From assembly GCA_026391315.1 (NCBI GenBank), contig JAPLDT010000009.1, positions 124,001 through 188,000 of the forward strand: a stretch of DNA of 64,000 nt, given 5' to 3'. Source of the DNA: Bacteroidia bacterium (GTDB lineage Bacteria > Bacteroidota > Bacteroidia > Bacteroidales > Prolixibacteraceae). This document shows, piece by piece, positions 1-64,000 of the stretch (positions are counted from its first letter, which is position 1; the number at the start of each line of letters is the position of its first letter). Under the pieces are notes generated by a model. It searched no databases and was not told where the DNA came from. It was given only the letters and a program-made list of their open reading frames with translations. The position numbers and the translations under genes are program-made.

Positions 1-882
1 GTGGATAAAAACCAACAGTTGCAAAAAGAAGTAGGCAAACATGGCGCCGGCACAGATCTTGGCCAACCCCTGGAGGATACCACTCTGAGCCTTGTGGTTT
101 TTCTCGCTGATCTGATTGAAGAATACTTTGTGACTGATAGAACCTTCAAAAATGACCATCGATAGTCCTGCAAAGATACTGGATACCAGAAACATGATAG
201 GGATGAATTCCGAATACCACAATGGATGGATTTTATCTTTTGCCATCAAAAAGAGGGCCCCAAGACCTGACTGGTGCAAAGTTGACAAGGTGATCCCAAA
301 AATTACAGCACCCATCGTCAATCCTGAAAGTATTTTTCTGGCTCTCCTTGTTCCCAGCCATTCGGCGATAGCAGGTGAAAACTCGATAAGCTCGGCGATC
401 ATGTAAAGTAAGAAATGCCACGCCACCAAAAACAAGACCGAACTGGTACCAAAACTGTTGCCAATGATTGGATTGACCACATTCCAGGGTCTTCCAAGAT
501 CCAGAAGCAATGCACCGGCATAGAACAGATAGGCAAGAAAACCGTTCAAAACTGTGACCCTCACGATGGAGCGGTATTTTTCCATCTTCAGGATATATAC
601 CATGAAAGTGAGGACATAAGCGCCGCCTGCAAAAGCGACGCCTGTGACCACATCGAATCCGATCCACAAACCCCATGGAGTATCTTGTGACAAATTGGTA
701 ATTGATCCGATTCCATTCATGAACCTTATCACAATCAATACAATGCCAAGCAGAATAATTGGGATGGCAATGATATTGAAAGGAGTTAATATCCGGCCTT
801 TGGGCTTTAGTTCACTCAATATAAATTTTAAGATGGAACTCCCATCATTGTCTTTAGCTATGGTTTGAGCTTGCTTATTCAT
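1..882 (-). CDS. HybB/NrfD-type membrane quinone-reactive subunit, 3' end beyond window
   Basis: Read on the minus strand from an ATG at 882, the frame stays open for 294 codons to the window edge, so the C-terminus is missing. The protein starts MNKQAQTIAKDNDG and holds repeated hydrophobic helices with the motif DTPWGLWIGFDVVTG, characteristic of the NrfD/PsrC/HybB family. These are integral membrane subunits that pass electrons between a periplasmic iron-sulfur protein and menaquinone. The start overlaps the end of the HybA-like gene by 8 bases, so the two are translationally coupled. The catalytic subunit is not visible; a [NiFe] hydrogenase large subunit beyond the left edge would fit the E. 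coli hyb order, but a molybdopterin enzyme cannot be excluded. Confidence 0.85.
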   Translation of the reverse strand, partial: MNKQAQTIAKDNDGSSILKFILSELKPKGRILTPFNIIAIPIILLGIVLIVIRFMNGIGSITNLSQDTPWGLWIGFDVVTGVAFAGGAYVLTFMVYILKMEKYRSIVRVTVLNGFLAYLFYAGALLLDLGRPWNVVNPIIGNSFGTSSVLFLVAWHFLLYMIAELIEFSPAIAEWLGTRRARKILSGLTMGAVIFGITLSTLHQSGLGALFLMAKDKIHPLWYSEFIPIMFLVSSIFAGLSMVIFEGSISHKVFFNQISEKNHKAQSGILQGLAKICAGAMFAYFFLQLLVFIH

Positions 883-1741
883 TTTCTTCGTCGTTAGAGT
901 GGTTTCTATTTTTTGTGGCTTCATGGATACCCAGCAGGAGCGGAGGTAACAGTACGAATACGGAAGGAACGGTGTAGAGAAATCCCTTAGACAATTCCGG
1001 ATAAGAGGTGTTTTGCAGTTTGGTATTAAACCCAACTTCATTGAAAGGCGCAGATGAAAGGTAGAGCCATCCGGTTCCTCCTGCAACCTGTTCTCCCCAT
1101 ATTTGATCCACATAATCTTTGGGGTTCTCGAAAATTCTCTTTCTGGCTTCGACTATCAGCTCCCTTCTCGTTCCGAAAGTCAGTGCATCACCCGGACATG
1201 CTTCGGCACATGCCGGTATTTTTCCGACTTTTATCCTGTCGTAACACATATCACACTTCTCAATTTTGGGATTTGCACTGTGGTACTCAAATTTTGGAAC
1301 ATCAAACGGACAGGAGACCATGCAAAACCGGCATCCCATGCATTTGTTGCCTCTCCAGATTACAGGACCTTCTTTGGTTTTGTACATGGCCTGGGTAAGA
1401 CAAGCGGCGGCACAGGCAGGTTCGTTGCAATGCATGCACTGTTTCTTGACAAAGACTTCACCCTTGGAAGTGACGTAGTTGTTGATCACAGAGCGCTGTT
1501 TTTCACTGGTTTTCCGAATCACACCAGCCTTTAGTTCATCTTTGGGTTCGGGGAGTTCATGCGCTTTGGCACAGACCCTTTCACATGCCCGGCATCCCAG
1601 GCAGCGGGTTGAGTCATATAAAACGCCCTGAAATTCTATGGTATTTTCATCCGGTTTCGCAGCTCCAAAACTGTTTCCCACTGCGAGTGTAGCTCCGGCA
1701 ACACAAACTGTCTTAAAGAAATTACGGCGATCGAAATTCAT
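875..1741 (-). CDS. HybA-like periplasmic ferredoxin subunit with Tat signal
   Basis: This 288-residue protein is an electron-transfer subunit with 16 cysteines in four [4Fe-4S]-type groups: C47/50/53/57, C102/105/110/114, C134/137/140/144 and C163/166/178/182. The N-terminus carries a twin-arginine signal (RR at 5-6 followed by NFFKT and a hydrophobic run), so it is exported folded. A hydrophobic C-terminal helix around residues 252-272 would anchor it in the membrane, as in HybA of hydrogenase 2. It would hand electrons to the NrfD/HybB-type protein encoded just downstream, whose start overlaps its stop. No hydrogenase small subunit lies upstream where HybO would be expected; a binding-protein/GcvH-like fusion is there instead. 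Confidence 0.9.
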   Translation of the reverse strand: MNFDRRNFFKTVCVAGATLAVGNSFGAAKPDENTIEFQGVLYDSTRCLGCRACERVCAKAHELPEPKDELKAGVIRKTSEKQRSVINNYVTSKGEVFVKKQCMHCNEPACAAACLTQAMYKTKEGPVIWRGNKCMGCRFCMVSCPFDVPKFEYHSANPKIEKCDMCYDRIKVGKIPACAEACPGDALTFGTRRELIVEARKRIFENPKDYVDQIWGEQVAGGTGWLYLSSAPFNEVGFNTKLQNTSYPELSKGFLYTVPSVFVLLPPLLLGIHEATKNRNHSNDEENE

Positions 1742-1785
1742 ATAATCTATTTTAGTCTGTTGTTAGTAAAAGAGTTATATCCTTG

Positions 1786-3483
1786 TTACCTGGAAGAATC
1801 AATGAATTGTGTCTGAAAGTCTTCCCAAACTTTTGGATCCATATCAGCAAGTACATTGTCGGTTAACTCTCCCCCATCCTGAAGCACAACATGTGCGTAA
1901 ACCAGGTTATTGGTCCGGACAGTTGCGGCTATGAAATCCTTGAGTCTGGTAAATTCATCTTTGAGCCACTCGGCATATTTATCTCCCATAAACATGAACT
2001 GAACCTCTCTCAACCAATTTTTTGGTTCGATCTGGTAAACCCAGCCTTTGAAGAATGGTGATGCATTGATTATGCCAGTGTCTGTGAGCAGGGATTCGTT
2101 CTGTTCCAGAATTGTTCCGGAAATCGGGGCATAGATATTCAATTGCTTGCCTTCCTGAATGATCGTCATGATTGTTTCACCTTTCCGAACTTGCTCACCA
2201 GCTTCCCTCATTTTAATTTTGGTCAGTTTTCCGGTTGTGTGCTGGAGAAAATCGTCTATACCAACTCTGACATTACCGTCTTGCTCCATGAAAGCCCATG
2301 TATGGGTTTTGTCAAAGTATAGGCCTTTGGGAACATCCATAACCTTTTCGATCATGAGTGGTCCAAGCTGAATATGTGGATCGATTGGGGTTGATGCTGT
2401 ACTGCTTTTGCTATAGAAAAAGAGAACAAGAAATAATCCGGCCAATCCGGCGATTGTCAGCATTACCGGCCAGGATTTTGGAGATGTGACAATTGAAGTT
2501 AAATTGGGATTATTCGTGCTTCCTCCCAGCAGAGAAGCCAAATTTGACTCCTTCTCACTGCTAGTCAAATCGCAATATCCGTTTGAATTCAATAATTTCT
2601 GCCCGTCATTTAGGATCCATGAAAGGAAAGCCAATTCACTTTTTTGCGTAGGTTTTGCATTTGAAACTGCATAGATATTGTCACACAATGCATTTGGATA
2701 TTTGCCGATCCAGACGCCATGGGTAAATTCTTCAAGGCTTCCATAAATATTTTCAAAATTGTCCAACCGTCCATTGCCGTTCTTGTCGATTGGCAGGAGT
2801 CTGACCTTTTCTGTTCCTTCATAAATATTCATGGTTCTTAGGTCACTCAACTTACAGAAGCCGATTGAAAACTGATCATTCTGAACGGCGGAGATGAGTT
2901 CTTCTGCTGAATTCAATCTCTTTAGGTTGGCAGCGGCCATGGAGGATTTGGTAAAAGCTTCGAGGCTTGTCAGAAGACTCTGGTTGTTTGAAACATAGAT
3001 CTGTACAGGAACATTCTGACCGTTTGGAAAGCAAGCTGACCAATTTTTAGTTTCAGCACCTTTGAAAAGCATGGCAAATTTCTCGGCAGATATTCCAACC
3101 TGAGTCAACTGATTGAGCATCGGATTCTTTGCAGAAATAATAGGGACGATAACATCCCTGCCAACCACCATTTTCCAGTTGTATGGATTGGTTAGTGCCG
3201 GGGCATTTTCATCTGAAACCAAAAATAAATTTTTAGCTGTCTCTGCTTTCCCGGCAACGGTTTGTTCCATAGAGATCATGGAAAATGGATTGGCTGCATT
3301 GTAATCATTGACCCAATTCTGCGCCAAATTGTACAATTCAGGAGAACTGGAGATCTTGGCTGCGTTTGTCATGGATTGTGCCGTGGCAAATGCATTGGGA
3401 TTGTCAGACCTGCTTGCCGCAAAGGCCGCATGATTTGAGATCAAAAGTGACAACCCGATGGTTAAAATTGAAATTGTTTTCAT
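1786..3483 (-). CDS. Solute-binding (PstS-like) domain - TM - GcvH-like domain fusion
   Basis: The 565-residue protein has a Sec signal peptide (residues 1-23), then an extracytoplasmic PstS-like substrate-binding region (about 30-310), one membrane helix (about 338-358) and a cytoplasmic GcvH/lipoyl-like domain (about 385-490). The GcvH part has the hallmark IYAPISG turn (450-456) and the Y/W-rich end GWVYQIEP. The only candidate lipoyl lysine, K446 in QEGKQL, sits one residue closer to the turn than in true GcvH, so lipoylation is doubtful. Residues 233-244 (DKNGNGRLDNFE) match an EF-hand-type calcium loop. It is the first gene of the operon with HybA and HybB homologues, 44 bases upstream of HybA, suggesting a role in that electron-transfer complex. 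Function unknown. Confidence 0.75.
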   Translation of the reverse strand: MKTISILTIGLSLLISNHAAFAASRSDNPNAFATAQSMTNAAKISSSPELYNLAQNWVNDYNAANPFSMISMEQTVAGKAETAKNLFLVSDENAPALTNPYNWKMVVGRDVIVPIISAKNPMLNQLTQVGISAEKFAMLFKGAETKNWSACFPNGQNVPVQIYVSNNQSLLTSLEAFTKSSMAAANLKRLNSAEELISAVQNDQFSIGFCKLSDLRTMNIYEGTEKVRLLPIDKNGNGRLDNFENIYGSLEEFTHGVWIGKYPNALCDNIYAVSNAKPTQKSELAFLSWILNDGQKLLNSNGYCDLTSSEKESNLASLLGGSTNNPNLTSIVTSPKSWPVMLTIAGLAGLFLVLFFYSKSSTASTPIDPHIQLGPLMIEKVMDVPKGLYFDKTHTWAFMEQDGNVRVGIDDFLQHTTGKLTKIKMREAGEQVRKGETIMTIIQEGKQLNIYAPISGTILEQNESLLTDTGIINASPFFKGWVYQIEPKNWLREVQFMFMGDKYAEWLKDEFTRLKDFIAATVRTNNLVYAHVVLQDGGELTDNVLADMDPKVWEDFQTQFIDSSR

Positions 3484-3962
3484 GGCTGAAATGATAGGTA
3501 ATGATTAATTCCCTTATTTGTTCCCTGATTGAAATGAACATCTGAAAGAACTATTTCAATAACTGTGCCACGAAAATTTTTATATTGTATCTATTTGATT
3601 ATAATGCATTTAAAAAATAACTGTTTGAATTTTGCACACAACAGGTGTTGAATTATTAAACAGTAAATATTTGAATTTGTCGTATAACGTTGTTTTTTAG
3701 ATTATTAAAGAAGGTGTATATATTTTATACAGTGTTGTAATTATAAACAGTTGATTTGTATATTATTGATTATGTGCCAGTTGTGAGCATTTGGATTCGT
3801 GGGATTAGGGGATTGCTGGATTATAATTGGTCGCTAACTTTAAATATTGGTGGAGCCATCAACATCACAATTGAAAGGATTACATTCGTTATTGTCCGTC
3901 AAATGCTGTAACTTATATCACGAAAAGAGAGTTCGTTTCATATTACAATATCTATTAAGACC
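3484..3962. other. AT-rich intergenic region between divergent genes
   Basis: No open frame of note is present in these 479 bases. The region must hold the promoter of the minus-strand HybA/HybB operon and any promoter of the GxxExxY gene, but I find no clear TTTG/TAnnTTTG pair. Its right part (from 3791) is the left inverted repeat of the GxxExxY cassette. Confidence 0.5.
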
Positions 3963-4406
3963 ATGGAAAATGAAAAAATTGACGATGAGCTAACTTATAA
4001 GATTATAGGATGTGCCATGAAGGTTCATGCAGCCTTAGGGAATGGTTTTCAGGAAGTTATTTACCAAAGAGCTTTGTCGATTGAGATGCGGAAAGCCGAA
4101 TTGCATTTTGCCCGCGAATTGGAAATGCCTCTCTATTATGATAGTATGAGGATTGGAACCAGAAGAGTTGATTTTCTGGTTGAAGAATCAATCATGGTAG
4201 AACTCAAAGCAGTAAAGACTTTGGAGGATGTCCGTCTGGCACAAGGCCTTAACTACCTTATAGCCTACAAACTGGATAAGGGACTACTCCTCAACTTTGG
4301 AGCACGAAGCCTCGAAATAAAAAGATTGAGGCATCCCAAAAATAAAATGCCAAATACTATCCCTACCAATAAATAATCCAGCAATCCAAAAATCCAACGA
4401 ATCCCA
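3791..4406. repeat. Inverted repeats of 35 bases flanking the GxxExxY gene
   Basis: The stretch 3791-3825 and the reverse complement of 4372-4406 agree at 29 of 35 bases. Both contain the cores GGATTCGT and GGATTGCTGGATTAT. They enclose only the GxxExxY gene; the right copy covers its stop codon and ends two bases before the lgt stop codon. The layout is that of a small mobile or inserted cassette with terminal inverted repeats. No transposase and no obvious target duplication is visible. Confidence 0.7.
3963..4376 (+). CDS. GxxExxY family protein (PD-(D/E)XK-like fold)
   Basis: The 137-residue protein carries the family-naming motif in LGNGFQEVIYQ (G-F-Q-E-V-I-Y, residues 24-30) and a later nuclease-like core with RRVDFLVEESIMVELKAVK, where D and the E-x-K pair fit a PD-(D/E)XK active site. 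The family (TIGR04256/PDDEXK_3) is common and often multi-copy in Bacteroidota and other environmental bacteria; its biological role is not established. The gene stands alone on the plus strand, between the minus-strand Hyb-like operon and lgt, and is bracketed by inverted repeats, so it probably arrived as a cassette. The last residues (NTIPTNK) run into the right repeat. Confidence 0.85.
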   Translation: MENEKIDDELTYKIIGCAMKVHAALGNGFQEVIYQRALSIEMRKAELHFARELEMPLYYDSMRIGTRRVDFLVEESIMVELKAVKTLEDVRLAQGLNYLIAYKLDKGLLLNFGARSLEIKRLRHPKNKMPNTIPTNK

Positions 4407-4407
4407 A

Positions 4408-5259
4408 TCAGCGCTTGTATTTTATCGGAGGATTCTTGAGGGCGCGGTACATCAGGTAGCATCCCGCCAAAACAAACGGAATACTTAAAATTTGACCCAT
4501 ATTAAGCGCCATACCTGCTTCAAAAGCCTCCTGATTTTCCTTGATAAATTCGACAAAAAAACGGGTTAGGAAAATTCCCGTAAAGCCAAAACCGATGATA
4601 AATCCTTCGCGGTCTTTCAGATCTTTGGATTTAAAGAACATCCATAAGGAAGTAACAAAAACTACCAGATACCCAAGTGCTTCATATATCTGTGTGGGAT
4701 GCTTGGCTACGACTTCATGGTTACGTTCAAAAATAAATCCCCATGGCAGGTTGGTAGCAACACCATAAATTTCAGAATTCATAAGGTTTCCTGTACGAAT
4801 CATTGCCGCAACCAAAGCAGTAGGAATAATCAGGCGATCAAGTGTCCAAAGCATTGATCGCTTGGTCACTTTTTTAGAATAAATATAGATGGCAAGAACA
4901 ATCCCAATTCCCCCACCATGACTGGCAAGACCTTGATATCCAACGAATTTATATCCAAATTCCCCTTTTGCAATCGGCAGAACAATCTCGAGAAGATGTT
5001 GTGAGTAATAACTCCATCCATAGAAGAATACATGACCAAGCCGGGCACCCACAATTGTTGCTACAATAGTGTAAATAAATAACTTATCCAGCCAATCGGT
5101 ATCGGATGACTCAAACTTGAACATTTTGAACATAATCTGATAGCCAATCAAAAAGCCCATGGCAAACATCAAACCGTACCAACGGACTGAGATAGGTCCA
5201 AGACTAAAAAGTTCCGGACTAACATTCCAGTGAATAGACAATAATGTGCTCATTATCAT
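4408..5259 (-). CDS. lgt: Prolipoprotein diacylglyceryl transferase
   Basis: Lgt moves a diacylglyceryl group from phosphatidylglycerol to the lipobox cysteine of prolipoproteins in the inner membrane, the first step of lipoprotein maturation. The 283-residue protein has seven hydrophobic segments, the N-terminal WYGLMFAMGFLIGYQ, the family signature around MIRTGNLMNSEIYG and the HPTQIYEA motif. A second ATG two codons in (5253) is an equally likely start. Many proteins in this window (SusD, GH95, the TIM-barrel lipoprotein) are its likely clients. The stop codon touches the right repeat of the GxxExxY cassette. It lies downstream of secA, separated by a terminator-like hairpin. Confidence 0.95.
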   Translation of the reverse strand: MIMSTLLSIHWNVSPELFSLGPISVRWYGLMFAMGFLIGYQIMFKMFKFESSDTDWLDKLFIYTIVATIVGARLGHVFFYGWSYYSQHLLEIVLPIAKGEFGYKFVGYQGLASHGGGIGIVLAIYIYSKKVTKRSMLWTLDRLIIPTALVAAMIRTGNLMNSEIYGVATNLPWGFIFERNHEVVAKHPTQIYEALGYLVVFVTSLWMFFKSKDLKDREGFIIGFGFTGIFLTRFFVEFIKENQEAFEAGMALNMGQILSIPFVLAGCYLMYRALKNPPIKYKR

Positions 5260-5292
5260 TAATTATATGACATATAAATTGATACAACCTAC

Positions 5293-5398
5293 AAAAAGTT
5301 ATGAGTTATGAATTATAAGCTATGTATTCGAGCCAGATAATCAATTGGTTTCCACTGATCTATTATAACTCATCACTTATAACTTATAACTCATAACT
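5293..5398 (-). terminator. Terminator-like hairpin of secA built from ATAACTC-type repeats
   Basis: Arms at 5297-5316 and 5379-5398 are complementary at 18 of 20 bases (AGTTATGAGTTAT core). On the minus strand the hairpin follows the secA stop codon and ends in a run of five T's. The arms are made of short repeats of the ATAACTC/TTATAAC type, which also occur near 63.15 kb. Confidence 0.55.
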
Positions 5399-5404
5399 CA
5401 TCAT

Positions 5405-8400
5405 TTATTCGTGTCCGTGGCAATTTTTGAATTTCTTACCACTACCGCATGGACAAGGCTCATTTCGACCGACTTTTGGTGCATGTCGAATCGGCTGAGG
5501 CGCTTTATGCTCTTCCTGGTGCTCTCCGGGATGATTTGATGCCTCCAACTTCTCTTCACGGTATTGTGAACGATCATGTGTACGTCTGGCAATGGGAGCC
5601 TCTCTCACTTCATCAGCCTCACTGATCGGAATCTGTCCTTTCATCAGCGTAGAAACCACTCCCCTGTTGATTTGCTCCATCATAGCCTTGAACAGGTTAA
5701 AGGACTCCAGTTTGTATATAAGCAGCGGATCTTTTTGTTCGTAAGAGGCATTCTGTACTGATGTTCTCAATTCGTCCAGTTCTCTGAGATTCTCCTTCCA
5801 ATGCTCATCTATAGTGGCAAGAATAACCTGCTTTTCGTACGATTTCACCAAATCAACACCCTGTGTTTTGTAGGCTTTTTCAAGGTTTGTGACAATGTTA
5901 AATAGGCGGTGTCCATCAGTAATTGGAACAACTATGTTGTTGTAAATATGCGACTTGGTCTCATAAACATTTTTAACGACCGGCCAGGCCTGACGGGAGA
6001 TAGCCTGCGATTTTCTTGTAAAATTCTCGATGGAAGCGTGATAGACTTTGTCTGTAAGCTCGTCGACATTTATTTTGGAAAACTCCTCTTCCTCTACCGG
6101 AGAATCAAGTGACAGCGCTTTGATCAGATCGAGGCGGAAATCTTCGTATCCTTCATGACCATTGGGCTGATGTTCCTGACTAAGCAATTCGCCCATGTCG
6201 AAGATCATGTTCAGAATATCCACATCAATCCGTTCTCCAAAGAGGGCATGACGTCTTTTCTTGTAAATGACTTCACGCTGGGAATTCATCACGTCGTCGT
6301 ATTCCAGCAAACGCTTACGAATGCCAAAGTTGTTCTCCTCTACTTTTTTCTGGGCACGTTCGATGGATTTAGAGATCATCGAATGCTGGATGACCTCTCC
6401 CTCCTTCAATCCAAGGCGATCCATGATACCAACAATACGGTCGGAAGAGAACAGACGCATCAGGTCATCCTCCAGGGAAACAAAGAATTGAGAGGTTCCT
6501 GGGTCTCCCTGACGACCGGCACGACCACGCAACTGGCGGTCGACGCGGCGGGAGTCGTGCCTCTCTGTACCGATGATGGCAAGACCACCAAGGGCACGCG
6601 TTTCGGGTGTCAATTTGATGTCGGTACCACGGCCTGCCATGTTGGTGGCAATGGTAACAGTTCCCAGTTTACCCGCTTCGGCCACGATATCAGCTTCACG
6701 CTGGTGTAGTTTGGCATTCAAAACCTGGTGCTTGATGCCTCTCATTTGCAACATCCTGCTAAGCAATTCTGAAATCTCGACAGAAGTTGTACCAACCAGC
6801 ATCGGTCGGCCAATCTTGTTCAGACGGACAATCTCTTCGATAATTGCCTTGTATTTTTCATTTTTGGACTTGTAGACAAGATCCTCGTAATCTTTTCTCG
6901 AAATTGGCTGATTGGTAGGCACTACAACCACCTCCAACTTGTAGATATCCCATAACTCTCCAGCTTCCGTTTCCGCAGTACCGGTCATCCCTGCAAGTTT
7001 GTGGTACATTCTGAAGTAGTTTTGCAGCGTGATAGTGGCAAAAGTCTGGGTGGCAGCTTCCACCACAACCTTTTCCTTGGCTTCGATAGCCTGGTGCAAT
7101 CCATCCGAATAGCGACGCCCCTCCATGATACGACCCGTCTGCTCGTCAACAATTTTAACTTTGTTTTCGATCACCACATATTCGATGTCTTTTTCGAACA
7201 TGGTGTATGCCTTCAGCAATTGATTAACGGTGTGTACCCTTTCAGACTTGATGGCATAGTCCTGCATCAAAAGATCCTTCCTTTCAACTTTATCAGCATC
7301 CGAAAGATTTTTATCATTCTGTATATCAGCAATATTTGCACCGACATCCGGTAGAATAAAGAAGCTTGAATCTGAATTGTTGTGAGATAGAATGTCAATA
7401 CCTTTGTCGGTAAGCTCAACAGAATTTTGTTTCTCTTCGATGATAAAATAGAGATCGTCAGTGACAATGTGCATGTTTTTGCTATTGTCCTGCATGTAGA
7501 AGTTCTCTACTTTCAGCATCTTGGCCTTGTTTCCCTCCTCACTCATGAAACGGATGGTTGGCTTGTATTTGGGTAGCCCCTTGTAGGCACGTAGCAGCGC
7601 CATGGCACCCTCATCAGACTCATCCCTGTTGCTGGAGTTAATTTTTTTCTTGGCTTCCACCAGAAGTTGGTTCACCAGCTCCCGCTGTGTTTTCACCAAC
7701 TGTTCGATGGGAGATTTCAGCACATCAAAAAGCTGATTTTCACCTTTTGGAACCGGACCGGAAATGATCAAAGGCGTACGCGCATCATCGATCAGTACAG
7801 AGTCGACCTCATCCACGATGGCATAATGGTGTTTGCGCTGCACCAGATCAGCCGGTTCAGTTGCCATATTGTCACGGAGGTAGTCAAAACCAAATTCGTT
7901 ATTTGTGCCAAAGGTAATATCGGCATTGTATGCTTTTCTGCGTTCAACAGAGTTGGGTTGGTGCTTGTCGATACAGTCTACCGAAATACCATGAAACTCA
8001 TAGATCGGTCCCATCCACTCCGAGTCACGTTTGGCCAGGTAGTCGTTGACCGTCACAATGTGAACACCCCGACCGGCAAGCGCGTTTAGAAATACTGGAA
8101 GCGTAGCCACAAGGGTTTTCCCCTCACCGGTTGCCATCTCCGAGATTTTACCTGTATGCAAAACATATCCTCCAATCAACTGAACATCGTAGTGTACCAT
8201 GTTCCAGGTCTGAAGGGTTCCACCGGCAATCCAACTGTTTTTGAAAATGGCCTTCTCTCCTTCGATGGTTACAAAATCCTTTGTGGCAGCAAGTTCACGA
8301 TCAAAATCTGAAACAGTTACTACGATTTCGCTATTTTCGAAAAAGCGGCGGGCCGTATCTTTCACGATCGCGAAGGCAGTCGGAAGAATAGTTTTGAGTA

Positions 8401-8713
8401 CCTCTTCAATTTTTTTGGTGATGATCTCTTCCAGTTTATCAACTTGATCGTATAATTTCTCGCCCTCTTCGATGGGAATTTCACCACTTTCGGCACGCTC
8501 TTTTAAAGCAACAATCTCATCCTCTTCAGCCTTGATGTAATCAGTTACAATCTTTTTGATCCGCACCGTTTCAGCACGCAACTCATCATTGCTGAAACCT
8601 GTGATCCGACTGTATTCTTCTTTGATCAGGGTAATGACTGGCATAACTTCCTTAATATCCCTGTCTGATTTGTTACCCAAAAGACCTTTTAACAAATTTC
8701 CAAAAATTGACAT
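5405..8713 (-). CDS. secA: Preprotein translocase ATPase SecA
   Basis: SecA is the ATPase motor that pushes unfolded preproteins through SecYEG. I place the start at 8713 ([19 protein letters not shown]), giving 1102 residues; the frame continues 55 codons further upstream but that part has no family resemblance. Walker A is in [14 protein letters not shown], Walker B/DEAD-like in [17 protein letters not shown], and the helicase arginine region in [22 protein letters not shown]. The C-terminus is a zinc-binding SEC-C tail, [17 protein letters not shown]. The length, with an insertion in the nucleotide-binding region around residues 260-420, is usual for Bacteroidota SecA. The gene appears monocistronic, with tandem terminators upstream and a hairpin downstream. 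Confidence 0.97.
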
Positions 8714-8762
8714 ATCTATGTTTTGGTGTGTTTCTAAATTGTTTCTTTTTTCAGTATATCCA

Positions 8763-8794
8763 CAAAGGTAATTGAAATGTTGCAAGGAATGAAA
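8763..8794 (-). promoter_or_regulatory. Putative secA promoter (Bacteroidota type)
   Basis: On the minus strand a perfect TACCTTTG (matches TAnnTTTG) lies at 8770-8763, about 50 bases before the secA ATG. A TTTC box (3 of 4 to TTTG) lies 20 bases further upstream at 8794-8791. Spacing fits the Bacteroidota -33/-7 arrangement. Predicted by eye only. Confidence 0.4.
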
Positions 8795-8806
8795 TTTACA
8801 ACCATT

Positions 8807-8838
8807 AAAACCCGTCAGGTTTCGAAAACCTGATGGGT
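8807..8838 (-). terminator. Palindromic hairpin upstream of secA (second of two)
   Basis: Arms 8810-8822 and 8826-8838 (AAACCTGAYGGGT type) pair with one G-T wobble around a three-base loop; on the minus strand four T's follow. It may be a second terminator for icd or a dispersed palindromic repeat. Confidence 0.5.
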
Positions 8839-8862
8839 CTGCAAACATGTCAGTATATCTCA

Positions 8863-8907
8863 AAAAGGGAATCCACAAATATTACACCAAAATACTTGTG
8901 GATTCCC
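8863..8907 (-). terminator. Rho-independent terminator downstream of icd
   Basis: A perfect 12-base stem, GGGAATCCACAA (8868-8879) with its complement at 8896-8907, is followed on the minus strand by five T's. It lies 80 bases past the icd stop codon and separates icd from secA. Confidence 0.75.
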
Positions 8908-8988
8908 GCCTTCGGCTTCGCTCAGGGACCGGTGTTATTAATCAAGATTGTTATGCTTTCGCAGGAAATGGATTTACAAACAAATTGG

Positions 8989-10215
8989 TCAATTCATCCT
9001 TTTGTTAAGCTCTTCAACCAAGGCATCCATGAATTTCTCAGTAGTGAGGTAATTGTCGCTGGTTAGTTTTGCGCCATATATGGAGAGTGCAAGGTCTTTT
9101 GTCATCTTACCCGACTCTACGGTATCGATGCAAACTTTTTCGAGCAGCGCTGCGAAATCACGCAAAGGCTGGTTTCCGTCCAGTTTCCCTCTGAAATCGA
9201 GTCCGCGCGTCCAGGCAAAAATGGAAGCGATCGGATTGGTTGAGGTTGGGCGGCCCTTTTGGTATTCACGGTAGTGGCGTGTTACAGTTCCATGAGCAGC
9301 TTCCGCTTCCATGGTACCTCCGTCAGGCGTCAGCAATACGGAAGTCATTAAGCCAAGAGACCCAAAGCCTTGAGCAATAGTATCTGACTGAACATCACCA
9401 TCATAGTTTTTACATGCCCAAATGAAGTTGCCATTCCATTTCAATGCCGATGCCACCATGTCATCAATCAGACGATGCTCGTAAGTGATACCAACTTTGT
9501 CGAAATCAGCTTTGTAATCTTTCAGGAAAATCTCTTCGAAAATATCCTTGAAAAAGCCATCGTACTTCTTCAGAATGGTATTTTTTGTTGAAAGGTAGAG
9601 CGGCCATTTCTTGGTCAATGCCATTTTGAAGCAGCTATGCGCAAATCCGCGGATCGACTCTTCTGTATTGTACATAGCCAGGGCAACCCCGGGACCGTCA
9701 AAATGATACACGTCGTGTACCTCTTGTTCCGAGCCATCGTCGGCTTTAAAACAGAGTGTCAGCTTCCCCGGACGATCTACCACAATATCTGTTGCCTTAT
9801 ACTGGTCACCAAAAGCATGTCTGCCAATCATAATCGGAGCGGTCCATTGGGGAACAAGACGCGGCACATTGTCTACAACGATTGGCTCACGAAAAATGGT
9901 GCCATCCAGGATGTTACGGATGGTGCCATTGGGCGACTTCCACATTTTTTTAAGTCCAAACTCTTTGACACGTGCCTCATCCGGAGTGATGGTCGCACAT
10001 TTGATACCGACTTTGTATTTTTTGATGGCATTGGCTGCATCAATGGTCACCTGATCATTTGTTTGATCCCTGTGTTCGATTCCGAGGTCGAAATATTTGA
10101 TGTCAACATCCACGAAAGGAAGAATCAGCTTTTCTCTGATCATTTTCCAGATAATTCTGGTCATCTCATCCCCATCAAGCTCTACGACAGGGTTTAATAC
10201 TTTAATTTTCTGCAT
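8989..10215 (-). CDS. icd: NADP-dependent isocitrate dehydrogenase, eukaryotic type
   Basis: The enzyme oxidises isocitrate to 2-oxoglutarate and CO2 with NADP, a TCA-cycle step. The 408-residue length and sequence place it in the homodimeric group that includes eukaryotic IDH, unlike E. coli Icd: MKIKV-type N-terminus ([21 protein letters not shown]), the substrate loop [20 protein letters not shown], and the metal/cofactor region [20 protein letters not shown] with [22 protein letters not shown]. The terminal part ([16 protein letters not shown]) is also typical. It stands alone between dnaX and secA, all on the minus strand, with its own terminator. No promoter box was clear upstream. Confidence 0.95.
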
Positions 10216-10324
10216 TTGCTATTCTAATTTGAGTAATTTTTACTTTCTATTTTGGAGCGCTAAAAGTACAAAATAATGATTCAGTAACAAGGTTTACATC
10301 TCTGAAAACGCTATTATGCACATC

Positions 10325-12105
10325 TTATTCAAAATCCAGTCCAAATTTTTGTTTCATACGGCCAAGTAAAGGATACTTGGCAGACAGTGCATTGAACTTT
10401 TCCTGGTTGGTGTATGGCCTGTTCTGGATCTCCTCCCTGTTTTCTGTCACATTGAATTCTACTGTAATCTTTTCATTGTGCAAAGCAGTATGCAAATGTG
10501 CCAGCAATTTGGGCTTCAAATCCAACGTAATTCGCTGACGCTGAACTTCATTATCCAGATTGTAAACAATATTATAATCCTCGGTGAATATAGGATCTCT
10601 AACAGAAAGGGCCGATCTAAGCTGAGCTGCATCAACGCTTTCTGCAAATTTTTTCCATGCCTCAATGAGTTGGGATGCATCATAGGGTTGCTCTTTGGGA
10701 TTTGTCCCGACTTTCAGACGATCTGCAGCAGGCTCTGACACACCTGATAGTTTACCACCATTGAGCATGCCGGAAATAGATGGAGTTGCGAGATTTTCGG
10801 TATGCTTGTACCTGTTTTTTGACTCCTTGCCGGTTGGCTGGCCAACAGGTGGATTTATTACCAGTGGAGCTGATTCTAATGATTTTGATGATTCAACTGA
10901 TTTAACGCGGGGTACAGACTCTTTTGCCGGGGTCACAGGAGCAACCAGAGAGTCAAAAAGTGGTAAAAGATAGAGACAGGCTATTGATTCGTTAACTGTT
11001 TTTTTTTTAATTGCTCAATGAGCTGCGCACTTCTGATTAGAGCCAATTCAACGAGAAAACGTTGGTTGGACGAACTTTTGTACTGAATGTCACAATCAGA
11101 GGCCAGGATCAGTGCGGCGGTTAAAAAATCTTCGGAACATTGGGATGCCTGTTTTCTGTAGCGCTCCTTGATCTCCCCCCCTACTTCCAGCAATGGTAAC
11201 GTAACCGCATCCCGGCTAATCAGCAGATCACGGAAGTGCTGGGACAAACCAATAATAAAATGGTGGGCATTAAATCCTTTGGACAATATCTCATTAAATA
11301 TCATCAGATTGCCGGAAACATCCCCTTTGATAAATCCTTCTGTCAATTTGAAGTAGTAATCGTAGTCGAGCACGTTCAGATTGGCAATCGTATCCTGGTA
11401 AGTGACAGTGTCTCCACAAAAACTTACTACCTGATCGAAGATAGAAAGCGCATCCCGCATGGCGCCATCAGCTTTCTGGGCGATGACGTTCAGCGCTTCG
11501 GCCTCAATGATTACCTTCTCTTTCCCGGCCACTTCCAGCAGATGTTTCTCAATGTCGGTGATACTGATCCGGTTAAAATCATAGATCTGACACCTGGAGA
11601 GGATAGTTGGGATGATTTTCTGTTTCTCGGTCGTTGCAAGAATAAAGATGGCATGCGCCGGCGGTTCTTCGAGCGTTTTCAGGAACGCATTGAATGCCTG
11701 GGAGGAGAGCATGTGAACCTCATCGATGATGTAAACGCTGTACTTTCCAATTTGAGGTGGTATCCTTACTTTGTCAACAAGAGAGCGAATGTCTTCTACC
11801 GAATTGTTGGAGGCAGCATCTAACTCGTGGATGTTGTAAGAGCGGTTTTCACCGAAAGAGATGCATGATTCACACTGTTGGCATGGCTCAGTATCAGCAG
11901 TCAGATTCAGACAGTTGATTGTCTTGGCAAAAATTCGGGCAGAGGTTGTCTTTCCCACTCCCCTCGGACCGCAAAACAGGTAGGCATGGGCCAGATGGTT
12001 GCTCCTGATTGCATTCTTCAGTGTAGAGGTAATGGAGGGTTGACCCACCACTGTTGTGAAGGTATCGGGGCGATATTTGCGGGCTGATACGATGTAATGT
12101 TCCAT
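10325..12105 (-). CDS. dnaX: DNA polymerase III tau subunit, produced by -1 slippage
   Basis: The full DnaX (tau) requires one -1 frame change at a run of ten A's (minus-strand 11008-10999). Frame 1 (12105 onward) encodes the clamp-loader ATPase; after the run the -1 frame continues without a stop to 10325, giving 593 residues in total, the usual DnaX length in Bacteroidota. The -1 frame product reads KKKTVNESIACLYLLP and then a proline/lysine-rich linker and a C-terminal domain ending RMKQKFGLDFE. The -1 frame is closed by a TGA at 11017-11015, so the frames overlap for only 31 bases around the run. Tau links the clamp loader to polymerase cores and DnaB. A homopolymer read error is the main alternative. 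Confidence 0.8.
10981..12105 (-). CDS. dnaX: DNA polymerase III gamma subunit (unshifted dnaX product)
   Basis: The unshifted frame gives 374 residues: Walker A GPRGVGKTTSARIFAKT (residues 45-61), a four-cysteine zinc module (C64, then CQQCESC at 73-79), the DEXx-type box IIDEVHML, and the clamp-loader lid and domain III. It ends QLKKKQLTNQ, five codons after the ten-A run. The end point falls just after the domain III region, as expected for a functional clamp-loader-only gamma protein. In E. coli gamma is made by -1 ribosomal slippage and in Thermus by transcriptional slippage on an A run; the arrangement here resembles both. Confidence 0.8.
   Translation of the reverse strand: MEHYIVSARKYRPDTFTTVVGQPSITSTLKNAIRSNHLAHAYLFCGPRGVGKTTSARIFAKTINCLNLTADTEPCQQCESCISFGENRSYNIHELDAASNNSVEDIRSLVDKVRIPPQIGKYSVYIIDEVHMLSSQAFNAFLKTLEEPPAHAIFILATTEKQKIIPTILSRCQIYDFNRISITDIEKHLLEVAGKEKVIIEAEALNVIAQKADGAMRDALSIFDQVVSFCGDTVTYQDTIANLNVLDYDYYFKLTEGFIKGDVSGNLMIFNEILSKGFNAHHFIIGLSQHFRDLLISRDAVTLPLLEVGGEIKERYRKQASQCSEDFLTAALILASDCDIQYKSSSNQRFLVELALIRSAQLIEQLKKKQLTNQ
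10999..11008 (-). other. A10 slippery tract of dnaX
   Basis: Ten consecutive A's on the coding strand, read TTA AAA AAA AAA CAG in the unshifted frame. Tandem AAA codons allow -1 ribosomal slippage, and a run this long also allows RNA polymerase slippage. No strong downstream stem was seen, which mildly favours transcriptional slippage. Confidence 0.65.
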
Positions 12106-12129
12106 GCAATCTTTTCACTTAACGAACTC

Positions 12130-12160
12130 CAAAAATAAGAGAAAAATGGAAGTTCCCAAC
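12130..12160 (-). promoter_or_regulatory. Putative dnaX promoter
   Basis: On the minus strand TATTTTTG (perfect TAnnTTTG) lies at 12137-12130, 24 bases before the dnaX ATG, with GTTG (3 of 4 to TTTG) at 12160-12157 and a 19-base spacer. Confidence 0.45.
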
Positions 12161-12419
12161 CGGAGGAAGGAAGAAGTTATCAACCAAAAGGAATGTGAAA
12201 ATTGGGAAATGTGAAGATGTGAAAATGAGATGAGGGGACGACTTGGACGACTGGGAAAAGTCAAGCACCAGTCCCTGAGCGTAGTCGAAGGGTAAAGGTG
12301 GAAGCGAATCGGGTCCCCGAGCGAAGTCGAGGGGTGATGGGAATTGAAACGGGGAGATGTGAAAATGAGATGACGGAGGGGCGGAAGGAATAACGGAGAG
12401 ACTGAAATGACTGTGAATT

Positions 12420-12607
12420 GCCCGGAGGGCATCAATGTCAATAGAAAGAGAATCTCTGGAGATCAATTTTCCCCAGTAGGGGATAAACAGTTGATAAAGA
12501 TGAAAATATGATTGCGGAAGAATAAAAATTGGTTATTGTTAATCCCCATACGGGGAAACCGCATTCCCCACTATTTGGTTTTCTATTGACATTGATGCCC
12601 TCCGGGC
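12420..12607. repeat. 28-base perfect inverted repeat, 132 bases apart
   Basis: 12420-12447 is the exact reverse complement of 12580-12607; each arm starts or ends with the palindrome core GCCCGGAGGGC and includes ATCAATGTCAATAGAAA. The 132 bases between hold two smaller hairpins with CCCC/GGGG stems but no gene. It may be a non-autonomous mobile element or a cruciform site. Confidence 0.7.
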
Positions 12608-12920
12608 AAAAGGAGGCAGGGATGAAAAGTAGATGGGTTCGAACGACGCGAAAGATCTTGAAAAAATTGATGAGATGGTAAAATCTAACGGGAGGTGTGC
12701 AGTCCCGTCAGGGACGACCAATTTTGTAGCCCGGGATGGAGCTTGCGGAATCCCGGGAATGTGAATGAATGATCAGCAGCCGTCCGCGGTAGCCTGCAAA
12801 AAATTGCTGATAGTTAATTTCGGACGGAATGGCGGGACAATATGAAATTTAAGTAATAGAAACAACATTTCAGATTAATCGTATAAAATTGATATCATTC
12901 CAATTTTAATTATAATAAAA

Positions 12921-13463
12921 ATGAAAAAGATATTTATCGCACTTGCCATGCTACTATCAGTAGCCGGTTTATCTGCACAAAACAAGGTTTTGTACAATTT
13001 CAAGGCCACCACGCTGGACGGCCAAAATTTCGATTTATCCTCACTGAAAGGTAAGAAAATTATGGTGGTCAATACCGCCTCCAAATGCGGATTGACACCT
13101 CAGTATGCTATGCTTGAGAAGCTTTACGAAAAATACAAAGACCAGAATTTCGTTATCATTGGTTTTCCTGCCAATAATTTTGCCTCACAGGAACCCGGCA
13201 CCAATGCGGAGATTAAGACTTTCTGCACCAAAAATTATGGTGTCACTTTCCCTATGATGTCGAAAATTTCGGTCAAAGGCGCTGACATTGACCCGCTTTA
13301 TACCTGGCTGACCAGCAAAGCGCAGAATGGAGTCATTGACGCCCCTGTGCAATGGAATTTTCAAAAGTTTCTGATTAACGAGAATGGTCAGCTGGCAGAT
13401 GTTGCATTTCCAAAGGAACTTCCTGATGAAGCGAGGATTATCAAATGGATTGAAGGAAAATGA
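12921..13463 (+). CDS. Glutathione peroxidase-family thiol peroxidase, exported
   Basis: The 180-residue protein reduces hydrogen peroxide or lipid hydroperoxides. It has a cleavable signal peptide (residues 1-19, ending SAQ), so it acts in the periplasm or is surface-attached. The catalytic tetrad of the family is present: C56 in ASKCGLTP (cysteine instead of selenocysteine), Q90 in GFPANNFASQEPG, and W145-N146 in VQWNFQKF. Cysteine-type bacterial members generally use thioredoxin rather than glutathione. It stands alone on the plus strand, convergent with the broken DUF1080 gene; a repeat-based hairpin lies at its 3' end. Confidence 0.92.
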   Translation: MKKIFIALAMLLSVAGLSAQNKVLYNFKATTLDGQNFDLSSLKGKKIMVVNTASKCGLTPQYAMLEKLYEKYKDQNFVIIGFPANNFASQEPGTNAEIKTFCTKNYGVTFPMMSKISVKGADIDPLYTWLTSKAQNGVIDAPVQWNFQKFLINENGQLADVAFPKELPDEARIIKWIEGK

Positions 13464-13580
13464 AAATGTGAAAATGGGGCATTTGTGAAAGTCCCTTGTG
13501 TACAAGTTTAATAGCATTAAATAATATGTTCAACTTTTAAGCGCGGCGTAATTTTCACATTTTCACATTTTCACATTTTC
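13456..13580. repeat. GTGAAAAT octamer repeats forming a bidirectional hairpin
   Basis: GAAAATGTGAAAAT units around 13459-13476 face complementary TTTTCACA units (three in a row) at 13553-13580. Together they can pair as a long AT-rich stem between two convergent genes, and the right arm encodes the last residues and stop of the DUF1080 remnant. Confidence 0.5.
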
Positions 13581-14062
13581 TTGATCTTTATATTCCTGAA
13601 CCAAACAACACTACCGTGATCCTGCAATAGGATCAATCCCTTTTCGTGAAGTCCGAAATTTGGAATATCCTTGAATTTACTTGCGGCAATACGTGTATTA
13701 AAATCGTCACTGCCGCGCTCACATTCAGCGACTTTCACCCCATTCAACCAATGCTCAACGTGTTTGCCAGAGCAGAGGATACGGCTGGAATTCCACTCTC
13801 CAACCGGTTTTGTCACTTTATTGGCAGAGGTCGGATACAATTCATAGATGGCGCCAACGGTATGGAAATCGTTCGGTTTCATCCTGCCGTCTTTCATCCA
13901 GGGGTGTCCTGCATCATCCAGAATCTGATACTCGATTCCTAGCGCATCATTGTTGCCCTCTTTGACGAAATATTTCACACCACTGTTACCACCAGCGTCG
14001 ATCATCTTCCAATCACAAACCAATTCAAAATTGCCATATTCCTCTTTTGAAACGAGGTTTTA
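13571..14062 (-). pseudogene. DUF1080 (3-keto-disaccharide hydrolase-like), C-terminal part
   Basis: From about 14056 the minus strand encodes LVSKEEYGNFELVCDWKM and continues to ...VVWFRNIKIKKM, the main body and end of a DUF1080 concanavalin-like domain (3-keto-disaccharide/sugar hydrolase family). An in-frame TAA at 14060-14062 sits immediately upstream and there is no start codon of the expected kind, so this is only the C-terminal two thirds. The matching N-terminal part is at 14770-15006, with an ECF sigma gene between. About eight residues of the family pattern are missing between the two parts. The final codons and stop are embedded in the octamer repeat. Confidence 0.75.
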
Positions 14063-14160
14063 TAGTTGGCAAATTAACCAAGTTTGAGGTGATTTTCTTT
14101 GTACCGGTATGTCTGGAGATTGTTCTACCATTTGTTCAGGGAAGAATGAATCTCAGAAGA

Positions 14161-14682
14161 CTACGTTTGAATAAAAAATGATTTTTTGCAGACCTTTTCT
14201 TTAAGGATGAGAAGCGCTCTGAAAATACGGGTTTCTACAGTACGAAGCGGAATATTGAGCTTTTTGGCAATTTCACTGTTTTTTAGTCCTTCAAACCGAC
14301 TTAAGACGATCACTTCTTTGTAAATATCAGGCATCGAAGCAACAACATCTTCAATGAGTTTTACCTCTTCTTGCTCAATTAAGGATATTTCACCCGACGC
14401 ATAGTGGGCAGCTTCTATTTCTTTTAGTTGCTGAGCCTCATAATGTTTAAATTTACTGACAACTTTCTGATGATTAAGGTAATTGAAGCAGCTGTTTTTA
14501 ACTGATACAAACAAATAAGCTTTGATCTGCTCCACATTATCCCAAAAAATACCCTTCTTCCACACGGTAATAAAAATATCCTGAACAAGATCAAGTGCCT
14601 CATTCTCATCCTCAATGAATTTTAGAGTATAGAGAAAAAGAGGATGATGATATTTTCGGAATATACTGTCGAAATCAGTCAT
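14161..14682 (-). CDS. ECF-type RNA polymerase sigma factor, orphan
   Basis: The 173-residue protein has sigma region 2 (FRKYHHPLFLYTLKFIEDENEALDLVQDIF, about residues 7-37) and region 4 with the helix-turn-helix (MPDIYKEVIVLSRFEGLKNSEIAKKLN and VETRIFRALLILK, about 118-162). It belongs to the Bacteroidota ECF group usually encoded next to a FecR anti-sigma factor and an STN-type SusC. Here no FecR is adjacent: the gene lies between the two halves of a DUF1080 gene on the same strand. The only FecR in the window is at 56314-57306 and lacks an adjacent sigma gene, so the two may be partners separated by rearrangement; this is inference. Confidence 0.88.
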   Translation of the reverse strand: MTDFDSIFRKYHHPLFLYTLKFIEDENEALDLVQDIFITVWKKGIFWDNVEQIKAYLFVSVKNSCFNYLNHQKVVSKFKHYEAQQLKEIEAAHYASGEISLIEQEEVKLIEDVVASMPDIYKEVIVLSRFEGLKNSEIAKKLNIPLRTVETRIFRALLILKEKVCKKSFFIQT

Positions 14683-14769
14683 TTGGAAGCAAAATAAATT
14701 TGTCTGATGGCACTGGATAATGAGTTGATTAAGTTGATTTATTTTCCTATTGACGGTATTTCAGGTATC

Positions 14770-15006
14770 TTACCTTCGTATCAGACCATTCTTTACTGTA
14801 AATACCTTATTGGGATCATTGTTCCGCCCTTCCTTTTTCAGGAATGTGTACCAACCATCAAGATTCTTGCCATTGAACAACTGAATCTTTGCCGTTTTGA
14901 AGCCCTTTTGTTCCACTGGTGAAAGTTCAGAACATCTTGCAAAAACTATTCCCGTGGAATTTATTATAAAGCCCGATAAGATTAGGATTAGAATTGAATA
15001 TTTCAT
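14770..15006 (-). pseudogene. DUF1080 N-terminal fragment with signal peptide
   Basis: The 78-residue frame has a signal peptide (MKYSILILILSGFIINSTG) and the typical DUF1080 beginning LFNGKNLDGWYTFLKKEGR followed by VFTVKNGLIR, then a stop. Family members continue into a GYLVSKxEYGNFEL segment, which is what the fragment at 13571-14062 begins with. It is the last gene of the long catabolic operon, 6 bases after the RhaT-like gene. If only this fragment is made it cannot fold into a full domain. Confidence 0.75.
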
Positions 15007-15012
15007 GAATTT

Positions 15013-16038
15013 TTACATTAAAGTATTAGCATATCCAAGAATTATCCACGAAATAATCAATATAATGTTGCCGGAAATCAACACTTTATAAGCCAATTTT
15101 GTGCCCTTCCATTCACCTGCACGGATGCCCCAGAAACTGCTAAAAATAAGAGAAATTGCAAAAAACATTGTCCAGCAAATTACAGGACCCATTTCGCCCA
15201 TAATTGCAGCACTTTGACCATAAACGCCCAATGCTGCAAACCAACAAAATGCAGTAATTATACCCAGAATATATATCCTTGCCGGTTTTTTTGTGATTAA
15301 TACATTCCAGGATTTATTTTTTGTCAGTAAGTATACCGAATAGGTAAAATTTGGAATAAATCCCCCAAAAAGTACAACAATCCAAGCGACTAAACTAGCA
15401 TTTTGCGGTTTTACCCCTTGTAGAACAGCAGCATTGATAGCAGGTGCGGCGCTTGTATAACTAACATTTTGCAGTGCAGCACCTATTCCGGCAGCTATTG
15501 AAAATAGAATTCCAAGTTTAAAGAATATTCCCTTTTTTATACCTGATTTTACACTATCCTCTGAAGTTTGCAGTTTATTTCGCAAATTTCCTGCATATGT
15601 TATGACAATAACTCCAATTGTCATAATTAATAAACCCAAAATAATATACAGAAAGGATGGTTTGTTATTAAAATCTTCGATCTGAAACAATGGCAGTAGT
15701 GAACCGACTAATGCCCCTGTACTCATACATATTCCGAAAGATAAAGATACCCCAACATAATTAATGGCTAAACCAAATAATATTGCACTTATTCCCCACA
15801 TTGCCCCAAATAAAAATGAGTAAAAAATAGTTCCGGCTGATAACACACTGATGGCTCCAAATACATCCGGGACCAGAATTCTTGCCCAGATGAACGGAAT
15901 AACAGTCAAACCGAAAATTGAGAAAATCAACCAATAGGATTCCCATGCAGGAGTAAACTTTTTCATACCCAACCCAAATGTACCCTGAAAAAAACCTGCA
16001 AGTATTATTAAGAAAATGGACAAAATAAAGTTATTCAT
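15013..16038 (-). CDS. RhaT-type sugar:proton symporter
   Basis: This 341-residue membrane protein has about ten hydrophobic helices and the family marks GFFQGTFGLGMKKFTPAWESYW, FLFGAMWGISAILFGLAINYVGVSLSFGI and the C-terminal GIRAGEWKG. The L-rhamnose/H+ symporter (RhaT) family imports 6-deoxyhexoses across the inner membrane. With GH29 and GH95 fucosidase-type enzymes nearby, L-fucose or L-rhamnose is the likely substrate. It lies at the downstream end of the catabolic operon, 51 bases after the lactonase gene. A second, frameshifted family member is at 24842-25863. Confidence 0.88.
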   Translation of the reverse strand: MNNFILSIFLIILAGFFQGTFGLGMKKFTPAWESYWLIFSIFGLTVIPFIWARILVPDVFGAISVLSAGTIFYSFLFGAMWGISAILFGLAINYVGVSLSFGICMSTGALVGSLLPLFQIEDFNNKPSFLYIILGLLIMTIGVIVITYAGNLRNKLQTSEDSVKSGIKKGIFFKLGILFSIAAGIGAALQNVSYTSAAPAINAAVLQGVKPQNASLVAWIVVLFGGFIPNFTYSVYLLTKNKSWNVLITKKPARIYILGIITAFCWFAALGVYGQSAAIMGEMGPVICWTMFFAISLIFSSFWGIRAGEWKGTKLAYKVLISGNIILIISWIILGYANTLM

Positions 16039-16089
16039 GCGTTATATAGTTAGTAGATTAATAATGACATTTCTATTGTAAACCAATGA

Positions 16090-16941
16090 TCAGATATGAT
16101 AAAAATCCAAAGCATTACGGGTAAAAACCCTGTCCAATTCTGCTTGTGAACATCCCTTAAGAATTGTAACCAATGTATTTACACACATTGGAATACTAGC
16201 TGCCAGCGATGAAACCGGCCAGTCGGTTGCAAATACAAGACGCTCAAAACCAAAGCATTCAACTAAATGATCAACATAAGGACGAATATCATCAATGGTC
16301 CAGTTCAAATGATCAGCTTCTGTAGCCAAACTTGATAATTTACAATAAACATTAGGGAATTTTGATATTTCTGTTATTTCATCAAACCAGGGATTCATAA
16401 CCCTGTCCTTAATATTTGGTTTGCCGATGTGATCCAGGATCATATGAACATCCGGACATTGATCAATGAATTTTATAACATTTTTGTTGTGCAGATAGGA
16501 TATACAAATATCAAATGTCAAATCATATTCGGCCAGCATATTAACACCCCGAATAAAGTCAGAACCAAGACAAAATTCCAGATCAGGCTCACCCTGAATG
16601 ATTCGGCGCAAACCTTTCACCAAACTGTTCCCTTTTAACATTTCTATTTCAGGCCTGACTCTTTCTCCTTTCTCCAAAGGCGCCCAGGATACAATTCCAC
16701 TTATTCTGTCATCTGTTTTGGATAGTTCAGTTATCCACCCGACCTCCTGCATATACTGTGAAGGAAGGCATTCACACTGCATGAAAACCATTTTTCCGAC
16801 TTTGACACTTCCACATGCCCTGTTATAGTCGTTCAAAGAAAATGGCCTGTTTAGAGCCGGAATTTCATCCAACCATGGATAGCTAAACTTTTTAGTATCC
16901 CAAAGATGTAAATGGGTATCAACGATTGGATAATCTATCAT
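16090..16941 (-). CDS. Amidohydrolase-2 family sugar lactonase
   Basis: The 283-residue TIM-barrel protein starts with the metal-binding motif VDTHLHLWD (residues 7-15) and has DHIGKP (about 171-176), KLSSL and FATDWPVSS (about 244-252), as in COG3618 sugar-lactone hydrolases such as L-fucono-1,5-lactonase and L-rhamnono-lactonase. It would open the lactone made by the L-fucose-dehydrogenase-like SDR two genes upstream (17750-18511). Spacing to the preceding gene is 7 bases, so co-translation is likely. Other COG3618 members act on 4-sulfomuconolactone-type substrates, but the context favours a sugar lactone. Confidence 0.88.
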   Translation of the reverse strand: MIDYPIVDTHLHLWDTKKFSYPWLDEIPALNRPFSLNDYNRACGSVKVGKMVFMQCECLPSQYMQEVGWITELSKTDDRISGIVSWAPLEKGERVRPEIEMLKGNSLVKGLRRIIQGEPDLEFCLGSDFIRGVNMLAEYDLTFDICISYLHNKNVIKFIDQCPDVHMILDHIGKPNIKDRVMNPWFDEITEISKFPNVYCKLSSLATEADHLNWTIDDIRPYVDHLVECFGFERLVFATDWPVSSLAASIPMCVNTLVTILKGCSQAELDRVFTRNALDFYHI

Positions 16942-16948
16942 TATGATT

Positions 16949-17731
16949 TTATTTTGAATAGATAAAAAGTTCTCCCGGCGCCATGACCATCGCTCTAATA
17001 TTTTGAGAGAGATGTTCCGATTCTTTTAAAAAAGTTGAAGGATCTCCAACTCCTCCTTCGCCGACATGCTCAATAAACATCCAGAAATGGGTGGCAATTA
17101 CTACTTTAGGAGTTAATAGTTTTGCGAGCTGACACATTTCAGACGCATTTAGATTTCCGTATTGACCATTAATTGGCGCTATCATAATATCAACATCTGT
17201 ATTTAATGATGCTTTTATTTTATCAGGTGCGAAACAGGTATCCCCTGAATGATATATTTTAAATCCATCAATATCAATCAACATGCCAATAGCAGTAGGC
17301 GCCAGATCTCCATGATCAGCGTAAATAGCTTTTATTTTTATTCCGTTTCCCTTCCATTCTTCCTCTGATTTTAAAACACAATAACTATTTTTTGATATAT
17401 TGTTTTGTTGATACAATTCTTCACAATCCATTGATCCTACAAAGAATGTTTTTGGGTTCTTTACAATTGCAGGTATCGCATCCGGATCGAGATGGTCAAC
17501 ATGTGAATGAGTTGACAGATAAAAATCTGCATCAATTTCTTCAGGCTTTATCACTGAAGGAATCATTCTTTTAAAACCGAATAATCGTTCTGCAGCGTCA
17601 GACAAGTATGCGTCAATAACTATTATTTTATTGTTGGCAGACTTAATACAAAATCCGGCCTGTGCAAGATAAAAAAGAGCTATTTCGCTTTGTTTGACCT
17701 TTATCTCTTTTATTTTTTCGGATAATTTCAT
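16949..17731 (-). CDS. Metallo-beta-lactamase-fold hydrolase (UlaG-like)
   Basis: The 260-residue protein has the zinc motif STHSHVDHLDPD (about 72-83), the HSGDTCFAP metal ligand segment (about 155-163), and ATHFWMF (about 213-219), arranged as in UlaG-type lactonases that open L-ascorbate 6-phosphate. In this operon it sits between the SDR dehydrogenase and the amidohydrolase lactonase, which suggests a second lactone- or ester-opening activity on a sugar-acid intermediate. The exact substrate cannot be read from sequence. No signal peptide, so cytoplasmic. Confidence 0.8.
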   Translation of the reverse strand: MKLSEKIKEIKVKQSEIALFYLAQAGFCIKSANNKIIVIDAYLSDAAERLFGFKRMIPSVIKPEEIDADFYLSTHSHVDHLDPDAIPAIVKNPKTFFVGSMDCEELYQQNNISKNSYCVLKSEEEWKGNGIKIKAIYADHGDLAPTAIGMLIDIDGFKIYHSGDTCFAPDKIKASLNTDVDIMIAPINGQYGNLNASEMCQLAKLLTPKVVIATHFWMFIEHVGEGGVGDPSTFLKESEHLSQNIRAMVMAPGELFIYSK

Positions 17732-17749
17732 TTTGTTCTTAGTTTAAAT

Positions 17750-18511
17750 TTAGTAACCCAGACTAACCGCTCCATCCACTGGCAGTGCTACCCCCGTAAT
17801 AAATGATGCTTCGGATGAAGCTAAAAATGCAGCAGCATTCCCAATCTCTTCGGAAGACGCAATCCTATTAAGGGGATGTACACTATAAATGTATTCTTTT
17901 GCCTTTTGAGGATCCTTTTGCTGACTAAACCAATCCTCCACCAAAGGAGTATTTACCCACCCCGGACATATACAATTTACCCTTATTCCATCCTTTGCAA
18001 AATCTAATGACATACCTTTTGTCAAAGCGACTATTCCACCTTTGGACGCAGAATATGCTCCAGCATTGGATTGTCCGATCAGCCCTACCATTGAACTCAT
18101 ATTGATGATACAACCTTTGGTTTTTCTGAGGTGCGGAATTGAATATTTGCTACACAAAAAAACACTTTTTAAATTGGTATTAAGGATAAAATCCCATTCG
18201 TCTTCTGAGGTTACTTCAACATTTTTTGAAATGTGATAGCCTGCATTATTAAACATAATATCGATTTGGCCATAAGTATTGATAACAGTAGAAATCATAG
18301 ATTGAACATCGGCTACTTTCGTCAGATCAGTTTTAACAAAAATGGATGTACCATTTCTTTCGGATATCTCTTTGACAGTTTGTTCACCTGATTTCTCGTC
18401 TAAATCTACAATGACGACTTTTGCACCTTCTTTAGCAAATACGAGGGCACATCCCTTACCAATACCTTTTGCAGAACCTGTAATAATTGCAACTTTGTTC
18501 TTTAGTTTCAT
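17750..18511 (-). CDS. SDR dehydrogenase, L-fucose dehydrogenase-like
   Basis: The 253-residue short-chain dehydrogenase has TGSAKGIG (nucleotide binding, 11-18), NNAG (about 88), the catalytic serine in NMSSMVG and YSASK. An Asp after beta-strand 2 (VIVDLDEKS) predicts NAD preference. The C-terminal stretch DWFSQQKDPQKAKEYIYSVHPLNRI and SFITGVALPVDGAVSLGY resembles bacterial L-fucose dehydrogenases, which oxidise C1 of L-fucose to L-fucono-1,5-lactone. Two lactonase-type genes follow directly (18- and 7-base gaps), which supports that assignment. It is one of five SDR genes in the operon and has an intact catalytic tetrad. Confidence 0.85.
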   Translation of the reverse strand: MKLKNKVAIITGSAKGIGKGCALVFAKEGAKVVIVDLDEKSGEQTVKEISERNGTSIFVKTDLTKVADVQSMISTVINTYGQIDIMFNNAGYHISKNVEVTSEDEWDFILNTNLKSVFLCSKYSIPHLRKTKGCIINMSSMVGLIGQSNAGAYSASKGGIVALTKGMSLDFAKDGIRVNCICPGWVNTPLVEDWFSQQKDPQKAKEYIYSVHPLNRIASSEEIGNAAAFLASSEASFITGVALPVDGAVSLGY

Positions 18512-18621
18512 AATAATTTGTTTTTAACCAGGTAACTCGTATGCTTTATTATCATCCTTTTGTCTGTTTTCCAGCTTTCCTGCTCACTATTTCTAATGAT
18601 GATGAAAAAGGAAAGTAGAGT

Positions 18622-20082
18622 TTAAGAATATTTCATGTAGACTGTTTTATATTTTATAAAGAATTCAATACCCGTTTTTCCTGCTTCAGGCATACCCACC
18701 CCCGATTCTTTAATCCCACCAAATGGAAGCTGAGGTTCTTTTAATGAAGTCATCAAATTCACATGGGTAAATCCCACTTCTGTTTGTTGAACAAAAGTCA
18801 TGGCATGTTTAAGATTATTTGTGAATATGGATGAGCTTAATCCAAAAACTATGTCGTTGGAAACTTTTATTGCTTCTTCAAAATTCTCAACGGTAATAAC
18901 TGATAGTACCGGTCCAAAAATTTCTTCCTGTGCTATTTTCATGTCAGGTTTCACACCGACAAATATGGTAGGTTCAATAAAACAACCCTCTTTTAAATGG
19001 TTATTTCGAACTTCATTCCCTCCTGCTAAAAGGATTGCCCCTTCCTTTTTGCCAGATTCAATATACTTCTTAATGTTTTCAAACTGGTCAGTACCACAAA
19101 CAGGACCCATACCTGCATTCTGATCGAAACCATCTCCAACTATTATTGCGTTTGTCGCTTTAACAAGCTTCTCGATAAATTCTTGTGCCACTTTTTTAAC
19201 TACGATAGCCCGGCTTGTAGAAGTACACCATTGTCCGGAACAGGCAAATGCTGCTCTTGTAACCGCTTTTACAGCCAAATCGATATCTGCATCTTCTAAA
19301 ATAACCGTGGCATTTTTCCCTCCCAGTTCAAGTTGCGTACGTGTAGCATTAACAGAGGCCTTCTGATGAATTCCCATTCCTACTTCTGTCGATCCGGTAA
19401 ATGAAATGGCCTTTATTCTGGGGTCTGTAACCAGGATATTGCCTACTACACTACCCAAGCCTGTAATCATATTTAATACACCTGCAGGGATACCTCCTTC
19501 ATCAAATAATTTTGTAAACATATAACCGGTTTGAGGTGTCAAACTGGCAGGTTTAAAAACACAGGTATTACCGGCCATTAAAGCCGGTATAATCTTTCGG
19601 ACCGGAACATTAAAAGGAAAATTCCAGGGACTTATGACACTTACTACCCCCAATGGTTCTTTTACCGTGTAGGCGAATACCCCATCAATGCTAACCGGAA
19701 CTGTCTCTCCGAACAGGCGTAATCCTTCATTTATTTGAAATTCCATTTCAGCAATAGCTGAATCAATCTCACCCAATGAATCAGATACTATTTTCCCGTT
19801 TTCCAGGGTAATGATTTGGGCGATATCCTCTCTTCTTTCGATCATTAAGGCAAGAACTTTCTTGAGATATTTTGCCCTGGCAAAAGGGGAAAGGATCTTC
19901 CACTCTGTAAATGCAGATTGAGCAGCTTCAATTGCAAGCCTGGTATCTTCTTTTGATGAAAGTGGAAATAATCCCGTTACTTCAGATAACCTGGAAGGAT
20001 TTCTTTGTTCAAATGTATCATGTGTACTGGCATCAAGCCATTGTCCATTGATGTAATTTTTGAAAGTCTTTGATTCGTTCAT
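18622..20082 (-). CDS. NAD(P)-dependent aldehyde dehydrogenase
   Basis: From the ATG at 20082 (MNESKTFKNYINGQW) the protein has about 486 residues; a longer frame adds 14 residues without family resemblance. Key parts are SPWNFPFNVP, the cofactor loop FTGSTEVGMGI, the catalytic glutamate in LELGGKNATVI, and the catalytic cysteine in ACSGQWCTSTSR, then EEIFGPVLSV. It belongs to the ALDH superfamily branch with lactaldehyde, glycolaldehyde and 2-oxoglutarate-semialdehyde dehydrogenases. In this operon it would oxidise an aldehyde or aldehyde acid released by sugar cleavage. The fused E1 gene ends 62 bases upstream. Confidence 0.93.
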   Translation of the reverse strand: MNESKTFKNYINGQWLDASTHDTFEQRNPSRLSEVTGLFPLSSKEDTRLAIEAAQSAFTEWKILSPFARAKYLKKVLALMIERREDIAQIITLENGKIVSDSLGEIDSAIAEMEFQINEGLRLFGETVPVSIDGVFAYTVKEPLGVVSVISPWNFPFNVPVRKIIPALMAGNTCVFKPASLTPQTGYMFTKLFDEGGIPAGVLNMITGLGSVVGNILVTDPRIKAISFTGSTEVGMGIHQKASVNATRTQLELGGKNATVILEDADIDLAVKAVTRAAFACSGQWCTSTSRAIVVKKVAQEFIEKLVKATNAIIVGDGFDQNAGMGPVCGTDQFENIKKYIESGKKEGAILLAGGNEVRNNHLKEGCFIEPTIFVGVKPDMKIAQEEIFGPVLSVITVENFEEAIKVSNDIVFGLSSSIFTNNLKHAMTFVQQTEVGFTHVNLMTSLKEPQLPFGGIKESGVGMPEAGKTGIEFFIKYKTVYMKYS

Positions 20083-20144
20083 CTCTTTGTTTGTTATACC
20101 AAAAAAATATTGGCAGATCATCATTTTTTATTGATTGGAAATAT

Positions 20145-22319
20145 CTATTTCCATTGTCGCTTTGCGGCCAAAACCGTATTTCTAATAATGGTCTCATCAT
20201 CAATCATCGCCGCTTTTTCCAACACTTTGGAAACTGAATTGGGAACATCCAAAGAAGTTAAACGCATTACAGGACTATCAAGATAATCAAAGTACTTTTC
20301 TGTAAGTTCAGCAGCGATTTTTGATCCAATAGAATGGTTTGCAGGAGCTTCTTCAACCACTATTGCCACACCGGTTTTTTTCAGGGATTCGCCAACAGTT
20401 TCAAAATCGAGTCCGGGTAAATCAATGGTACGCAAATCTATGATTTCGACTGAAATTCCCTTTTCTTTAAAATTCGAAATTAATTGTTCACACCGATAGG
20501 CCATTACTCCGTATGTTACTAGCGTCACATCTTTGCCTGTTGAAACTATTCTCGCTTTGCCAAAAGGTATAAAATAATCAAGTTCATTTTCCGGCACAGG
20601 AAATTTTAGTGGATATAACTGATGGTGTTCGATAATTACTACAGGATCGTTCGATTGCATGGCAGTATTAAATAAACCGATATAGTCAAACGCATTGGAT
20701 GGAGCAACAATGCGCCAACCGCTAAACAGGGCATATAATCCAACCGGATCCATGGAATGTTGACCGCCATAACCGCAGCCGACAGCAATGCGGATTCTTA
20801 AAACCAAAGGTATGTCAGTTGTATTGCCATACATATGTCTGGCTTTTGCAATCTGGTTAAAAATTTGATCGGCTGCTACCAGTGAAAAATCCGGGAACAT
20901 TATTTCGATCACTGGCCGCATCCCTGACATTGCAGCTCCCAGACCCAATCCTGTAAAACCAGCTTCAGAAATAGGTGTATTCAGGACCCTGGATGGGTAT
21001 TTTTCCGGTAATCCTTTGGTTGCACCGTAAGCGCCTCCCCCAAAATTTGCAACTTCTTCTCCCAAAACAAATGTTCCTTCATCTTTTTCAAGCCATCGGC
21101 CCGTTGCAGAAGAGATAGAATCAGAATATTTCTGCTCTTTCAGAGTAGTATAATTTTCTCTTTCACTGAATTTTATGTGTTTGAACTCACTGCCATCGCT
21201 TTTAACTCCAATCGATGCAGATTCAGGGGGAGGAAACATCCCGGCTTTGACTATTTTCTTTTCACTCCCTTCAGTGTAAAAACCTACAGCATTCTTAACT
21301 GCCTGGAATGCCATGTCTTTTACGTGCTCAGTTTCCTTCCTTGAAAAAATGCCATTCTTTATCAGATTAGCAGGCAAATTCAGTATTACCTCTTTTTTAA
21401 TCCAGTTATCTTCTTCTTCTTTCGACCGATATTTAAAAGCGCTGCCTGGCAGATCTCCAGCATGATGAAAGCGTCTATAGCATTTAGCTTCAACAAAACA
21501 AGGTCGGCTATTTTTTCTGATATCGTTGCTAACAGAGTTCATTAGCTGGTATATTGCAAATACGTCATTACCATCTACAATGTGCGCATCCATGCCATAG
21601 GAAGATGCACGAACGGATAATTCTGATACAGCACACGAATCTTCAATTTTTGTGGCAACTGCGTATTCATTGTTTTCAAGGAAAAAAATGATCGGCAATT
21701 TCCAAAGTCCGGCGAGATTACAAGCTTCATGAAATGCTCCCTGATTGATGGCTCCATCCCCGAAAAAACAGACCACTACATTACCTGTATTGTAATATTT
21801 TTCCATGAATGCAGCCCCTGTTGCAAGTGGTATTCCTCCTGCAACAATAGCATTTGAACCCAAAAATCCAGCATTTTTATCACGCAAATGCATCGAACCA
21901 CCTCTCCCTCCACAGTAACCATCGGCTAGCCCCATAATCTCTGCAAGTGTTTTTCTGACAACTGTCTCCGCATCATTCGGTAATTCATCCAGGATGGGAT
22001 TCCAGGTTTCCGGTACGTAATATTGTAATACTTTTGATAAAAACTGATGGTGGGAACGATGTGTTCCAAAAAATTTATCCGAAGTTTTTAATGCTGCGAC
22101 ACTTGCAGCCGCTATTGCCTCTTGTCCAATACTGGTATGAACTGGTCCCCAAATGCAATCATCATTTTTTAATTTTAGTAACTCTGTTTCAAATTCATTG
22201 ATCACGAATACATCAAAAAGAATTCGTGCCAATTTTATTTTGTCTATCGATTTCAGGTCTATTATTTCACTTTCCCATTTGTATCCTTTAAAATCATAAT
22301 TCATTTCGAATTTTTTCAT
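20145..22319 (-). CDS. Fused E1 alpha-beta TPP-dependent 2-oxoacid/acetoin dehydrogenase
   Basis: I choose the ATG at 22319 (MKKFEMNYDFKGYKW), giving 724 residues; a further ATG at 22364 would overlap the VOC gene. The first half (about 1-370) is E1 alpha, with the TPP/Mg motif GDGAINQGAFHEACNLAGLWKLP...ENN and the GGRGGSMH loop. The second half (about 385-724) is E1 beta, with LGEEVANFGGGAYGATKGL, ISEAGFTGLGLGAAMSGMRPV and HSMDPVGLYA. Fused E1 proteins are known in branched-chain and acetoin-type complexes. No E2 gene is adjacent; the only E2 in the window is at 27218. It probably cleaves a 2-oxo or acetoin-like sugar-derived substrate. Confidence 0.88.
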   Translation of the reverse strand: MKKFEMNYDFKGYKWESEIIDLKSIDKIKLARILFDVFVINEFETELLKLKNDDCIWGPVHTSIGQEAIAAASVAALKTSDKFFGTHRSHHQFLSKVLQYYVPETWNPILDELPNDAETVVRKTLAEIMGLADGYCGGRGGSMHLRDKNAGFLGSNAIVAGGIPLATGAAFMEKYYNTGNVVVCFFGDGAINQGAFHEACNLAGLWKLPIIFFLENNEYAVATKIEDSCAVSELSVRASSYGMDAHIVDGNDVFAIYQLMNSVSNDIRKNSRPCFVEAKCYRRFHHAGDLPGSAFKYRSKEEEDNWIKKEVILNLPANLIKNGIFSRKETEHVKDMAFQAVKNAVGFYTEGSEKKIVKAGMFPPPESASIGVKSDGSEFKHIKFSERENYTTLKEQKYSDSISSATGRWLEKDEGTFVLGEEVANFGGGAYGATKGLPEKYPSRVLNTPISEAGFTGLGLGAAMSGMRPVIEIMFPDFSLVAADQIFNQIAKARHMYGNTTDIPLVLRIRIAVGCGYGGQHSMDPVGLYALFSGWRIVAPSNAFDYIGLFNTAMQSNDPVVIIEHHQLYPLKFPVPENELDYFIPFGKARIVSTGKDVTLVTYGVMAYRCEQLISNFKEKGISVEIIDLRTIDLPGLDFETVGESLKKTGVAIVVEEAPANHSIGSKIAAELTEKYFDYLDSPVMRLTSLDVPNSVSKVLEKAAMIDDETIIRNTVLAAKRQWK

Positions 22320-22342
22320 AAATCCTCTCTTATATAGTAAAT

Positions 22343-22771
22343 TTAACTCTCTCTTAACTCGCAAACTTCATGATCCGGTCCATAGAAATAACAGATCCAG
22401 ACATCTTTTCTGAATTCTACCGGTTCGCTAATAAAAACAACACCTTCATTTTTCAACTTTGAATAATCATTTCTGACATCTGACGATCGAAAACCGGCAT
22501 GAACAAACCCATTATCAGCTTGTCTAAAGTCCTTCGGTATTTTTTTCCCATTTGGTGCAGTGTATTCAAAAAGTTCAAGCATATTCGGCCCTGATCTCAA
22601 ATGCGCTATTCGGGCAACACAGCCAGGCATACCTACAACTTTTCCTAAAAGAGGATTTGTATTCGCTTCGATAATCCGAATGACTTCACATTGTAAATTT
22701 TTACAATAAAAATCAATCGATTTATCCAGATTTGAAACACTAAGTCCTACATGTTCAAGACCTTCAATCAT
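22343..22771 (-). CDS. VOC (glyoxalase/epimerase) superfamily protein
   Basis: The 142-residue protein shows the vicinal-oxygen-chelate repeats: MIEGLEHVGLSVSNLDKSIDFY at the start (metal histidine H7), NMLELFEYTAPNG (E in the metal site) and FVHAGFRSSDV with H, then CYFYGPDHEVCELRES at the end. The family covers glyoxalases, methylmalonyl-CoA epimerases, dioxygenases and lyases, so the reaction cannot be named. The gene overlaps the stop of the LarA-like gene by 8 bases (ATGATTGA), so the two are coupled and may act on the same or consecutive intermediates, for example two stereochemical inversions. Confidence 0.85.
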   Translation of the reverse strand: MIEGLEHVGLSVSNLDKSIDFYCKNLQCEVIRIIEANTNPLLGKVVGMPGCVARIAHLRSGPNMLELFEYTAPNGKKIPKDFRQADNGFVHAGFRSSDVRNDYSKLKNEGVVFISEPVEFRKDVWICYFYGPDHEVCELRES

Positions 22772-24047
22772 TTTGTTTAAATCTATTTATTTCAGCCCAT
22801 AACCCTTGAGCCGGGTTTGATACATAAAAAATTTCTTCTCCGTCTGGCAAAATATTTTCTCCATCTTTTAGTGTAGATGGATTATATCTTTTTACCATTT
22901 CATCATAATCGGCAAAATTGCAGTTAACTGATTCAATGTCTTTTTGTGATAATTTTTTTACTCCGTAGATTACTTTAAATCTTTTTTCAGGTGAGCTGAT
23001 AATAAGGTGTGAAACAGGTGTCAGGTTATTGGCTAAATCAGTATTCTCATCGATTGACTGAAGCAATTTTTCAGTGGTTTGATATCCATATTTCCGAATA
23101 ATCTGGTCATTCACAGGATCTTCTCCAAAAGTATTGATACCAGGACAAAGAATAATTAATTCACCGCCATCGGCAACAACCATTCTGGTTCTGAATATCG
23201 CTTTGTTCCCAACCCATGTTGACTTAAACTCATCCGGCTCAAGGTATGCTATTACTTTTTTATACTCTTTTTTTTGCAATTTTATGTTAACCTCCTGACA
23301 CAATGCAGCCCCCCGGAGATAGCATTCTTCATCATTCCCGGCAAATATTCCCCTAGTAACTATTTGTTCATCCTTATCAACACCTCTAACAGTCAATATA
23401 TATGAGATTGGTAATTGATTGGTAAAATTATCCCCCATATAATTCAACACTTTTCTCACAGGCGAGCTAATATGTCCCATCATTTTTTCCAGACCATACA
23501 GAGCCCCGATAAAGTGGGTTTTGTCAATTATGTCTTTCCCTCCAACACCTATAAATATGTTCTTGTTAAAGTTGGCAATTCCAACCAGCTCATGCGGAAC
23601 TAATTGACCAACAGATATAATCTGATCCCACTTGCCTTCAACCAATGTTTTATTAACCTCACAATGAACAGGAAAATCAACTAGTCCCCCTGTAAACCCT
23701 TTAATAATTTCAGAGGGAATTGTTCCAATTCTGATGATATCGTTCTTCCAATCATGTCGTTTGAAAATTTCATGTGGTATTCCCTGATACATCGTGTTTA
23801 ATTCGTTGTCTGAAAGAGGAATATGAGTCCCAAGAGTTGGCATAATCTCAATATAGGAGCTGTTCTTTAATTTATTATATAACATGACTGTTATTTCGCC
23901 TGCATACGAATGGTAACGGGTGAAATCAGGAGGAAGTATCAATACCCTGCCTAAATTTCCAAGCTTCTCCAGCATTGTATCAATCATCTCTGATATATGA
24001 TCTCTGTCTATCGTCAGATGCGCGGCCCCTTCAGAAAAAAATATCAT
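22764..24047 (-). CDS. LarA-like nickel-pincer 2-hydroxyacid racemase/epimerase
   Basis: The 427-residue protein aligns by motif with LarA lactate racemase: PPDFTRYHS (D41, R44), TLGTHIPLSDNE (H75), LVPHE (H152), GIANFNKNIFIGVGG (K162, equivalent to the lysine that binds the nickel pincer cofactor) and KTHF (H178). All positions known to matter in LarA are therefore kept. LarA homologues invert the C2 hydroxyl of 2-hydroxy acids by hydride transfer. In this operon the substrate would be a sugar acid such as an aldonate or tartrate, or lactate. The cofactor-maturation genes larB, larC and larE are not in the window. Confidence 0.85.
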   Translation of the reverse strand: MIFFSEGAAHLTIDRDHISEMIDTMLEKLGNLGRVLILPPDFTRYHSYAGEITVMLYNKLKNSSYIEIMPTLGTHIPLSDNELNTMYQGIPHEIFKRHDWKNDIIRIGTIPSEIIKGFTGGLVDFPVHCEVNKTLVEGKWDQIISVGQLVPHELVGIANFNKNIFIGVGGKDIIDKTHFIGALYGLEKMMGHISSPVRKVLNYMGDNFTNQLPISYILTVRGVDKDEQIVTRGIFAGNDEECYLRGAALCQEVNIKLQKKEYKKVIAYLEPDEFKSTWVGNKAIFRTRMVVADGGELIILCPGINTFGEDPVNDQIIRKYGYQTTEKLLQSIDENTDLANNLTPVSHLIISSPEKRFKVIYGVKKLSQKDIESVNCNFADYDEMVKRYNPSTLKDGENILPDGEEIFYVSNPAQGLWAEINRFKQND

Positions 24048-24095
24048 TTTAATAATTTTATAAAATATTATTAATCAGCCTAATAATCATAAATA

Positions 24096-24809
24096 TTACA
24101 TTCTCTGGCCCCCGTTAATACCAATTGTAATCCCCGTTAAATAAGAAGCTAAATCCGATGCCAAAACCAAAATAATATTTGCAACTTCTTCGGGAGTACC
24201 CATTCTTCCCAATGGAATTGATTGTATATATTGTCTTATTTGCTCAGGCGTTGACTCTTTGTGAATTGCTGTATCTATTACTCCGGGTGCAACTGCGTTA
24301 ACCCGGATTCCATATTGAGCGCCACTTTTAGCAAACGATTTCGTGAGACATTCTATGCCAGCCTTGCTGGCGCTGTAATGGGCTCCAACAGTAATTCCAC
24401 CAACCTGTCCTGCCACTGAAGCAAGATTAACGATTGCACCGGATCTGTTTTTGATCATTATCTTAAATACAGCCTGACTTAAATAAAATGTGGAAGTCAA
24501 ATTTACATCCATTACTTTTCTCCATTCATCATAAGTGATGTCTAATAAGGCTGTTCTTGGACAAATCCCTGCATTGTTGACCAGGATGTCAATTCTACTT
24601 TCTTTCTCAATTATTTGATTAACAAGATAATTGATGAATTCCTGATCTGAGATGTCTCCCTGAATAAAATTTGGATGGTTAATTTTTGTAATATCTGTCT
24701 GATATACAATTGCATTGTATTCTGAAAACTTATCACAAAGTGCTCTTCCAATGCCTCCTGCAGCTCCTGTAATAAGAACTACCTTTTTTTCAAATTCTGA
24801 AAATACCAT
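24096..24809 (-). CDS. SDR family oxidoreductase
   Basis: The 237-residue protein has TGAAGGIG (about 14-21), NNAG, the serine in NLASVAG, the catalytic tyrosine and lysine in HYSASKAG, and PGVIDTAIH. The C-terminus (YLTGITIGINGGQRM) is typical for FabG-like sugar dehydrogenases. An Asp near the end of beta-strand 2 (QTDITK) hints at NAD. It lies between the frameshifted RhaT-like gene and the LarA-like gene in the catabolic operon. Which hydroxyl it oxidises is unknown; the active site is complete. Confidence 0.85.
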   Translation of the reverse strand: MVFSEFEKKVVLITGAAGGIGRALCDKFSEYNAIVYQTDITKINHPNFIQGDISDQEFINYLVNQIIEKESRIDILVNNAGICPRTALLDITYDEWRKVMDVNLTSTFYLSQAVFKIMIKNRSGAIVNLASVAGQVGGITVGAHYSASKAGIECLTKSFAKSGAQYGIRVNAVAPGVIDTAIHKESTPEQIRQYIQSIPLGRMGTPEEVANIILVLASDLASYLTGITIGINGGQRM

Positions 24810-24841
24810 TTTATTAATTTAAAATTTAAAATAAGTATCTG

Positions 24842-25863
24842 TTACACAGTTGTATTACTATATGCGAGGATAATCACGGCAATCAGTATAACGCACAAAG
24901 CGAGATACATCATTTTTCTTGGCTTGCCTTTTACTCCTTTCCATTCTCCGCTCACAAATCCTACAACCTGGTTACCAACAACCTGCATTGACTGTTGGAT
25001 TCCATAACCAACAGATGCGCCAAGAATACCCAGTAACTTGAAACAATAAATTGAATACCTATTATGGCTCCGTATAAAAATTCATCCTTTCGGGCGAAAA
25101 GCAGATTCCATGTCTTTTTCTTTGTCATCATAAAGGCAGCATACATGAGGTTAATTAAAACACCCCCCAAACTAACCAATGCCCAAACAGTAAAATTTGC
25201 TGTTATCTCACCGGCACCCTGTTGCTTTACAGCCTCAATAATTGGCCCCTGACTATAAACAAACGCGAGTCCCAGACCGCAAGAGAGAATTCCAGCGACT
25301 ATTACCAGTAGTAATCCTTGCCGGAAATTTCCTGATGCTTGTTCTTTTTTTATCTGCTTACTTTGACTACCTAATATCTTTTCCCGGCCAAATCCTGCAA
25401 TACTTACCAATGTCACCCCAACAATGATTACAAATAACCCAATCAGAATGATAATACCTGGTACCGAAATCAGGTTTGGAGCATTGATAAATAGTCCGCT
25501 ACCTTTTAGTACAAGTGGCACAATAACTCCGATTGACATTCCAAGTGCAGACAAAATAGCTCCTGTGAGTGCTGCCCCTATTCTAATAACGCAAATCATA
25601 TACAATAAATTTGCTACACCCCAGGCCATTGTTAACAGATTGGAGATAAGTAACGGTTTAAACCCAACCGTTTTAATTAAAAGAATGGGATCCGGAACAT
25701 TTAATAAAACGATGATCCATGGATATATCACAATGCCAAAAAGAATATTATAAAACACATATTGCTCAAAGTGAATGTTTTTAATGATCTTCATAGGCCA
25801 GGCAGCTGCACCTGTGCCAAACCCGGCAAGTGTGACAAAAATTAATCCGATAATTATTTCCAT
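24842..25863 (-). pseudogene. RhaT-like transporter with a -1 frame change
   Basis: From 25863 the frame encodes MEIIIGLIFVTLAGFGTGAAAWPMK and eight or more membrane helices of the RhaT family. Near 25030-25045 the family resemblance leaves this frame (which ends artificially at 24961) and continues one base back as LLGILGASVGYGIQQSMQ and FVSGEWKGVKGKPRK, ending ILAYSNTTV at 24842. This tail matches the end of the intact RhaT-like protein (AGEWKG, GYANT). One missing base explains it. It may be a recent pseudogene or a read error. If intact it would give about 339 residues and be a second deoxysugar importer. Confidence 0.75.
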
Positions 25864-25877
25864 TTTTTTTATTTATG

Positions 25878-26288
25878 CTAATCTTCGTTAATTGTTTTAA
25901 AAGATTTTCCCCACGCTTTTATTCGCGAATGATATAGTTCATTATCATTCGCATCTTCCCAGAAGGTTAATAATACAAAGTCTTCAGTCTGGCTCTTATT
26001 ATCAAGTGCGTGGAAAACGTCTGCCGGTATATACACTACGCTGCCAGGTCTGATGTCGATTAGTTCCTCCCCAAGATGAAGGACTGCCTCACCCATTACT
26101 ACGTAGTAAATTTCTGTTACAGGATGTGTTCCGCCTGGTGTACTGCATCCTGCTTTTAAAGTACCTTCATTGATGTGGATGGACTTCCCTCCTGCAACAA
26201 TATTATCCATAAGCATCTTTGAAGAATAGGTACTGTCAACAACAAAAGACTTTACCTCCCATGAATTTATTACTTTACCTTTTCCCAT
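25878..26288 (-). CDS. Cupin-domain protein
   Basis: This 136-residue single-domain protein has cupin motif 1 (GCSTPGGTHPVTEIYYVVMGEA) and motif 2 (PGSVVYIPADVFHALDN), with the usual metal-ligand histidines and glutamate. Small cupins in sugar-acid operons act as isomerases or ligand sensors, but many have no assigned reaction. It lies 14 bases upstream of the frameshifted transporter gene and 52 bases after an SDR gene. The N-terminus (MGKGKVINSWEVKSFVVDST) has no signal peptide, so it is cytoplasmic. A second, frameshifted cupin is at 28460-28827. Confidence 0.85.
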   Translation of the reverse strand: MGKGKVINSWEVKSFVVDSTYSSKMLMDNIVAGGKSIHINEGTLKAGCSTPGGTHPVTEIYYVVMGEAVLHLGEELIDIRPGSVVYIPADVFHALDNKSQTEDFVLLTFWEDANDNELYHSRIKAWGKSFKTINED

Positions 26289-26340
26289 ATTATATCTCTA
26301 TTTTTGTTCAATTGATATTTTAAAAAATAGGATCTCCCTT

Positions 26341-27126
26341 TTACCAATCCCTTCCGAATCCGCTGGTCCAGCCCCCGTCTACAATGTGCACAGCGCCAGT
26401 TACATAGCTCGCCTCATCTGATGCAAGATAAAGAGCTGCATAACCTATGTCCTGTGGTGTTCCGGGTTTTTTCATAGGAATATGCGACATGATACTTTCA
26501 AACCTGTTGTCAGCGTACATTCCGGATTCTATCATTATGGTCCCTTGAATAGAACCTGGACAAATAACATTCACATTTACTCCAAACGAGGCCAATTCAA
26601 TTGCCATTGCTTTTGTAAGGTGTATAACTCCTGCTTTTGCTGCGGCGAAGGCACATTGATTTCTCATTGGAACCACTCCTACGATTGAACTGATGTTGAT
26701 TATTTTTCCGTAACCATTTTTAATCATATTAGGAAGTACTGCTTTGCTGCAATAGTAGACGCCGTCAAGGTCAACATTTATGATCTTTTTCCACATTTCA
26801 TCAGGAAATTCATGGATTGGCCCCCGGTCCTTCAAACCAATATTTATTCCGGCATTGTTAATAAGGATATCAATCTTACCGAATTCTTCAATAGTCTTGT
26901 CTGCCAATGCCTGAGCTTCATTTGCATCGCCCACATTGGCTTTAATAAAGATTGCTTTTTCTCCCGTGGACCTGATTTCCTCCACAACCTTGTTTCCTCC
27001 CTCCTCATCTATACCGTTTATCACTACTGTCGCTCCGTTATCAGCAAAGATGAACGCCATACCACGTCCAATACCGGATGTTGCTCCAGTGATAATTACT
27101 ACCTTATTTTTTAAATCAACTCTCAT
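26341..27126 (-). CDS. SDR protein lacking the catalytic tyrosine
   Basis: The 261-residue protein has TGATSGIG (about 13-20), NNAG, and the serine in NISSIVGVVPM. Where the family has Y-x-x-x-K it reads CAFAAAKAG: a phenylalanine codon (TTC) replaces the catalytic tyrosine while the lysine remains. The C-terminus (SYVTGAVHIVDGGWTSGFGRDW) is otherwise standard. The loss of the proton-donating tyrosine predicts little or no ordinary dehydrogenase activity. It may be a structural partner of another SDR, a binding protein, or an enzyme with altered chemistry. It sits between the cupin and the E2 gene. Confidence 0.85.
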   Translation of the reverse strand: MRVDLKNKVVIITGATSGIGRGMAFIFADNGATVVINGIDEEGGNKVVEEIRSTGEKAIFIKANVGDANEAQALADKTIEEFGKIDILINNAGINIGLKDRGPIHEFPDEMWKKIINVDLDGVYYCSKAVLPNMIKNGYGKIINISSIVGVVPMRNQCAFAAAKAGVIHLTKAMAIELASFGVNVNVICPGSIQGTIMIESGMYADNRFESIMSHIPMKKPGTPQDIGYAALYLASDEASYVTGAVHIVDGGWTSGFGRDW

Positions 27127-27217
27127 TTTTATTACATCCTATTATAATTACTCAAAATCTCTTAATAACGTTGTTTTTAAACCTTTAACTCAATCTTTTT
27201 TCAACGCTTAATTAGCA

Positions 27218-28432
27218 TCAGTAACTAAAAATCTCAATTTGGTTCCTGATCTCTTTCAGAAATAATGTGGCCGGACCCCCATCAATTGCCCTGTGATCGT
27301 AGGTAAGGGATAATCCGATATACGGGACGAAACCGAACAGGTTATTACCCATGTCAGCAGGACGATTGATAATCGCACATACGCCCAGAATTCCAGTTTG
27401 TGGAAGATTGATAATGGGGGTGAACATTTCAACTCCATAGTTCCCTAAATTTGAGATCGTGAAAGTGGCAGCTGTGCTTTGAAGCAGTTCGGGACTGATA
27501 CTTCCTTTTCTGCAGTCCACTGCGACGACTTTCAGTTCCTTTGATAATTTCTCCAAATCCATATCGCTGGCATTTTTTACAGCAGGAACCATCAATCCCC
27601 GGGGTGTATCAACTGCAATACCGAGGTGTACCTTGTGGAAAGTTTTGATACGGTCATCAAGAAAATGGCCGTTAGCCTCCGGAAATTTCTCAAGCGCCCT
27701 TATCACACACCAGCAAATCATGTCATTCAAGGTGATATCCTGTTGGTTTTTACCAGCGGAAATTTCGTTTTTGATCTTTTGTCTCGCCTCAAGAAGGCGG
27801 CGAACATCAGCACTCATGTGATGTGTCAGTTGTGCGGAGTTCTGCAAAGAGGAATACATTGCCTTTGCAATAAGTTTTCGTACATTACTCAATGGTTGTT
27901 CAGTGTATTCAACTCCCATTGTTTGAACAGTTTTTGCACTGCGTGCAGCATCGGATAAAATTTTTTCAATATCTCTGGTGATAATCCTGCCTTCGGGTCC
28001 TGATCCGTGTAAATTATGATAACTAAGCCCGCTCTCTCCGGCAATACGTTTTGCCTTGGGAGATATCCTGATTTTGGAATCAGGGGCATTCTGAACGATT
28101 TTCAGATCCTGAATTTCTGCAGAAGGTTGATTATTAAGAGGATTAGAGGCTACAGAAACTGTCCGATGAGGATTAAAAGAGGCTGTCGCTTCCCCGATTT
28201 CGCCTATTACTGCAACATTGGTCAGAATAGGCACTTCGGCACCCTCAACAAAAAACTGATCCAGCAGTATCCCATCGGCTGGTGATTCGAAGTCAAAAGC
28301 AGCCTTATCCGTTTCGTAGGAAAACAAAAGATCACCGACAGAAACACTATCCCCATTATTTTTAAACCATTTGGTTATAATGCAAGTCTCTACTGTTTGG
28401 CCTTGCTTTGGCATTATTACTGCTATCGCCAT
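27218..28432 (-). CDS. Dihydrolipoamide acyltransferase (E2)
   Basis: The 404-residue E2 has one N-terminal lipoyl domain with the lipoyl lysine in YETDKAAFDFESPADG (about 43), a peripheral-subunit-binding domain (RISPKAKRIAGESGLSYHNLHGSGPEGRI, about 122-150), and a catalytic domain ending with DHRAIDGGPATLFLKEI. It transfers the acyl group formed by E1 to CoA. With the E1 alpha/beta genes upstream it forms a 2-oxoacid or acetoin-dehydrogenase-type complex. No E3 (lipoamide dehydrogenase) is in the window; the cell's general E3 may serve. The fused E1 at 20145-22319 has no E2 of its own and may share this one. Confidence 0.92.
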   Translation of the reverse strand: MAIAVIMPKQGQTVETCIITKWFKNNGDSVSVGDLLFSYETDKAAFDFESPADGILLDQFFVEGAEVPILTNVAVIGEIGEATASFNPHRTVSVASNPLNNQPSAEIQDLKIVQNAPDSKIRISPKAKRIAGESGLSYHNLHGSGPEGRIITRDIEKILSDAARSAKTVQTMGVEYTEQPLSNVRKLIAKAMYSSLQNSAQLTHHMSADVRRLLEARQKIKNEISAGKNQQDITLNDMICWCVIRALEKFPEANGHFLDDRIKTFHKVHLGIAVDTPRGLMVPAVKNASDMDLEKLSKELKVVAVDCRKGSISPELLQSTAATFTISNLGNYGVEMFTPIINLPQTGILGVCAIINRPADMGNNLFGFVPYIGLSLTYDHRAIDGGPATLFLKEIRNQIEIFSY

Positions 28433-28459
28433 TTTTATTTAAGTTGTTATGTTATTCGG

Positions 28460-28827
28460 TTATTCATTTGTGCCTTTATCCTTCAAGAAATCCTTTGTTC
28501 TTTTAATAAGTTCAGGATAAGAACCGTATGGTTCAAAAGGAGGTACAAACACACAGGTAAGATTAAGATCTTTACTGTTACTTGTATTTATACATTCATG
28601 CACTACCCCTTTAACTGCATGAACAAGACTTCCTTATCAAAAAGAATATATTCATCACTTTCACGGTGTAAATGTCCGTCAGAGATACCTCCCGGAGGAA
28701 TATTTACATGCACAATAGCCACCTTCTCTTCACCTGTTGTTTCAGGAGAAATTACAAGCCTGACCTTTCTTTTGATTAGACTGCCAAACTCGGAGTACGG
28801 GAGTTTGTTTATGTCAAAAATGTCCAT
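28460..28827 (-). pseudogene. Cupin-domain gene with a -1 frame change
   Basis: From 28827 the frame encodes MDIFDINKLPYSEFG and cupin motif 1 (PPGGISDGHLHRESDEYILF), then ends at 28603. One base back the cupin continues: SLVHAVKGVVHECINTS, LTCVFVPPFEPYGSYPEL, ending KDFLKDKGTNE at 28460. The lesion is near AAGGAAGTC (about 28625-28630), where one extra G would restore GDKGSL. An intact protein would have about 122 residues. It is either a recent loss or a homopolymer read error. It sits between E1 beta and E2, inside the operon. Confidence 0.7.
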
Positions 28828-28848
28828 ATAATTTTTTTAAGCATGCTC

Positions 28849-29829
28849 CTATTTTATATACATTACCTCCTTTACCGCATCTATGATTCTATCCACAGAA
28901 GGGATCGTCAATTTCTCCAGTTTACTGCTGTATGGTATAGGCGCCTGGGCAGAGGTCACCCGCTTTATAGGTGCATCTAGCCAGTCAATCGCAAGCTCCA
29001 TGATGATAAATGCTATCTCCGCCCCGATGCCGCATACCTCATGGGCTTCATGGACAATTACTGCCCTGCCCGTTTTCTTAACGGAATTTATAATCGTTTC
29101 CTTATCCAATGGAACCAGTGTTCTGGGATCGATTATTTCTGCATCAATGCCCTGTTTTTCGAGAATTTCTGCTGCTTCCAACGCCTTTAGTACCATCCAG
29201 GAAGTCGCAATCACAGTCACATCTTTACCAGAGCGTTTGATATCGGCTTTTCCAAAGGGTATCGTGTAATCAGTATCCGGCACCTCACCCTTCGTGTTGT
29301 AGAGGACCTTGTGCTCAAAGAACAGGACAGGATTATTATCTCTGACAGCAGTTTTTAATAACCCTTTTGCGTCATAAGGAGTGGAAGGCATCACTACTTT
29401 TAATCCGGGCATATGGCAAAACAACGCTTCAAGGTTCTGAGAATGTTGTGCTCCATTACCTCTTCCGCTTCCCTGCTGGGCTCGAATAATCAGGGGGACT
29501 GTGGCTTTGCCGCCTGTCATGTAACGTACTTTAGCTGCCTGGTTAATTGTCTGGTCCATAGCGTGGAGAATGAAATCAACATACTGCATCTCAACCAGCA
29601 TCCGGGTACCTGTCAGTGCGCCTCCGACACCTGCACCGATTATAACCGCTTCTGAAATCGGCGTATTCCTAATCCGGTCATGTCCGAACTCTTCAAGGAT
29701 TCCTTTTGTGCAGCCGAAAACACCACCCATTGTTTCTACATCCTGACCCATCACGAACACATTTTGGTCTATTCGCATTTCTTCTGCAATAGCATCCCTT
29801 ATTGCCTGAGAATATTTAATTACTGTCAT
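28849..29829 (-). CDS. E1 beta subunit of a 2-oxoacid/acetoin dehydrogenase
   Basis: The 326-residue protein has the beta-subunit hallmarks MGQDVETMGGVFGCTKGILEEFG, TPISEAVIIGAGVGGALTG, RAQQGSGRGNGAQHSQNLEALF and the end YSSKLEKLTIPSVDRIIDAVKEV. With E1 alpha (start-stop gap 2 bases) it forms the TPP-dependent component. By sequence alone pyruvate and acetoin specificity cannot be separated, but the QHSQNLEALFCHMPG segment is shared with acetoin-dehydrogenase beta subunits as well as pyruvate-type ones. The operon context with sugar dehydrogenases suggests a sugar-derived oxo substrate. Confidence 0.9.
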   Translation of the reverse strand: MTVIKYSQAIRDAIAEEMRIDQNVFVMGQDVETMGGVFGCTKGILEEFGHDRIRNTPISEAVIIGAGVGGALTGTRMLVEMQYVDFILHAMDQTINQAAKVRYMTGGKATVPLIIRAQQGSGRGNGAQHSQNLEALFCHMPGLKVVMPSTPYDAKGLLKTAVRDNNPVLFFEHKVLYNTKGEVPDTDYTIPFGKADIKRSGKDVTVIATSWMVLKALEAAEILEKQGIDAEIIDPRTLVPLDKETIINSVKKTGRAVIVHEAHEVCGIGAEIAFIIMELAIDWLDAPIKRVTSAQAPIPYSSKLEKLTIPSVDRIIDAVKEVMYIK

Positions 29830-29831
29830 CT

Positions 29832-30851
29832 CTATACTTCCTCCTTTTCGTAAAAAACATCTTTGTAAAGATCTTCATCGTCAGGCCAGGGACTTTCCAT
29901 TGCAAAATGGACAGCTTTTTCTATTTCATCCTTTAATCCGGCCTCTATTTTTTCAAGCAATTCGTTGTCAGCAATGGCGCTTTCAATGATATATTTTGCC
30001 ATCCTTGCGATGGGGTCTTTCGCTTTCCACAGATCAATTTCCTCAATACTTCTGTAACCGCCTCTGGCGTAGCCATCACCAGTATAGTGACCTTCCCACC
30101 GGTATGTTTTAGCTTCAATCAGGGTCGGTCCCTGCCCATTTCTGGCCCTTTCAATTGCTGAATCCAAAACATCATATAGTTCAAGGACATCATTCCCGTC
30201 GCAGGTAATTCCAGGTATTCCGTAAGAAATTGCCCTGATGCTTACATCTTTTACCGGCATACTTTCCGCAACGCTTGTAAATACCTGATAAAGATTATTT
30301 TCACAAAGAAATATAACAGGGAGTTTCCATATAGCAGCTAAATTAAGCGACTCGTGGAAAACGCCTTCATTCGTTGCCCCCTCACCAAAGAAGCATACCG
30401 TTACACTGTCATTTTTTTTGATGATTGCATTTGTTATCCCCGCACCGACTGATATGGCAAGCCCTCCGCCCACCATACCATTTGCACCAAGATTACCCCT
30501 GGTAAAATCGGCCATATGCATACTGCCCCCTTTGCCGCCGCAATAACCGGTCTTCCTTCCAAGGAGTTCTGCCATCATCTTGTCTGTTTTACCACCTTTG
30601 GCAATACAATGTCCATGGCCCCTGTGCGTGCTGGTTATGGTGTCGGTTTCGCGCAGCAGTTCCCCTGCTGTCGCTGCGATTGCTTCCTGACCTGTATAAA
30701 TATGCATTGAGCCGGTGACCAGTCCCTGTACATAAAGCTCCTGCGCTTTTTGTTCAAAAAGCCTGATCCTCAACATCTGTTCATAGATTCTCAAGAGGCT
30801 GTTATTATCAGCCATTTGTCCCCTCTTTTTATCTGGTAATTTATCGCTCAT
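29832..30851 (-). CDS. E1 alpha subunit with GEG in place of the GDG metal motif
   Basis: The 339-residue protein resembles acetoin/pyruvate dehydrogenase E1 alpha: YTGQEAIAA, TSTHRGHGH, GGKGGSMHMAD, the TPP-binding region CFFGEGATNEGVFHES and LCENN, and EAKTYRWEGHYTGD. The usual GDG aspartate, a magnesium ligand, is glutamate here (codon GAG). Glutamate could still bind metal but changes geometry. The stop lies 2 bases before the E1 beta start. Together they feed the E2 at 27218-28432. An alternative start 12 codons in (MADNNSLLRIYEQM) is plausible. Confidence 0.9.
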   Translation of the reverse strand: MSDKLPDKKRGQMADNNSLLRIYEQMLRIRLFEQKAQELYVQGLVTGSMHIYTGQEAIAATAGELLRETDTITSTHRGHGHCIAKGGKTDKMMAELLGRKTGYCGGKGGSMHMADFTRGNLGANGMVGGGLAISVGAGITNAIIKKNDSVTVCFFGEGATNEGVFHESLNLAAIWKLPVIFLCENNLYQVFTSVAESMPVKDVSIRAISYGIPGITCDGNDVLELYDVLDSAIERARNGQGPTLIEAKTYRWEGHYTGDGYARGGYRSIEEIDLWKAKDPIARMAKYIIESAIADNELLEKIEAGLKDEIEKAVHFAMESPWPDDEDLYKDVFYEKEEV

Positions 30852-30887
30852 ATCATATTCAGTTTTGTAATTTTAATTCTGTCAATT

Positions 30888-31673
30888 TCAATCCATAAAA
30901 AGGCCTCCGTCAATATCCAGTATCTCGCCTGTGATATATCTTGCCCGTTTCTCATCAGCGAGGAAAAGTGCCCCGTAAGCGATGTCTTCCGGATAACCCA
31001 TTCCCAGGGGTACAGATTTTACAATATTCTCGCACATTTCATTATTATAGTCTCCGCCTCCGCTATCGCTTCCAAGCATTGGCGTATCGACAGGACCCGG
31101 ACTGATTGCATTTACCCTGATTCCAAATGGCGCAAGCTGTCTTGCCAAATGGATGGTCAGTGAAGATATACCCCCTTTGGAAGCCACATAATTCCCTCCC
31201 ACATTCATCCCGCCGGTCTTTGCCGCAGCTGCAGTGATATTGATAATACAGCCTTTATTGCGTTCCTTCATGCCTGGTATGACTGCTTTGGACATAAGAA
31301 AAGTACCTTTAAGGTTTACATCTAAAACCCTATCCCATTGCTCTGAGGAAATATCCTCTATCTTACCTAAAAAAATAATGCCGGCAGCATTTATTAAAAT
31401 ATCAATGACCCCATATTCTTTATTAATATGCGCAATTGCTCCCTTTATCTGAAATTCTTGCGAAACGTCAAAATCTTTTGAGGTTGCCTTTCCGTTTGAT
31501 TTTAATATTTCTTCTTCTGTATTTTTCACCTTAACCCGGTCGATGTCACAGGCAATCACAAATGCCCCTTCTAAAGCGAACATTTTGGCAATAGCCTTTC
31601 CGATACCGCTTCCGGCACCAGTCACTAGCACTACCTTCCCGTCAAAATCCTTCGGTTTTGTGTTTCCTTTCAT
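30888..31673 (-). CDS. SDR protein lacking the catalytic serine
   Basis: The 261-residue protein has TGAGSGIG (about 17-24) and a coenzyme Asp (ACDID), but NAAG instead of NNAG, and the segment that normally holds the catalytic serine reads NITAAAAKTGGMNVGG, with alanine at that place. The tyrosine and lysine are kept in NYVASKGG. The C-terminus (YITGEILDIDGGLFMD) is normal. Loss of serine usually lowers SDR activity strongly, though some members tolerate it. It lies between another SDR gene and E1 alpha in the operon. Substrate unknown. Confidence 0.85.
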   Translation of the reverse strand: MKGNTKPKDFDGKVVLVTGAGSGIGKAIAKMFALEGAFVIACDIDRVKVKNTEEEILKSNGKATSKDFDVSQEFQIKGAIAHINKEYGVIDILINAAGIIFLGKIEDISSEQWDRVLDVNLKGTFLMSKAVIPGMKERNKGCIINITAAAAKTGGMNVGGNYVASKGGISSLTIHLARQLAPFGIRVNAISPGPVDTPMLGSDSGGGDYNNEMCENIVKSVPLGMGYPEDIAYGALFLADEKRARYITGEILDIDGGLFMD

Positions 31674-31691
31674 GTTTTTTTGTTTATTACT

Positions 31692-32522
31692 TTATAGCCC
31701 CGGGACATACCCTTTCCCCAAGCGGAGTCCAATTTCACTGTAACCTTCGCTGAAAGACATCCAGGAAGTGGTACCCCCGTCTACGACTATTGTTTGGCCA
31801 ATAATATACCGTGCATCGTCTGAGGCAAGAAACACGGCAACCTTGGCAATATCAAGGGGTGTGCCGGCAAAGCCGCATGGGATCAGTTCCCCAAGCCCGC
31901 TAAGATCCATGTCCCCGGCTGCCTTGAAATGGTTCTCAACGGGTACTGCCCCCGGGGCAATGACATTGACCCGTATCCCCAGAGGGGCCAGTTCAACAGC
32001 AAGCTCACGTGAATAGGCAATGATGGCCCCTTTGGTGCCGGCATAAACTGAATGCCCTTTGCATGCACTTATACCATGTACGGAAGAAAGATTAATAACC
32101 GCTCCTCTTCCCTTTTTAATCATTGCCGGCAATATTGACTGCGTTATAAAAAACTGGCCTCTTACGTTGACGTTATAGAGCAAATCAAATTGTTCCGGGG
32201 TCACCTTTTCAAATTCAAGGGTCATGGTGATACCGGCATTATTGACCAGCACGTCAATACCCCCCAGAAATTCAATCGCTTCCAATGCGAGTCTTTGAGC
32301 CTGGCTTACATCGCTCAAATCTGCTTTTATTGCTATTCCTTTACCTCCTGCCGACCGGATTTCTTCCACTGCCGATACTGCCCCATCGGCACTATGGGCA
32401 TAATGCAGGACTACGGTAGCGCCTTGCCGGGCAAATTCCAAAGCAACCTCTCTTCCAATACCGGTTCCTGACCCGGTAACCAAAACTTTTTTCCCATACA
32501 TTTTCTTTTCTGACATTTTCAT
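31692..32522 (-). CDS. SDR family oxidoreductase (FabG-like)
   Basis: The 276-residue protein has TGSGTGIG (about 17-24), NNAG, the serine in NLSSVHG and the catalytic pair in VYAGTKGA. Absence of an acidic residue after beta-strand 2 (VVLHYAHSADGA) suggests NADP rather than NAD. The C-terminal extension after VVDGGTTSWMSF is longer than in most relatives. It is the SDR closest to the operon start, 11 bases after the mutarotase-like gene, which suggests an early oxidation step. Active site complete. Confidence 0.86.
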   Translation of the reverse strand: MKMSEKKMYGKKVLVTGSGTGIGREVALEFARQGATVVLHYAHSADGAVSAVEEIRSAGGKGIAIKADLSDVSQAQRLALEAIEFLGGIDVLVNNAGITMTLEFEKVTPEQFDLLYNVNVRGQFFITQSILPAMIKKGRGAVINLSSVHGISACKGHSVYAGTKGAIIAYSRELAVELAPLGIRVNVIAPGAVPVENHFKAAGDMDLSGLGELIPCGFAGTPLDIAKVAVFLASDDARYIIGQTIVVDGGTTSWMSFSEGYSEIGLRLGKGYVPGL

Positions 32523-32533
32523 AAGTTTGAGGT

Positions 32534-33463
32534 TTATATCTTAATTTCTATGTGCCATTTATATATTCCTGAAGCTTCAACTTTACTTACCTGACCATAT
32601 TCTTTTGCCACATCAGGCCTATCATAGCAAACCGTACAAGGTTCTATTATAATATTGTACAGGTCATCCCACCCGCCTTCGTTCATAAGAATTCCGAGAT
32701 ACGGAACTGTACCAACCGGGAACGATATTTTCAATTTATTTTTTGGATCCGGGTATTGCAGTTCACACCAACCATCTTTCAGTTTGTTGGTAAAGTAGTA
32801 TTTTTCAAAACCAAGCATATCTTTCGATCTGCAAACATCTGCCCTGTAGGTATTTCCATCCTGATTTTTAAAATGTGGCCAATTATGAAGATCACCAAAA
32901 GCACCTTTTCCATTTGTTAAAATAGTAACTGCTTGCTTGCAATCATCCGGCACTTGCACTTTTGTTCCTTCCTCAATATTTAGCATTAAATGCCCTGCCC
33001 ATAGGAATTCGAAATCGGAAGTACTGTTATTTGTTAAAGTGTAGTCTATTCGAATTAAATTTTCGTCTTTGAAATAAATATTTTTCCCAAGCTTATAGGG
33101 AAAACGTACCCCTTTCACTGATAAGCGTAGCGAGAGGTTATCTATTGAATAGTCCCAGGGCAAGGACCAAACTTCTCCATGGTCGGCCATTTCAACCCCT
33201 TTCCAGGGTTCGTTTTGATACTTACAGGTATCTATGGTCGGGAACATGTCATCATAACCACTGCATTCACTGTCTACAAATGCCCCCGAAAAAGGCTGGT
33301 CAAGATATTTTTCGTTTTTTCGCTGCAACATATATTCGTAACCGGTTTCCTTATTTATGAGTGAAGCCAGTTTACCTCCGGGATCAGGAATGAACTCTGC
33401 CCGGATTTTTGTACTTTCAAGTACAATGCTCTTCTTATTCTTATATTTTGAGAGAGCAATCAT
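32534..33463 (-). CDS. Aldose 1-epimerase-like (galactose mutarotase-fold) protein
   Basis: The 309-residue cytoplasmic protein resembles the mutarotase superfamily: PDPGGKLASLINKETGYEYM near the start, GYDDMFPTID, WAGHLMLN (histidine in the active-site region), and the final IIEPCTVCYDRP, where the glutamate fits the general base. Such proteins interconvert anomers or act on related sugars, supplying the right anomer to the sugar dehydrogenase. It is the second gene of the operon, after the GH36 gene (25-base gap). Confidence 0.75.
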   Translation of the reverse strand: MIALSKYKNKKSIVLESTKIRAEFIPDPGGKLASLINKETGYEYMLQRKNEKYLDQPFSGAFVDSECSGYDDMFPTIDTCKYQNEPWKGVEMADHGEVWSLPWDYSIDNLSLRLSVKGVRFPYKLGKNIYFKDENLIRIDYTLTNNSTSDFEFLWAGHLMLNIEEGTKVQVPDDCKQAVTILTNGKGAFGDLHNWPHFKNQDGNTYRADVCRSKDMLGFEKYYFTNKLKDGWCELQYPDPKNKLKISFPVGTVPYLGILMNEGGWDDLYNIIIEPCTVCYDRPDVAKEYGQVSKVEASGIYKWHIEIKI

Positions 33464-33488
33464 TTCTTTTTCAATTGGTTTAAATTTA

Positions 33489-35582
33489 TTACTGCGTTTT
33501 TTTATACATGATCACAAGCGATCCCGGCTTATCATTAAGGTTTAATGTAAAGCCCTTCATCAATTCTTCTCCCGTTTTCGAAATTCTTACCTGAGAATCT
33601 TCATCTATTAGTTCATAGTTTTCTTTGGGGTCTACTCCACGTAGTTGTACAGTCAGGGATTTATCATTGCAATTTTTTCTACGGAAAGCCGTAATAATGC
33701 CATCTCCCTGTTCTTGTCTGTTCAATTGGTAGGCAATCCATACGTTGTCCTGTAACATGGATTCAGTACCGGTCAATGGATAGTAATCACCGTAATAATA
33801 TGGACGCAAACGTTTAAAATCCAGAAAATATTTTTGTAATTCTTTCATAGAATGCAACTTGCTATTTATATCCCAATTGATTACCATCGAGCTGCTCATA
33901 TTTGAACGAAAATGATACGGTGTTATATTAAAATTACCGGTTCCATGAAGCGGAAGATAAAAATTCAGTCCGTAGGTGTGGTTTTGCGAGCCGTCAGGTT
34001 CACCATATTGGTAATCTGTTCGCCACAGCGGGGAACTCCTCGAGATAGTCTCCAAATCAATCCGTCGTCCGCCACTTGAACAATTATCGATAATAAGATG
34101 AGGGAAACGAACCAGTAAGCTGTCCCAGAAAGCATATAAACCTTCAATATGCCTGATCTCAGAAATCCCGGTACGATCAGGCTTGTCATTTGCTTTCCAA
34201 TAGGGCATTGGATCAAAGTTGAAATCCTGGCGATAATAGTCGACACCTTCCTTCTTAAGAAAATCAGAAATATAGTTAGTCAGCCATAATCGGGCTTCGT
34301 TATTACCAAGATTAAAAAGGGCATTGTCTTTACCTGAAAGATTGAGCAACCATTCAGGATTTTTGTCTGCAAATTGAGTATTTTTGGTAACCCGCTCAGG
34401 TTCGAACCACAACAGAAATTTGGCTCCAACTTTATGAGCCGCATCTGTAACCGGTTTTAGACCGTTGGGGAAATTTTCGATGTTGGGCGTCCAGTTACCA
34501 ACCTTCCACCAGGCTCCATTACAAGCATACCAACCTGCGTCGAGCCAGAATACTTCAGGAACAATATTAAATTGCTGATGGCGATTAATCATTGCAACAG
34601 AAAAAGATTCAGTGGCACAGGTATGTTCGTTACACGGAGGAGGTCCTTCGCGGGCAAGAAAAGTCGAAAATGGCAATTCTACATGCTTCCCATCAATCTT
34701 GCGTGTATGATGGACTAGAACAAACTGTCTGAACTGATTATGACCAACCATACGGTCTTTCCCTTTCCAAAAAAGGAGGCAAATTTTGGGCGAGCGAATT
34801 TCTTCTTTCGGATAAAGGGCCAATTGCATTTTTTCCATGCCCGATTTCAGTGAGACTGTTTTTTCGTTAGCCTGCAAAACATCGGCATACCATTTGCCGG
34901 TCCATCCCACAGCGACCATTATTCCCTGCTGACCGGGTGTTTCTATGTTGAAAAAAGGGAAAGCTGTATTGTCGGATGAACGTCCTCCAGCCGGGGTCAT
35001 GTAGATATTTTTCCCTATCTGCAAAGTCTCATCAATTGGTTGAAAATCATTCATTTTCGCATCACTTCCTTTGGCATGGTGAAGTATGAAGCTTCCTTTT
35101 TCTTTCGAGATAAAGGAATAGTCTATAACAGCTGCCCTTTCAATTAATGGCGAATTCCTTTCTGAATTGTTTGTCAATTTAAGAACCCACTCAACAGCCT
35201 GGAAATCATTAAATAGAGTAACATTGCACTTTACAACAAGACCACTCTGTTTATCTGAGTAAGTGTAAATATCCTCTTCCACGTTTGGATCAGTCGATTT
35301 TATCTTTTCAGCGCTATACTGCCAGTCTTTGATAAAGCTTTCTGAGCTTTTCCCTCCATAAACAAATGAAAACGGAGGTATCTTACCCTTGGCAAAATGT
35401 TGTTTAACCCATTGATGCACCTCAATACCATTGGGCGATACATTCGGTTTAGGGAAACCATTTGCTTTATACTGACTCATAAACAGGATAAACAGAATCA
35501 ACATTAAGATGCTCTTTTTAAAATACATACCTACTTTTATCACACTAATTTTCATGTTAATAATTTGTTTTTTAGTTAACAT
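33489..35582 (-). CDS. Secreted alpha-galactosidase-type GH36 enzyme
   Basis: The protein has up to 697 residues; starts at 35582, 35555 or 35528 are possible, the last giving a compact signal peptide MYFKKSILMLILFILFMSQ. Clan GH-D landmarks are present: VFWLDAGWYAC, LWFEPERV, the nucleophile aspartate in VDYYRQDFNFDP, and the acid/base region CSSGGRRIDLETISRSSPLWRTD. The enzyme would release terminal alpha-galactose or an alpha-linked relative outside the inner membrane. It is the first gene of the catabolic operon and diverges from the GntR/FCD regulator, so it is likely the most strongly induced gene. A paralogue is at 44450-46537. Confidence 0.85.
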   Translation of the reverse strand: MLTKKQIINMKISVIKVGMYFKKSILMLILFILFMSQYKANGFPKPNVSPNGIEVHQWVKQHFAKGKIPPFSFVYGGKSSESFIKDWQYSAEKIKSTDPNVEEDIYTYSDKQSGLVVKCNVTLFNDFQAVEWVLKLTNNSERNSPLIERAAVIDYSFISKEKGSFILHHAKGSDAKMNDFQPIDETLQIGKNIYMTPAGGRSSDNTAFPFFNIETPGQQGIMVAVGWTGKWYADVLQANEKTVSLKSGMEKMQLALYPKEEIRSPKICLLFWKGKDRMVGHNQFRQFVLVHHTRKIDGKHVELPFSTFLAREGPPPCNEHTCATESFSVAMINRHQQFNIVPEVFWLDAGWYACNGAWWKVGNWTPNIENFPNGLKPVTDAAHKVGAKFLLWFEPERVTKNTQFADKNPEWLLNLSGKDNALFNLGNNEARLWLTNYISDFLKKEGVDYYRQDFNFDPMPYWKANDKPDRTGISEIRHIEGLYAFWDSLLVRFPHLIIDNCSSGGRRIDLETISRSSPLWRTDYQYGEPDGSQNHTYGLNFYLPLHGTGNFNITPYHFRSNMSSSMVINWDINSKLHSMKELQKYFLDFKRLRPYYYGDYYPLTGTESMLQDNVWIAYQLNRQEQGDGIITAFRRKNCNDKSLTVQLRGVDPKENYELIDEDSQVRISKTGEELMKGFTLNLNDKPGSLVIMYKKTQ

Positions 35583-35785
35583 ATGAAACTCCCAAAAATT
35601 ACATTCTACAAATAATTTTTCTGCAAGCGAAGACTATTGTTGTACTGATTTGTCAGATTTTGTTTTATATGTTGGCTGATTTGACTGTTTTTGTATACAA
35701 TAATACAAATAAAATATGTAATATTAAATTATTTATATTAATTTGTACACATAAACTCATAATTTTTTACATATTTTTGTATTCG
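35583..35785. promoter_or_regulatory. Divergent control region with GntR-type operator candidates
   Basis: The region between the catabolic operon and the GntR gene holds a perfect palindrome TTGTATACAA (35691-35700) and a related half-site TTGTACAC (35743-35750). FCD-type GntR regulators bind short palindromes of this spacing, so these are candidate operators. TATTTTTG at 35772-35779 matches the Bacteroidota -7 box but lies only 6 bases before the chosen ATG. Confidence 0.4.
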
Positions 35786-36439
35786 ATGAATAGCATAAAT
35801 AAAATATCTTCTATGATTGATATATATTTGACATTATTTAATAAAATAATCCTGGGAGAATATCCGGCCGGCATCAGACTGAAAGAAGAATCCCTTGCAA
35901 CAGAATTTAATATCAGCAGAACCCCTGTTCGCTCTGTCCTCCAGCAGCTTGAACAGGATGGTCTTATACAGATATTTCCAAATAAAGGAGCTATTGTTTT
36001 ACCTTTTTCTGCTGATGAAATTGAAGAGATCTATGAAATCCGAAAGTCCCTCGAATTATTATGTCTGGAAATTTCCGCCCCAATTCTCAGTGTACAAAAA
36101 CTGATCGAATTAAAAAAGAAAATCATTGAAAACGCCAATAATGAAGATATTCAGGTTCATACTGACCTGGATGCGCACTTTCATTCCTATATTATCAATT
36201 CAACAGGGAAAAAACGGCTGATTGACATGCTAAATCAGCTTTTCCGGTTAATTCAAAGTTTTCGGAGCTTAGGATTTATGGATAAGGAAACTAAAGAATC
36301 AACAATCAATGAACACCTAGAAATATTAGATGCACTGTGCCGCCGCGATATAGCTCTTGCAAAAGAACTGATGAGAAAGCACATTGATAATTCAAAGATA
36401 ATTGCGCTTTCTCAGCTGTTGAAAGCCAGAAACACATAA
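35786..36439 (+). CDS. GntR family (FCD type) transcriptional regulator
   Basis: From the ATG at 35786 (MNSINKISSMIDIYL) the protein has 217 residues; a longer frame adds 42 residues without domain resemblance. Residues about 10-75 form the winged helix (LKEESLATEFNISRTPVRSVLQQLEQDGLI), and the rest is an FCD ligand domain with metal-site residues D and H in DLDAHFHSYII and H in NEHLEILDA. FCD regulators usually sense sugar acids or other carboxylates and repress catabolic operons. Divergence from the operon at 35582 and the palindromes between suggest it controls that operon and itself, with a sugar acid as inducer. Confidence 0.88.
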   Translation: MNSINKISSMIDIYLTLFNKIILGEYPAGIRLKEESLATEFNISRTPVRSVLQQLEQDGLIQIFPNKGAIVLPFSADEIEEIYEIRKSLELLCLEISAPILSVQKLIELKKKIIENANNEDIQVHTDLDAHFHSYIINSTGKKRLIDMLNQLFRLIQSFRSLGFMDKETKESTINEHLEILDALCRRDIALAKELMRKHIDNSKIIALSQLLKARNT

Positions 36440-36466
36440 CCTGCCTGGTTGTGAAGTCAAATTACT

Positions 36467-38560
36467 TTATTCACTGAGCATAAGCCTCATCTGCCAGGAA
36501 TCAACAAATGGTATTACAAATCTTTGATAAGGACCATCTGTCCTTGAAGATTGGATAATGGTTTCCTTACATTCCATATCGTAAACTTTAATGGTTTTAT
36601 TATCTGTTTTTAGCATCAGGACGATGTCTTTGGCCGGATCAAAAGATGAATTGGTAAAAGCCAAAGCGATCTTGCCGTTTTCCGGTTCTCGTATCCACAG
36701 GTTGATCTTATGAAAGGATGCAATATAGCCCGACAGCTTATCTTTAGAGAGCCAGCGGAAAATGGCTTTCATTTGCGAACTTTTGGAGAGATTTTCCATA
36801 AATATCCATGGATAATAGCCTGCCACGCAAATACGCCCGCCCAATTTATTTTCAAATACCCCCATCGTGCAGTCCGAAACTTCTTTTCCCGTGTAGTCAA
36901 TCAGAGTGGTAAGGGTCTGTGCTTTATCGTCGCTTTTGCGGAGTGTGTATGCCTGCGATTTCCAGAACGATTGCCGGTTGTCACGTTCCCTGCCGGCAAA
37001 TTCCCCATTAAGTGGATGGTTGGAAAATTTTTCAATCCGGTCTTTATTCTCAGAACCTACGATCTCAAATCCGGTCAGTTCGCCAAAACCCATGTCGTTC
37101 AGCTGCTGCAAGGTTTCGGCATCCATATAAACGCCGCCTGAAAGCAGTTTCTTGATTTCATCTTTCGAAAGGGCAAAAATATTGTCTTTCCCAAGGATCG
37201 TTACCTGCGCATTTTTGCCTGAATAACAGGCAGGCAGGCCAATGTTGTAAATATCGTGATTGACCAGCGGGTTTCCTGAACTTAACCAGTTACCATCTGC
37301 TAATTTCCCGGTAATAAAACTGTTTTTATTCCAAAAAGTGTGAATTCCAGTAAGTGCAGAACGCCCCAGCGATTTGGCCATTAGGTCGAAGAATGGACGT
37401 GCTTCCTGTAACCGGGCTACCAGCGGTTCGTATTCATCCAGTGGCTCATCATAAAAGGAAAGCACATTAAAAGCGGCTCCGGTACAGCCTGCCGCGATAT
37501 GAGAGCAGGCTTCAAGCGCCACCATATTGGCCGCTTTTTTTAATCGTTGATAAGGGAAACATTCAATCTCTGACTGGACGGAAACCACCTCTTGCGGTAA
37601 CACGGAAACCTGTCTGCCTATATCGTGCGATTTTCCAACCAATTCATTGTTATTGTTATCGTAATAATAACCACCTCCGGGTCGCCACATTACCGGGGCA
37701 TGATTTGGTCCTGCCAGAATTTTGGACCAGTTGTCAAAATCATAACCTTCATAAAAGCGGTCACCCGTCATAAAACCGATTGGCATAACCGGACTTATAT
37801 CATGTACCGTCTTTTCAATCAGGACGAACAACCGGGAGATGGTAATCCGGTTATGTTGCAGCCATGCTTCCCGAATTTTCAGCTTTTTTTCGACCGTGCC
37901 TTCATTCATCGCCTTTTTTAAACTTTCGCGCGTATATTTGGCACCGGTTTCCTTTTCAAAAATTGTCAGACAATTGTCGCAAAAACAGCCAAGCCCGATG
38001 GGCATGTGCCCTAACCGGACATCGTCATCGACCCAGATATAATCAGGATTTGCCTGAGTGGTCAGTTGGTAGATGTTCCTGATATATTCCCGCATATTTT
38101 CATCATTGGGGCAAAAGGAGCCGTTACAAACTTCCCCGTCGATGTTGGTCATGAACGTATAATTCCCTTTCAAAGAGTTGTCAAGGTTTTCATTGTGATG
38201 ACCGATGGTGGTCAGGATATTGATCCCGGTCTTGTATCCCCGTTTCCGGGCCTGTTCCATCCGAACCTTTAAGATTCCGGCCCGTTGCCTGAAAACATCA
38301 AGTGGAATCGGGGCATGTGTCACCGAGTGAAAAAAAGTAATCTCATCGGTAGCGCCTTTGTGCTTGTCAAACAAATCGAAAAGTTCGTTGCAACGTTTCT
38401 CTGAAGTCCATTGCGAAACCCCGATCCTGAAAGAAATAAAGGCCTTTTCAATTTTTGTATCCGGCGAACTGACCGACATTGATGAACCACCCGGTTTATT
38501 CGCCACCTGATTGCAACTAATCAGGATAAATACTGAAATAATGACGATTAATTTGTTCAT
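36467..38560 (-). CDS. Lipoprotein with TIM-barrel, unclassified glycosidase-like
   Basis: The 697-residue protein begins with a lipoprotein signal (lipobox ending ISCNQ, C16). A TIM-barrel-like region follows (FRIGVSQWTSEKRCNELFD, WVDDDVRLGHMP, C-rich CFCDNCL), then a region with GYYPW and a beta-sandwich end, an order seen in GH42-like proteins (barrel, trimerisation domain, C-terminal sheet). I cannot place it in a named GH family. No catalytic glutamate pair can be stated with confidence. It is the last gene of the PUL strand block and converges on the GntR gene (27-base gap). The lipoprotein leader is nearly the same as that of the GH95 protein. Confidence 0.6.
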   Translation of the reverse strand: MNKLIVIISVFILISCNQVANKPGGSSMSVSSPDTKIEKAFISFRIGVSQWTSEKRCNELFDLFDKHKGATDEITFFHSVTHAPIPLDVFRQRAGILKVRMEQARKRGYKTGINILTTIGHHNENLDNSLKGNYTFMTNIDGEVCNGSFCPNDENMREYIRNIYQLTTQANPDYIWVDDDVRLGHMPIGLGCFCDNCLTIFEKETGAKYTRESLKKAMNEGTVEKKLKIREAWLQHNRITISRLFVLIEKTVHDISPVMPIGFMTGDRFYEGYDFDNWSKILAGPNHAPVMWRPGGGYYYDNNNNELVGKSHDIGRQVSVLPQEVVSVQSEIECFPYQRLKKAANMVALEACSHIAAGCTGAAFNVLSFYDEPLDEYEPLVARLQEARPFFDLMAKSLGRSALTGIHTFWNKNSFITGKLADGNWLSSGNPLVNHDIYNIGLPACYSGKNAQVTILGKDNIFALSKDEIKKLLSGGVYMDAETLQQLNDMGFGELTGFEIVGSENKDRIEKFSNHPLNGEFAGRERDNRQSFWKSQAYTLRKSDDKAQTLTTLIDYTGKEVSDCTMGVFENKLGGRICVAGYYPWIFMENLSKSSQMKAIFRWLSKDKLSGYIASFHKINLWIREPENGKIALAFTNSSFDPAKDIVLMLKTDNKTIKVYDMECKETIIQSSRTDGPYQRFVIPFVDSWQMRLMLSE

Positions 38561-38783
38561 GTTTATCTGTTTATTAATTTATTTTGATGAATATCGGAAA
38601 TTACAAACAAATGATTATATTAAATCCAAGCATTCAAAGCAAGTGTGGACACTGCACGTATCCCTTACTTGTAGGCATTGATCCCATCTTCCAAGTCTCT
38701 CTTTCCTTCAAAACATTTTACTCCTATAACACAATTTTACTTTTAAAAACATTTGACCCGTTTACAAAACAAGTAAAGGTGCT

Positions 38784-39842
38784 TCAAAAATTATTGAACA
38801 CATCGTGACCGGGACGCAGCGACCCGTCCATGGCAATGAAGTGCATCGAGCTGGCCGAACTTAGTACGCCAAACTGTGCACGATGTAAGTCGCCCACCAA
38901 ACTCTCGTGGAGCGCGTGCGGCATGAAACCTATGCCAGCCCGAGCAAGATTCCCGCAGTCGGAGACTACGATCTGTGCACGTTCTGCATCGTCCAATGAA
39001 CCCCAACAGCACTCGGTGGCCAGCACGCCTTTGTTCTGCTGACTGGCAAAATCAACGGTTTCGCGTAACACCTCCGGCTTCGCGAAGTAGGGATGGATAA
39101 GATACAGATCACTGATTGTCTTTACAGCACGGAGCTGTTCGAGGCCCCCTTGTATGCTTACACTTACTGGCTGCGAAGCTCCCAAATCCTTGCACATTTT
39201 GTAACTATGTGTAAGCCACTCCAGTGTGAGCGACCAATTTCCGTTGTTGTGCGGTTCGTTGCACAGATCCCAAGCCAGAATACGATTGTCTTTGGCGTGA
39301 TCGCCCACGACTTTTTCCAGATAGGGCTGGAACACATAGTTGGCGGCCTCTCCCCTCTTGCCGTAGCTGACGAACCAGTAATTCAACATCTCTTCAGCAA
39401 TACCGCCGAACCCTGGAACGCTGTGCCAATTATTGAACAGCGTGGGCACCACTTTGAGTCCATGGTTGTTAGCAATATCCACTGCCGTCTCGAAATGTTC
39501 GGTAAAACCTAACGGATCCACAGCAAAGGCGTCGAATGACAGCCAGTAGCGAACTGTGTTGATCTTCGGAAAGTATTTCTTCCCCAGCCCGAGTTCCGTA
39601 TCGAACTTCTCTGGCCGGAACTGACGCCAAATGCTGTAACCGGTTGCCTCATAGCTCGGTTGGTAATTGAAACCGCGAATATCGTGGTACGGATTCACCC
39701 AAGCCTGCATCGCCTTCGTCGCCGGTTCCGCTGCAAATGCGTTGACTCCAATATTGGCGATCACCGTTCCTGCGATCGTTCCCGCACTGATTTTCAGCAC
39801 CTCGCGGCGGGTAATGTTTCCTGATACTTGCTTATTATTCAT
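38784..39842 (-). CDS. GH5-like endo-glycosidase with Tat signal, GC-rich
   Basis: The 352-residue protein has a twin-arginine signal (TRREVLKISAGTIAGTVIA) and a TIM barrel of the GH5/clan A type: GFNYQPSY at the start of the barrel, acid/base E196 in AWDLCNEPHN, and nucleophile E277 in VLATECCWG. Substrate could be a beta-mannan, glucan or xylan-like backbone. Base composition is unlike its neighbours: one 60-base line (38881-38940) has 36 G+C, against about 22 in an ordinary PUL line. Sec-type signals are the rule in neighbours. It was probably acquired from a GC-rich donor. Confidence 0.8.
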   Translation of the reverse strand: MNNKQVSGNITRREVLKISAGTIAGTVIANIGVNAFAAEPATKAMQAWVNPYHDIRGFNYQPSYEATGYSIWRQFRPEKFDTELGLGKKYFPKINTVRYWLSFDAFAVDPLGFTEHFETAVDIANNHGLKVVPTLFNNWHSVPGFGGIAEEMLNYWFVSYGKRGEAANYVFQPYLEKVVGDHAKDNRILAWDLCNEPHNNGNWSLTLEWLTHSYKMCKDLGASQPVSVSIQGGLEQLRAVKTISDLYLIHPYFAKPEVLRETVDFASQQNKGVLATECCWGSLDDAERAQIVVSDCGNLARAGIGFMPHALHESLVGDLHRAQFGVLSSASSMHFIAMDGSLRPGHDVFNNF

Positions 39843-40018
39843 TAAGTGTCTTTATAATAAAAATGATGTTCATACATTTTCAATTCTAATCGATTCCCAC
39901 TCCTGGTTAGGTTTTTAGGGATTGAGCTAAACCAATCGATCAAACTTCGATGCGCCTTTCGTTTTAAACATATTTTTCTTTTAGCGCATCATTACCGATA
40001 TGTTATTTGCCAATTCTC

Positions 40019-42613
40019 TTAAAAAGTCAATTGGTATTCCTGACCCTTCCCGGTGTCAAAGCTGATGATCCCTTTGTCTTTATTACTGGTATATTTCACC
40101 TCTTTCCCGCTACAGGTTATTTTTATTTTATCGAACCCTTTGTCTTTAAAATGGCAAGTCTTACCAGCAAAAGAAATAATATTCGCAGAATATACTTTCC
40201 CTTTATTCCATTCCAAACCAACTTCAAACCCGCCCCTGGCTTTTAAACCAGTAACCTTCCCTTTGGATAAATTAGCCGGAAGAGCCGGCAGAAACCTTAA
40301 CAAGCCCTGCCTGTCCTGAAAAATCATTTCGGTGATGGCTGATCCTAAGGCGAGACTTGCCTCGACCTGGACTAACTTTACTCCCTTAAACCATGCTAAG
40401 CCACCTCTCGCACCACTCCAATCATTACAGGTAATAAGCAGATTATCAATAGTATGAACAGGTAACAACCTTACTAATTCGTCATAAGCTTCTTCTGCTT
40501 TGTAAAGTCTTGCAAGCAGTTGTGCATCCCAGACAAAAGTCAGGGACTGAGTCATTTTCCTTCCTGTTTCGTGTCTTTTGAGAATGGCTTTGTAAGCAGC
40601 ATCTGCATATTCTTTTGTGTTTTCAAAGGATATCCTGTCTCCCGGACACAAACCAACCAATAATGACCGGTGGCGATGTCCCGGGTCGGCCATCGTATGA
40701 TCTTCCAACCATTCACTCATGCTACCGTCCGCATTAATCCTGGGCAATGGAACGCGATCAACAATGGATTGCCATTTTTTAATCTTTGAAGGATCGGTCT
40801 TTAATAAATTCCCTGCCTCAATTAAATGCCCGAATACATCATGAATTAATTCCAGGTCCATCGAGGAAGCCGAAGATGAAAAACCTTGTCTCTTCCTCCC
40901 GGCAATGGGCATTTCAGGAGAAGCGCTTAAAGAAGGGACTAAGCGTCCATTACGGTCTTCTACCAGAAAGTCTTCATAGAAGTTCCCGATTTCAACTAAA
41001 AATGGGAACAAATGATTTTGTAAATAGGAGCGATCATTACTATACTCCCAATGTTGCCACAAGATCTGGGCAACCCAGGCCGCACCTCCTGTCCAGGGAA
41101 AACAAATATTATCGAAATTTCCGATATTTTTATTATCTAATACACCACCATAAGCAACCCCTTTAGCTCCATACAGATCTTTTGCGGCTTTCCGCCCCCC
41201 CTCTTTTAAGGTTTCTACCCAATCCATTAAAGGTATCATCAGATCTCCAAGATTCAGCATATCCAGGGGCCAATAACACATTTCAACATTTAAATCAATA
41301 TGGTAATCACAATCCCATGCAGGACGCCGGTCCTGGTTCCAGATACCCTGGAGGTTAATTGGAGCTTTCGCAGGTTGACCCTCTGGCTGTGGACGACCAC
41401 TTGATATCGCAAGGTACCGCGACATATTAAACATCTTTTCCAGTAAAGCCGGAGATGCGGTATTTTCATCAACAGATTTCTTCAACAATGAATCAGTAGA
41501 AATAATTGGTTTGTCAGGTCCCAGACTTAATGAAACCCTATTGTATATCTTTTGAAAATCCTGAATGTGAGCCTCTTTGAGCGTATCGTAACTTTCCGTT
41601 ACCCTGTCAAGTTTTTCGATTGTTTTCTTTACAAGATCGGCGCCCTTTTCAAATTCATCATCTACGGTGATGGCCAATAATATAAGCACCTCGTCAGCAG
41701 TATCAAAAAAGGTGGAAGCGCCATCTTCTTTCCTAAACATTTCATTCTTACTAAACACATACTTTAAACCAAAATCTTTTTTGGGCATATCTGCTTTGTT
41801 TTGAATAAGCTCCTTCCTGCCAATGGTAAGACGCCCTCCCCGTTGAATCACTTTCACGGCAATAGCAAATTCCCTTCCCTCTTCAAATTTCCCTTTTAAA
41901 ATAACCTTATCCTGAGTGGCGTAACCGGTTACTTCGCATTCCGGATCCAGTAAACGGGAAAGTGAAACTTCTCCCGTTAACATACCGGCACGGTCTGCAG
42001 TCAAATGTGTTGCCATCACCCCTTGCTTCCACGAAGAAAAAATCTCGCGCGTAAACATGACATTGTCCACCCGATATTTTACTTCGACTAGACCCTTATC
42101 CATATACAACACACGTTTATAATCTGTTATGGGCTTATTGGCATGCTGGAAACTGATATACAGATCACCGGCCGGCACATAAGGATTAATATAGATTGCG
42201 TTACCGGAAGCTGGAATTTTTTGTTCCATAAGATCTTCCGCTTTATCCCATTCTCCTTTTAGGTTTAATTCCCTGATCTTTTTGATGTCAGAAGCGGTTT
42301 TATGTTCCTGGTAGCTCCAGAATTGCCTCCATAATAAATCGTGATTAACGGAGATCCGCTCATGTTGCACTGCCCCTAAAACCATTCCTCCAAGACGGCC
42401 ATTACCTACGGGATAGCCCTCTGCCCATTCAGATGCCGGCTTTCCAGACCAGATTATATTTCCGGAATTCAACGCTAAAGAATCTTCCCCTTTGATTCTA
42501 CTTATTAGAGAAGAATTTAAATTTCCTGACTTTGTTGAACCGCCCGCTTTACCTTTCACCTGATTGCAACTAAACAGGAGGAATATGGAAATAACAACGA
42601 TTATTTTGTTCAT
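40019..42613 (-). CDS. GH95 fucosidase/galactosidase-type lipoprotein, divergent
   Basis: The 864-residue lipoprotein (lipobox ending FSCNQ) has the GH95 order: N-terminal beta-sandwich beginning IIWSGKPASEWAEGYPVGNGRLGGMVLG, an (alpha/alpha)6 barrel with PINLQGIWNQDRRPAWDCDYHID, the SPE segment in SLSASPEMPIA, and a C-terminal sheet. In the active-site helix usual members read NxN..QMNYW; here it reads DLNVEMCYW, so one key asparagine is aspartate. GH95 contains 1,2-alpha-L-fucosidases and alpha-L-galactosidases; the change leaves specificity open. It would act on the cell surface or in the periplasm, upstream of the GH5-like gene. Confidence 0.88.
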   Translation of the reverse strand: MNKIIVVISIFLLFSCNQVKGKAGGSTKSGNLNSSLISRIKGEDSLALNSGNIIWSGKPASEWAEGYPVGNGRLGGMVLGAVQHERISVNHDLLWRQFWSYQEHKTASDIKKIRELNLKGEWDKAEDLMEQKIPASGNAIYINPYVPAGDLYISFQHANKPITDYKRVLYMDKGLVEVKYRVDNVMFTREIFSSWKQGVMATHLTADRAGMLTGEVSLSRLLDPECEVTGYATQDKVILKGKFEEGREFAIAVKVIQRGGRLTIGRKELIQNKADMPKKDFGLKYVFSKNEMFRKEDGASTFFDTADEVLILLAITVDDEFEKGADLVKKTIEKLDRVTESYDTLKEAHIQDFQKIYNRVSLSLGPDKPIISTDSLLKKSVDENTASPALLEKMFNMSRYLAISSGRPQPEGQPAKAPINLQGIWNQDRRPAWDCDYHIDLNVEMCYWPLDMLNLGDLMIPLMDWVETLKEGGRKAAKDLYGAKGVAYGGVLDNKNIGNFDNICFPWTGGAAWVAQILWQHWEYSNDRSYLQNHLFPFLVEIGNFYEDFLVEDRNGRLVPSLSASPEMPIAGRKRQGFSSSASSMDLELIHDVFGHLIEAGNLLKTDPSKIKKWQSIVDRVPLPRINADGSMSEWLEDHTMADPGHRHRSLLVGLCPGDRISFENTKEYADAAYKAILKRHETGRKMTQSLTFVWDAQLLARLYKAEEAYDELVRLLPVHTIDNLLITCNDWSGARGGLAWFKGVKLVQVEASLALGSAITEMIFQDRQGLLRFLPALPANLSKGKVTGLKARGGFEVGLEWNKGKVYSANIISFAGKTCHFKDKGFDKIKITCSGKEVKYTSNKDKGIISFDTGKGQEYQLTF

Positions 42614-42635
42614 GGTTATTCACTTTTTAATGCAA

Positions 42636-44408
42636 TTAGTAAGTTAATCTTTTAATCGTAATATTCCCCGATGTTCTATCTGACTTACTTTTTATTTTAA
42701 GTCTTAATATAGTTGGAAACTCATCCAGCGTCTGTTGTGAACGGGTGACCCTGAATGTTGAACTTTCTTTGAGAAATTCCAGTACATTCTTTATCTTTCC
42801 ACCGTACATTTCCATCTTCCAATCTTCAAATTCAAGCCCTGACCCTTTGATATTATCCTTTGCTGAAAATGTAACTTCATATTGGCCTACCATTGTTACA
42901 TATTTTGTTAAATCAAAACTCATTTCTTTCCATTCGGTATTACTAAAAGATTTGTCGTCCCATTTACCGATTTCAATGCCTGGCTCATCGCTTTCTTCTA
43001 TTCCGTTTTTCTTTCCTATCTGGTCATAAAAGGGAGTATAATCTCTCCTTTTTCCCGGTTCCAAGCTTACACCGTTGATGTTGTAAACAGAAAAGTTGGA
43101 TATAATTGGTTTCGCTTTTGTATTTGTAAATGACACTTTTATTTTCTTCAAAGTAACCGGATTAAAATGACAGATACGTTTATGTCCTATAGATGTCGCG
43201 TTATAAACTTCATTCCACTGCCCTTTTTCATTCATCCCTTCAATATTAAAAGCGAGAACCCTTTGTCCCATTGAAAGGTCTTCCTGTAAGATAACATGAT
43301 TTATTTCTGTTGGTTTAGGAAATGTAATCTCTAATGAGTTCCCTTCCCCCTTTGTTTTCTTAACCGGATTATCAAATCGTCTTTTTATTTCCTTACCGAA
43401 TTCTTTATAAGCAGCTACATGCGATTCCGGTATTAATCCTGTTGTATCGGGTGTGGCATTTAACAGAAGCATAACTCCTCTGCCAACAGTTTCGTAATAC
43501 ATTTTCATCAACTGCTCTTTGGTTAATATCAGATTATCTGTATTTACATTCCAGAACCATTTGTGTCCTTTATTTTTAAGTAATGGCACACAGGCTTCTA
43601 CCGGGGCATACGCATCGCCAAAGGGGTCTGATTGTAATACAGTTGAAATGGTGGTTTTAAGGTTTTCACTACTTACAGTGTTCCAATTGGTAAATGGGGC
43701 ACATCCAAATTCGTTACCCACCCACCTTAAATTTGTCAATGGGCCCTGAAAAATTGCTGCATCGGAAGCATATTTTTTTAAAATATCATTAACATCAATG
43801 TAACAACTGCCATCAAACCAAACTTCCTTGATCTCACCGTATCTGCTTAGCACCTCGGTCATTTGCTGGCGATAAATTTTAGTATATGCTTCCTGTTTGG
43901 CAGGATCTTTTGTAACACCTCCGCTACCAAGTAAAGCGCCAAAATGAGGGTCTCCGGGATAAACATATATTCCCAAATCCAATCCGTATTTTTTACACGA
44001 TTCGGACAATTCTTTGAGTACATCCCCCTTTCCGTTTTTCCATGGAGTGTTTTTTACACTATAATCGGTTGTATTAGTTTGCCACCAGCAAAATCCCCCT
44101 ACATGCTTAGCCACAAAAATTATCATTTTGGCGCCCCAGCTTTTCGCAACTTCGCACCATTGGTCAGTATTAAGCTTTGTCGGATTAATGCGACCCAACG
44201 GTGTGGAAAGATCATCCCATTCATTGCCCAAACCACGATGTGTTTGCCAGGTATTTGCAGAAAAGTGTAAAAACATAATCTGTTCATAATTTTGCCACCT
44301 TAATTGAACTTTTGTGGGTAAAGGAATGGTTACGTTCTTCTCAATGTTTTGTGCTTTCACCCCAAAAGATGTGATTAATAATAGACTGAATAACAATGTT
44401 TTTTTCAT
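42636..44408 (-). CDS. GH29 alpha-L-fucosidase with C-terminal carbohydrate-binding-like domain
   Basis: From the ATG at 44408 (MKKTLLFSLLLITSFGVKAQ, a clear signal peptide) the enzyme has about 590 residues. GH29 marks are FLHFSANTW, AKHVGGFCWWQTNTTDYSV, and the nucleophile aspartate D199 in EVWFDGSC. The His-His-Asp segment of many relatives is H-V-G here. The catalytic barrel (to about 340) is followed by a discoidin-like sheet (NSLEITFPKPTEINHVILQEDL) and another sheet domain to the end. It removes alpha-L-fucose from glycans. A 41-base gap separates it from the GC-rich GH36 gene. Confidence 0.9.
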   Translation of the reverse strand: MKKTLLFSLLLITSFGVKAQNIEKNVTIPLPTKVQLRWQNYEQIMFLHFSANTWQTHRGLGNEWDDLSTPLGRINPTKLNTDQWCEVAKSWGAKMIIFVAKHVGGFCWWQTNTTDYSVKNTPWKNGKGDVLKELSESCKKYGLDLGIYVYPGDPHFGALLGSGGVTKDPAKQEAYTKIYRQQMTEVLSRYGEIKEVWFDGSCYIDVNDILKKYASDAAIFQGPLTNLRWVGNEFGCAPFTNWNTVSSENLKTTISTVLQSDPFGDAYAPVEACVPLLKNKGHKWFWNVNTDNLILTKEQLMKMYYETVGRGVMLLLNATPDTTGLIPESHVAAYKEFGKEIKRRFDNPVKKTKGEGNSLEITFPKPTEINHVILQEDLSMGQRVLAFNIEGMNEKGQWNEVYNATSIGHKRICHFNPVTLKKIKVSFTNTKAKPIISNFSVYNINGVSLEPGKRRDYTPFYDQIGKKNGIEESDEPGIEIGKWDDKSFSNTEWKEMSFDLTKYVTMVGQYEVTFSAKDNIKGSGLEFEDWKMEMYGGKIKNVLEFLKESSTFRVTRSQQTLDEFPTILRLKIKSKSDRTSGNITIKRLTY

Positions 44409-44449
44409 AATACTGGAATTTTTCAACGATTTATTTAAATATTTTGTCA

Positions 44450-46537
44450 TTACCTTCGGCTATGCAACTTCTTGTAGACAACGACTGCGGCGCCTGGTCG
44501 CTCCCTCAGGACAACCTTTACACCCTCGCGCATCAACTGAGACCCTATCATCTCGACTGACGTTGGTTCGTCCAGATTTCGGACCTCGTATCGGGCCTTA
44601 GGCTTGAGACCGTGAAGCACGTAAGTCACCGATTCGTCAGAACATTCTGGCCTTCGGAATGCCTGTAACATTCCCTCTCCGAGGTCCGGACGGTCGAACT
44701 GCCATGCGAGCCAGTCCTTCTTGTCGATGCTATAGGGAGTGAGGGGGTAAAAATCGCCGAACAGATATGGCTGCACGGACACATACTCCTTCAACAGCCT
44801 GCGGAGCAGGTTCACGTCCAGTTTGGACCACCTGTTCTGCAGGTTCGATACACCTACCATAGGCCAGGCCATCAACAAAGCAGGACAATAGGCGCTGCGG
44901 AAATCGTAAGCGTTGATCCGGAGCATCGGAGCCGCGCCACCACACAAAGGAATCCACGAAAACAGGCCGTAGTTATACCCCTGATTGGATTTGGCATCGT
45001 AGTCTCCGGAGGCCTGAAGGTCGCTGCGCCAGAAAACAATGCTCCTGCTGATTGTCTCGATATCGATCTTCTTGCCGCCCTCGGCACAGTTGTCGATCAA
45101 CAGACCGGGGTGATTCCGTAGCAGACCATCCCAGAAGCCATAGAATCCCTCGACATACCTGGACTCGATCATGCCTTGCCTGTTTGGGTCCGTATTCACT
45201 GGCCAAAGATTACCGCCATCCTGCCTGAAGATGTCCACGCTGAAGTCACTCACCACCTTTGAGAAGTGATCGATCATGTATCGATTGATATCCGGGTTAC
45301 CATGGTCCAGACCGTAGAACACCATCTGGCCGTACTCTTTGCCCGCATACGGTTGTCCGAGCCATTCAGGATGCTCCTTTCCGATACCCACGGCCGGGTG
45401 AACGCTCCACGGAACCATCCACAAAAGGAACTTCATCCCCCTCTTGTGCGCAGCATCGGAAAGAGGCCTTATACCGTTCGGGAAGAGTTGCTTATTCGGA
45501 ACCTGTTGAGACTGGTGAGCTTCCCATCCCTGGCTCATGTCGGTCCATCCGGCATCAACCCAGTAGCAGTCCATGGGAAGGTCGTGGTCGCCCCACCAGT
45601 TGATCTCCTCAATGTGCTTCCCGGCGGTCATCCATGAGCCCCAGTTGAGGTCCGCAATGAGTCCTGTGAAGGGTTTGCCGCCCGGTCTTGGTGAGTGATA
45701 GTCAAGGAGCAGACGCCTGAGCATGTTGTGAGCCCTCATCTGATCCCCGTTCCAGAACAGAACCAGTGCCCGTGGGCCTCGAATCTGCTCGCCGGGTTTC
45801 AGGTACAAGTGGATACGTTCCATTCCTGCCTTAACTGATACCTTGCCCCCTGTAGCTCTACTGATCTCAACGGCCCACGGACCCGTCCAACCGAGTCCCA
45901 CGATTATGCCGTGGCCCCCGGCGTCAACGTCAAAGAAGGGGAGGGACTCGACCGACGGACTGCCGCCACGGTCGCCCATATTACCATGCGAGCTAAACGC
46001 CAGCTTCCCGCCAACGGCAATGTTATCCACTAGTGGCGCAAAGTCGGAGTAGTCCGGTTTCGTACCCTTGTTGTGGTGAACCAACAAGGAGGAGTCTGCA
46101 TTGGACGGCAGGCCTATATCGAGTGCCTGGACGTTCTCAAGGATCGGTGTGTCCTTCGCCCCGGTGTTCCTGAAGTAAATGACCCACTCAACAGCCGGGT
46201 AGTCTGTGTAGTCCCTACACTCGCACCGAACCTGAAGGCCAGAGGCGGGGTCGGTCCAGGTGACGGTGAGCTGCCGGCCGTCCTTCACCTTCGACTCCTC
46301 ATGTTCAACCTTCCACGTTTCAAGGAGTCCGGACGATTCTCTGCCTGCATAAATAAATGAGAATGGCGGATTCGGGCGTTCCGCTTCAAACCACGCTGTG
46401 TTTTTTTTCCGGGCTTCTCTCATCTCGCCCGCCGTAGCTATTTTCTTGTGTCTGGGCATATTCAAGTCCGCTCCTTGCGCGGCGGTAACCATTGCAACCA
46501 CAGACAACACCAACACCAACAGCTTCGCAAACGACAT
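44450..46537 (-). CDS. GH36-type alpha-galactosidase, GC-rich acquired copy
   Basis: I place the start at 46537 (MSFAKLLVLVLSVVAMVTAAQG, signal peptide), giving 695 residues; the frame is open 58 codons further but that part has no protein character. Landmarks: CYWVDAGWTDM, LWMVPWSVHP, nucleophile region VDIFRQDGGNLWP, acid/base region CAEGGKKIDIETISRSIVFWRSD. It is a paralogue of 33489-35582 but diverged. Base use is strikingly different: the line 45301-45360 has 34 G+C of 60, while 43321-43380 in the next gene has 22. The GC-rich stretch runs to about 46625, beyond the start codon, so flanking donor DNA came along. Confidence 0.85.
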   Translation of the reverse strand: MSFAKLLVLVLSVVAMVTAAQGADLNMPRHKKIATAGEMREARKKNTAWFEAERPNPPFSFIYAGRESSGLLETWKVEHEESKVKDGRQLTVTWTDPASGLQVRCECRDYTDYPAVEWVIYFRNTGAKDTPILENVQALDIGLPSNADSSLLVHHNKGTKPDYSDFAPLVDNIAVGGKLAFSSHGNMGDRGGSPSVESLPFFDVDAGGHGIIVGLGWTGPWAVEISRATGGKVSVKAGMERIHLYLKPGEQIRGPRALVLFWNGDQMRAHNMLRRLLLDYHSPRPGGKPFTGLIADLNWGSWMTAGKHIEEINWWGDHDLPMDCYWVDAGWTDMSQGWEAHQSQQVPNKQLFPNGIRPLSDAAHKRGMKFLLWMVPWSVHPAVGIGKEHPEWLGQPYAGKEYGQMVFYGLDHGNPDINRYMIDHFSKVVSDFSVDIFRQDGGNLWPVNTDPNRQGMIESRYVEGFYGFWDGLLRNHPGLLIDNCAEGGKKIDIETISRSIVFWRSDLQASGDYDAKSNQGYNYGLFSWIPLCGGAAPMLRINAYDFRSAYCPALLMAWPMVGVSNLQNRWSKLDVNLLRRLLKEYVSVQPYLFGDFYPLTPYSIDKKDWLAWQFDRPDLGEGMLQAFRRPECSDESVTYVLHGLKPKARYEVRNLDEPTSVEMIGSQLMREGVKVVLRERPGAAVVVYKKLHSRR

Positions 46538-46812
46538 ATCTACATCTCTCGATCCAATTGTAAAACTCCCGCTAGTCGAGTATTTTCGTGGAGTCTGAGA
46601 CCCTTTGGATCGTAAGCACAAGGCTCCCTGAAATTGTATCAAGTATGGGTTTGTTGTTTTTCTAAAAAAACCGTGTTTACCAAGATTGTCGTTTTTTATA
46701 TTCATCGCCAAACCTTCACTATTATGTTTATAAATTTATAGCTAACACTACTTTAACTGAAAACCAACCTTTCGAATATGCTACTTAAACTTTTCGGATT
46801 TATCTTTACTCA

Positions 46813-47787
46813 TTAACGTTTGGTAGAAAATTTCACAAATGTGCTCCCTTCCGGAAAATGCTGCTCGTAAAATGTTTTCATTAAACCATCATACATGGCA
46901 ACACGAATAGTGGCCCATGTCGCCTGGTCGCCGGTAGCATAATAAAGATAGGTTCTCCCTTCGTATTCAATAAGGTCAACATCGGAGTTATTAATTCCTT
47001 CTCCCTCGCCGGCTTCCAGTATAGGATTATAGGGACTTAGTTCCCAATCAACCAAATCCTTAGATCGTGCCAGAAACGAAATATAACCGTTATGACCAGC
47101 CATTTTGTTGTGCAGGTAGATGACATAGTAATATGGTTTGAAGTAACGGATAACCGGACAAGCTGAATATTCATTTTTTACACCGGTAAAGACCAATCCG
47201 GGAATTTTTCCCCATTTCGATAAATCGTTGGAACGGGCAAATTTGAAACAAAAAGAAACAGGCTTGTTCGATTCGTAAGCCATCAGGAAACCTTTGTCAT
47301 CGCGGCACACAGAAGTATTATACAGATGCTCACCACCTTCTGGCAGAATTACCATTTCTGTTTTCCAGTTTTTCAAGTCAGTCGTAACAAAACGATTAAT
47401 CCCACTTAAATTACCTAAGACAGTTGATTCAGAAAAATCCAGGGCAAAAACATTCAACTCAGAATCATTAACAAAAGCGCTGGCAAATGAATGTGCTGTT
47501 CCAAAACGGAGAATTTCTTTTCCTGTTCGCAGATCATCAATATATAAGAACGAATCAGTTGCCTTTACATTAACAGCACCACCAGAAGGCCTGTAGTTTG
47601 CTACCATCAGAAGACGTGAATTAAACAGAACAGGTGTATTTTCCATTGGAACCCTATCTGTTTGAGAAAAAGCAAAGGGTAATTTTACAAGTACAGGTTT
47701 CTGAGATTTTTGGGCATAAACTGAGGCTGAGTTAAACAGAAGAAACGAACAGATAGAAATAATCAGATGTATCTTTTTCATAGGCAT
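46813..47787 (-). CDS. Secreted five-bladed-propeller glycoside hydrolase (GH43/GH117-like)
   Basis: The 324-residue protein has a signal peptide (to about residue 25, SVYAQ) and repeated blades with acidic motifs typical of clan F/J and GH117/GH130 propellers: MENTPVLFNSRLLMVANYRP, EHLYNTSVCRDDKGFLMAYE, EYSACPVIRYFKPYYYVIYLH and NNSDVDLIEYEGRTYLYYATGDQ. The NNSDVDLIE segment could supply a catalytic acid. The family cannot be fixed from sequence alone. It lies between the GH2 gene (40-base gap) and the GC-rich GH36, in the PUL. Confidence 0.7.
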   Translation of the reverse strand: MPMKKIHLIISICSFLLFNSASVYAQKSQKPVLVKLPFAFSQTDRVPMENTPVLFNSRLLMVANYRPSGGAVNVKATDSFLYIDDLRTGKEILRFGTAHSFASAFVNDSELNVFALDFSESTVLGNLSGINRFVTTDLKNWKTEMVILPEGGEHLYNTSVCRDDKGFLMAYESNKPVSFCFKFARSNDLSKWGKIPGLVFTGVKNEYSACPVIRYFKPYYYVIYLHNKMAGHNGYISFLARSKDLVDWELSPYNPILEAGEGEGINNSDVDLIEYEGRTYLYYATGDQATWATIRVAMYDGLMKTFYEQHFPEGSTFVKFSTKR

Positions 47788-47827
47788 AACGATTTTTTTT
47801 TGATAATTTTTAGAAATAACCGATTTT

Positions 47828-50800
47828 CTAACGATATCCTATCGCTTTCAACGTTGTTTCGAAATCAGCAGGAAGTTTTTCTATTGATCTTTTCTGATCA
47901 AGGGATGCAAAGTGTAATAAATTGCGCAAAAGACGTTCTGCTGCCGGATGAGTACCTAAATTGTTTCGGATCAACAAGGTATTCAATATGAAGTTCCCCG
48001 AACCAAATGAATAAACGGATATCATTAACCCCGAAGAGTAATCCTGAGAAGCTCTGATTGCTCCAGCTACAGCTTCTTTAGGGGAATCCTGTCCCACCCA
48101 GGCAATACGCGGAATAAGTTCCCGGTAGAATTGATGATCCATTAATCCCCCGGCAGGAAGGCCATCAAATATTGGATGTTGCTTTGCCCATTCATCTTTT
48201 AGATAAAGCCAGCTATTAATAGACGATAAAGACCCTTTTTTCTCCAAAGGTAAGAATTCAACATTGTTCTTGCCTTTCTTGAATACTTCCGGAGAAAGAA
48301 AAATAGCGTTTGAACCACGGGCGATATGTTGCATGAGCGATCTAAATGACGTTAATGTGTCTTTGCCCTCTGGTGGATTCGCTCCTATTAATATTACTTC
48401 CCTGAATTTTTGTTTTTCAGTATTAAATGGCCGTGTTTTGATATGTTTTTCGGCGAGCCATTTTGTCAACAGCGTATCAACTCCCCATACTGTAACTTCC
48501 GTTTCAAATGCAGGCATCTGATTTGGATCATCCACATAAAATTCTACTTCGCCACACCTTGGTGCACCTCCCCGTTCAAGAGTTGCTAAAAGATGGTATT
48601 TCCCAGCAGGTCCATCGATAGGCAACTCCACCGAAAAAACAGGCTGTGCCAATGGGGGCTCAGCTCCCTTTTGAGTTACAGGAACAGTAATCGTAGTTTT
48701 GCGCTCATAAATTTTCTGGTTACCAGGTCCAACGACCTGAATAAGTGCAGGATAATCTCCAGGAGGAAGGACATCTTCGTTTGCCAGAACCACTTCAAGC
48801 TTAACTTTCTCCCCGCGATAACTATTTTTTGGTTCTGCAAATAGACACCAGCGCAATGGAGCTAAACCCTCAAACATTGCATCAACGGTGCCAGGCTTAA
48901 GCTCCCGAAAAGTAGTTGTCAAACCTTCCCCGGTCATGAATTGATCGTTCATGCCTGAAAGATTATATCCGATGATTTTGGGATTTGAACGGATAGCCGT
49001 AAGTCCAAGTCTCCGTTGACTTGCCATCCTGCGAATGCTCTCAGCAAAGAAATCTTCCGGTCGGATGTAAATTTCATTCAGTTTCCATTGGTCCCAATCA
49101 ACAAGATATTTATCTAACCGCTCTTTGTAAAATTTCGCATCCTCAGCTCCCTCTTTTCCAAAACTTTCGAAATGTCGCGTTACCCGCCATAAGTCGACGG
49201 CACTGCCAATGCCATATTCGGATAGAAAAACTGGCTTTGAATTTTGTCCGAGGCTACGGATAAGATTGGTAAATTGTTCAGTTTGAGGAACTATGGGATA
49301 GGCATGTGCATCTCCGGAATTTTCCATATAGCCTGGCATTTCGGTTACTTTTGATTGAGGAGCATCAGGAGCCTCTTTACCAAGTAAGTGTTCCCATTCC
49401 CGGGATCCGGGATTAGATATAGAGCCGATGGAGAATTGACAATCAAAACGACCACTACCCAGGATAACCATCCGGCTGTTATCTAATGAACGTACATGAG
49501 GAAGCATTGCAACGGCATGTCTGAATATCGGGCCATCAAAAGTTTCGTTGAGCAGCCCCCAGATAATTACGCTGGGATGGTTACGATCGCGACGGATCAT
49601 CCCTGACTGAGAACGATCAAAGCGTTGGAACATCTTAGATGTGCTATCCATACTCATTGAAGCAAATGATTCATTATAAACCATTAAACCTATTTCATCG
49701 CATAGGTCAAGTTGGTAGGGTTGCTCACCTCCCCATATAAAGCGAATAGCGTTGAATCCCATAACCTTCATATCCAATAAATCCCGGCGCGCCAGATCAG
49801 GGTCTGTGGGTAACCGCTGACCGATAGGATAGTTGTTACTGAAATAGGCAGAACGTAGAAAAATTCGCCGGCCATTAAGCCGGAAACTTCCATTTTCTAA
49901 TCGAAAATCACGAAAACCAAAACGAACGGAACGTTCGTCTATGGATTTATCCTTTTCATTCGTGTTACGTAGGCTAAGTCTGTACAAGTAGGGATTATTG
50001 ATATCCCATAAGTGAGGATTTTCAATTTTTAGCGTTGTCTTAATAATCGTGTCTCCCGGAGGAACATCGCAATCAAATTCCATTGATTTTAAAGTTTCTC
50101 CACTTGTCGCCGGTGCAACTGTACATACTAAGTGTTGATGAATCTTTTTTGTCCCGCTGTTACGTAAGTTAGCCTCAATTCTAACAACATCACTTTTTGA
50201 ATTGGCCGAAGCGAAAAGATCCTCCACCCGAACAATTGGCACCAACATTAATTCAACTGATCCAGTTATACCTCCACAATTGTATTCTGATCCGGAACTA
50301 TAGGGTATTACTCTCGCTTGCCTTGGAATTTGCTTTAAGGTCATGCTATCTATCGGTTCATTCGTCGGATTTAATACCCGAACACTAAGATGGTTGGTAT
50401 CTCCCGATTTGACAACATCCGTAACATCTATTACAAAAGGAACGTCTCCACTTTCATAACGACCCATAAAGACATTATTGAGCCACACATCACCCATGTA
50501 ATCAATTGATCCAAAACGCAATAATGTCCGACCGGAAGGGTAATAATTTGTTGGAGCCAGAAAGTCGTGCCAATACCATACTACCCCATGATAAGCAGGA
50601 AATACATCCTGAAGAATCCATGGAACTTTAATTTTCTTAGCACCTGAAACCTGGGCTTCCCACCACTTCTCGTTTTTTCCAACATTCAAAGAATCTGTTG
50701 CCAACAACCATTCTCCGTCTAAAGAAACGACAGATTTTGATGTTAAACTATTGCTCTTTAAGGCCGTGGATTTAGCCGATAACTTGTTAATTTGTTGGCC

Positions 50801-50959
50801 ATTACTAGGTCCGCCTGACAAAAAGATTAAAAAAAAGATTGTATAATTGACTAATAAACAACTCCTTACAACCAAGTATTTGATGATCTCCCTGTATCGT
50901 TGCATATTTATTTCTAAACGTAACCAATCTTTTATTATTTCTGAATATATTTTATTCAT
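47828..50959 (-). CDS. GH2 family beta-glycosidase
   Basis: The frame has 1043 codons; an internal ATG 18 codons in (MQRYREIIKYLVV) also precedes the hydrophobic export segment (LLVNYTIFFLIFLSGG). The order is sugar-binding jelly roll (about 75-240), Ig-like domain, TIM barrel (about 355-690) and C-terminal sheets including a late glutamine-amidotransferase-like domain (TSFRSLMQHIARGSNAIFLSPEVF). Acid/base is E472 in IIWGLLNETFDG; nucleophile E581 in FLSEYGIGSA. GH2 covers beta-galactosidase, glucuronidase and mannosidase. It is the first hydrolase gene after the SusD terminator. Confidence 0.88.
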   Translation of the reverse strand: MNKIYSEIIKDWLRLEINMQRYREIIKYLVVRSCLLVNYTIFFLIFLSGGPSNGQQINKLSAKSTALKSNSLTSKSVVSLDGEWLLATDSLNVGKNEKWWEAQVSGAKKIKVPWILQDVFPAYHGVVWYWHDFLAPTNYYPSGRTLLRFGSIDYMGDVWLNNVFMGRYESGDVPFVIDVTDVVKSGDTNHLSVRVLNPTNEPIDSMTLKQIPRQARVIPYSSGSEYNCGGITGSVELMLVPIVRVEDLFASANSKSDVVRIEANLRNSGTKKIHQHLVCTVAPATSGETLKSMEFDCDVPPGDTIIKTTLKIENPHLWDINNPYLYRLSLRNTNEKDKSIDERSVRFGFRDFRLENGSFRLNGRRIFLRSAYFSNNYPIGQRLPTDPDLARRDLLDMKVMGFNAIRFIWGGEQPYQLDLCDEIGLMVYNESFASMSMDSTSKMFQRFDRSQSGMIRRDRNHPSVIIWGLLNETFDGPIFRHAVAMLPHVRSLDNSRMVILGSGRFDCQFSIGSISNPGSREWEHLLGKEAPDAPQSKVTEMPGYMENSGDAHAYPIVPQTEQFTNLIRSLGQNSKPVFLSEYGIGSAVDLWRVTRHFESFGKEGAEDAKFYKERLDKYLVDWDQWKLNEIYIRPEDFFAESIRRMASQRRLGLTAIRSNPKIIGYNLSGMNDQFMTGEGLTTTFRELKPGTVDAMFEGLAPLRWCLFAEPKNSYRGEKVKLEVVLANEDVLPPGDYPALIQVVGPGNQKIYERKTTITVPVTQKGAEPPLAQPVFSVELPIDGPAGKYHLLATLERGGAPRCGEVEFYVDDPNQMPAFETEVTVWGVDTLLTKWLAEKHIKTRPFNTEKQKFREVILIGANPPEGKDTLTSFRSLMQHIARGSNAIFLSPEVFKKGKNNVEFLPLEKKGSLSSINSWLYLKDEWAKQHPIFDGLPAGGLMDHQFYRELIPRIAWVGQDSPKEAVAGAIRASQDYSSGLMISVYSFGSGNFILNTLLIRNNLGTHPAAERLLRNLLHFASLDQKRSIEKLPADFETTLKAIGYR

Positions 50960-51026
50960 GACCTTATTTTAAAATTAATCTCATCTGACAGGCAATACTT
51001 CAATTTGCCAAAACAGCAATGACTAA

Positions 51027-51170
51027 TTATTTTTTCAATAAAGGATTTGAGATTGCATTAAAACTGAATAACTGCGTAGGCCAAAAATTGATCCGTTCGA
51101 ATCCTTCCGGAACTGACTGACTGAACTGAACATAAGCCTGAATCTTGCCCTTTGTGGTGTAGCCAAACAT
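51027..51170 (-). CDS. 47-residue open frame, possible C-terminal gene remnant
   Basis: A frame from ATG at 51170 encodes a 47-residue peptide beginning MFGYTTKGKIQAYVQFSQ and containing PEGFERINFWPTQLFSF. Its composition looks protein-like, and a stop follows in an A-rich end. It lies just after the susD terminator and before GH2. It may be the relic of the 3' end of a lost hydrolase gene or a small real gene. I do not recognise a family. The rest of 50960-51261 holds only the terminator. Confidence 0.3.
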   Translation of the reverse strand: MFGYTTKGKIQAYVQFSQSVPEGFERINFWPTQLFSFNAISNPLLKK

Positions 51171-51178
51171 AAAAATAT

Positions 51179-51226
51179 ACTGTATTGTAACTCATAACCA
51201 GAGACTAGCATGAGTTACAATACAGT
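51179..51226 (-). terminator. Terminator downstream of susD
   Basis: A perfect 17-base stem (ACTGTATTGTAACTCAT at 51179-51195, complement at 51210-51226) with a 14-base loop. On the minus strand it is followed by ATATTTTTATG. It sits 36 bases past the susD stop and separates the transporter genes from the hydrolase genes, which explains stronger expression of susCD. Confidence 0.8.
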
Positions 51227-51261
51227 CTTAAAAAATGAACTTTATCCCTAATTATTTAAAT

Positions 51262-52776
51262 CTAATAACCTGGATTTTGCACAAGCTGTGGATTAGCATC
51301 CAAGTCGCTTTGAGGGAAAGGCCACAGGTATTGTTTTTGGGTGAATACCAAAAAATTACCATCTGCATCTTTTATCGTTGGCAAAAAGGTATCTGCAATT
51401 TTCCAGCGTTTTAAATCATAATACCTTACACCTTCAACACCTAATTCAACTTCTCTTTCGTGGCGAATATAATCCCTGACTGAACTTTGATTGTTATATT
51501 TTGATTGATCCACAAGGGGCATATTTACGCCAGGTCTGGATCTGACCTGATTAATTGCAGCATAAACACTCGCATCCGGCCCACTCGCCTCATTCTTTGC
51601 TTCAGCATACATTAACAATACGTCGGCATAACGAAGAATTATAAAATCCCAGTCATCAAGGAAAGCATTGGAATAATCACCTGAAATAGTAGGATCAAGA
51701 TACTTTCTATTTAATACACCTGAGGGATTAAATGTATTATAGCTGTAAAATCCAGGCCAGTCTTGACCTGGTTGTCTTATTGTATAATAAAATCTGGGGT
51801 CGCGGTTTACATATGGGTTTGCAGCATTGTACAAAGGTGATTCAGAAATGGCTTTCCCATCAGTGCACTCGAAAGCGTCCCTAAAACTTTGACGTAAAAA
51901 TATGTGGGCAGAATATTCAATATTATAACCATACACACCGGACGCGTCAGGACTAAGATACCTGCATGAAAACATTATTTCCGGATTATTTACCTGTCCC
52001 TTATTAACGAACATACTCGGATAATCGTTATATAAACTAAACTTACCGGAACTCATAATTTGCTGTGCCAGGGTTGCTGCTTCTGTCCATTTTTCCTGAG
52101 TTAACAACACCCTTATTTTTATTCCCATTACACTGCCTTTTACTGCATGTCCGTCGGTATATGGAATATCAGGTAAAACAGAAATTGCATTATCCAGATC
52201 CTCCGTTATAAAAGCAAATACTTCTGCCGCAGTACTCTTCGCTATTTTAGAGGATGCTGCATCTACAGGTAATGTTTTATACAGCGGTACCCCACCAAAT
52301 GTAGTCACTAAATTAAAGTAATATAATGCCCGAATAAATCTTACTTCTCCTTTATATATATTTTTTTTAGCGTCAGCTACAGTTGTGACTTTATCAATAT
52401 GGTCCAAAAAATAGTTGCAAGATGAAATAGCTCTATAACAACACCGATAGTAATTACCAACCAAGTCGCTACTAGGAGTAATATTTCCCCGGCTCATATC
52501 AGAGATGCTAAACAAGCTCCAATAAACATAAGCTACATCACTTAATCCATCCATATAACCCCCTTGATAGTTATTAGGAAATCCTCCCCAACCATCACCC
52601 TTCAATCGGTCGTAACAACCGGCCAAAGCCATTTGTAAATCAGCATCACTTTTCCAAAAGGTTCCACTCGAAACCTTATCCAGAGGATTTTTATTTAAAA
52701 AATCCTTTTGGCATGAAAAGAATAATAATGAAATAAATATAACTCTGGTAGCTTTAATAACATTATTTATTTTCAT
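51262..52776 (-). CDS. SusD-like outer-membrane glycan-binding lipoprotein
   Basis: The 504-residue lipoprotein (lipobox LFFSC, C22) has the RagB/SusD order: N-terminal SusD-like region starting FLNKNPLDKVSSGTFWKSDADLQMALAGCYDRL, TPR-like helices, and the C-terminal region with RYADVLLMYAEAKNEA and RHEREVELGVEGVRYYDLKRW. It binds oligosaccharides at the cell surface and closes over the SusC channel. It follows susC after 17 bases. The substrate is probably the fucosylated or galactosylated glycan cut by the hydrolases downstream. Confidence 0.95.
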   Translation of the reverse strand: MKINNVIKATRVIFISLLFFSCQKDFLNKNPLDKVSSGTFWKSDADLQMALAGCYDRLKGDGWGGFPNNYQGGYMDGLSDVAYVYWSLFSISDMSRGNITPSSDLVGNYYRCCYRAISSCNYFLDHIDKVTTVADAKKNIYKGEVRFIRALYYFNLVTTFGGVPLYKTLPVDAASSKIAKSTAAEVFAFITEDLDNAISVLPDIPYTDGHAVKGSVMGIKIRVLLTQEKWTEAATLAQQIMSSGKFSLYNDYPSMFVNKGQVNNPEIMFSCRYLSPDASGVYGYNIEYSAHIFLRQSFRDAFECTDGKAISESPLYNAANPYVNRDPRFYYTIRQPGQDWPGFYSYNTFNPSGVLNRKYLDPTISGDYSNAFLDDWDFIILRYADVLLMYAEAKNEASGPDASVYAAINQVRSRPGVNMPLVDQSKYNNQSSVRDYIRHEREVELGVEGVRYYDLKRWKIADTFLPTIKDADGNFLVFTQKQYLWPFPQSDLDANPQLVQNPGY

Positions 52777-52793
52777 AATATTTTTTTTTAATT

Positions 52794-55700
52794 TTAGAAT
52801 TTAATATCGATTCCAGCATTTAAAGTGCGCACCTGGGGATAGTAAAATCCACGTCCGCCGTTGGGTCCATCCATTCTTCTCTCAGGATCTGTCCCCGGAT
52901 ATTTTGTAAATGTGAATAAATTGTCTCCATTAACATATACATTAATACCCTTTGATTTAATTTTATCAACTATCCGTTGAGGTAGTGTATAAGATAATTT
53001 TACACTTTTAACACGAAGGAATGAGGCGTCTTGCAATTGAAAGGTATTCGGATAAGCTTTAACACCCCCATATCCACCACCAGCATCGCCACTTCCTATA
53101 TAAACGGCAGGAATGGTATTACTGGGATTTGTAGGAGTCCATGCATTTCTGTACATAGCAAGAGGTGGATCTCCTTGTACAAAAGGATCCCAGCCCCATC
53201 CATAAATTCTTTTATGTATCCCCTGTACTCCCTGTAAAAAAACAGAAAGTTCAAATGCCTTATATCTCGCATTCAAGCCAAATGAATAGGTAAAGTCTGG
53301 ATAAGGAGAAAATGATTTCCGATCTTTTGAGTCGATGACGCCATCTCCGTTTACATCTTTTATTTTTATATCGCCCGGGTGTGGTTTATACAAGGCTTGC
53401 TTAGGCGATGCATCAATATCAGCCTGGCTTTGAAAAATGCCAGCCATCTCGTACAGGTAAAATGAACTATAGGCTAATCCAACTTCATTTATCCCTTTTG
53501 TCGGAGTTACAATAGATAAAAGTTTATTCTTGTAAGTCGAAAATAAGAAATTGACATCATAAGAAAAATCGCCAATTTTTTTGGCATGTCTAAGTTCCAT
53601 CTCCCAACCCGTATTTTGTAATTCGCCATTGTTTGTTATCGGGCCGATTAAACCAAGACTAGACGGTACTGGTAATGTAGCTAATATATCATAAGTATCT
53701 TTCCTAAACATATCGAAAGTTATACCCAGCAATCTTTTAGAGATATCAATATCAACTCCGAAATCAATTACTTTCGTGGATTCCCATTTTAAATTTTGAT
53801 CCGTCAAACGCGTCAATTTCACACCTGGAATATTTGTGGTTCCGAAATTATATTGTGAAAGATTAAGAATATCCTGGTAGGAGTAATTCCCAATCTCCTG
53901 GTTTCCCAGAACTCCTACAGAAGCGCGAAATTTCAAATTATCCAACCAGGAGATCTTATCCTTCATAAATTTTTCATCAGATATTCTCCAACCTAATGAT
54001 ACAGAAGGGAATAATCCCCATCTTTTCTTTGGAGATACGCGTGAGGTTCCATCATAACGGGTATTAACTTCTACTAAATATTTGCCTTTGTAATCGTAAG
54101 CTATTCGGCCAAAATACGATCTGAGGGCCCATTCATAAGCGCTACCGTTAACTGCCTGCCCAGTACTACCTCCGGCATCAAGTTCCTGTAGAGATGGGAC
54201 AGGAAAAACATTTTTACTTCCTCCCAGCCATACTGTTTTATTAGATTGTTGTTCGTAACCCAACATGGCTTTAAAGTTATGATCCAAACCAATTTTGGTT
54301 TCATAGGTTAAAGTGGAATACAATGTTGGTGTTACGGATACAGTATATTGATCTTTTACCCCGGCAGTATAAGTATCTCCAGGATTTAAGGTATAATCTG
54401 TCTGGCCGGGAAGCTTGTGAAAGTAATAATGTTCATGAGACTGAAATCCCCAGTTTTTCGAAGTAATATCTGAATAATTAACAGCGGCTTTTGACGACCA
54501 TACCAATCCTTTCAACAAATTCACATCCACATAAGCCTGGGCATTAAGTCCATAGGTTTTTGTATATAAGGCACCATTATTAAAATAGACGTCCGAACCA
54601 TAACTCGGTTCAAATGGATAAGCTATTGAAGATTTTCTGCCACTACCATCAGGTAATAACGGGCTATAGTCAGGAGCCATCCGTATTATAGTTAAAACAC
54701 TTGACTCTTCCCACGCTGGAGGTTGATGATTATCTTTATACACCGCACCAATAATAGTTCCTATTTTGATACCTTTGGTTATCTGGTTATTAAAATTTAA
54801 TTGAGCGTTGTATCTTTTAAAATTAATATTCGGTACAATACCATCCTCATTCAAATAGTTTAATGAGAGTTTGAAAGAACTTTTATCTGATGTATTGGAA
54901 ATACTCAGATAGTGATTAACAGTTGACGCCGGATTAAAGTAATAATCCATCCAGTTAAAATTAGGATACTCCGGATTGCCATTACTATTGGCATAAGAAT
55001 CAATAATTGCCTGGGAAAATAAAGGAGCCAACCCGGATCTTTGCCGTGCAGAATTATACATTCCCATATACTCTGCCGTGTTATAAATAAGATCGGGCAG
55101 CCTTGTAGCGGATTGTGATCCTACATCCAATTTATATTCGATAGAGGTTCCTTTTGCAGCTTTCTTGGTAGTTACCAGGATGACACCGTTGGCAGCTCTT
55201 GCACCGTAAATAGAAGCAGATGCAGCATCTTTTAATACCGTAATATTCCCAATATCATTTGGGGCAACATTTGATAATGTACCAACAACACCATCCACTA
55301 AAATCAAAGGATCAGAAGAGGCACCAAAAGAACCTAAACCCCGAATTTGGTAAATCCCATCATCGACTCCCGGTTGTCCAGTTGGTTGAGTTACATTTAA
55401 ACCTGCAACTCTGCCCTGCAGAAGATTGGAAGCATTTGTTTGAGGCCTACTTGCCAAGGACTCCGATGAAACAGCTGAAACAGAACCGGTTAAATTCATC
55501 TTTCTCTGCGTACCATACCCAACGGCTACCACTTCATCCAAACCAATAGTTTCTTCGAGTATCGTTACGTTAATGGTAGACTTACCGGAAACCAGAATCT
55601 CCTGCGTTTTCATCCCCACAAACGAAAATTGCATAGTCGCATTTTCGGGAACATTGGACAGGGTATAATTCCCATTGGAATCGGTAATCGTACCGTTTAT

Positions 55701-56177
55701 AGTCCCTTTTACCACGATGGTAACACCCGGCAAAACAGTTCCTGACTGATCGGTGACTTTACCTGTAACTTTTTTACCCTGTTGTTGGTCTATCAGAACT
55801 AAACTTGCATCGTTCTGTTTATGAATGACAATCAATTTGTTATTAATGGTATAAGTCATACCAGTACCAACAAGTATCTCGTTGAGAATCTGTTCAACAA
55901 GCTGATCCGCTGCATTTATATCAATCCGTTTTGTTAAATCAATTTGGTTGACATTGTAAAAAATCGAGAATTCTGATTGCTTTTCAATTCCTTCAAAAAT
56001 CTCACTTAAGGTTATGTTCTGACCTGAAATATTCAACCTTGTTGATTGAGAATAAGTAGTAGCAGACAGTTGAAAAAATGCGGTGAAAATTAGTAGCGTG
56101 ATTAGTTTCATAGTTCGCAAGATTTGAGCAAAGTCCTCATATGACTTACCCTTCAGGTTAATCAATTTTTTTTTCAT
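52794..56177 (-). CDS. SusC-like TonB-dependent outer-membrane transporter with STN domain
   Basis: The 1127-residue protein has an N-terminal signal (after about residue 45), an STN domain (RLNISGQNITLSEIFEGIEKQ), a carboxypeptidase-regulatory-like beta-sandwich (GKVTDQSGTVLPGVTIVVKG), the TonB-box/plug start (AVGYGTQRKMNLTGSVSAVS) and a 22-stranded barrel ending in F (AGIDIKF). STN-type SusC proteins signal through a FecR anti-sigma factor; a FecR gene lies 136 bases upstream. It imports oligosaccharides together with the SusD-like lipoprotein. Confidence 0.95.
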   Translation of the reverse strand: MKKKLINLKGKSYEDFAQILRTMKLITLLIFTAFFQLSATTYSQSTRLNISGQNITLSEIFEGIEKQSEFSIFYNVNQIDLTKRIDINAADQLVEQILNEILVGTGMTYTINNKLIVIHKQNDASLVLIDQQQGKKVTGKVTDQSGTVLPGVTIVVKGTINGTITDSNGNYTLSNVPENATMQFSFVGMKTQEILVSGKSTINVTILEETIGLDEVVAVGYGTQRKMNLTGSVSAVSSESLASRPQTNASNLLQGRVAGLNVTQPTGQPGVDDGIYQIRGLGSFGASSDPLILVDGVVGTLSNVAPNDIGNITVLKDAASASIYGARAANGVILVTTKKAAKGTSIEYKLDVGSQSATRLPDLIYNTAEYMGMYNSARQRSGLAPLFSQAIIDSYANSNGNPEYPNFNWMDYYFNPASTVNHYLSISNTSDKSSFKLSLNYLNEDGIVPNINFKRYNAQLNFNNQITKGIKIGTIIGAVYKDNHQPPAWEESSVLTIIRMAPDYSPLLPDGSGRKSSIAYPFEPSYGSDVYFNNGALYTKTYGLNAQAYVDVNLLKGLVWSSKAAVNYSDITSKNWGFQSHEHYYFHKLPGQTDYTLNPGDTYTAGVKDQYTVSVTPTLYSTLTYETKIGLDHNFKAMLGYEQQSNKTVWLGGSKNVFPVPSLQELDAGGSTGQAVNGSAYEWALRSYFGRIAYDYKGKYLVEVNTRYDGTSRVSPKKRWGLFPSVSLGWRISDEKFMKDKISWLDNLKFRASVGVLGNQEIGNYSYQDILNLSQYNFGTTNIPGVKLTRLTDQNLKWESTKVIDFGVDIDISKRLLGITFDMFRKDTYDILATLPVPSSLGLIGPITNNGELQNTGWEMELRHAKKIGDFSYDVNFLFSTYKNKLLSIVTPTKGINEVGLAYSSFYLYEMAGIFQSQADIDASPKQALYKPHPGDIKIKDVNGDGVIDSKDRKSFSPYPDFTYSFGLNARYKAFELSVFLQGVQGIHKRIYGWGWDPFVQGDPPLAMYRNAWTPTNPSNTIPAVYIGSGDAGGGYGGVKAYPNTFQLQDASFLRVKSVKLSYTLPQRIVDKIKSKGINVYVNGDNLFTFTKYPGTDPERRMDGPNGGRGFYYPQVRTLNAGIDIKF

Positions 56178-56233
56178 AAATTTGACGTGTTAAGACAATT
56201 AATTAATTATTTATTTGTTGATTGATTGATTGT

Positions 56234-56266
56234 GAAGGCGAATCGTTGTGGCGACGATTCGTCTTC
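56234..56266 (-). other. Intercistronic stem-loop between fecR and susC
   Basis: A 13-base stem with one wobble (GAAGGCGAATCGT and its partner) around a 7-base loop TGTGGCG. On the minus strand no T run follows, so it is more likely an RNA-stability or attenuating element separating regulator and transporter expression than a terminator. Confidence 0.5.
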
Positions 56267-56313
56267 TTTTTTTAATTTATTCTACTTTTTTACATAGGCA
56301 TTGAATTTAAATA

Positions 56314-57306
56314 TTAATCTATTGATTTATAGTTTATTATAAATTCCCTGAAATTTGTTTTGTGATAGTTTATAGGAGAAGTCATTTTTATAGCATCAAG
56401 TACCTGCCATATTGTTTCTTGATTTTTGAATCTCCCTGAGTATGAATACTTGCTTAGTCTTAAATCAGAAAGGGTCAACTTTACATCATACCAACGTTCC
56501 AAACGTTTTACCAATTCCGGGAACGGGATATTTTTAAAAATAAATTGGCCATCTTTCCAAGCCACGTCCTGTTCAACATTAGTTGCTGTTAATGAATAAT
56601 GCCGGGCATTTTTATCGAGCAAGAATTTTTCTCCAGGCATAACACGGATTAACTGTTCAGTATCGTGCATTTTGAGGTTTACCTTCCCTTCTACCAGTGT
56701 AGTCGTTGAAAAAAGATCCTCATTATATGAACATACATTGAGTTGTGTTCCTGTAACCGAAATATCGAAATCTTTGGTTTTGACGGTAAAAGGATGTACA
56801 GAATCGGATTTGACGTGAAAGAAGGCTTCTCCCGACAAGGTTACCATCCTGTTTTGAGAGGAGAAGTTGCTTGAATAAGATAGTTTACTGCCTGAATTTA
56901 AACTGATTTCTGTTCCGTCGGACAACAAAACACTGGAACGTGAACCTAAAGGTACTGTAAAGACCTGAAGATTTTTATGTTGATAAACACTTATATTAGG
57001 AGATAATAAACTGATTATCAATCCAACCAGGAATATAGCTGCAACAGGAATTGACCATTGTAAAAATAGGTTCCTGGATTTTCTACTTTTCTCATACTTG
57101 TTTTTGTAAAACAGGATGAGTTGCTCATTCCCAAAATCTTTAACAAACCTGGATGAATCAAAAATATCCTTGATTTCAAGGTAAACTTTTTTATTTTCGC
57201 TGCTTTGATTGATCCAAGCTAGTAATTCCTTCTGTTCATTGTCATTACATTCTTCACTGACGAAGCGTATAATTAAGTTTTCTATCCGGGTTTGATCCAT
57301 AATCAA
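56314..57306 (-). CDS. FecR family anti-sigma factor
   Basis: The 330-residue protein has a cytoplasmic N-terminal helix region (IENLIIRFVSEECNDNEQKELLAWINQSSENKKVY), one membrane helix (WSIPVAAIFLVGLIISLL, about 86-103), the periplasmic FecR domain (LQVFTVPLGSRSSVLLSDGTEISLNSGSKLSY) and a C-terminal DUF4974 region (IPFPELVKRLERWYDVKLTLS). It would hold an ECF sigma factor inactive until SusC signals glycan. The cognate sigma gene, normally directly upstream, is not there; the upstream neighbour is an unrelated hydrolase-like gene with a terminator between. Start at 57306 or 57300. Confidence 0.92.
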   Translation of the reverse strand: MIMDQTRIENLIIRFVSEECNDNEQKELLAWINQSSENKKVYLEIKDIFDSSRFVKDFGNEQLILFYKNKYEKSRKSRNLFLQWSIPVAAIFLVGLIISLLSPNISVYQHKNLQVFTVPLGSRSSVLLSDGTEISLNSGSKLSYSSNFSSQNRMVTLSGEAFFHVKSDSVHPFTVKTKDFDISVTGTQLNVCSYNEDLFSTTTLVEGKVNLKMHDTEQLIRVMPGEKFLLDKNARHYSLTATNVEQDVAWKDGQFIFKNIPFPELVKRLERWYDVKLTLSDLRLSKYSYSGRFKNQETIWQVLDAIKMTSPINYHKTNFREFIINYKSID

Positions 57307-57455
57307 GTGTGGTTGCTGTTTGATTGATACAGTAAGAACAATATCAAGTCAAAAACTACGTCAGCACTTTTGAATTTTTTTGATTGACAGCAGTCACAAG
57401 GTTGTGCCTAGTACCCACATACTCCAAATGTTATGGAAAGAAGGTTTTAGGTATA

Positions 57456-57500
57456 AAAAATGAAGGTATTAAGGACAAAATGCTCTCCCTCAATACCTTC
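57456..57500 (-). terminator. Terminator of the propeller/barrel gene
   Basis: Arms GAAGGTATT-AAGG (57462-57474) and CCT-CAATACCTTC (57488-57500) pair over 9 plus 3 bases; on the minus strand ATTTTTTATACC follows. It separates the gene at 57550-59787 from fecR, so fecR needs its own promoter. Confidence 0.7.
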
Positions 57501-57549
57501 AGCACTATATTATCGTGGGTTGGTTCCCAAATGCTGCACGACTTTGTAT

Positions 57550-59787
57550 TTATTTATTCGGACCGCTGATTACGCCCAGATATCTTCCCATCCAGTAAGG
57601 TAGCAACCAGATATCCCCTGCGCTGCTTTCTGAAGTACCATTGCCATAGGTACGGTCCAGACTGAACATATTTCCATTGTGCCGTTGGATCGGTCTTTCC
57701 TGTGGTGGAAGTACCTCTTTGGTGGTCTGATTTCTGAAATTGGACGCAATTTTATCAATGTCTTTTCTGTTGCTGTTGATAATCACCCATTCAATCATAT
57801 CCATCGGATACTTTTTCAGCCACCAGGCAGCTTCATTCAGATCAAAATTGGCTGTTCCTGTCAGGGCGGTAAAGATATTCCAGGCTCCCTCCTTTTCGGG
57901 TCTTTCAATCTGCCAATGGTCAATGATGGAGGCCTTGAAGTTTGATTTCAGGGTATCGTTGAAGGCATACCGGTACAATCCCCAGTAACCCACAAAATAC
58001 ATCTCGTCATCAGAATGGTTCCAGTCTTCGGAAAGCTCTTTGCTGAGCTGGTCTGCTCCCGGATCTGCCTTGCCAATATTGGCCATTTTTTGCATCAGAT
58101 TTTCATAATAGCCGTAATTGTTCATCAAATCAAAGGCCTTTTGCTTGAAAATTTCCTTATGGGTAAAGTGATATCCTGTTTGAAGCATCGCAATGATGTT
58201 GGAGGAATTGATTTTCCTGTCGCCAACATTTTTTGGCCTTGCATTCACATACACCGGATTCCATTTGCCCCAAAGGGTCGGTTTCCCGTCGAAATCTATC
58301 AGGTACATGTAGTGCTCGACAATATGCGTCATCAAAATGTCGATCAGGTGAACCGAACGTTTTGTCAGATCGGGATCTCCGGTAAGCTCTGCCATAGCTG
58401 CCAAAGCAAAAATGTGACCGATGGCCTCGTCACTGCTGGTGGTTGCTTTCCAGTCCCACTCGGGATCTGCAGCATTTTTCCATCTGTCGGGATCAGAAAG
58501 ATGTTTCATCCAACCGCTGCGTTCGAAGGATCGGGATGGGAAGCCCTTTAAACCATTGATCGAATAGAGCCTTTCCATGGCATCCAGAGATTCCCTGCAG
58601 TTTTGCAGTGCATCTTCCGACTTGGTCACTGCATATCTGAAAACCTCTCCGGCAAGATACATGGAGGTCCACAGACCATCGTTGTCGGAGTCGCTCAACC
58701 TACCGCTTGCCAGATTTCCCTTTTCCATGCTGTCGAAAGAGGAGTTGAATCCATTCCTGATGTGCCTCAGTCTGACCTGCTTCTCATAGTATTCGGCCTT
58801 ATCGGCCAAAGTCCAGTTTTTGTATTCCATCTTGGTCAAACCTTTATCAGTCAGGATCAGAACCGTATTGCCTTCGCCTTTTGCAAAATCAACAACCAAG
58901 TTCCCCGGTAACCATCTTTCGCCGTTGTAAAAATTGTATTTCCCATCAGATCTTAATTGAAATGCACCTTCTGTAGATCCAAACCACATCTGGCCGTTTA
59001 CCTCTTTCAATGCGGTAATGTTGGTGGAAGGAACTCTTTGGACTATTTCTCTGATTTGCTTCAAGGATGCCGGATCAAACTTCAGGTATCCATTGCCCGT
59101 ACCAATAAATAAGCTCTTTTTATCGGATGTCAGGTCAAAACATGTCAGGTTAGCGGCTTTATAAACAATCTTTAATTCCTTGTTCTGGGGATTGAAGGTG
59201 CAGAGTTCATTAGTTCCCAGCAGCCAGAATAGATTGCGGGAAGTGTCAAATCTGATAGAAAGGACTTTTGCACCCGGGAAGCGCCCTGTCCAATCTACTC
59301 TTGAATCTTTGACCAACCGAATCTCTTTCCCGTTTGAAACCAGGAAAGAAAAGTCGGCTCCGGCTTCAAACTGAGTCGCATCGGGCAGTGAATGCTTTGA
59401 GAATAGTTTCCCGGCCCAGCTGTTGCTTAAAACGGCTTGGTCGTCCAGATAGACAAACTGATCCTTATAAATCAGCAAATCGGTCAGTTTCTTCTTTGCC
59501 ATGGGTCGGTAGGATTGATCCTTTTCTATAGTGCCGGCATAAAGAAATTCTCCTCCGTAAGGTTTGAACAGACCTGTCGAGGTCAAAATTTTAATATCAC
59601 CATTCCTGTCACAGCCCACTTTTAACAGATGAATGGTGTCAGATTTGGCATAAAACTTTATGCTGTACTCCTCAAGAAACGGAGTATCCCTGTAAACGGG
59701 TTGTTTTTCTTTGGTCTCCTTTGCAGGTGAAAAGGAGCATAAAAACAGTCCTCCAACAAATATCAGAAGGTAAAATAGCTTTCTCAT
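57550..59787 (-). CDS. Secreted protein with beta-propeller and alpha/alpha barrel
   Basis: The 745-residue protein has an export signal (MRKLFYLLIFVGGLFLCSF, possibly a lipobox at C17). The first half (about 45-330) has two-component-regulator-type propeller repeats, such as NITALKEVNGQMWFGSTEGAFQL. The second half (about 345-720) is helix-rich with a pattern of a six-hairpin barrel: SDNDGLWTSMYLAGEVFRYAVTKSEDA, DEAIGHIFALAAMAELTGD, and NHSDDEMYFVGYWGLYRYA. Such barrels occur in unsaturated-glycan hydrolases and related families. No family assigned. It ends before a terminator and starts opposite the GH127 gene. Confidence 0.6.
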   Translation of the reverse strand: MRKLFYLLIFVGGLFLCSFSPAKETKEKQPVYRDTPFLEEYSIKFYAKSDTIHLLKVGCDRNGDIKILTSTGLFKPYGGEFLYAGTIEKDQSYRPMAKKKLTDLLIYKDQFVYLDDQAVLSNSWAGKLFSKHSLPDATQFEAGADFSFLVSNGKEIRLVKDSRVDWTGRFPGAKVLSIRFDTSRNLFWLLGTNELCTFNPQNKELKIVYKAANLTCFDLTSDKKSLFIGTGNGYLKFDPASLKQIREIVQRVPSTNITALKEVNGQMWFGSTEGAFQLRSDGKYNFYNGERWLPGNLVVDFAKGEGNTVLILTDKGLTKMEYKNWTLADKAEYYEKQVRLRHIRNGFNSSFDSMEKGNLASGRLSDSDNDGLWTSMYLAGEVFRYAVTKSEDALQNCRESLDAMERLYSINGLKGFPSRSFERSGWMKHLSDPDRWKNAADPEWDWKATTSSDEAIGHIFALAAMAELTGDPDLTKRSVHLIDILMTHIVEHYMYLIDFDGKPTLWGKWNPVYVNARPKNVGDRKINSSNIIAMLQTGYHFTHKEIFKQKAFDLMNNYGYYENLMQKMANIGKADPGADQLSKELSEDWNHSDDEMYFVGYWGLYRYAFNDTLKSNFKASIIDHWQIERPEKEGAWNIFTALTGTANFDLNEAAWWLKKYPMDMIEWVIINSNRKDIDKIASNFRNQTTKEVLPPQERPIQRHNGNMFSLDRTYGNGTSESSAGDIWLLPYWMGRYLGVISGPNK

Positions 59788-60106
59788 TGTGTAGTAGTTA
59801 AATAAACGATTCAGCCGCTAAAATTACTCATTTTTCCCAAAATACATTTGTTGAACAGTTTATTCTACAAAAGGATAACCTATTTTAGCATAAAAATTTG
59901 AAGATGAAGTAAAAATATAATAAACAGATGAAATGAGCATAATTGCAAAATCACCAATCGATATGATTAAACTGAAATGCGAATTCCATTTGGCCATTGA
60001 AAAACAAAATATAAACAAATGAAATACCCATGAGGAAATATTCACACCAACCGAAAATGATTATGTGGGTATTCCATCTGACCTTTGAAAAACAACATAT
60101 AAACAG
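59788..60106. repeat. Divergent intergenic region with a triplicated leader
   Basis: A 42-base unit at 59983-60024 matches 60071-60112 at 37 positions; the second copy ends in the GH127 start codon. A third, shorter copy (ATAATAAACAGATGAAATGAG type) lies at 59915-59937. The ATGs are at 59928, 60019 and 60107, about 90 bases apart. The first two open tiny or abortive frames. No other gene is seen. Confidence 0.65.
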
Positions 60107-62071
60107 ATGAAAATCAAATCTATTCTGTTCTGCTCACTGGCTCTGAATGTAATTTTAACAATTTCATTCTCTGATACTTATGCCCAGAAACAGCCTCAAA
60201 AAGATTATCCCATTCAGCCGGTGAATTTTACAAAGGTGAAAGTGAATGATCACTTCTGGGCGCCACGCATCGAATTGAACCAGAAAGTGACCATCCCAAT
60301 TGCATTGGATCAGTGTTACAAAACCGGCAGGGTTGAGAATTTCAAGATTGCAGGAAAATTGACCAAGGGGAAGTTTCAGTCCGAATATCCTTTTGATGAT
60401 TCGGATCTCTATAAAATTATCGAAGGGGCCAGCTATTCACTGCAAACAAATCCCAATCCGATGCTGGAAAGCCGCATTGACACTGTGATCCATTACATCA
60501 CCCTTGCACAGGAACCGGATGGCTACCTCTACACCAACCGCACCATTGATTCGCTTCACATGCATCCATGGGTAGGGAAAAAGAGATGGGAGAAGGATCC
60601 TGAACTGAGCCACGAACTTTACAATCTTGGTCATCTCTACGAAGCAGCCTACGCCCATTTCCTGGCTACTGGGAAACGCACCCTTCTGGATGTTGCCATC
60701 AAGAGCGCCAATTTGGTAGATCATGATTTCGGTCCAGGAAAACTCTCGTATTATCCGGGCCATCAGGTTATTGAAATGGGCCTTGCAAAACTATACCGGA
60801 TTACCGGCGAAGAGCGTTACCTCAAACTGGCAAAATTTTTTCTCGATTGCAGGAGAAACGGCAATGAGTACAACCAGGCGCATATTCCTGTAATTGAGCA
60901 GGATAAAATAGTGGGTCACGCCGTGCGGGCAACCTATATGTATGCCGGAATGGCCGATGTTTCTGCCCTGACAGGTGAAGTCTCTTATCAAAAAGCCATC
61001 GATAAGATCTGGAACGATCTCCTAAAAACCAAATTGTATGTCACCGGTGGAATAGGTTCGGCCGGAAAAAACGAAGGATTCAGCGATCCCTATTCTTTGC
61101 CGAACCTCACCGCATATTGCGAAACTTGTGCCTCCATCAGCAATGTATTCTGGAACTACCGCATGTTTCTTCTGGAAGGGGATGCCAAATATTTTGATGT
61201 GCTGGAAAGGACACTGTACAATGCCCTTTTATCGGGTATTTCGCTGAGCGCCGATCGGTTTTTCTATCCCAACCCGCTCGAATCTCACGGCAAAAATCAG
61301 CGAAGCGCCTGGTTTGGCTGTGCCTGCTGCCCCAGTAATATCTGCCGTTTTATTCCTTCCGTACCCGGATATGTCTACGCGCAAAAAGATGATTCTTTGT
61401 ATGTCAATCTGTTTATGAATAACACGGCAACTGTCAATCTGCACGGGGATCAGGTCTCCATCGAACAGGTAACAGACTATCCATGGTCGGGAAAAATTAC
61501 CATGAAGATCAATCCTGGTAAGCGTGGAAAATTCAACCTCCTGGTAAGAATACCGGGATGGGCACAAAATCAGCCGCTTCCATCAGATTTATACCGTTTC
61601 AAAACTCCGGATAGGATCAAGGCCACCATCAGCGTGAACGGAACCAATGCGGCCTATCAACTCAAAAAAGGATATGCGATGATTTCAAGGGAATGGAAGA
61701 AGGGAGATCAGCTTGTTTTGAATTTACCTATGCCTGTGAGGGAACTCATTGCCCATCCCGAAATCAAGGCAGACTCCGGCAGAGTCGCCATTCAACGGGG
61801 ACCATTGGTCTACTGTTTTGAATGGCCTGACAACAAATATGTTAAAATACAAAATCTCCTGCTAAACAACAAAAACAGTTACCAAACAGAGTTTATTCCG
61901 AACCTTTTGAATGGCGTTACCGTCATCAAAACAACTGGTATTGACACCGACGTTAAAACTGGAAACACCAAACAATCCATCATTGCTATCCCCTACTACT
62001 CCTGGGCAAACAGGGGTGCGGGTGAAATGAACGTTTGGATGAAAGTTCAAAAACAACCAGTTGAGCGTTGA
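60107..62071 (+). CDS. GH127 beta-L-arabinofuranosidase-type enzyme
   Basis: The 654-residue protein (signal peptide to about residue 26, DTYAQ) has the DUF1680/GH127 fold: NFTKVKVNDHFWAPRI at the start, an (alpha/alpha)6 barrel, and the zinc/catalytic site with E339 and C341 in AYCETCAS and C407-C408 in WFGCACCPSN. In the well-studied enzyme of the family the cysteine equivalent to C407 is the nucleophile. It would remove beta-L-arabinofuranose from plant glycans. It is the only large plus-strand gene of the right arm and diverges from the propeller gene. Confidence 0.9.
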   Translation: MKIKSILFCSLALNVILTISFSDTYAQKQPQKDYPIQPVNFTKVKVNDHFWAPRIELNQKVTIPIALDQCYKTGRVENFKIAGKLTKGKFQSEYPFDDSDLYKIIEGASYSLQTNPNPMLESRIDTVIHYITLAQEPDGYLYTNRTIDSLHMHPWVGKKRWEKDPELSHELYNLGHLYEAAYAHFLATGKRTLLDVAIKSANLVDHDFGPGKLSYYPGHQVIEMGLAKLYRITGEERYLKLAKFFLDCRRNGNEYNQAHIPVIEQDKIVGHAVRATYMYAGMADVSALTGEVSYQKAIDKIWNDLLKTKLYVTGGIGSAGKNEGFSDPYSLPNLTAYCETCASISNVFWNYRMFLLEGDAKYFDVLERTLYNALLSGISLSADRFFYPNPLESHGKNQRSAWFGCACCPSNICRFIPSVPGYVYAQKDDSLYVNLFMNNTATVNLHGDQVSIEQVTDYPWSGKITMKINPGKRGKFNLLVRIPGWAQNQPLPSDLYRFKTPDRIKATISVNGTNAAYQLKKGYAMISREWKKGDQLVLNLPMPVRELIAHPEIKADSGRVAIQRGPLVYCFEWPDNKYVKIQNLLLNNKNSYQTEFIPNLLNGVTVIKTTGIDTDVKTGNTKQSIIAIPYYSWANRGAGEMNVWMKVQKQPVER

Positions 62072-62110
62072 GAGTTAAAAGTAATCGATTAAAAAATAAC
62101 ATGAAGGCGT

Positions 62111-63043
62111 TCAATGCATCTCCGTGTCGCAAACACCGATTCCCCCTCTGAAATAGTTAAACTGCACATTGGGATGGTCGGCCAGCAAGGACATTGGCAC
62201 AGAACTGTCCATAATCTTCTTTCCGATCATGAAAGCTGTTAACCTTTGACCAAAAGAATTGTCATGTACCCCCGCTTGCCAAATAGATACTTTTTCTGCC
62301 TTCCATGTTTGAACCGGTCCAACGGTTAATGCCTGCCTGGGAATACCAGTAACTACACCTCCTCCACTGGTTCGTGCATTTTGCATGCAGGTGATCGGAT
62401 GCAGATCTACCACGCGTGTGGTAAGTTTTCTGAACTCCTCGGGTGTAGGCGGCAAATCCTTGTATAATCCTTCGCGTTTTACGGGATCATTGAATGCCCA
62501 GTGTTTGGTGTCACCCTGTCCACCCTGCATCACGGCACAACGAACACCACTCTCCCAACTCTTCACATATCCACTTGTGTCAGATTTCGGAAAATGCAGA
62601 TTCGAATCCGGCATACTTAAATTTCTTTCTATCCGGTTGAAACATAACTCCCGGTCAGCCTTCTCAAACGATAAAGGATGGGATGCATCCAACTCTTTGC
62701 CGTCAACAACCCACTCATCCATTCCCCAAAAATGTGAATTGGAAAGATTGATTTTTAACTCGTTGACCATTCGTGCGACAAGAGGTAATTGTTCCGTTGG
62801 GCCAATAGGTCCGCATATCCCAACAGGCCGGTCAGCAGTTGATTGTTGCCAGGCTGTAATGTATTCGAGCGCCTCGGCAAGGTAAAAATCCTCCAGGGTA
62901 TCGTAAAAAACTACTTTAAATCCCTCTCTGGATAGTTGAAGAAGGTCGTTTGCCGAGAGTTTGGCAACATCGCTCAGCAACTCATCCTCCAAAGTAGTAA
63001 AATCCCACCATTCCGGCGCAAGCATGCTTAATTTTCGTGTCAT
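62111..63043 (-). CDS. NagB-like glucosamine-6-phosphate isomerase/deaminase family protein
   Basis: The 310-residue protein is longer than E. coli NagB but keeps family landmarks: [22 protein letters not shown] (compare FNMDEY), the segment [15 protein letters not shown] matching the GxDxHxAFNEP active-site loop, and [14 protein letters not shown] near the C-terminal side. It may deaminate an amino sugar phosphate or isomerise a related phosphate. The next gene downstream is a PIG-L deacetylase, a frequent partner for N-acetylated sugars. Convergent with GH127. Confidence 0.82.
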
Positions 63044-63138
63044 TATTATAATGTATTAGTTATATGTCTCTTATTTATCAATATATATGAAAGTTTCATT
63101 CGTTATTTCTCCCCTTTTCGTTTCGTACCCTATCGTTT

Positions 63139-63190
63139 ATCTCATATCTCATATCTCATATCTCATACCTCATAACTTATACCTCATAAC
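63139..63190. repeat. Seven-base tandem repeats TCTCATA
   Basis: Four to five units of the type ATCTCAT followed by variants ACCTCATAACTTAT. The array overlaps the 3' end of the PIG-L gene: its last codons (RSYEV) and stop lie inside the repeats. Similar units flank lgt/secA near 5.3 kb. Confidence 0.65.
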
Positions 63191-63935
63191 TCCTTACCAG
63201 CTCCCCAAGTGCCTCCTTCAACAAATTCTGCTGCGGAAAGGCGTGCCCCAGATGCTGCCTGAAACCTTCCGCATATTTTACATTGATCTCTGCCCCTCTT
63301 CGTGCTGAAAATCGTTTCATGGCGAGAATGTACTCATCCATATTGTGATGCGCTCTTAGCCAGCTACGCTGACTTTCGTGACAACCCAACATCTCCTCCT
63401 TGATGGGCATCTCACCGGATATGTCCACATAAAAAGACGGTAGAACCGGATTTCCGAGCAGATCTTTGCCATCAAAAGGATCACAATAGCAGAGGGTTGG
63501 CATCTCATCAAAAATTGGTTCGTTCACCTCCATATTTTTAATCCCTGCCGAAAAGCAAGCGGTCTGTACAATCCGACTGGTCATTTCGTGATCGACCATG
63601 TAATCTGCCGGGCTGGCGGTTAGCACCAACGAAGGTCTGACATTTCTGATCAAAGCCGTAGTCTTGTTGACCGACTCCCTGTCGTAGGATAAATAGATAT
63701 CTTCAAATTCCAGGCAATGGTAGTTCGCTCCCAATAGTGCCGCGGCCCTCCCTGCTTCAGCCTTCCTGGTAAGGCTTATCTCTTCCCGGGTATGTTCCGC
63801 AGAACCTTTGTCACCCGGGGTCATGGTTGCAATATGTACAATCCAACCGGCTTTTCTTAGTAACGACAGCGTGCCGGCAACCATGATCTCGGCATCATCC
63901 GGATGGGCAAATATTCCTAAAACTTTCTTTTCCAT
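63177..63935 (-). CDS. PIG-L family N-acetyl-sugar deacetylase
   Basis: The 252-residue protein has the zinc motif AHPDDAE (residues 11-17) and the distal histidine in DYMVDHEMTSRI, as in GlcNAc deacetylases such as MshB and BshB. It removes acetyl groups from N-acetylglucosamine-type compounds. It lies upstream of the NagB-like gene on the same strand with the repeat array between, so the pair may deacetylate and then deaminate or isomerise an amino sugar. The C-terminal residues are encoded by tandem repeat DNA. Confidence 0.9.
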   Translation of the reverse strand: MEKKVLGIFAHPDDAEIMVAGTLSLLRKAGWIVHIATMTPGDKGSAEHTREEISLTRKAEAGRAAALLGANYHCLEFEDIYLSYDRESVNKTTALIRNVRPSLVLTASPADYMVDHEMTSRIVQTACFSAGIKNMEVNEPIFDEMPTLCYCDPFDGKDLLGNPVLPSFYVDISGEMPIKEEMLGCHESQRSWLRAHHNMDEYILAMKRFSARRGAEINVKYAEGFRQHLGHAFPQQNLLKEALGELVRSYEV

Positions 63936-64000
63936 AACGCGAGAATAGATGCCCTTTATTTTTGTAAACTATTTTGTGCGGCCGCATTGTCAGCAGCAAA

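Follow-up and report, generated by a model that had tools for sequence, protein, structure and literature searches.

Does the dnaX gene in the window (the whole 64,000-nucleotide stretch of DNA analyzed here) give rise to two products from one template, and if so, by what route does expression pass from one reading frame to the other? In Escherichia coli, a −1 ribosomal frameshift at A_AAA_AAG yields both gamma and tau from a single dnaX gene. In the window, the ATPase part and the tail of dnaX occupy two overlapping frames, with the tail in −1, and an initial reading made from the letters alone (hereafter, the sequence-only reading) took the run of ten A's at their junction for a site of programmed −1 slippage.

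Anatomy of the split dnaX gene

The ATPase frame lies on the minus strand and extends from the ATG at 12105 to a TAG at 10981–10983, a total of 374 codons (10981–12105). Its predicted product, gamma (374 aa, 42.0 kDa), matches positions 1–369 of the NCBIfam gamma/tau profile NF011531 (PRK14971; E = 4.6e-212) and the Pfam family PF13177 (E = 1.1e-45). The putative slip site, an A10 run at 10999–11008 of the minus strand (T's on the plus strand), is the sole homopolymer of at least ten nucleotides within the 64 kb window. The junction reads CAA TTA AAA AAA AAA CAG TTA ACG AAT CAA TAG, with five codons between the run and the TAG that closes frame 0 and ends gamma, while the +1 frame is closed by a TAA (10992–10994, minus strand) in the second codon past the run; similarly close stops are usual in relatives. 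The −1 frame opens 30 nt ahead of the TAG (31 in the sequence-only reading, which had the opening itself right) and continues to a stop at 10325–10327. The tau tail in this frame (10325–10999, minus strand) comprises 224 codons and the stop, and the 369 residues encoded before the slip would bring the slipped product to 593 aa (∼66.4 kDa). The split at the run, the end of frame 0 and the joined length of 593 residues, all claimed at the outset, could be read directly from the DNA. Likewise, the earlier identification of the −1 frame as a DnaX tail is borne out by its match to the C-terminal part of the same NF011531 profile (positions 427–613, E = 1.5e-18); a Pfam search of this tail gave no match at E up to 1. 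The first ATG, GTG, or TTG codon in the tail frame is a GTG at 10936, which would start an ORF of 203 aa.

Read in the slipped frame, the tail shows purifying selection. Among six genomes of the same genus, tail mismatches at the three codon positions of the −1 frame were 0.37, 0.30, and 0.60, with a median dN/dS of 0.17 (8 of 15 pairs computable), and a second genus, represented by 15 genomes, gave 0.34, 0.27, and 0.57 with a median of 0.16 (70 of 105 pairs); synonymous divergence (dS) is close to saturation here. In all six same-genus rows the tail begins with V/I-D/N-E directly past the run, upstream of the GTG start.

Two other single-base frame changes in the window had been cited in the sequence-only reading as a hint of read errors. 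We identified none of this kind; the one broken gene found, a 3-keto-disaccharide hydrolase gene (PF06439) at 13571–15012, is interrupted by an insert of ∼0.7 kb rather than by a single-base error. Its C-terminal piece (13571–14059) matches PF06439 at E = 4.3e-38 and its N-terminal piece (14770–15012) at E = 0.00095, below the curated cut-off, and a gene for an ECF-like sigma factor (14161–14682) lies between them on the same strand. No repeats bracketing this insert were evident.

The run and the frame of the tail among relatives

Of 140 genomes searched in the window's own GTDB family (f1), 130 yielded dnaX at E ≤ 1e-60, and the DNA of 80 of these loci (30 + 20 + 30) was read, the last 30 having been picked to include genomes with a long open frame, so that exceptions are over-represented. 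A run of A9 to A11 is present at the junction in all 80 loci, and the same kind of site occurs in L035, a MAG of Sunxiuqinia sp. Of the 80 tails, 73 lie in −1, four (all A11) in frame 0, and three in +1. The comparison of the site in close relatives, which the sequence-only reading had itself proposed as a check, thus agreed with it, and its worry over read errors is removed by the presence of the run in every locus of the family that was read. A chance run is likewise excluded, because the run is conserved in all of these loci and because the ATPase coding part of 280 loci from a wider sample (277,158 bases) contains no A or T run of at least nine; in 99,000 bases of tail there are two A9 runs.

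This wider sample of the phylum (30 + 80 named records + 20 + 150 loci) is non-random, and part of it was chosen by short and by long open frame. Two entries were excluded before counting, another copy of the window gene (L001) and L002, the other PF13177 hit. With the criterion of at least nine A's in the 330 nt that follow query residue 335, a run was present in 226 of the 280 loci, from which six were dropped, two with the tail cut by the contig end (L054 and L057) and four with a tail shorter than 120 codons (L168, L181, L186, and L276). The remaining 220 readable loci have A10 in 167 cases, A11 in 31, A9 in 18, A12 in three, and A13 in one, and their tails are in −1 (131 loci), 0 (78 loci), or +1 (11 loci). 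The run is also kept in loci of 61–62% GC (L085, L087, and L100). A run is missing from 54 loci. In 45 of them the frame extends beyond codon 500, and production of gamma by means of an A run is therefore not universal. The other nine comprise three loci that carry the element described below for a second family (L092, L190, and L192, the only ones to do so among the 280), five in which either the frame closes early or the locus itself ends (L047, L051, L061, L189, and L274), and L103, in which an in-frame TAG at codon 367, close to where these genes usually break, is followed by another 201 open codons in the same frame. Neither an A run of at least nine nor the element of the second family was found in L103, and its TAG may represent readthrough, another signal, or an error.

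The frame in which the tail lies depends on the length of the run. In 31 loci that share the flanks CA(A/G)CTNACC(T/C)T-A(n)-TAG(C/T)TGA, the tail is in −1 in 27/27 loci with A10, in +1 in 2/2 with A9 (L139 and L143), and in 0 in 2/2 with A11 (L022 and L142). Two loci of one genus, L018 (A10, tail in −1) and L143 (A9, tail in +1), are identical in all printed flanking letters. A one-base difference in a run in one genome may be a homopolymer error, L143, L139, and L022 could each be such a case, and no single case is meant to bear weight. The sequence-only reading had expected a continuous frame with 9 or 12 A's; the lengths that give one are 8 or 11, as A11 relatives are continuous and the tail of A9 relatives is in +1. 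When mapped onto a FastTree phylogeny built from the 280 ATPase proteins, tail frame requires a minimum of 34 changes among run-bearing loci (mean of 30 shuffles 74, lowest 68) and run presence 24 (shuffled mean 50, lowest 44), counts that are rough given the long branches and open forks of this tree. The "−1" of the window is thus one state among three, with the run kept while the tail moves between −1, 0, and +1.

Stops close both of the frames that do not lead into the tail. Both are closed within five codons past the run in 175 of the 220 loci and within ten in 209; among 129 cluster representatives the counts are 91 and 118, as compared with 9.5% (five codons) and 26.7% (ten codons) of 1290 control positions further down the representatives' tails, and with 8.2% and 15.7% of 255 positions in 51 continuous genes that have no run. 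The pattern follows the tail. Where the tail is in −1, closure within five codons occurs for frame 0 in 122/131 loci and for +1 in 117/131; where it is in 0, for −1 in 75/78 and for +1 in 58/78; and where it is in +1, for frame 0 in 11/11 and for −1 in 10/11, with controls for single-frame stops between 0.18 and 0.48. Early stops in the third frame are needed if messages occur in all three frames, and they are not needed for −1 ribosomal shifting.

Slippage at the run and its alternatives

Taken together, the gene's anatomy, the conservation of the site, selection on the tail, closure of both wrong frames, and a tail frame that shifts with run length make it very likely, in our view, that the A10 run serves for programmed transcriptional slippage, with gamma made by default and tau by slippage. 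RNA polymerase would slip on the run and produce dnaX mRNAs that differ in their number of A's. Messages with 10 A's (or 10 ± 3n) would terminate at the TAG five codons later and yield gamma, with the ATPase and clamp-loader domains only, whereas those with 11 (or 8, 14, and so on) would continue into the tail and give tau, and those in the third frame, ending in the second codon past the run, would produce a gamma-like protein. Because only slipped messages would reach the tail, the template itself specifies gamma, and tau would depend on slippage. That slippage occurs, that it is transcriptional in nature, and what gamma:tau ratio would result are matters that we infer from sequence comparison. 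The occurrence of the tail in differing frames while the run is kept points to transcriptional slippage, as in Thermus, and not to a −1 ribosomal shift of the E. coli kind.

The elements that accompany the E. coli site are lacking here. The run is followed by CAG, and the heptamer A_AAA_AAG is not formed; no Shine-Dalgarno-like GGAG or GAGG is found in the 25 nt preceding it, unlike in E. coli, where such an element lies ∼10 nt upstream; and the 50 nt past the run hold no stable stem-loop (MFE −1.0 kcal/mol, z +1.1), compared with −19.7 kcal/mol for the E. coli dnaX control. The E. coli stem-loop has a z-score of only −0.2 against shuffles, so that z-scores are blind to such an element and the absolute energy alone is informative. 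Across four sets of loci (f1-like split, other split, continuous, and +1), mean MFE past the run was between −6.5 and −7.9 and, at a control position 200 nt downstream, between −5.2 and −7.3; the most stable single locus reached −25.4 (f1-like set). Values of z below −2 occurred past the run in 8/76, 3/55, 14/78, and 0/11 loci of these sets, in that order, and at the control position in 4/76, 4/55, 6/78, and 1/11. GGAG or GAGG was present 3–20 nt upstream in 9/76, 8/55, 9/78, and 1/11 loci, and at a control 200 nt further up in 0/76, 1/55, 5/78, and 0/11, a small excess at the site. For the 50 nt around the run itself, mean z was −0.7 to −1.5, which is uninterpretable as shuffling breaks the A run. 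Pairing of the flanks across the run (16 nt before with 12 nt after) gave a mean stem of 5.08 in f1-like loci as compared with 4.69 when permuted (reached in 0/200 permutations) and of 4.38 compared with 4.12 in continuous loci (2/200), with no excess in other split loci (172/200 permutations reached the observed value). This weak excess, corresponding to a hairpin with the A run in its loop, may reflect only relatedness.

The main competitor to transcriptional slippage is programmed −1 frameshifting by the ribosome, in which tandem tRNA-Lys would slip on A_AAA_AAA and gamma would be the unshifted product. The window run contains this heptamer, −1 is the commonest frame of the tail (131/220), GGAG or GAGG is slightly commoner upstream than at the control position, and some relatives have stable sequence past the run; sliding of ribosomes on A runs is also the subject of PMC4363877, entitled "Ribosomes slide on lysine-encoding homopolymeric A stretches." However, a −1 shift is unable to give the tail in the 11 loci that have it in +1, and it leaves the packing of stops in the +1 frame unexplained, both in −1 loci (117/131) and in continuous ones (58/78). 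Together with the bare window site, which has neither the hairpin nor the upstream motif, and the scarcity of that motif even among f1-like split loci (9/76), these observations make a ribosomal −1 shift unlikely; in view of the relatives with stable sequence or an upstream motif, a partial ribosomal contribution is conceivable. Separate synthesis of gamma and of a re-initiated tail, for which the 203-aa ORF from the GTG at 10936 could be adduced, is hardly credible, as the tail frame is conserved directly past the run, upstream of that start codon, and the same tail is fused in frame in 78 relatives.

The two remaining explanations place the cause in the DNA. Replication slippage in the A run could switch tau on and off between cells, and the one-base difference between L143 (A9) and L018 (A10) at the same printed flanks is what such phase variation could leave behind. 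Against it, the run is mostly of length 10 (167/220), the 34 changes on the tree, set beside a shuffled mean of 74, indicate that frame states are largely inherited, and a switch in a replication gene would presumably be costly; we regard it as very improbable. An error of reading or assembly, or decay of the gene, deserves next to no weight. Long homopolymers are indeed prone to error, and further frame breaks in the window were mentioned in the sequence-only reading, but an error is rejected for the window layout because the A9–A11 run and the same −1 break recur across the family, and decay is at odds with the purifying selection seen on the tail in −1.

Transcriptional slippage at the window run can be set beside two described arrangements. 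In Thermus thermophilus, a run of nine A's in dnaX is associated with mRNAs of variable length, of which the unslipped form gives tau and the others gamma (PMC1088944), and these mRNAs occur in all frames (PMC1088944, PMC5009743). The window shares with Thermus a run of at least nine A's and nearby stops in both frames that do not lead into the tail (the TAG after five codons and the TAA in the second codon), and its site may work in the same way, although the layout differs: the template frame codes for tau in Thermus and for gamma in the window. The 78 of 220 run-bearing relatives that are continuous have the Thermus layout. As regards the slippage for gamma and tau originally proposed at the A10 run, the slip site is supported by the comparative data, whereas the "−1" is not a fixed property and the roles of the products are reversed, the unslipped product being gamma in the window and tau in both E. 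coli and Thermus. What is shared with E. coli is the predicted outcome, two products, gamma and tau, of one gene.

The reversed arrangement is mentioned in PMC5009743, and the window dnaX is of a kind already described by Antonov et al. in 2013 (PMC3711429). The dnaX section of that paper gives 17 dnaX genes split in two ORFs, unannotated in RefSeq and all −1 at the DNA level, nine of them with ten A's; it proposes transcriptional realignment, with tau requiring recoding. Elsewhere in the paper, orthologs that differ in the direction of the shift are taken to indicate transcriptional realignment. The window gene is likewise split, with its tail in −1, a poly-A run within the range of 7–10 at the junction, a tau that would need recoding, and an arrangement that is conserved in its family, as given above for the run and for the −1 layout. 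The section reports the −1 type alone, in contrast to the tails in 0, −1, and +1 found here among orthologs in which stops close the two wrong frames. It is this switching of the tail, plus the stops, that is new here; a literature search, with most subscription journals outside its scope, brought up no other paper evidently concerned with the combination.

A different site in a second family

In another GTDB family of the same order, dnaX is split at the same place, and the site has a different form. A dnaX match (E ≤ 1e-40) was obtained in 55 of its 59 genomes, and 52 loci were examined (30 + 20, labeled L283–L332, along with L190 and L192); uncounted were L092, in which 300 nt around the site are identical to L287, one second copy, and three partial hits. 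In 41 of the 52, the gene is split at codons 369–384, with the tail in +1 and at least 180 codons past the stop, and the longest A run near these split sites is eight. All 41 carry AGG CAA (T/C)C(A/G) in the ATPase frame (for example, L287 and L190), a constancy that is partly by construction since exactly these letters were searched for, yet no split locus failed to show it. The element is absent from all 11 continuous loci, three of which (L316, L324, and L332) do carry a run, of A9 or A10. The codon before AGG is GTC in 27 loci, GCG in five, GCC in four, GCT in three, and TCT and GTG in one each; with GTC, the site takes the form GTC_AGG_CAATCACGGGAG. The commonest 15-mer form of the element, AGGCAATCRCRGGAG, occurs 34 times in 33 of the 59 genomes, with coordinates that place each occurrence at dnaX, and the reversed pattern had no hit in these 59 genomes. 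One genome of 86% completeness (G525; L288 and L362) has two copies of dnaX, both with the element, and is perhaps a mixed bin.

Two kinds of locus narrow the place of a shift. As the +1 frame opens only at AGG in L311, and the stop follows directly after TCR in six loci, any single site common to all would be AGG CAA TCR. Three of four +1 tails tested match the C-terminal part of NF011531 (E = 2e-10, 7e-13, and 5e-8), and the fourth matches other gamma/tau models (4e-4). The third frame is closed within five codons in only 9/41 loci, as expected of a ribosomal shift in one direction. AGG is the least used arginine codon in the ATPase parts of this family, yet it is not rare (195/1781). A shift at the stop codon, similar to that of RF2, was considered and rejected, as the stop lies anywhere from 9 to 30 nt past the start of the element and comes before its GGAG/GAGG end in 6/41 loci. 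Re-initiation is also disfavored, since none of the 41 loci has an ATG, GTG, or TTG within eight codons in the +1 frame; within 25 codons, 22 of them do.

For comparison, +1 shifts in yeast occur at CUU_A.GG_C in Ty1 and at GCG_A.GU_U in Ty3 (PMC12661321), and +1 shifts in the mitochondria of Perkinsus are predicted at AGGY (PMC9550989). The site of the second family resembles those of Ty1 and Ty3 in having NNN_A.GG_C in the initial frame, with NNN mostly GTC or GCN, followed by a tail in +1, in all of the split and none of the continuous loci; it differs in being bacterial, in lying in dnaX, and in its conservation over ∼15 nt. By analogy with these elements, AGG_CAAYCR is possibly a new bacterial +1 frameshift signal. 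If confirmed, it would be an uncommon case of a bacterial +1 signal outside prfB.

The pattern across the phylum and the element of the second family are the parts of this work that are worth following. Gene callers may report dnaX genes of these kinds as truncated or frameshifted, and the series of A9, A10, and A11 runs with shared flanks could help to tell slippage by RNA polymerase from slippage by the ribosome. Whether a short DnaX is needed has been controversial (PMC5009743). An A run that is kept in many lineages of the phylum while the frame flips, along with a second, unrelated signal in the same gene and at the same place, constitutes natural evidence for the selection of two DnaX lengths. 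On balance, we think it probable that selection in the Bacteroidota maintains the pair of DnaX products and not the route by which they arise: many lineages would keep some ten A's with the tail moving among frames 0, −1, and +1, and in the split genes of the second family the place of the run would be taken by a new, Ty1/Ty3-like +1 signal, NNN_A.GG_C-AAYCR.
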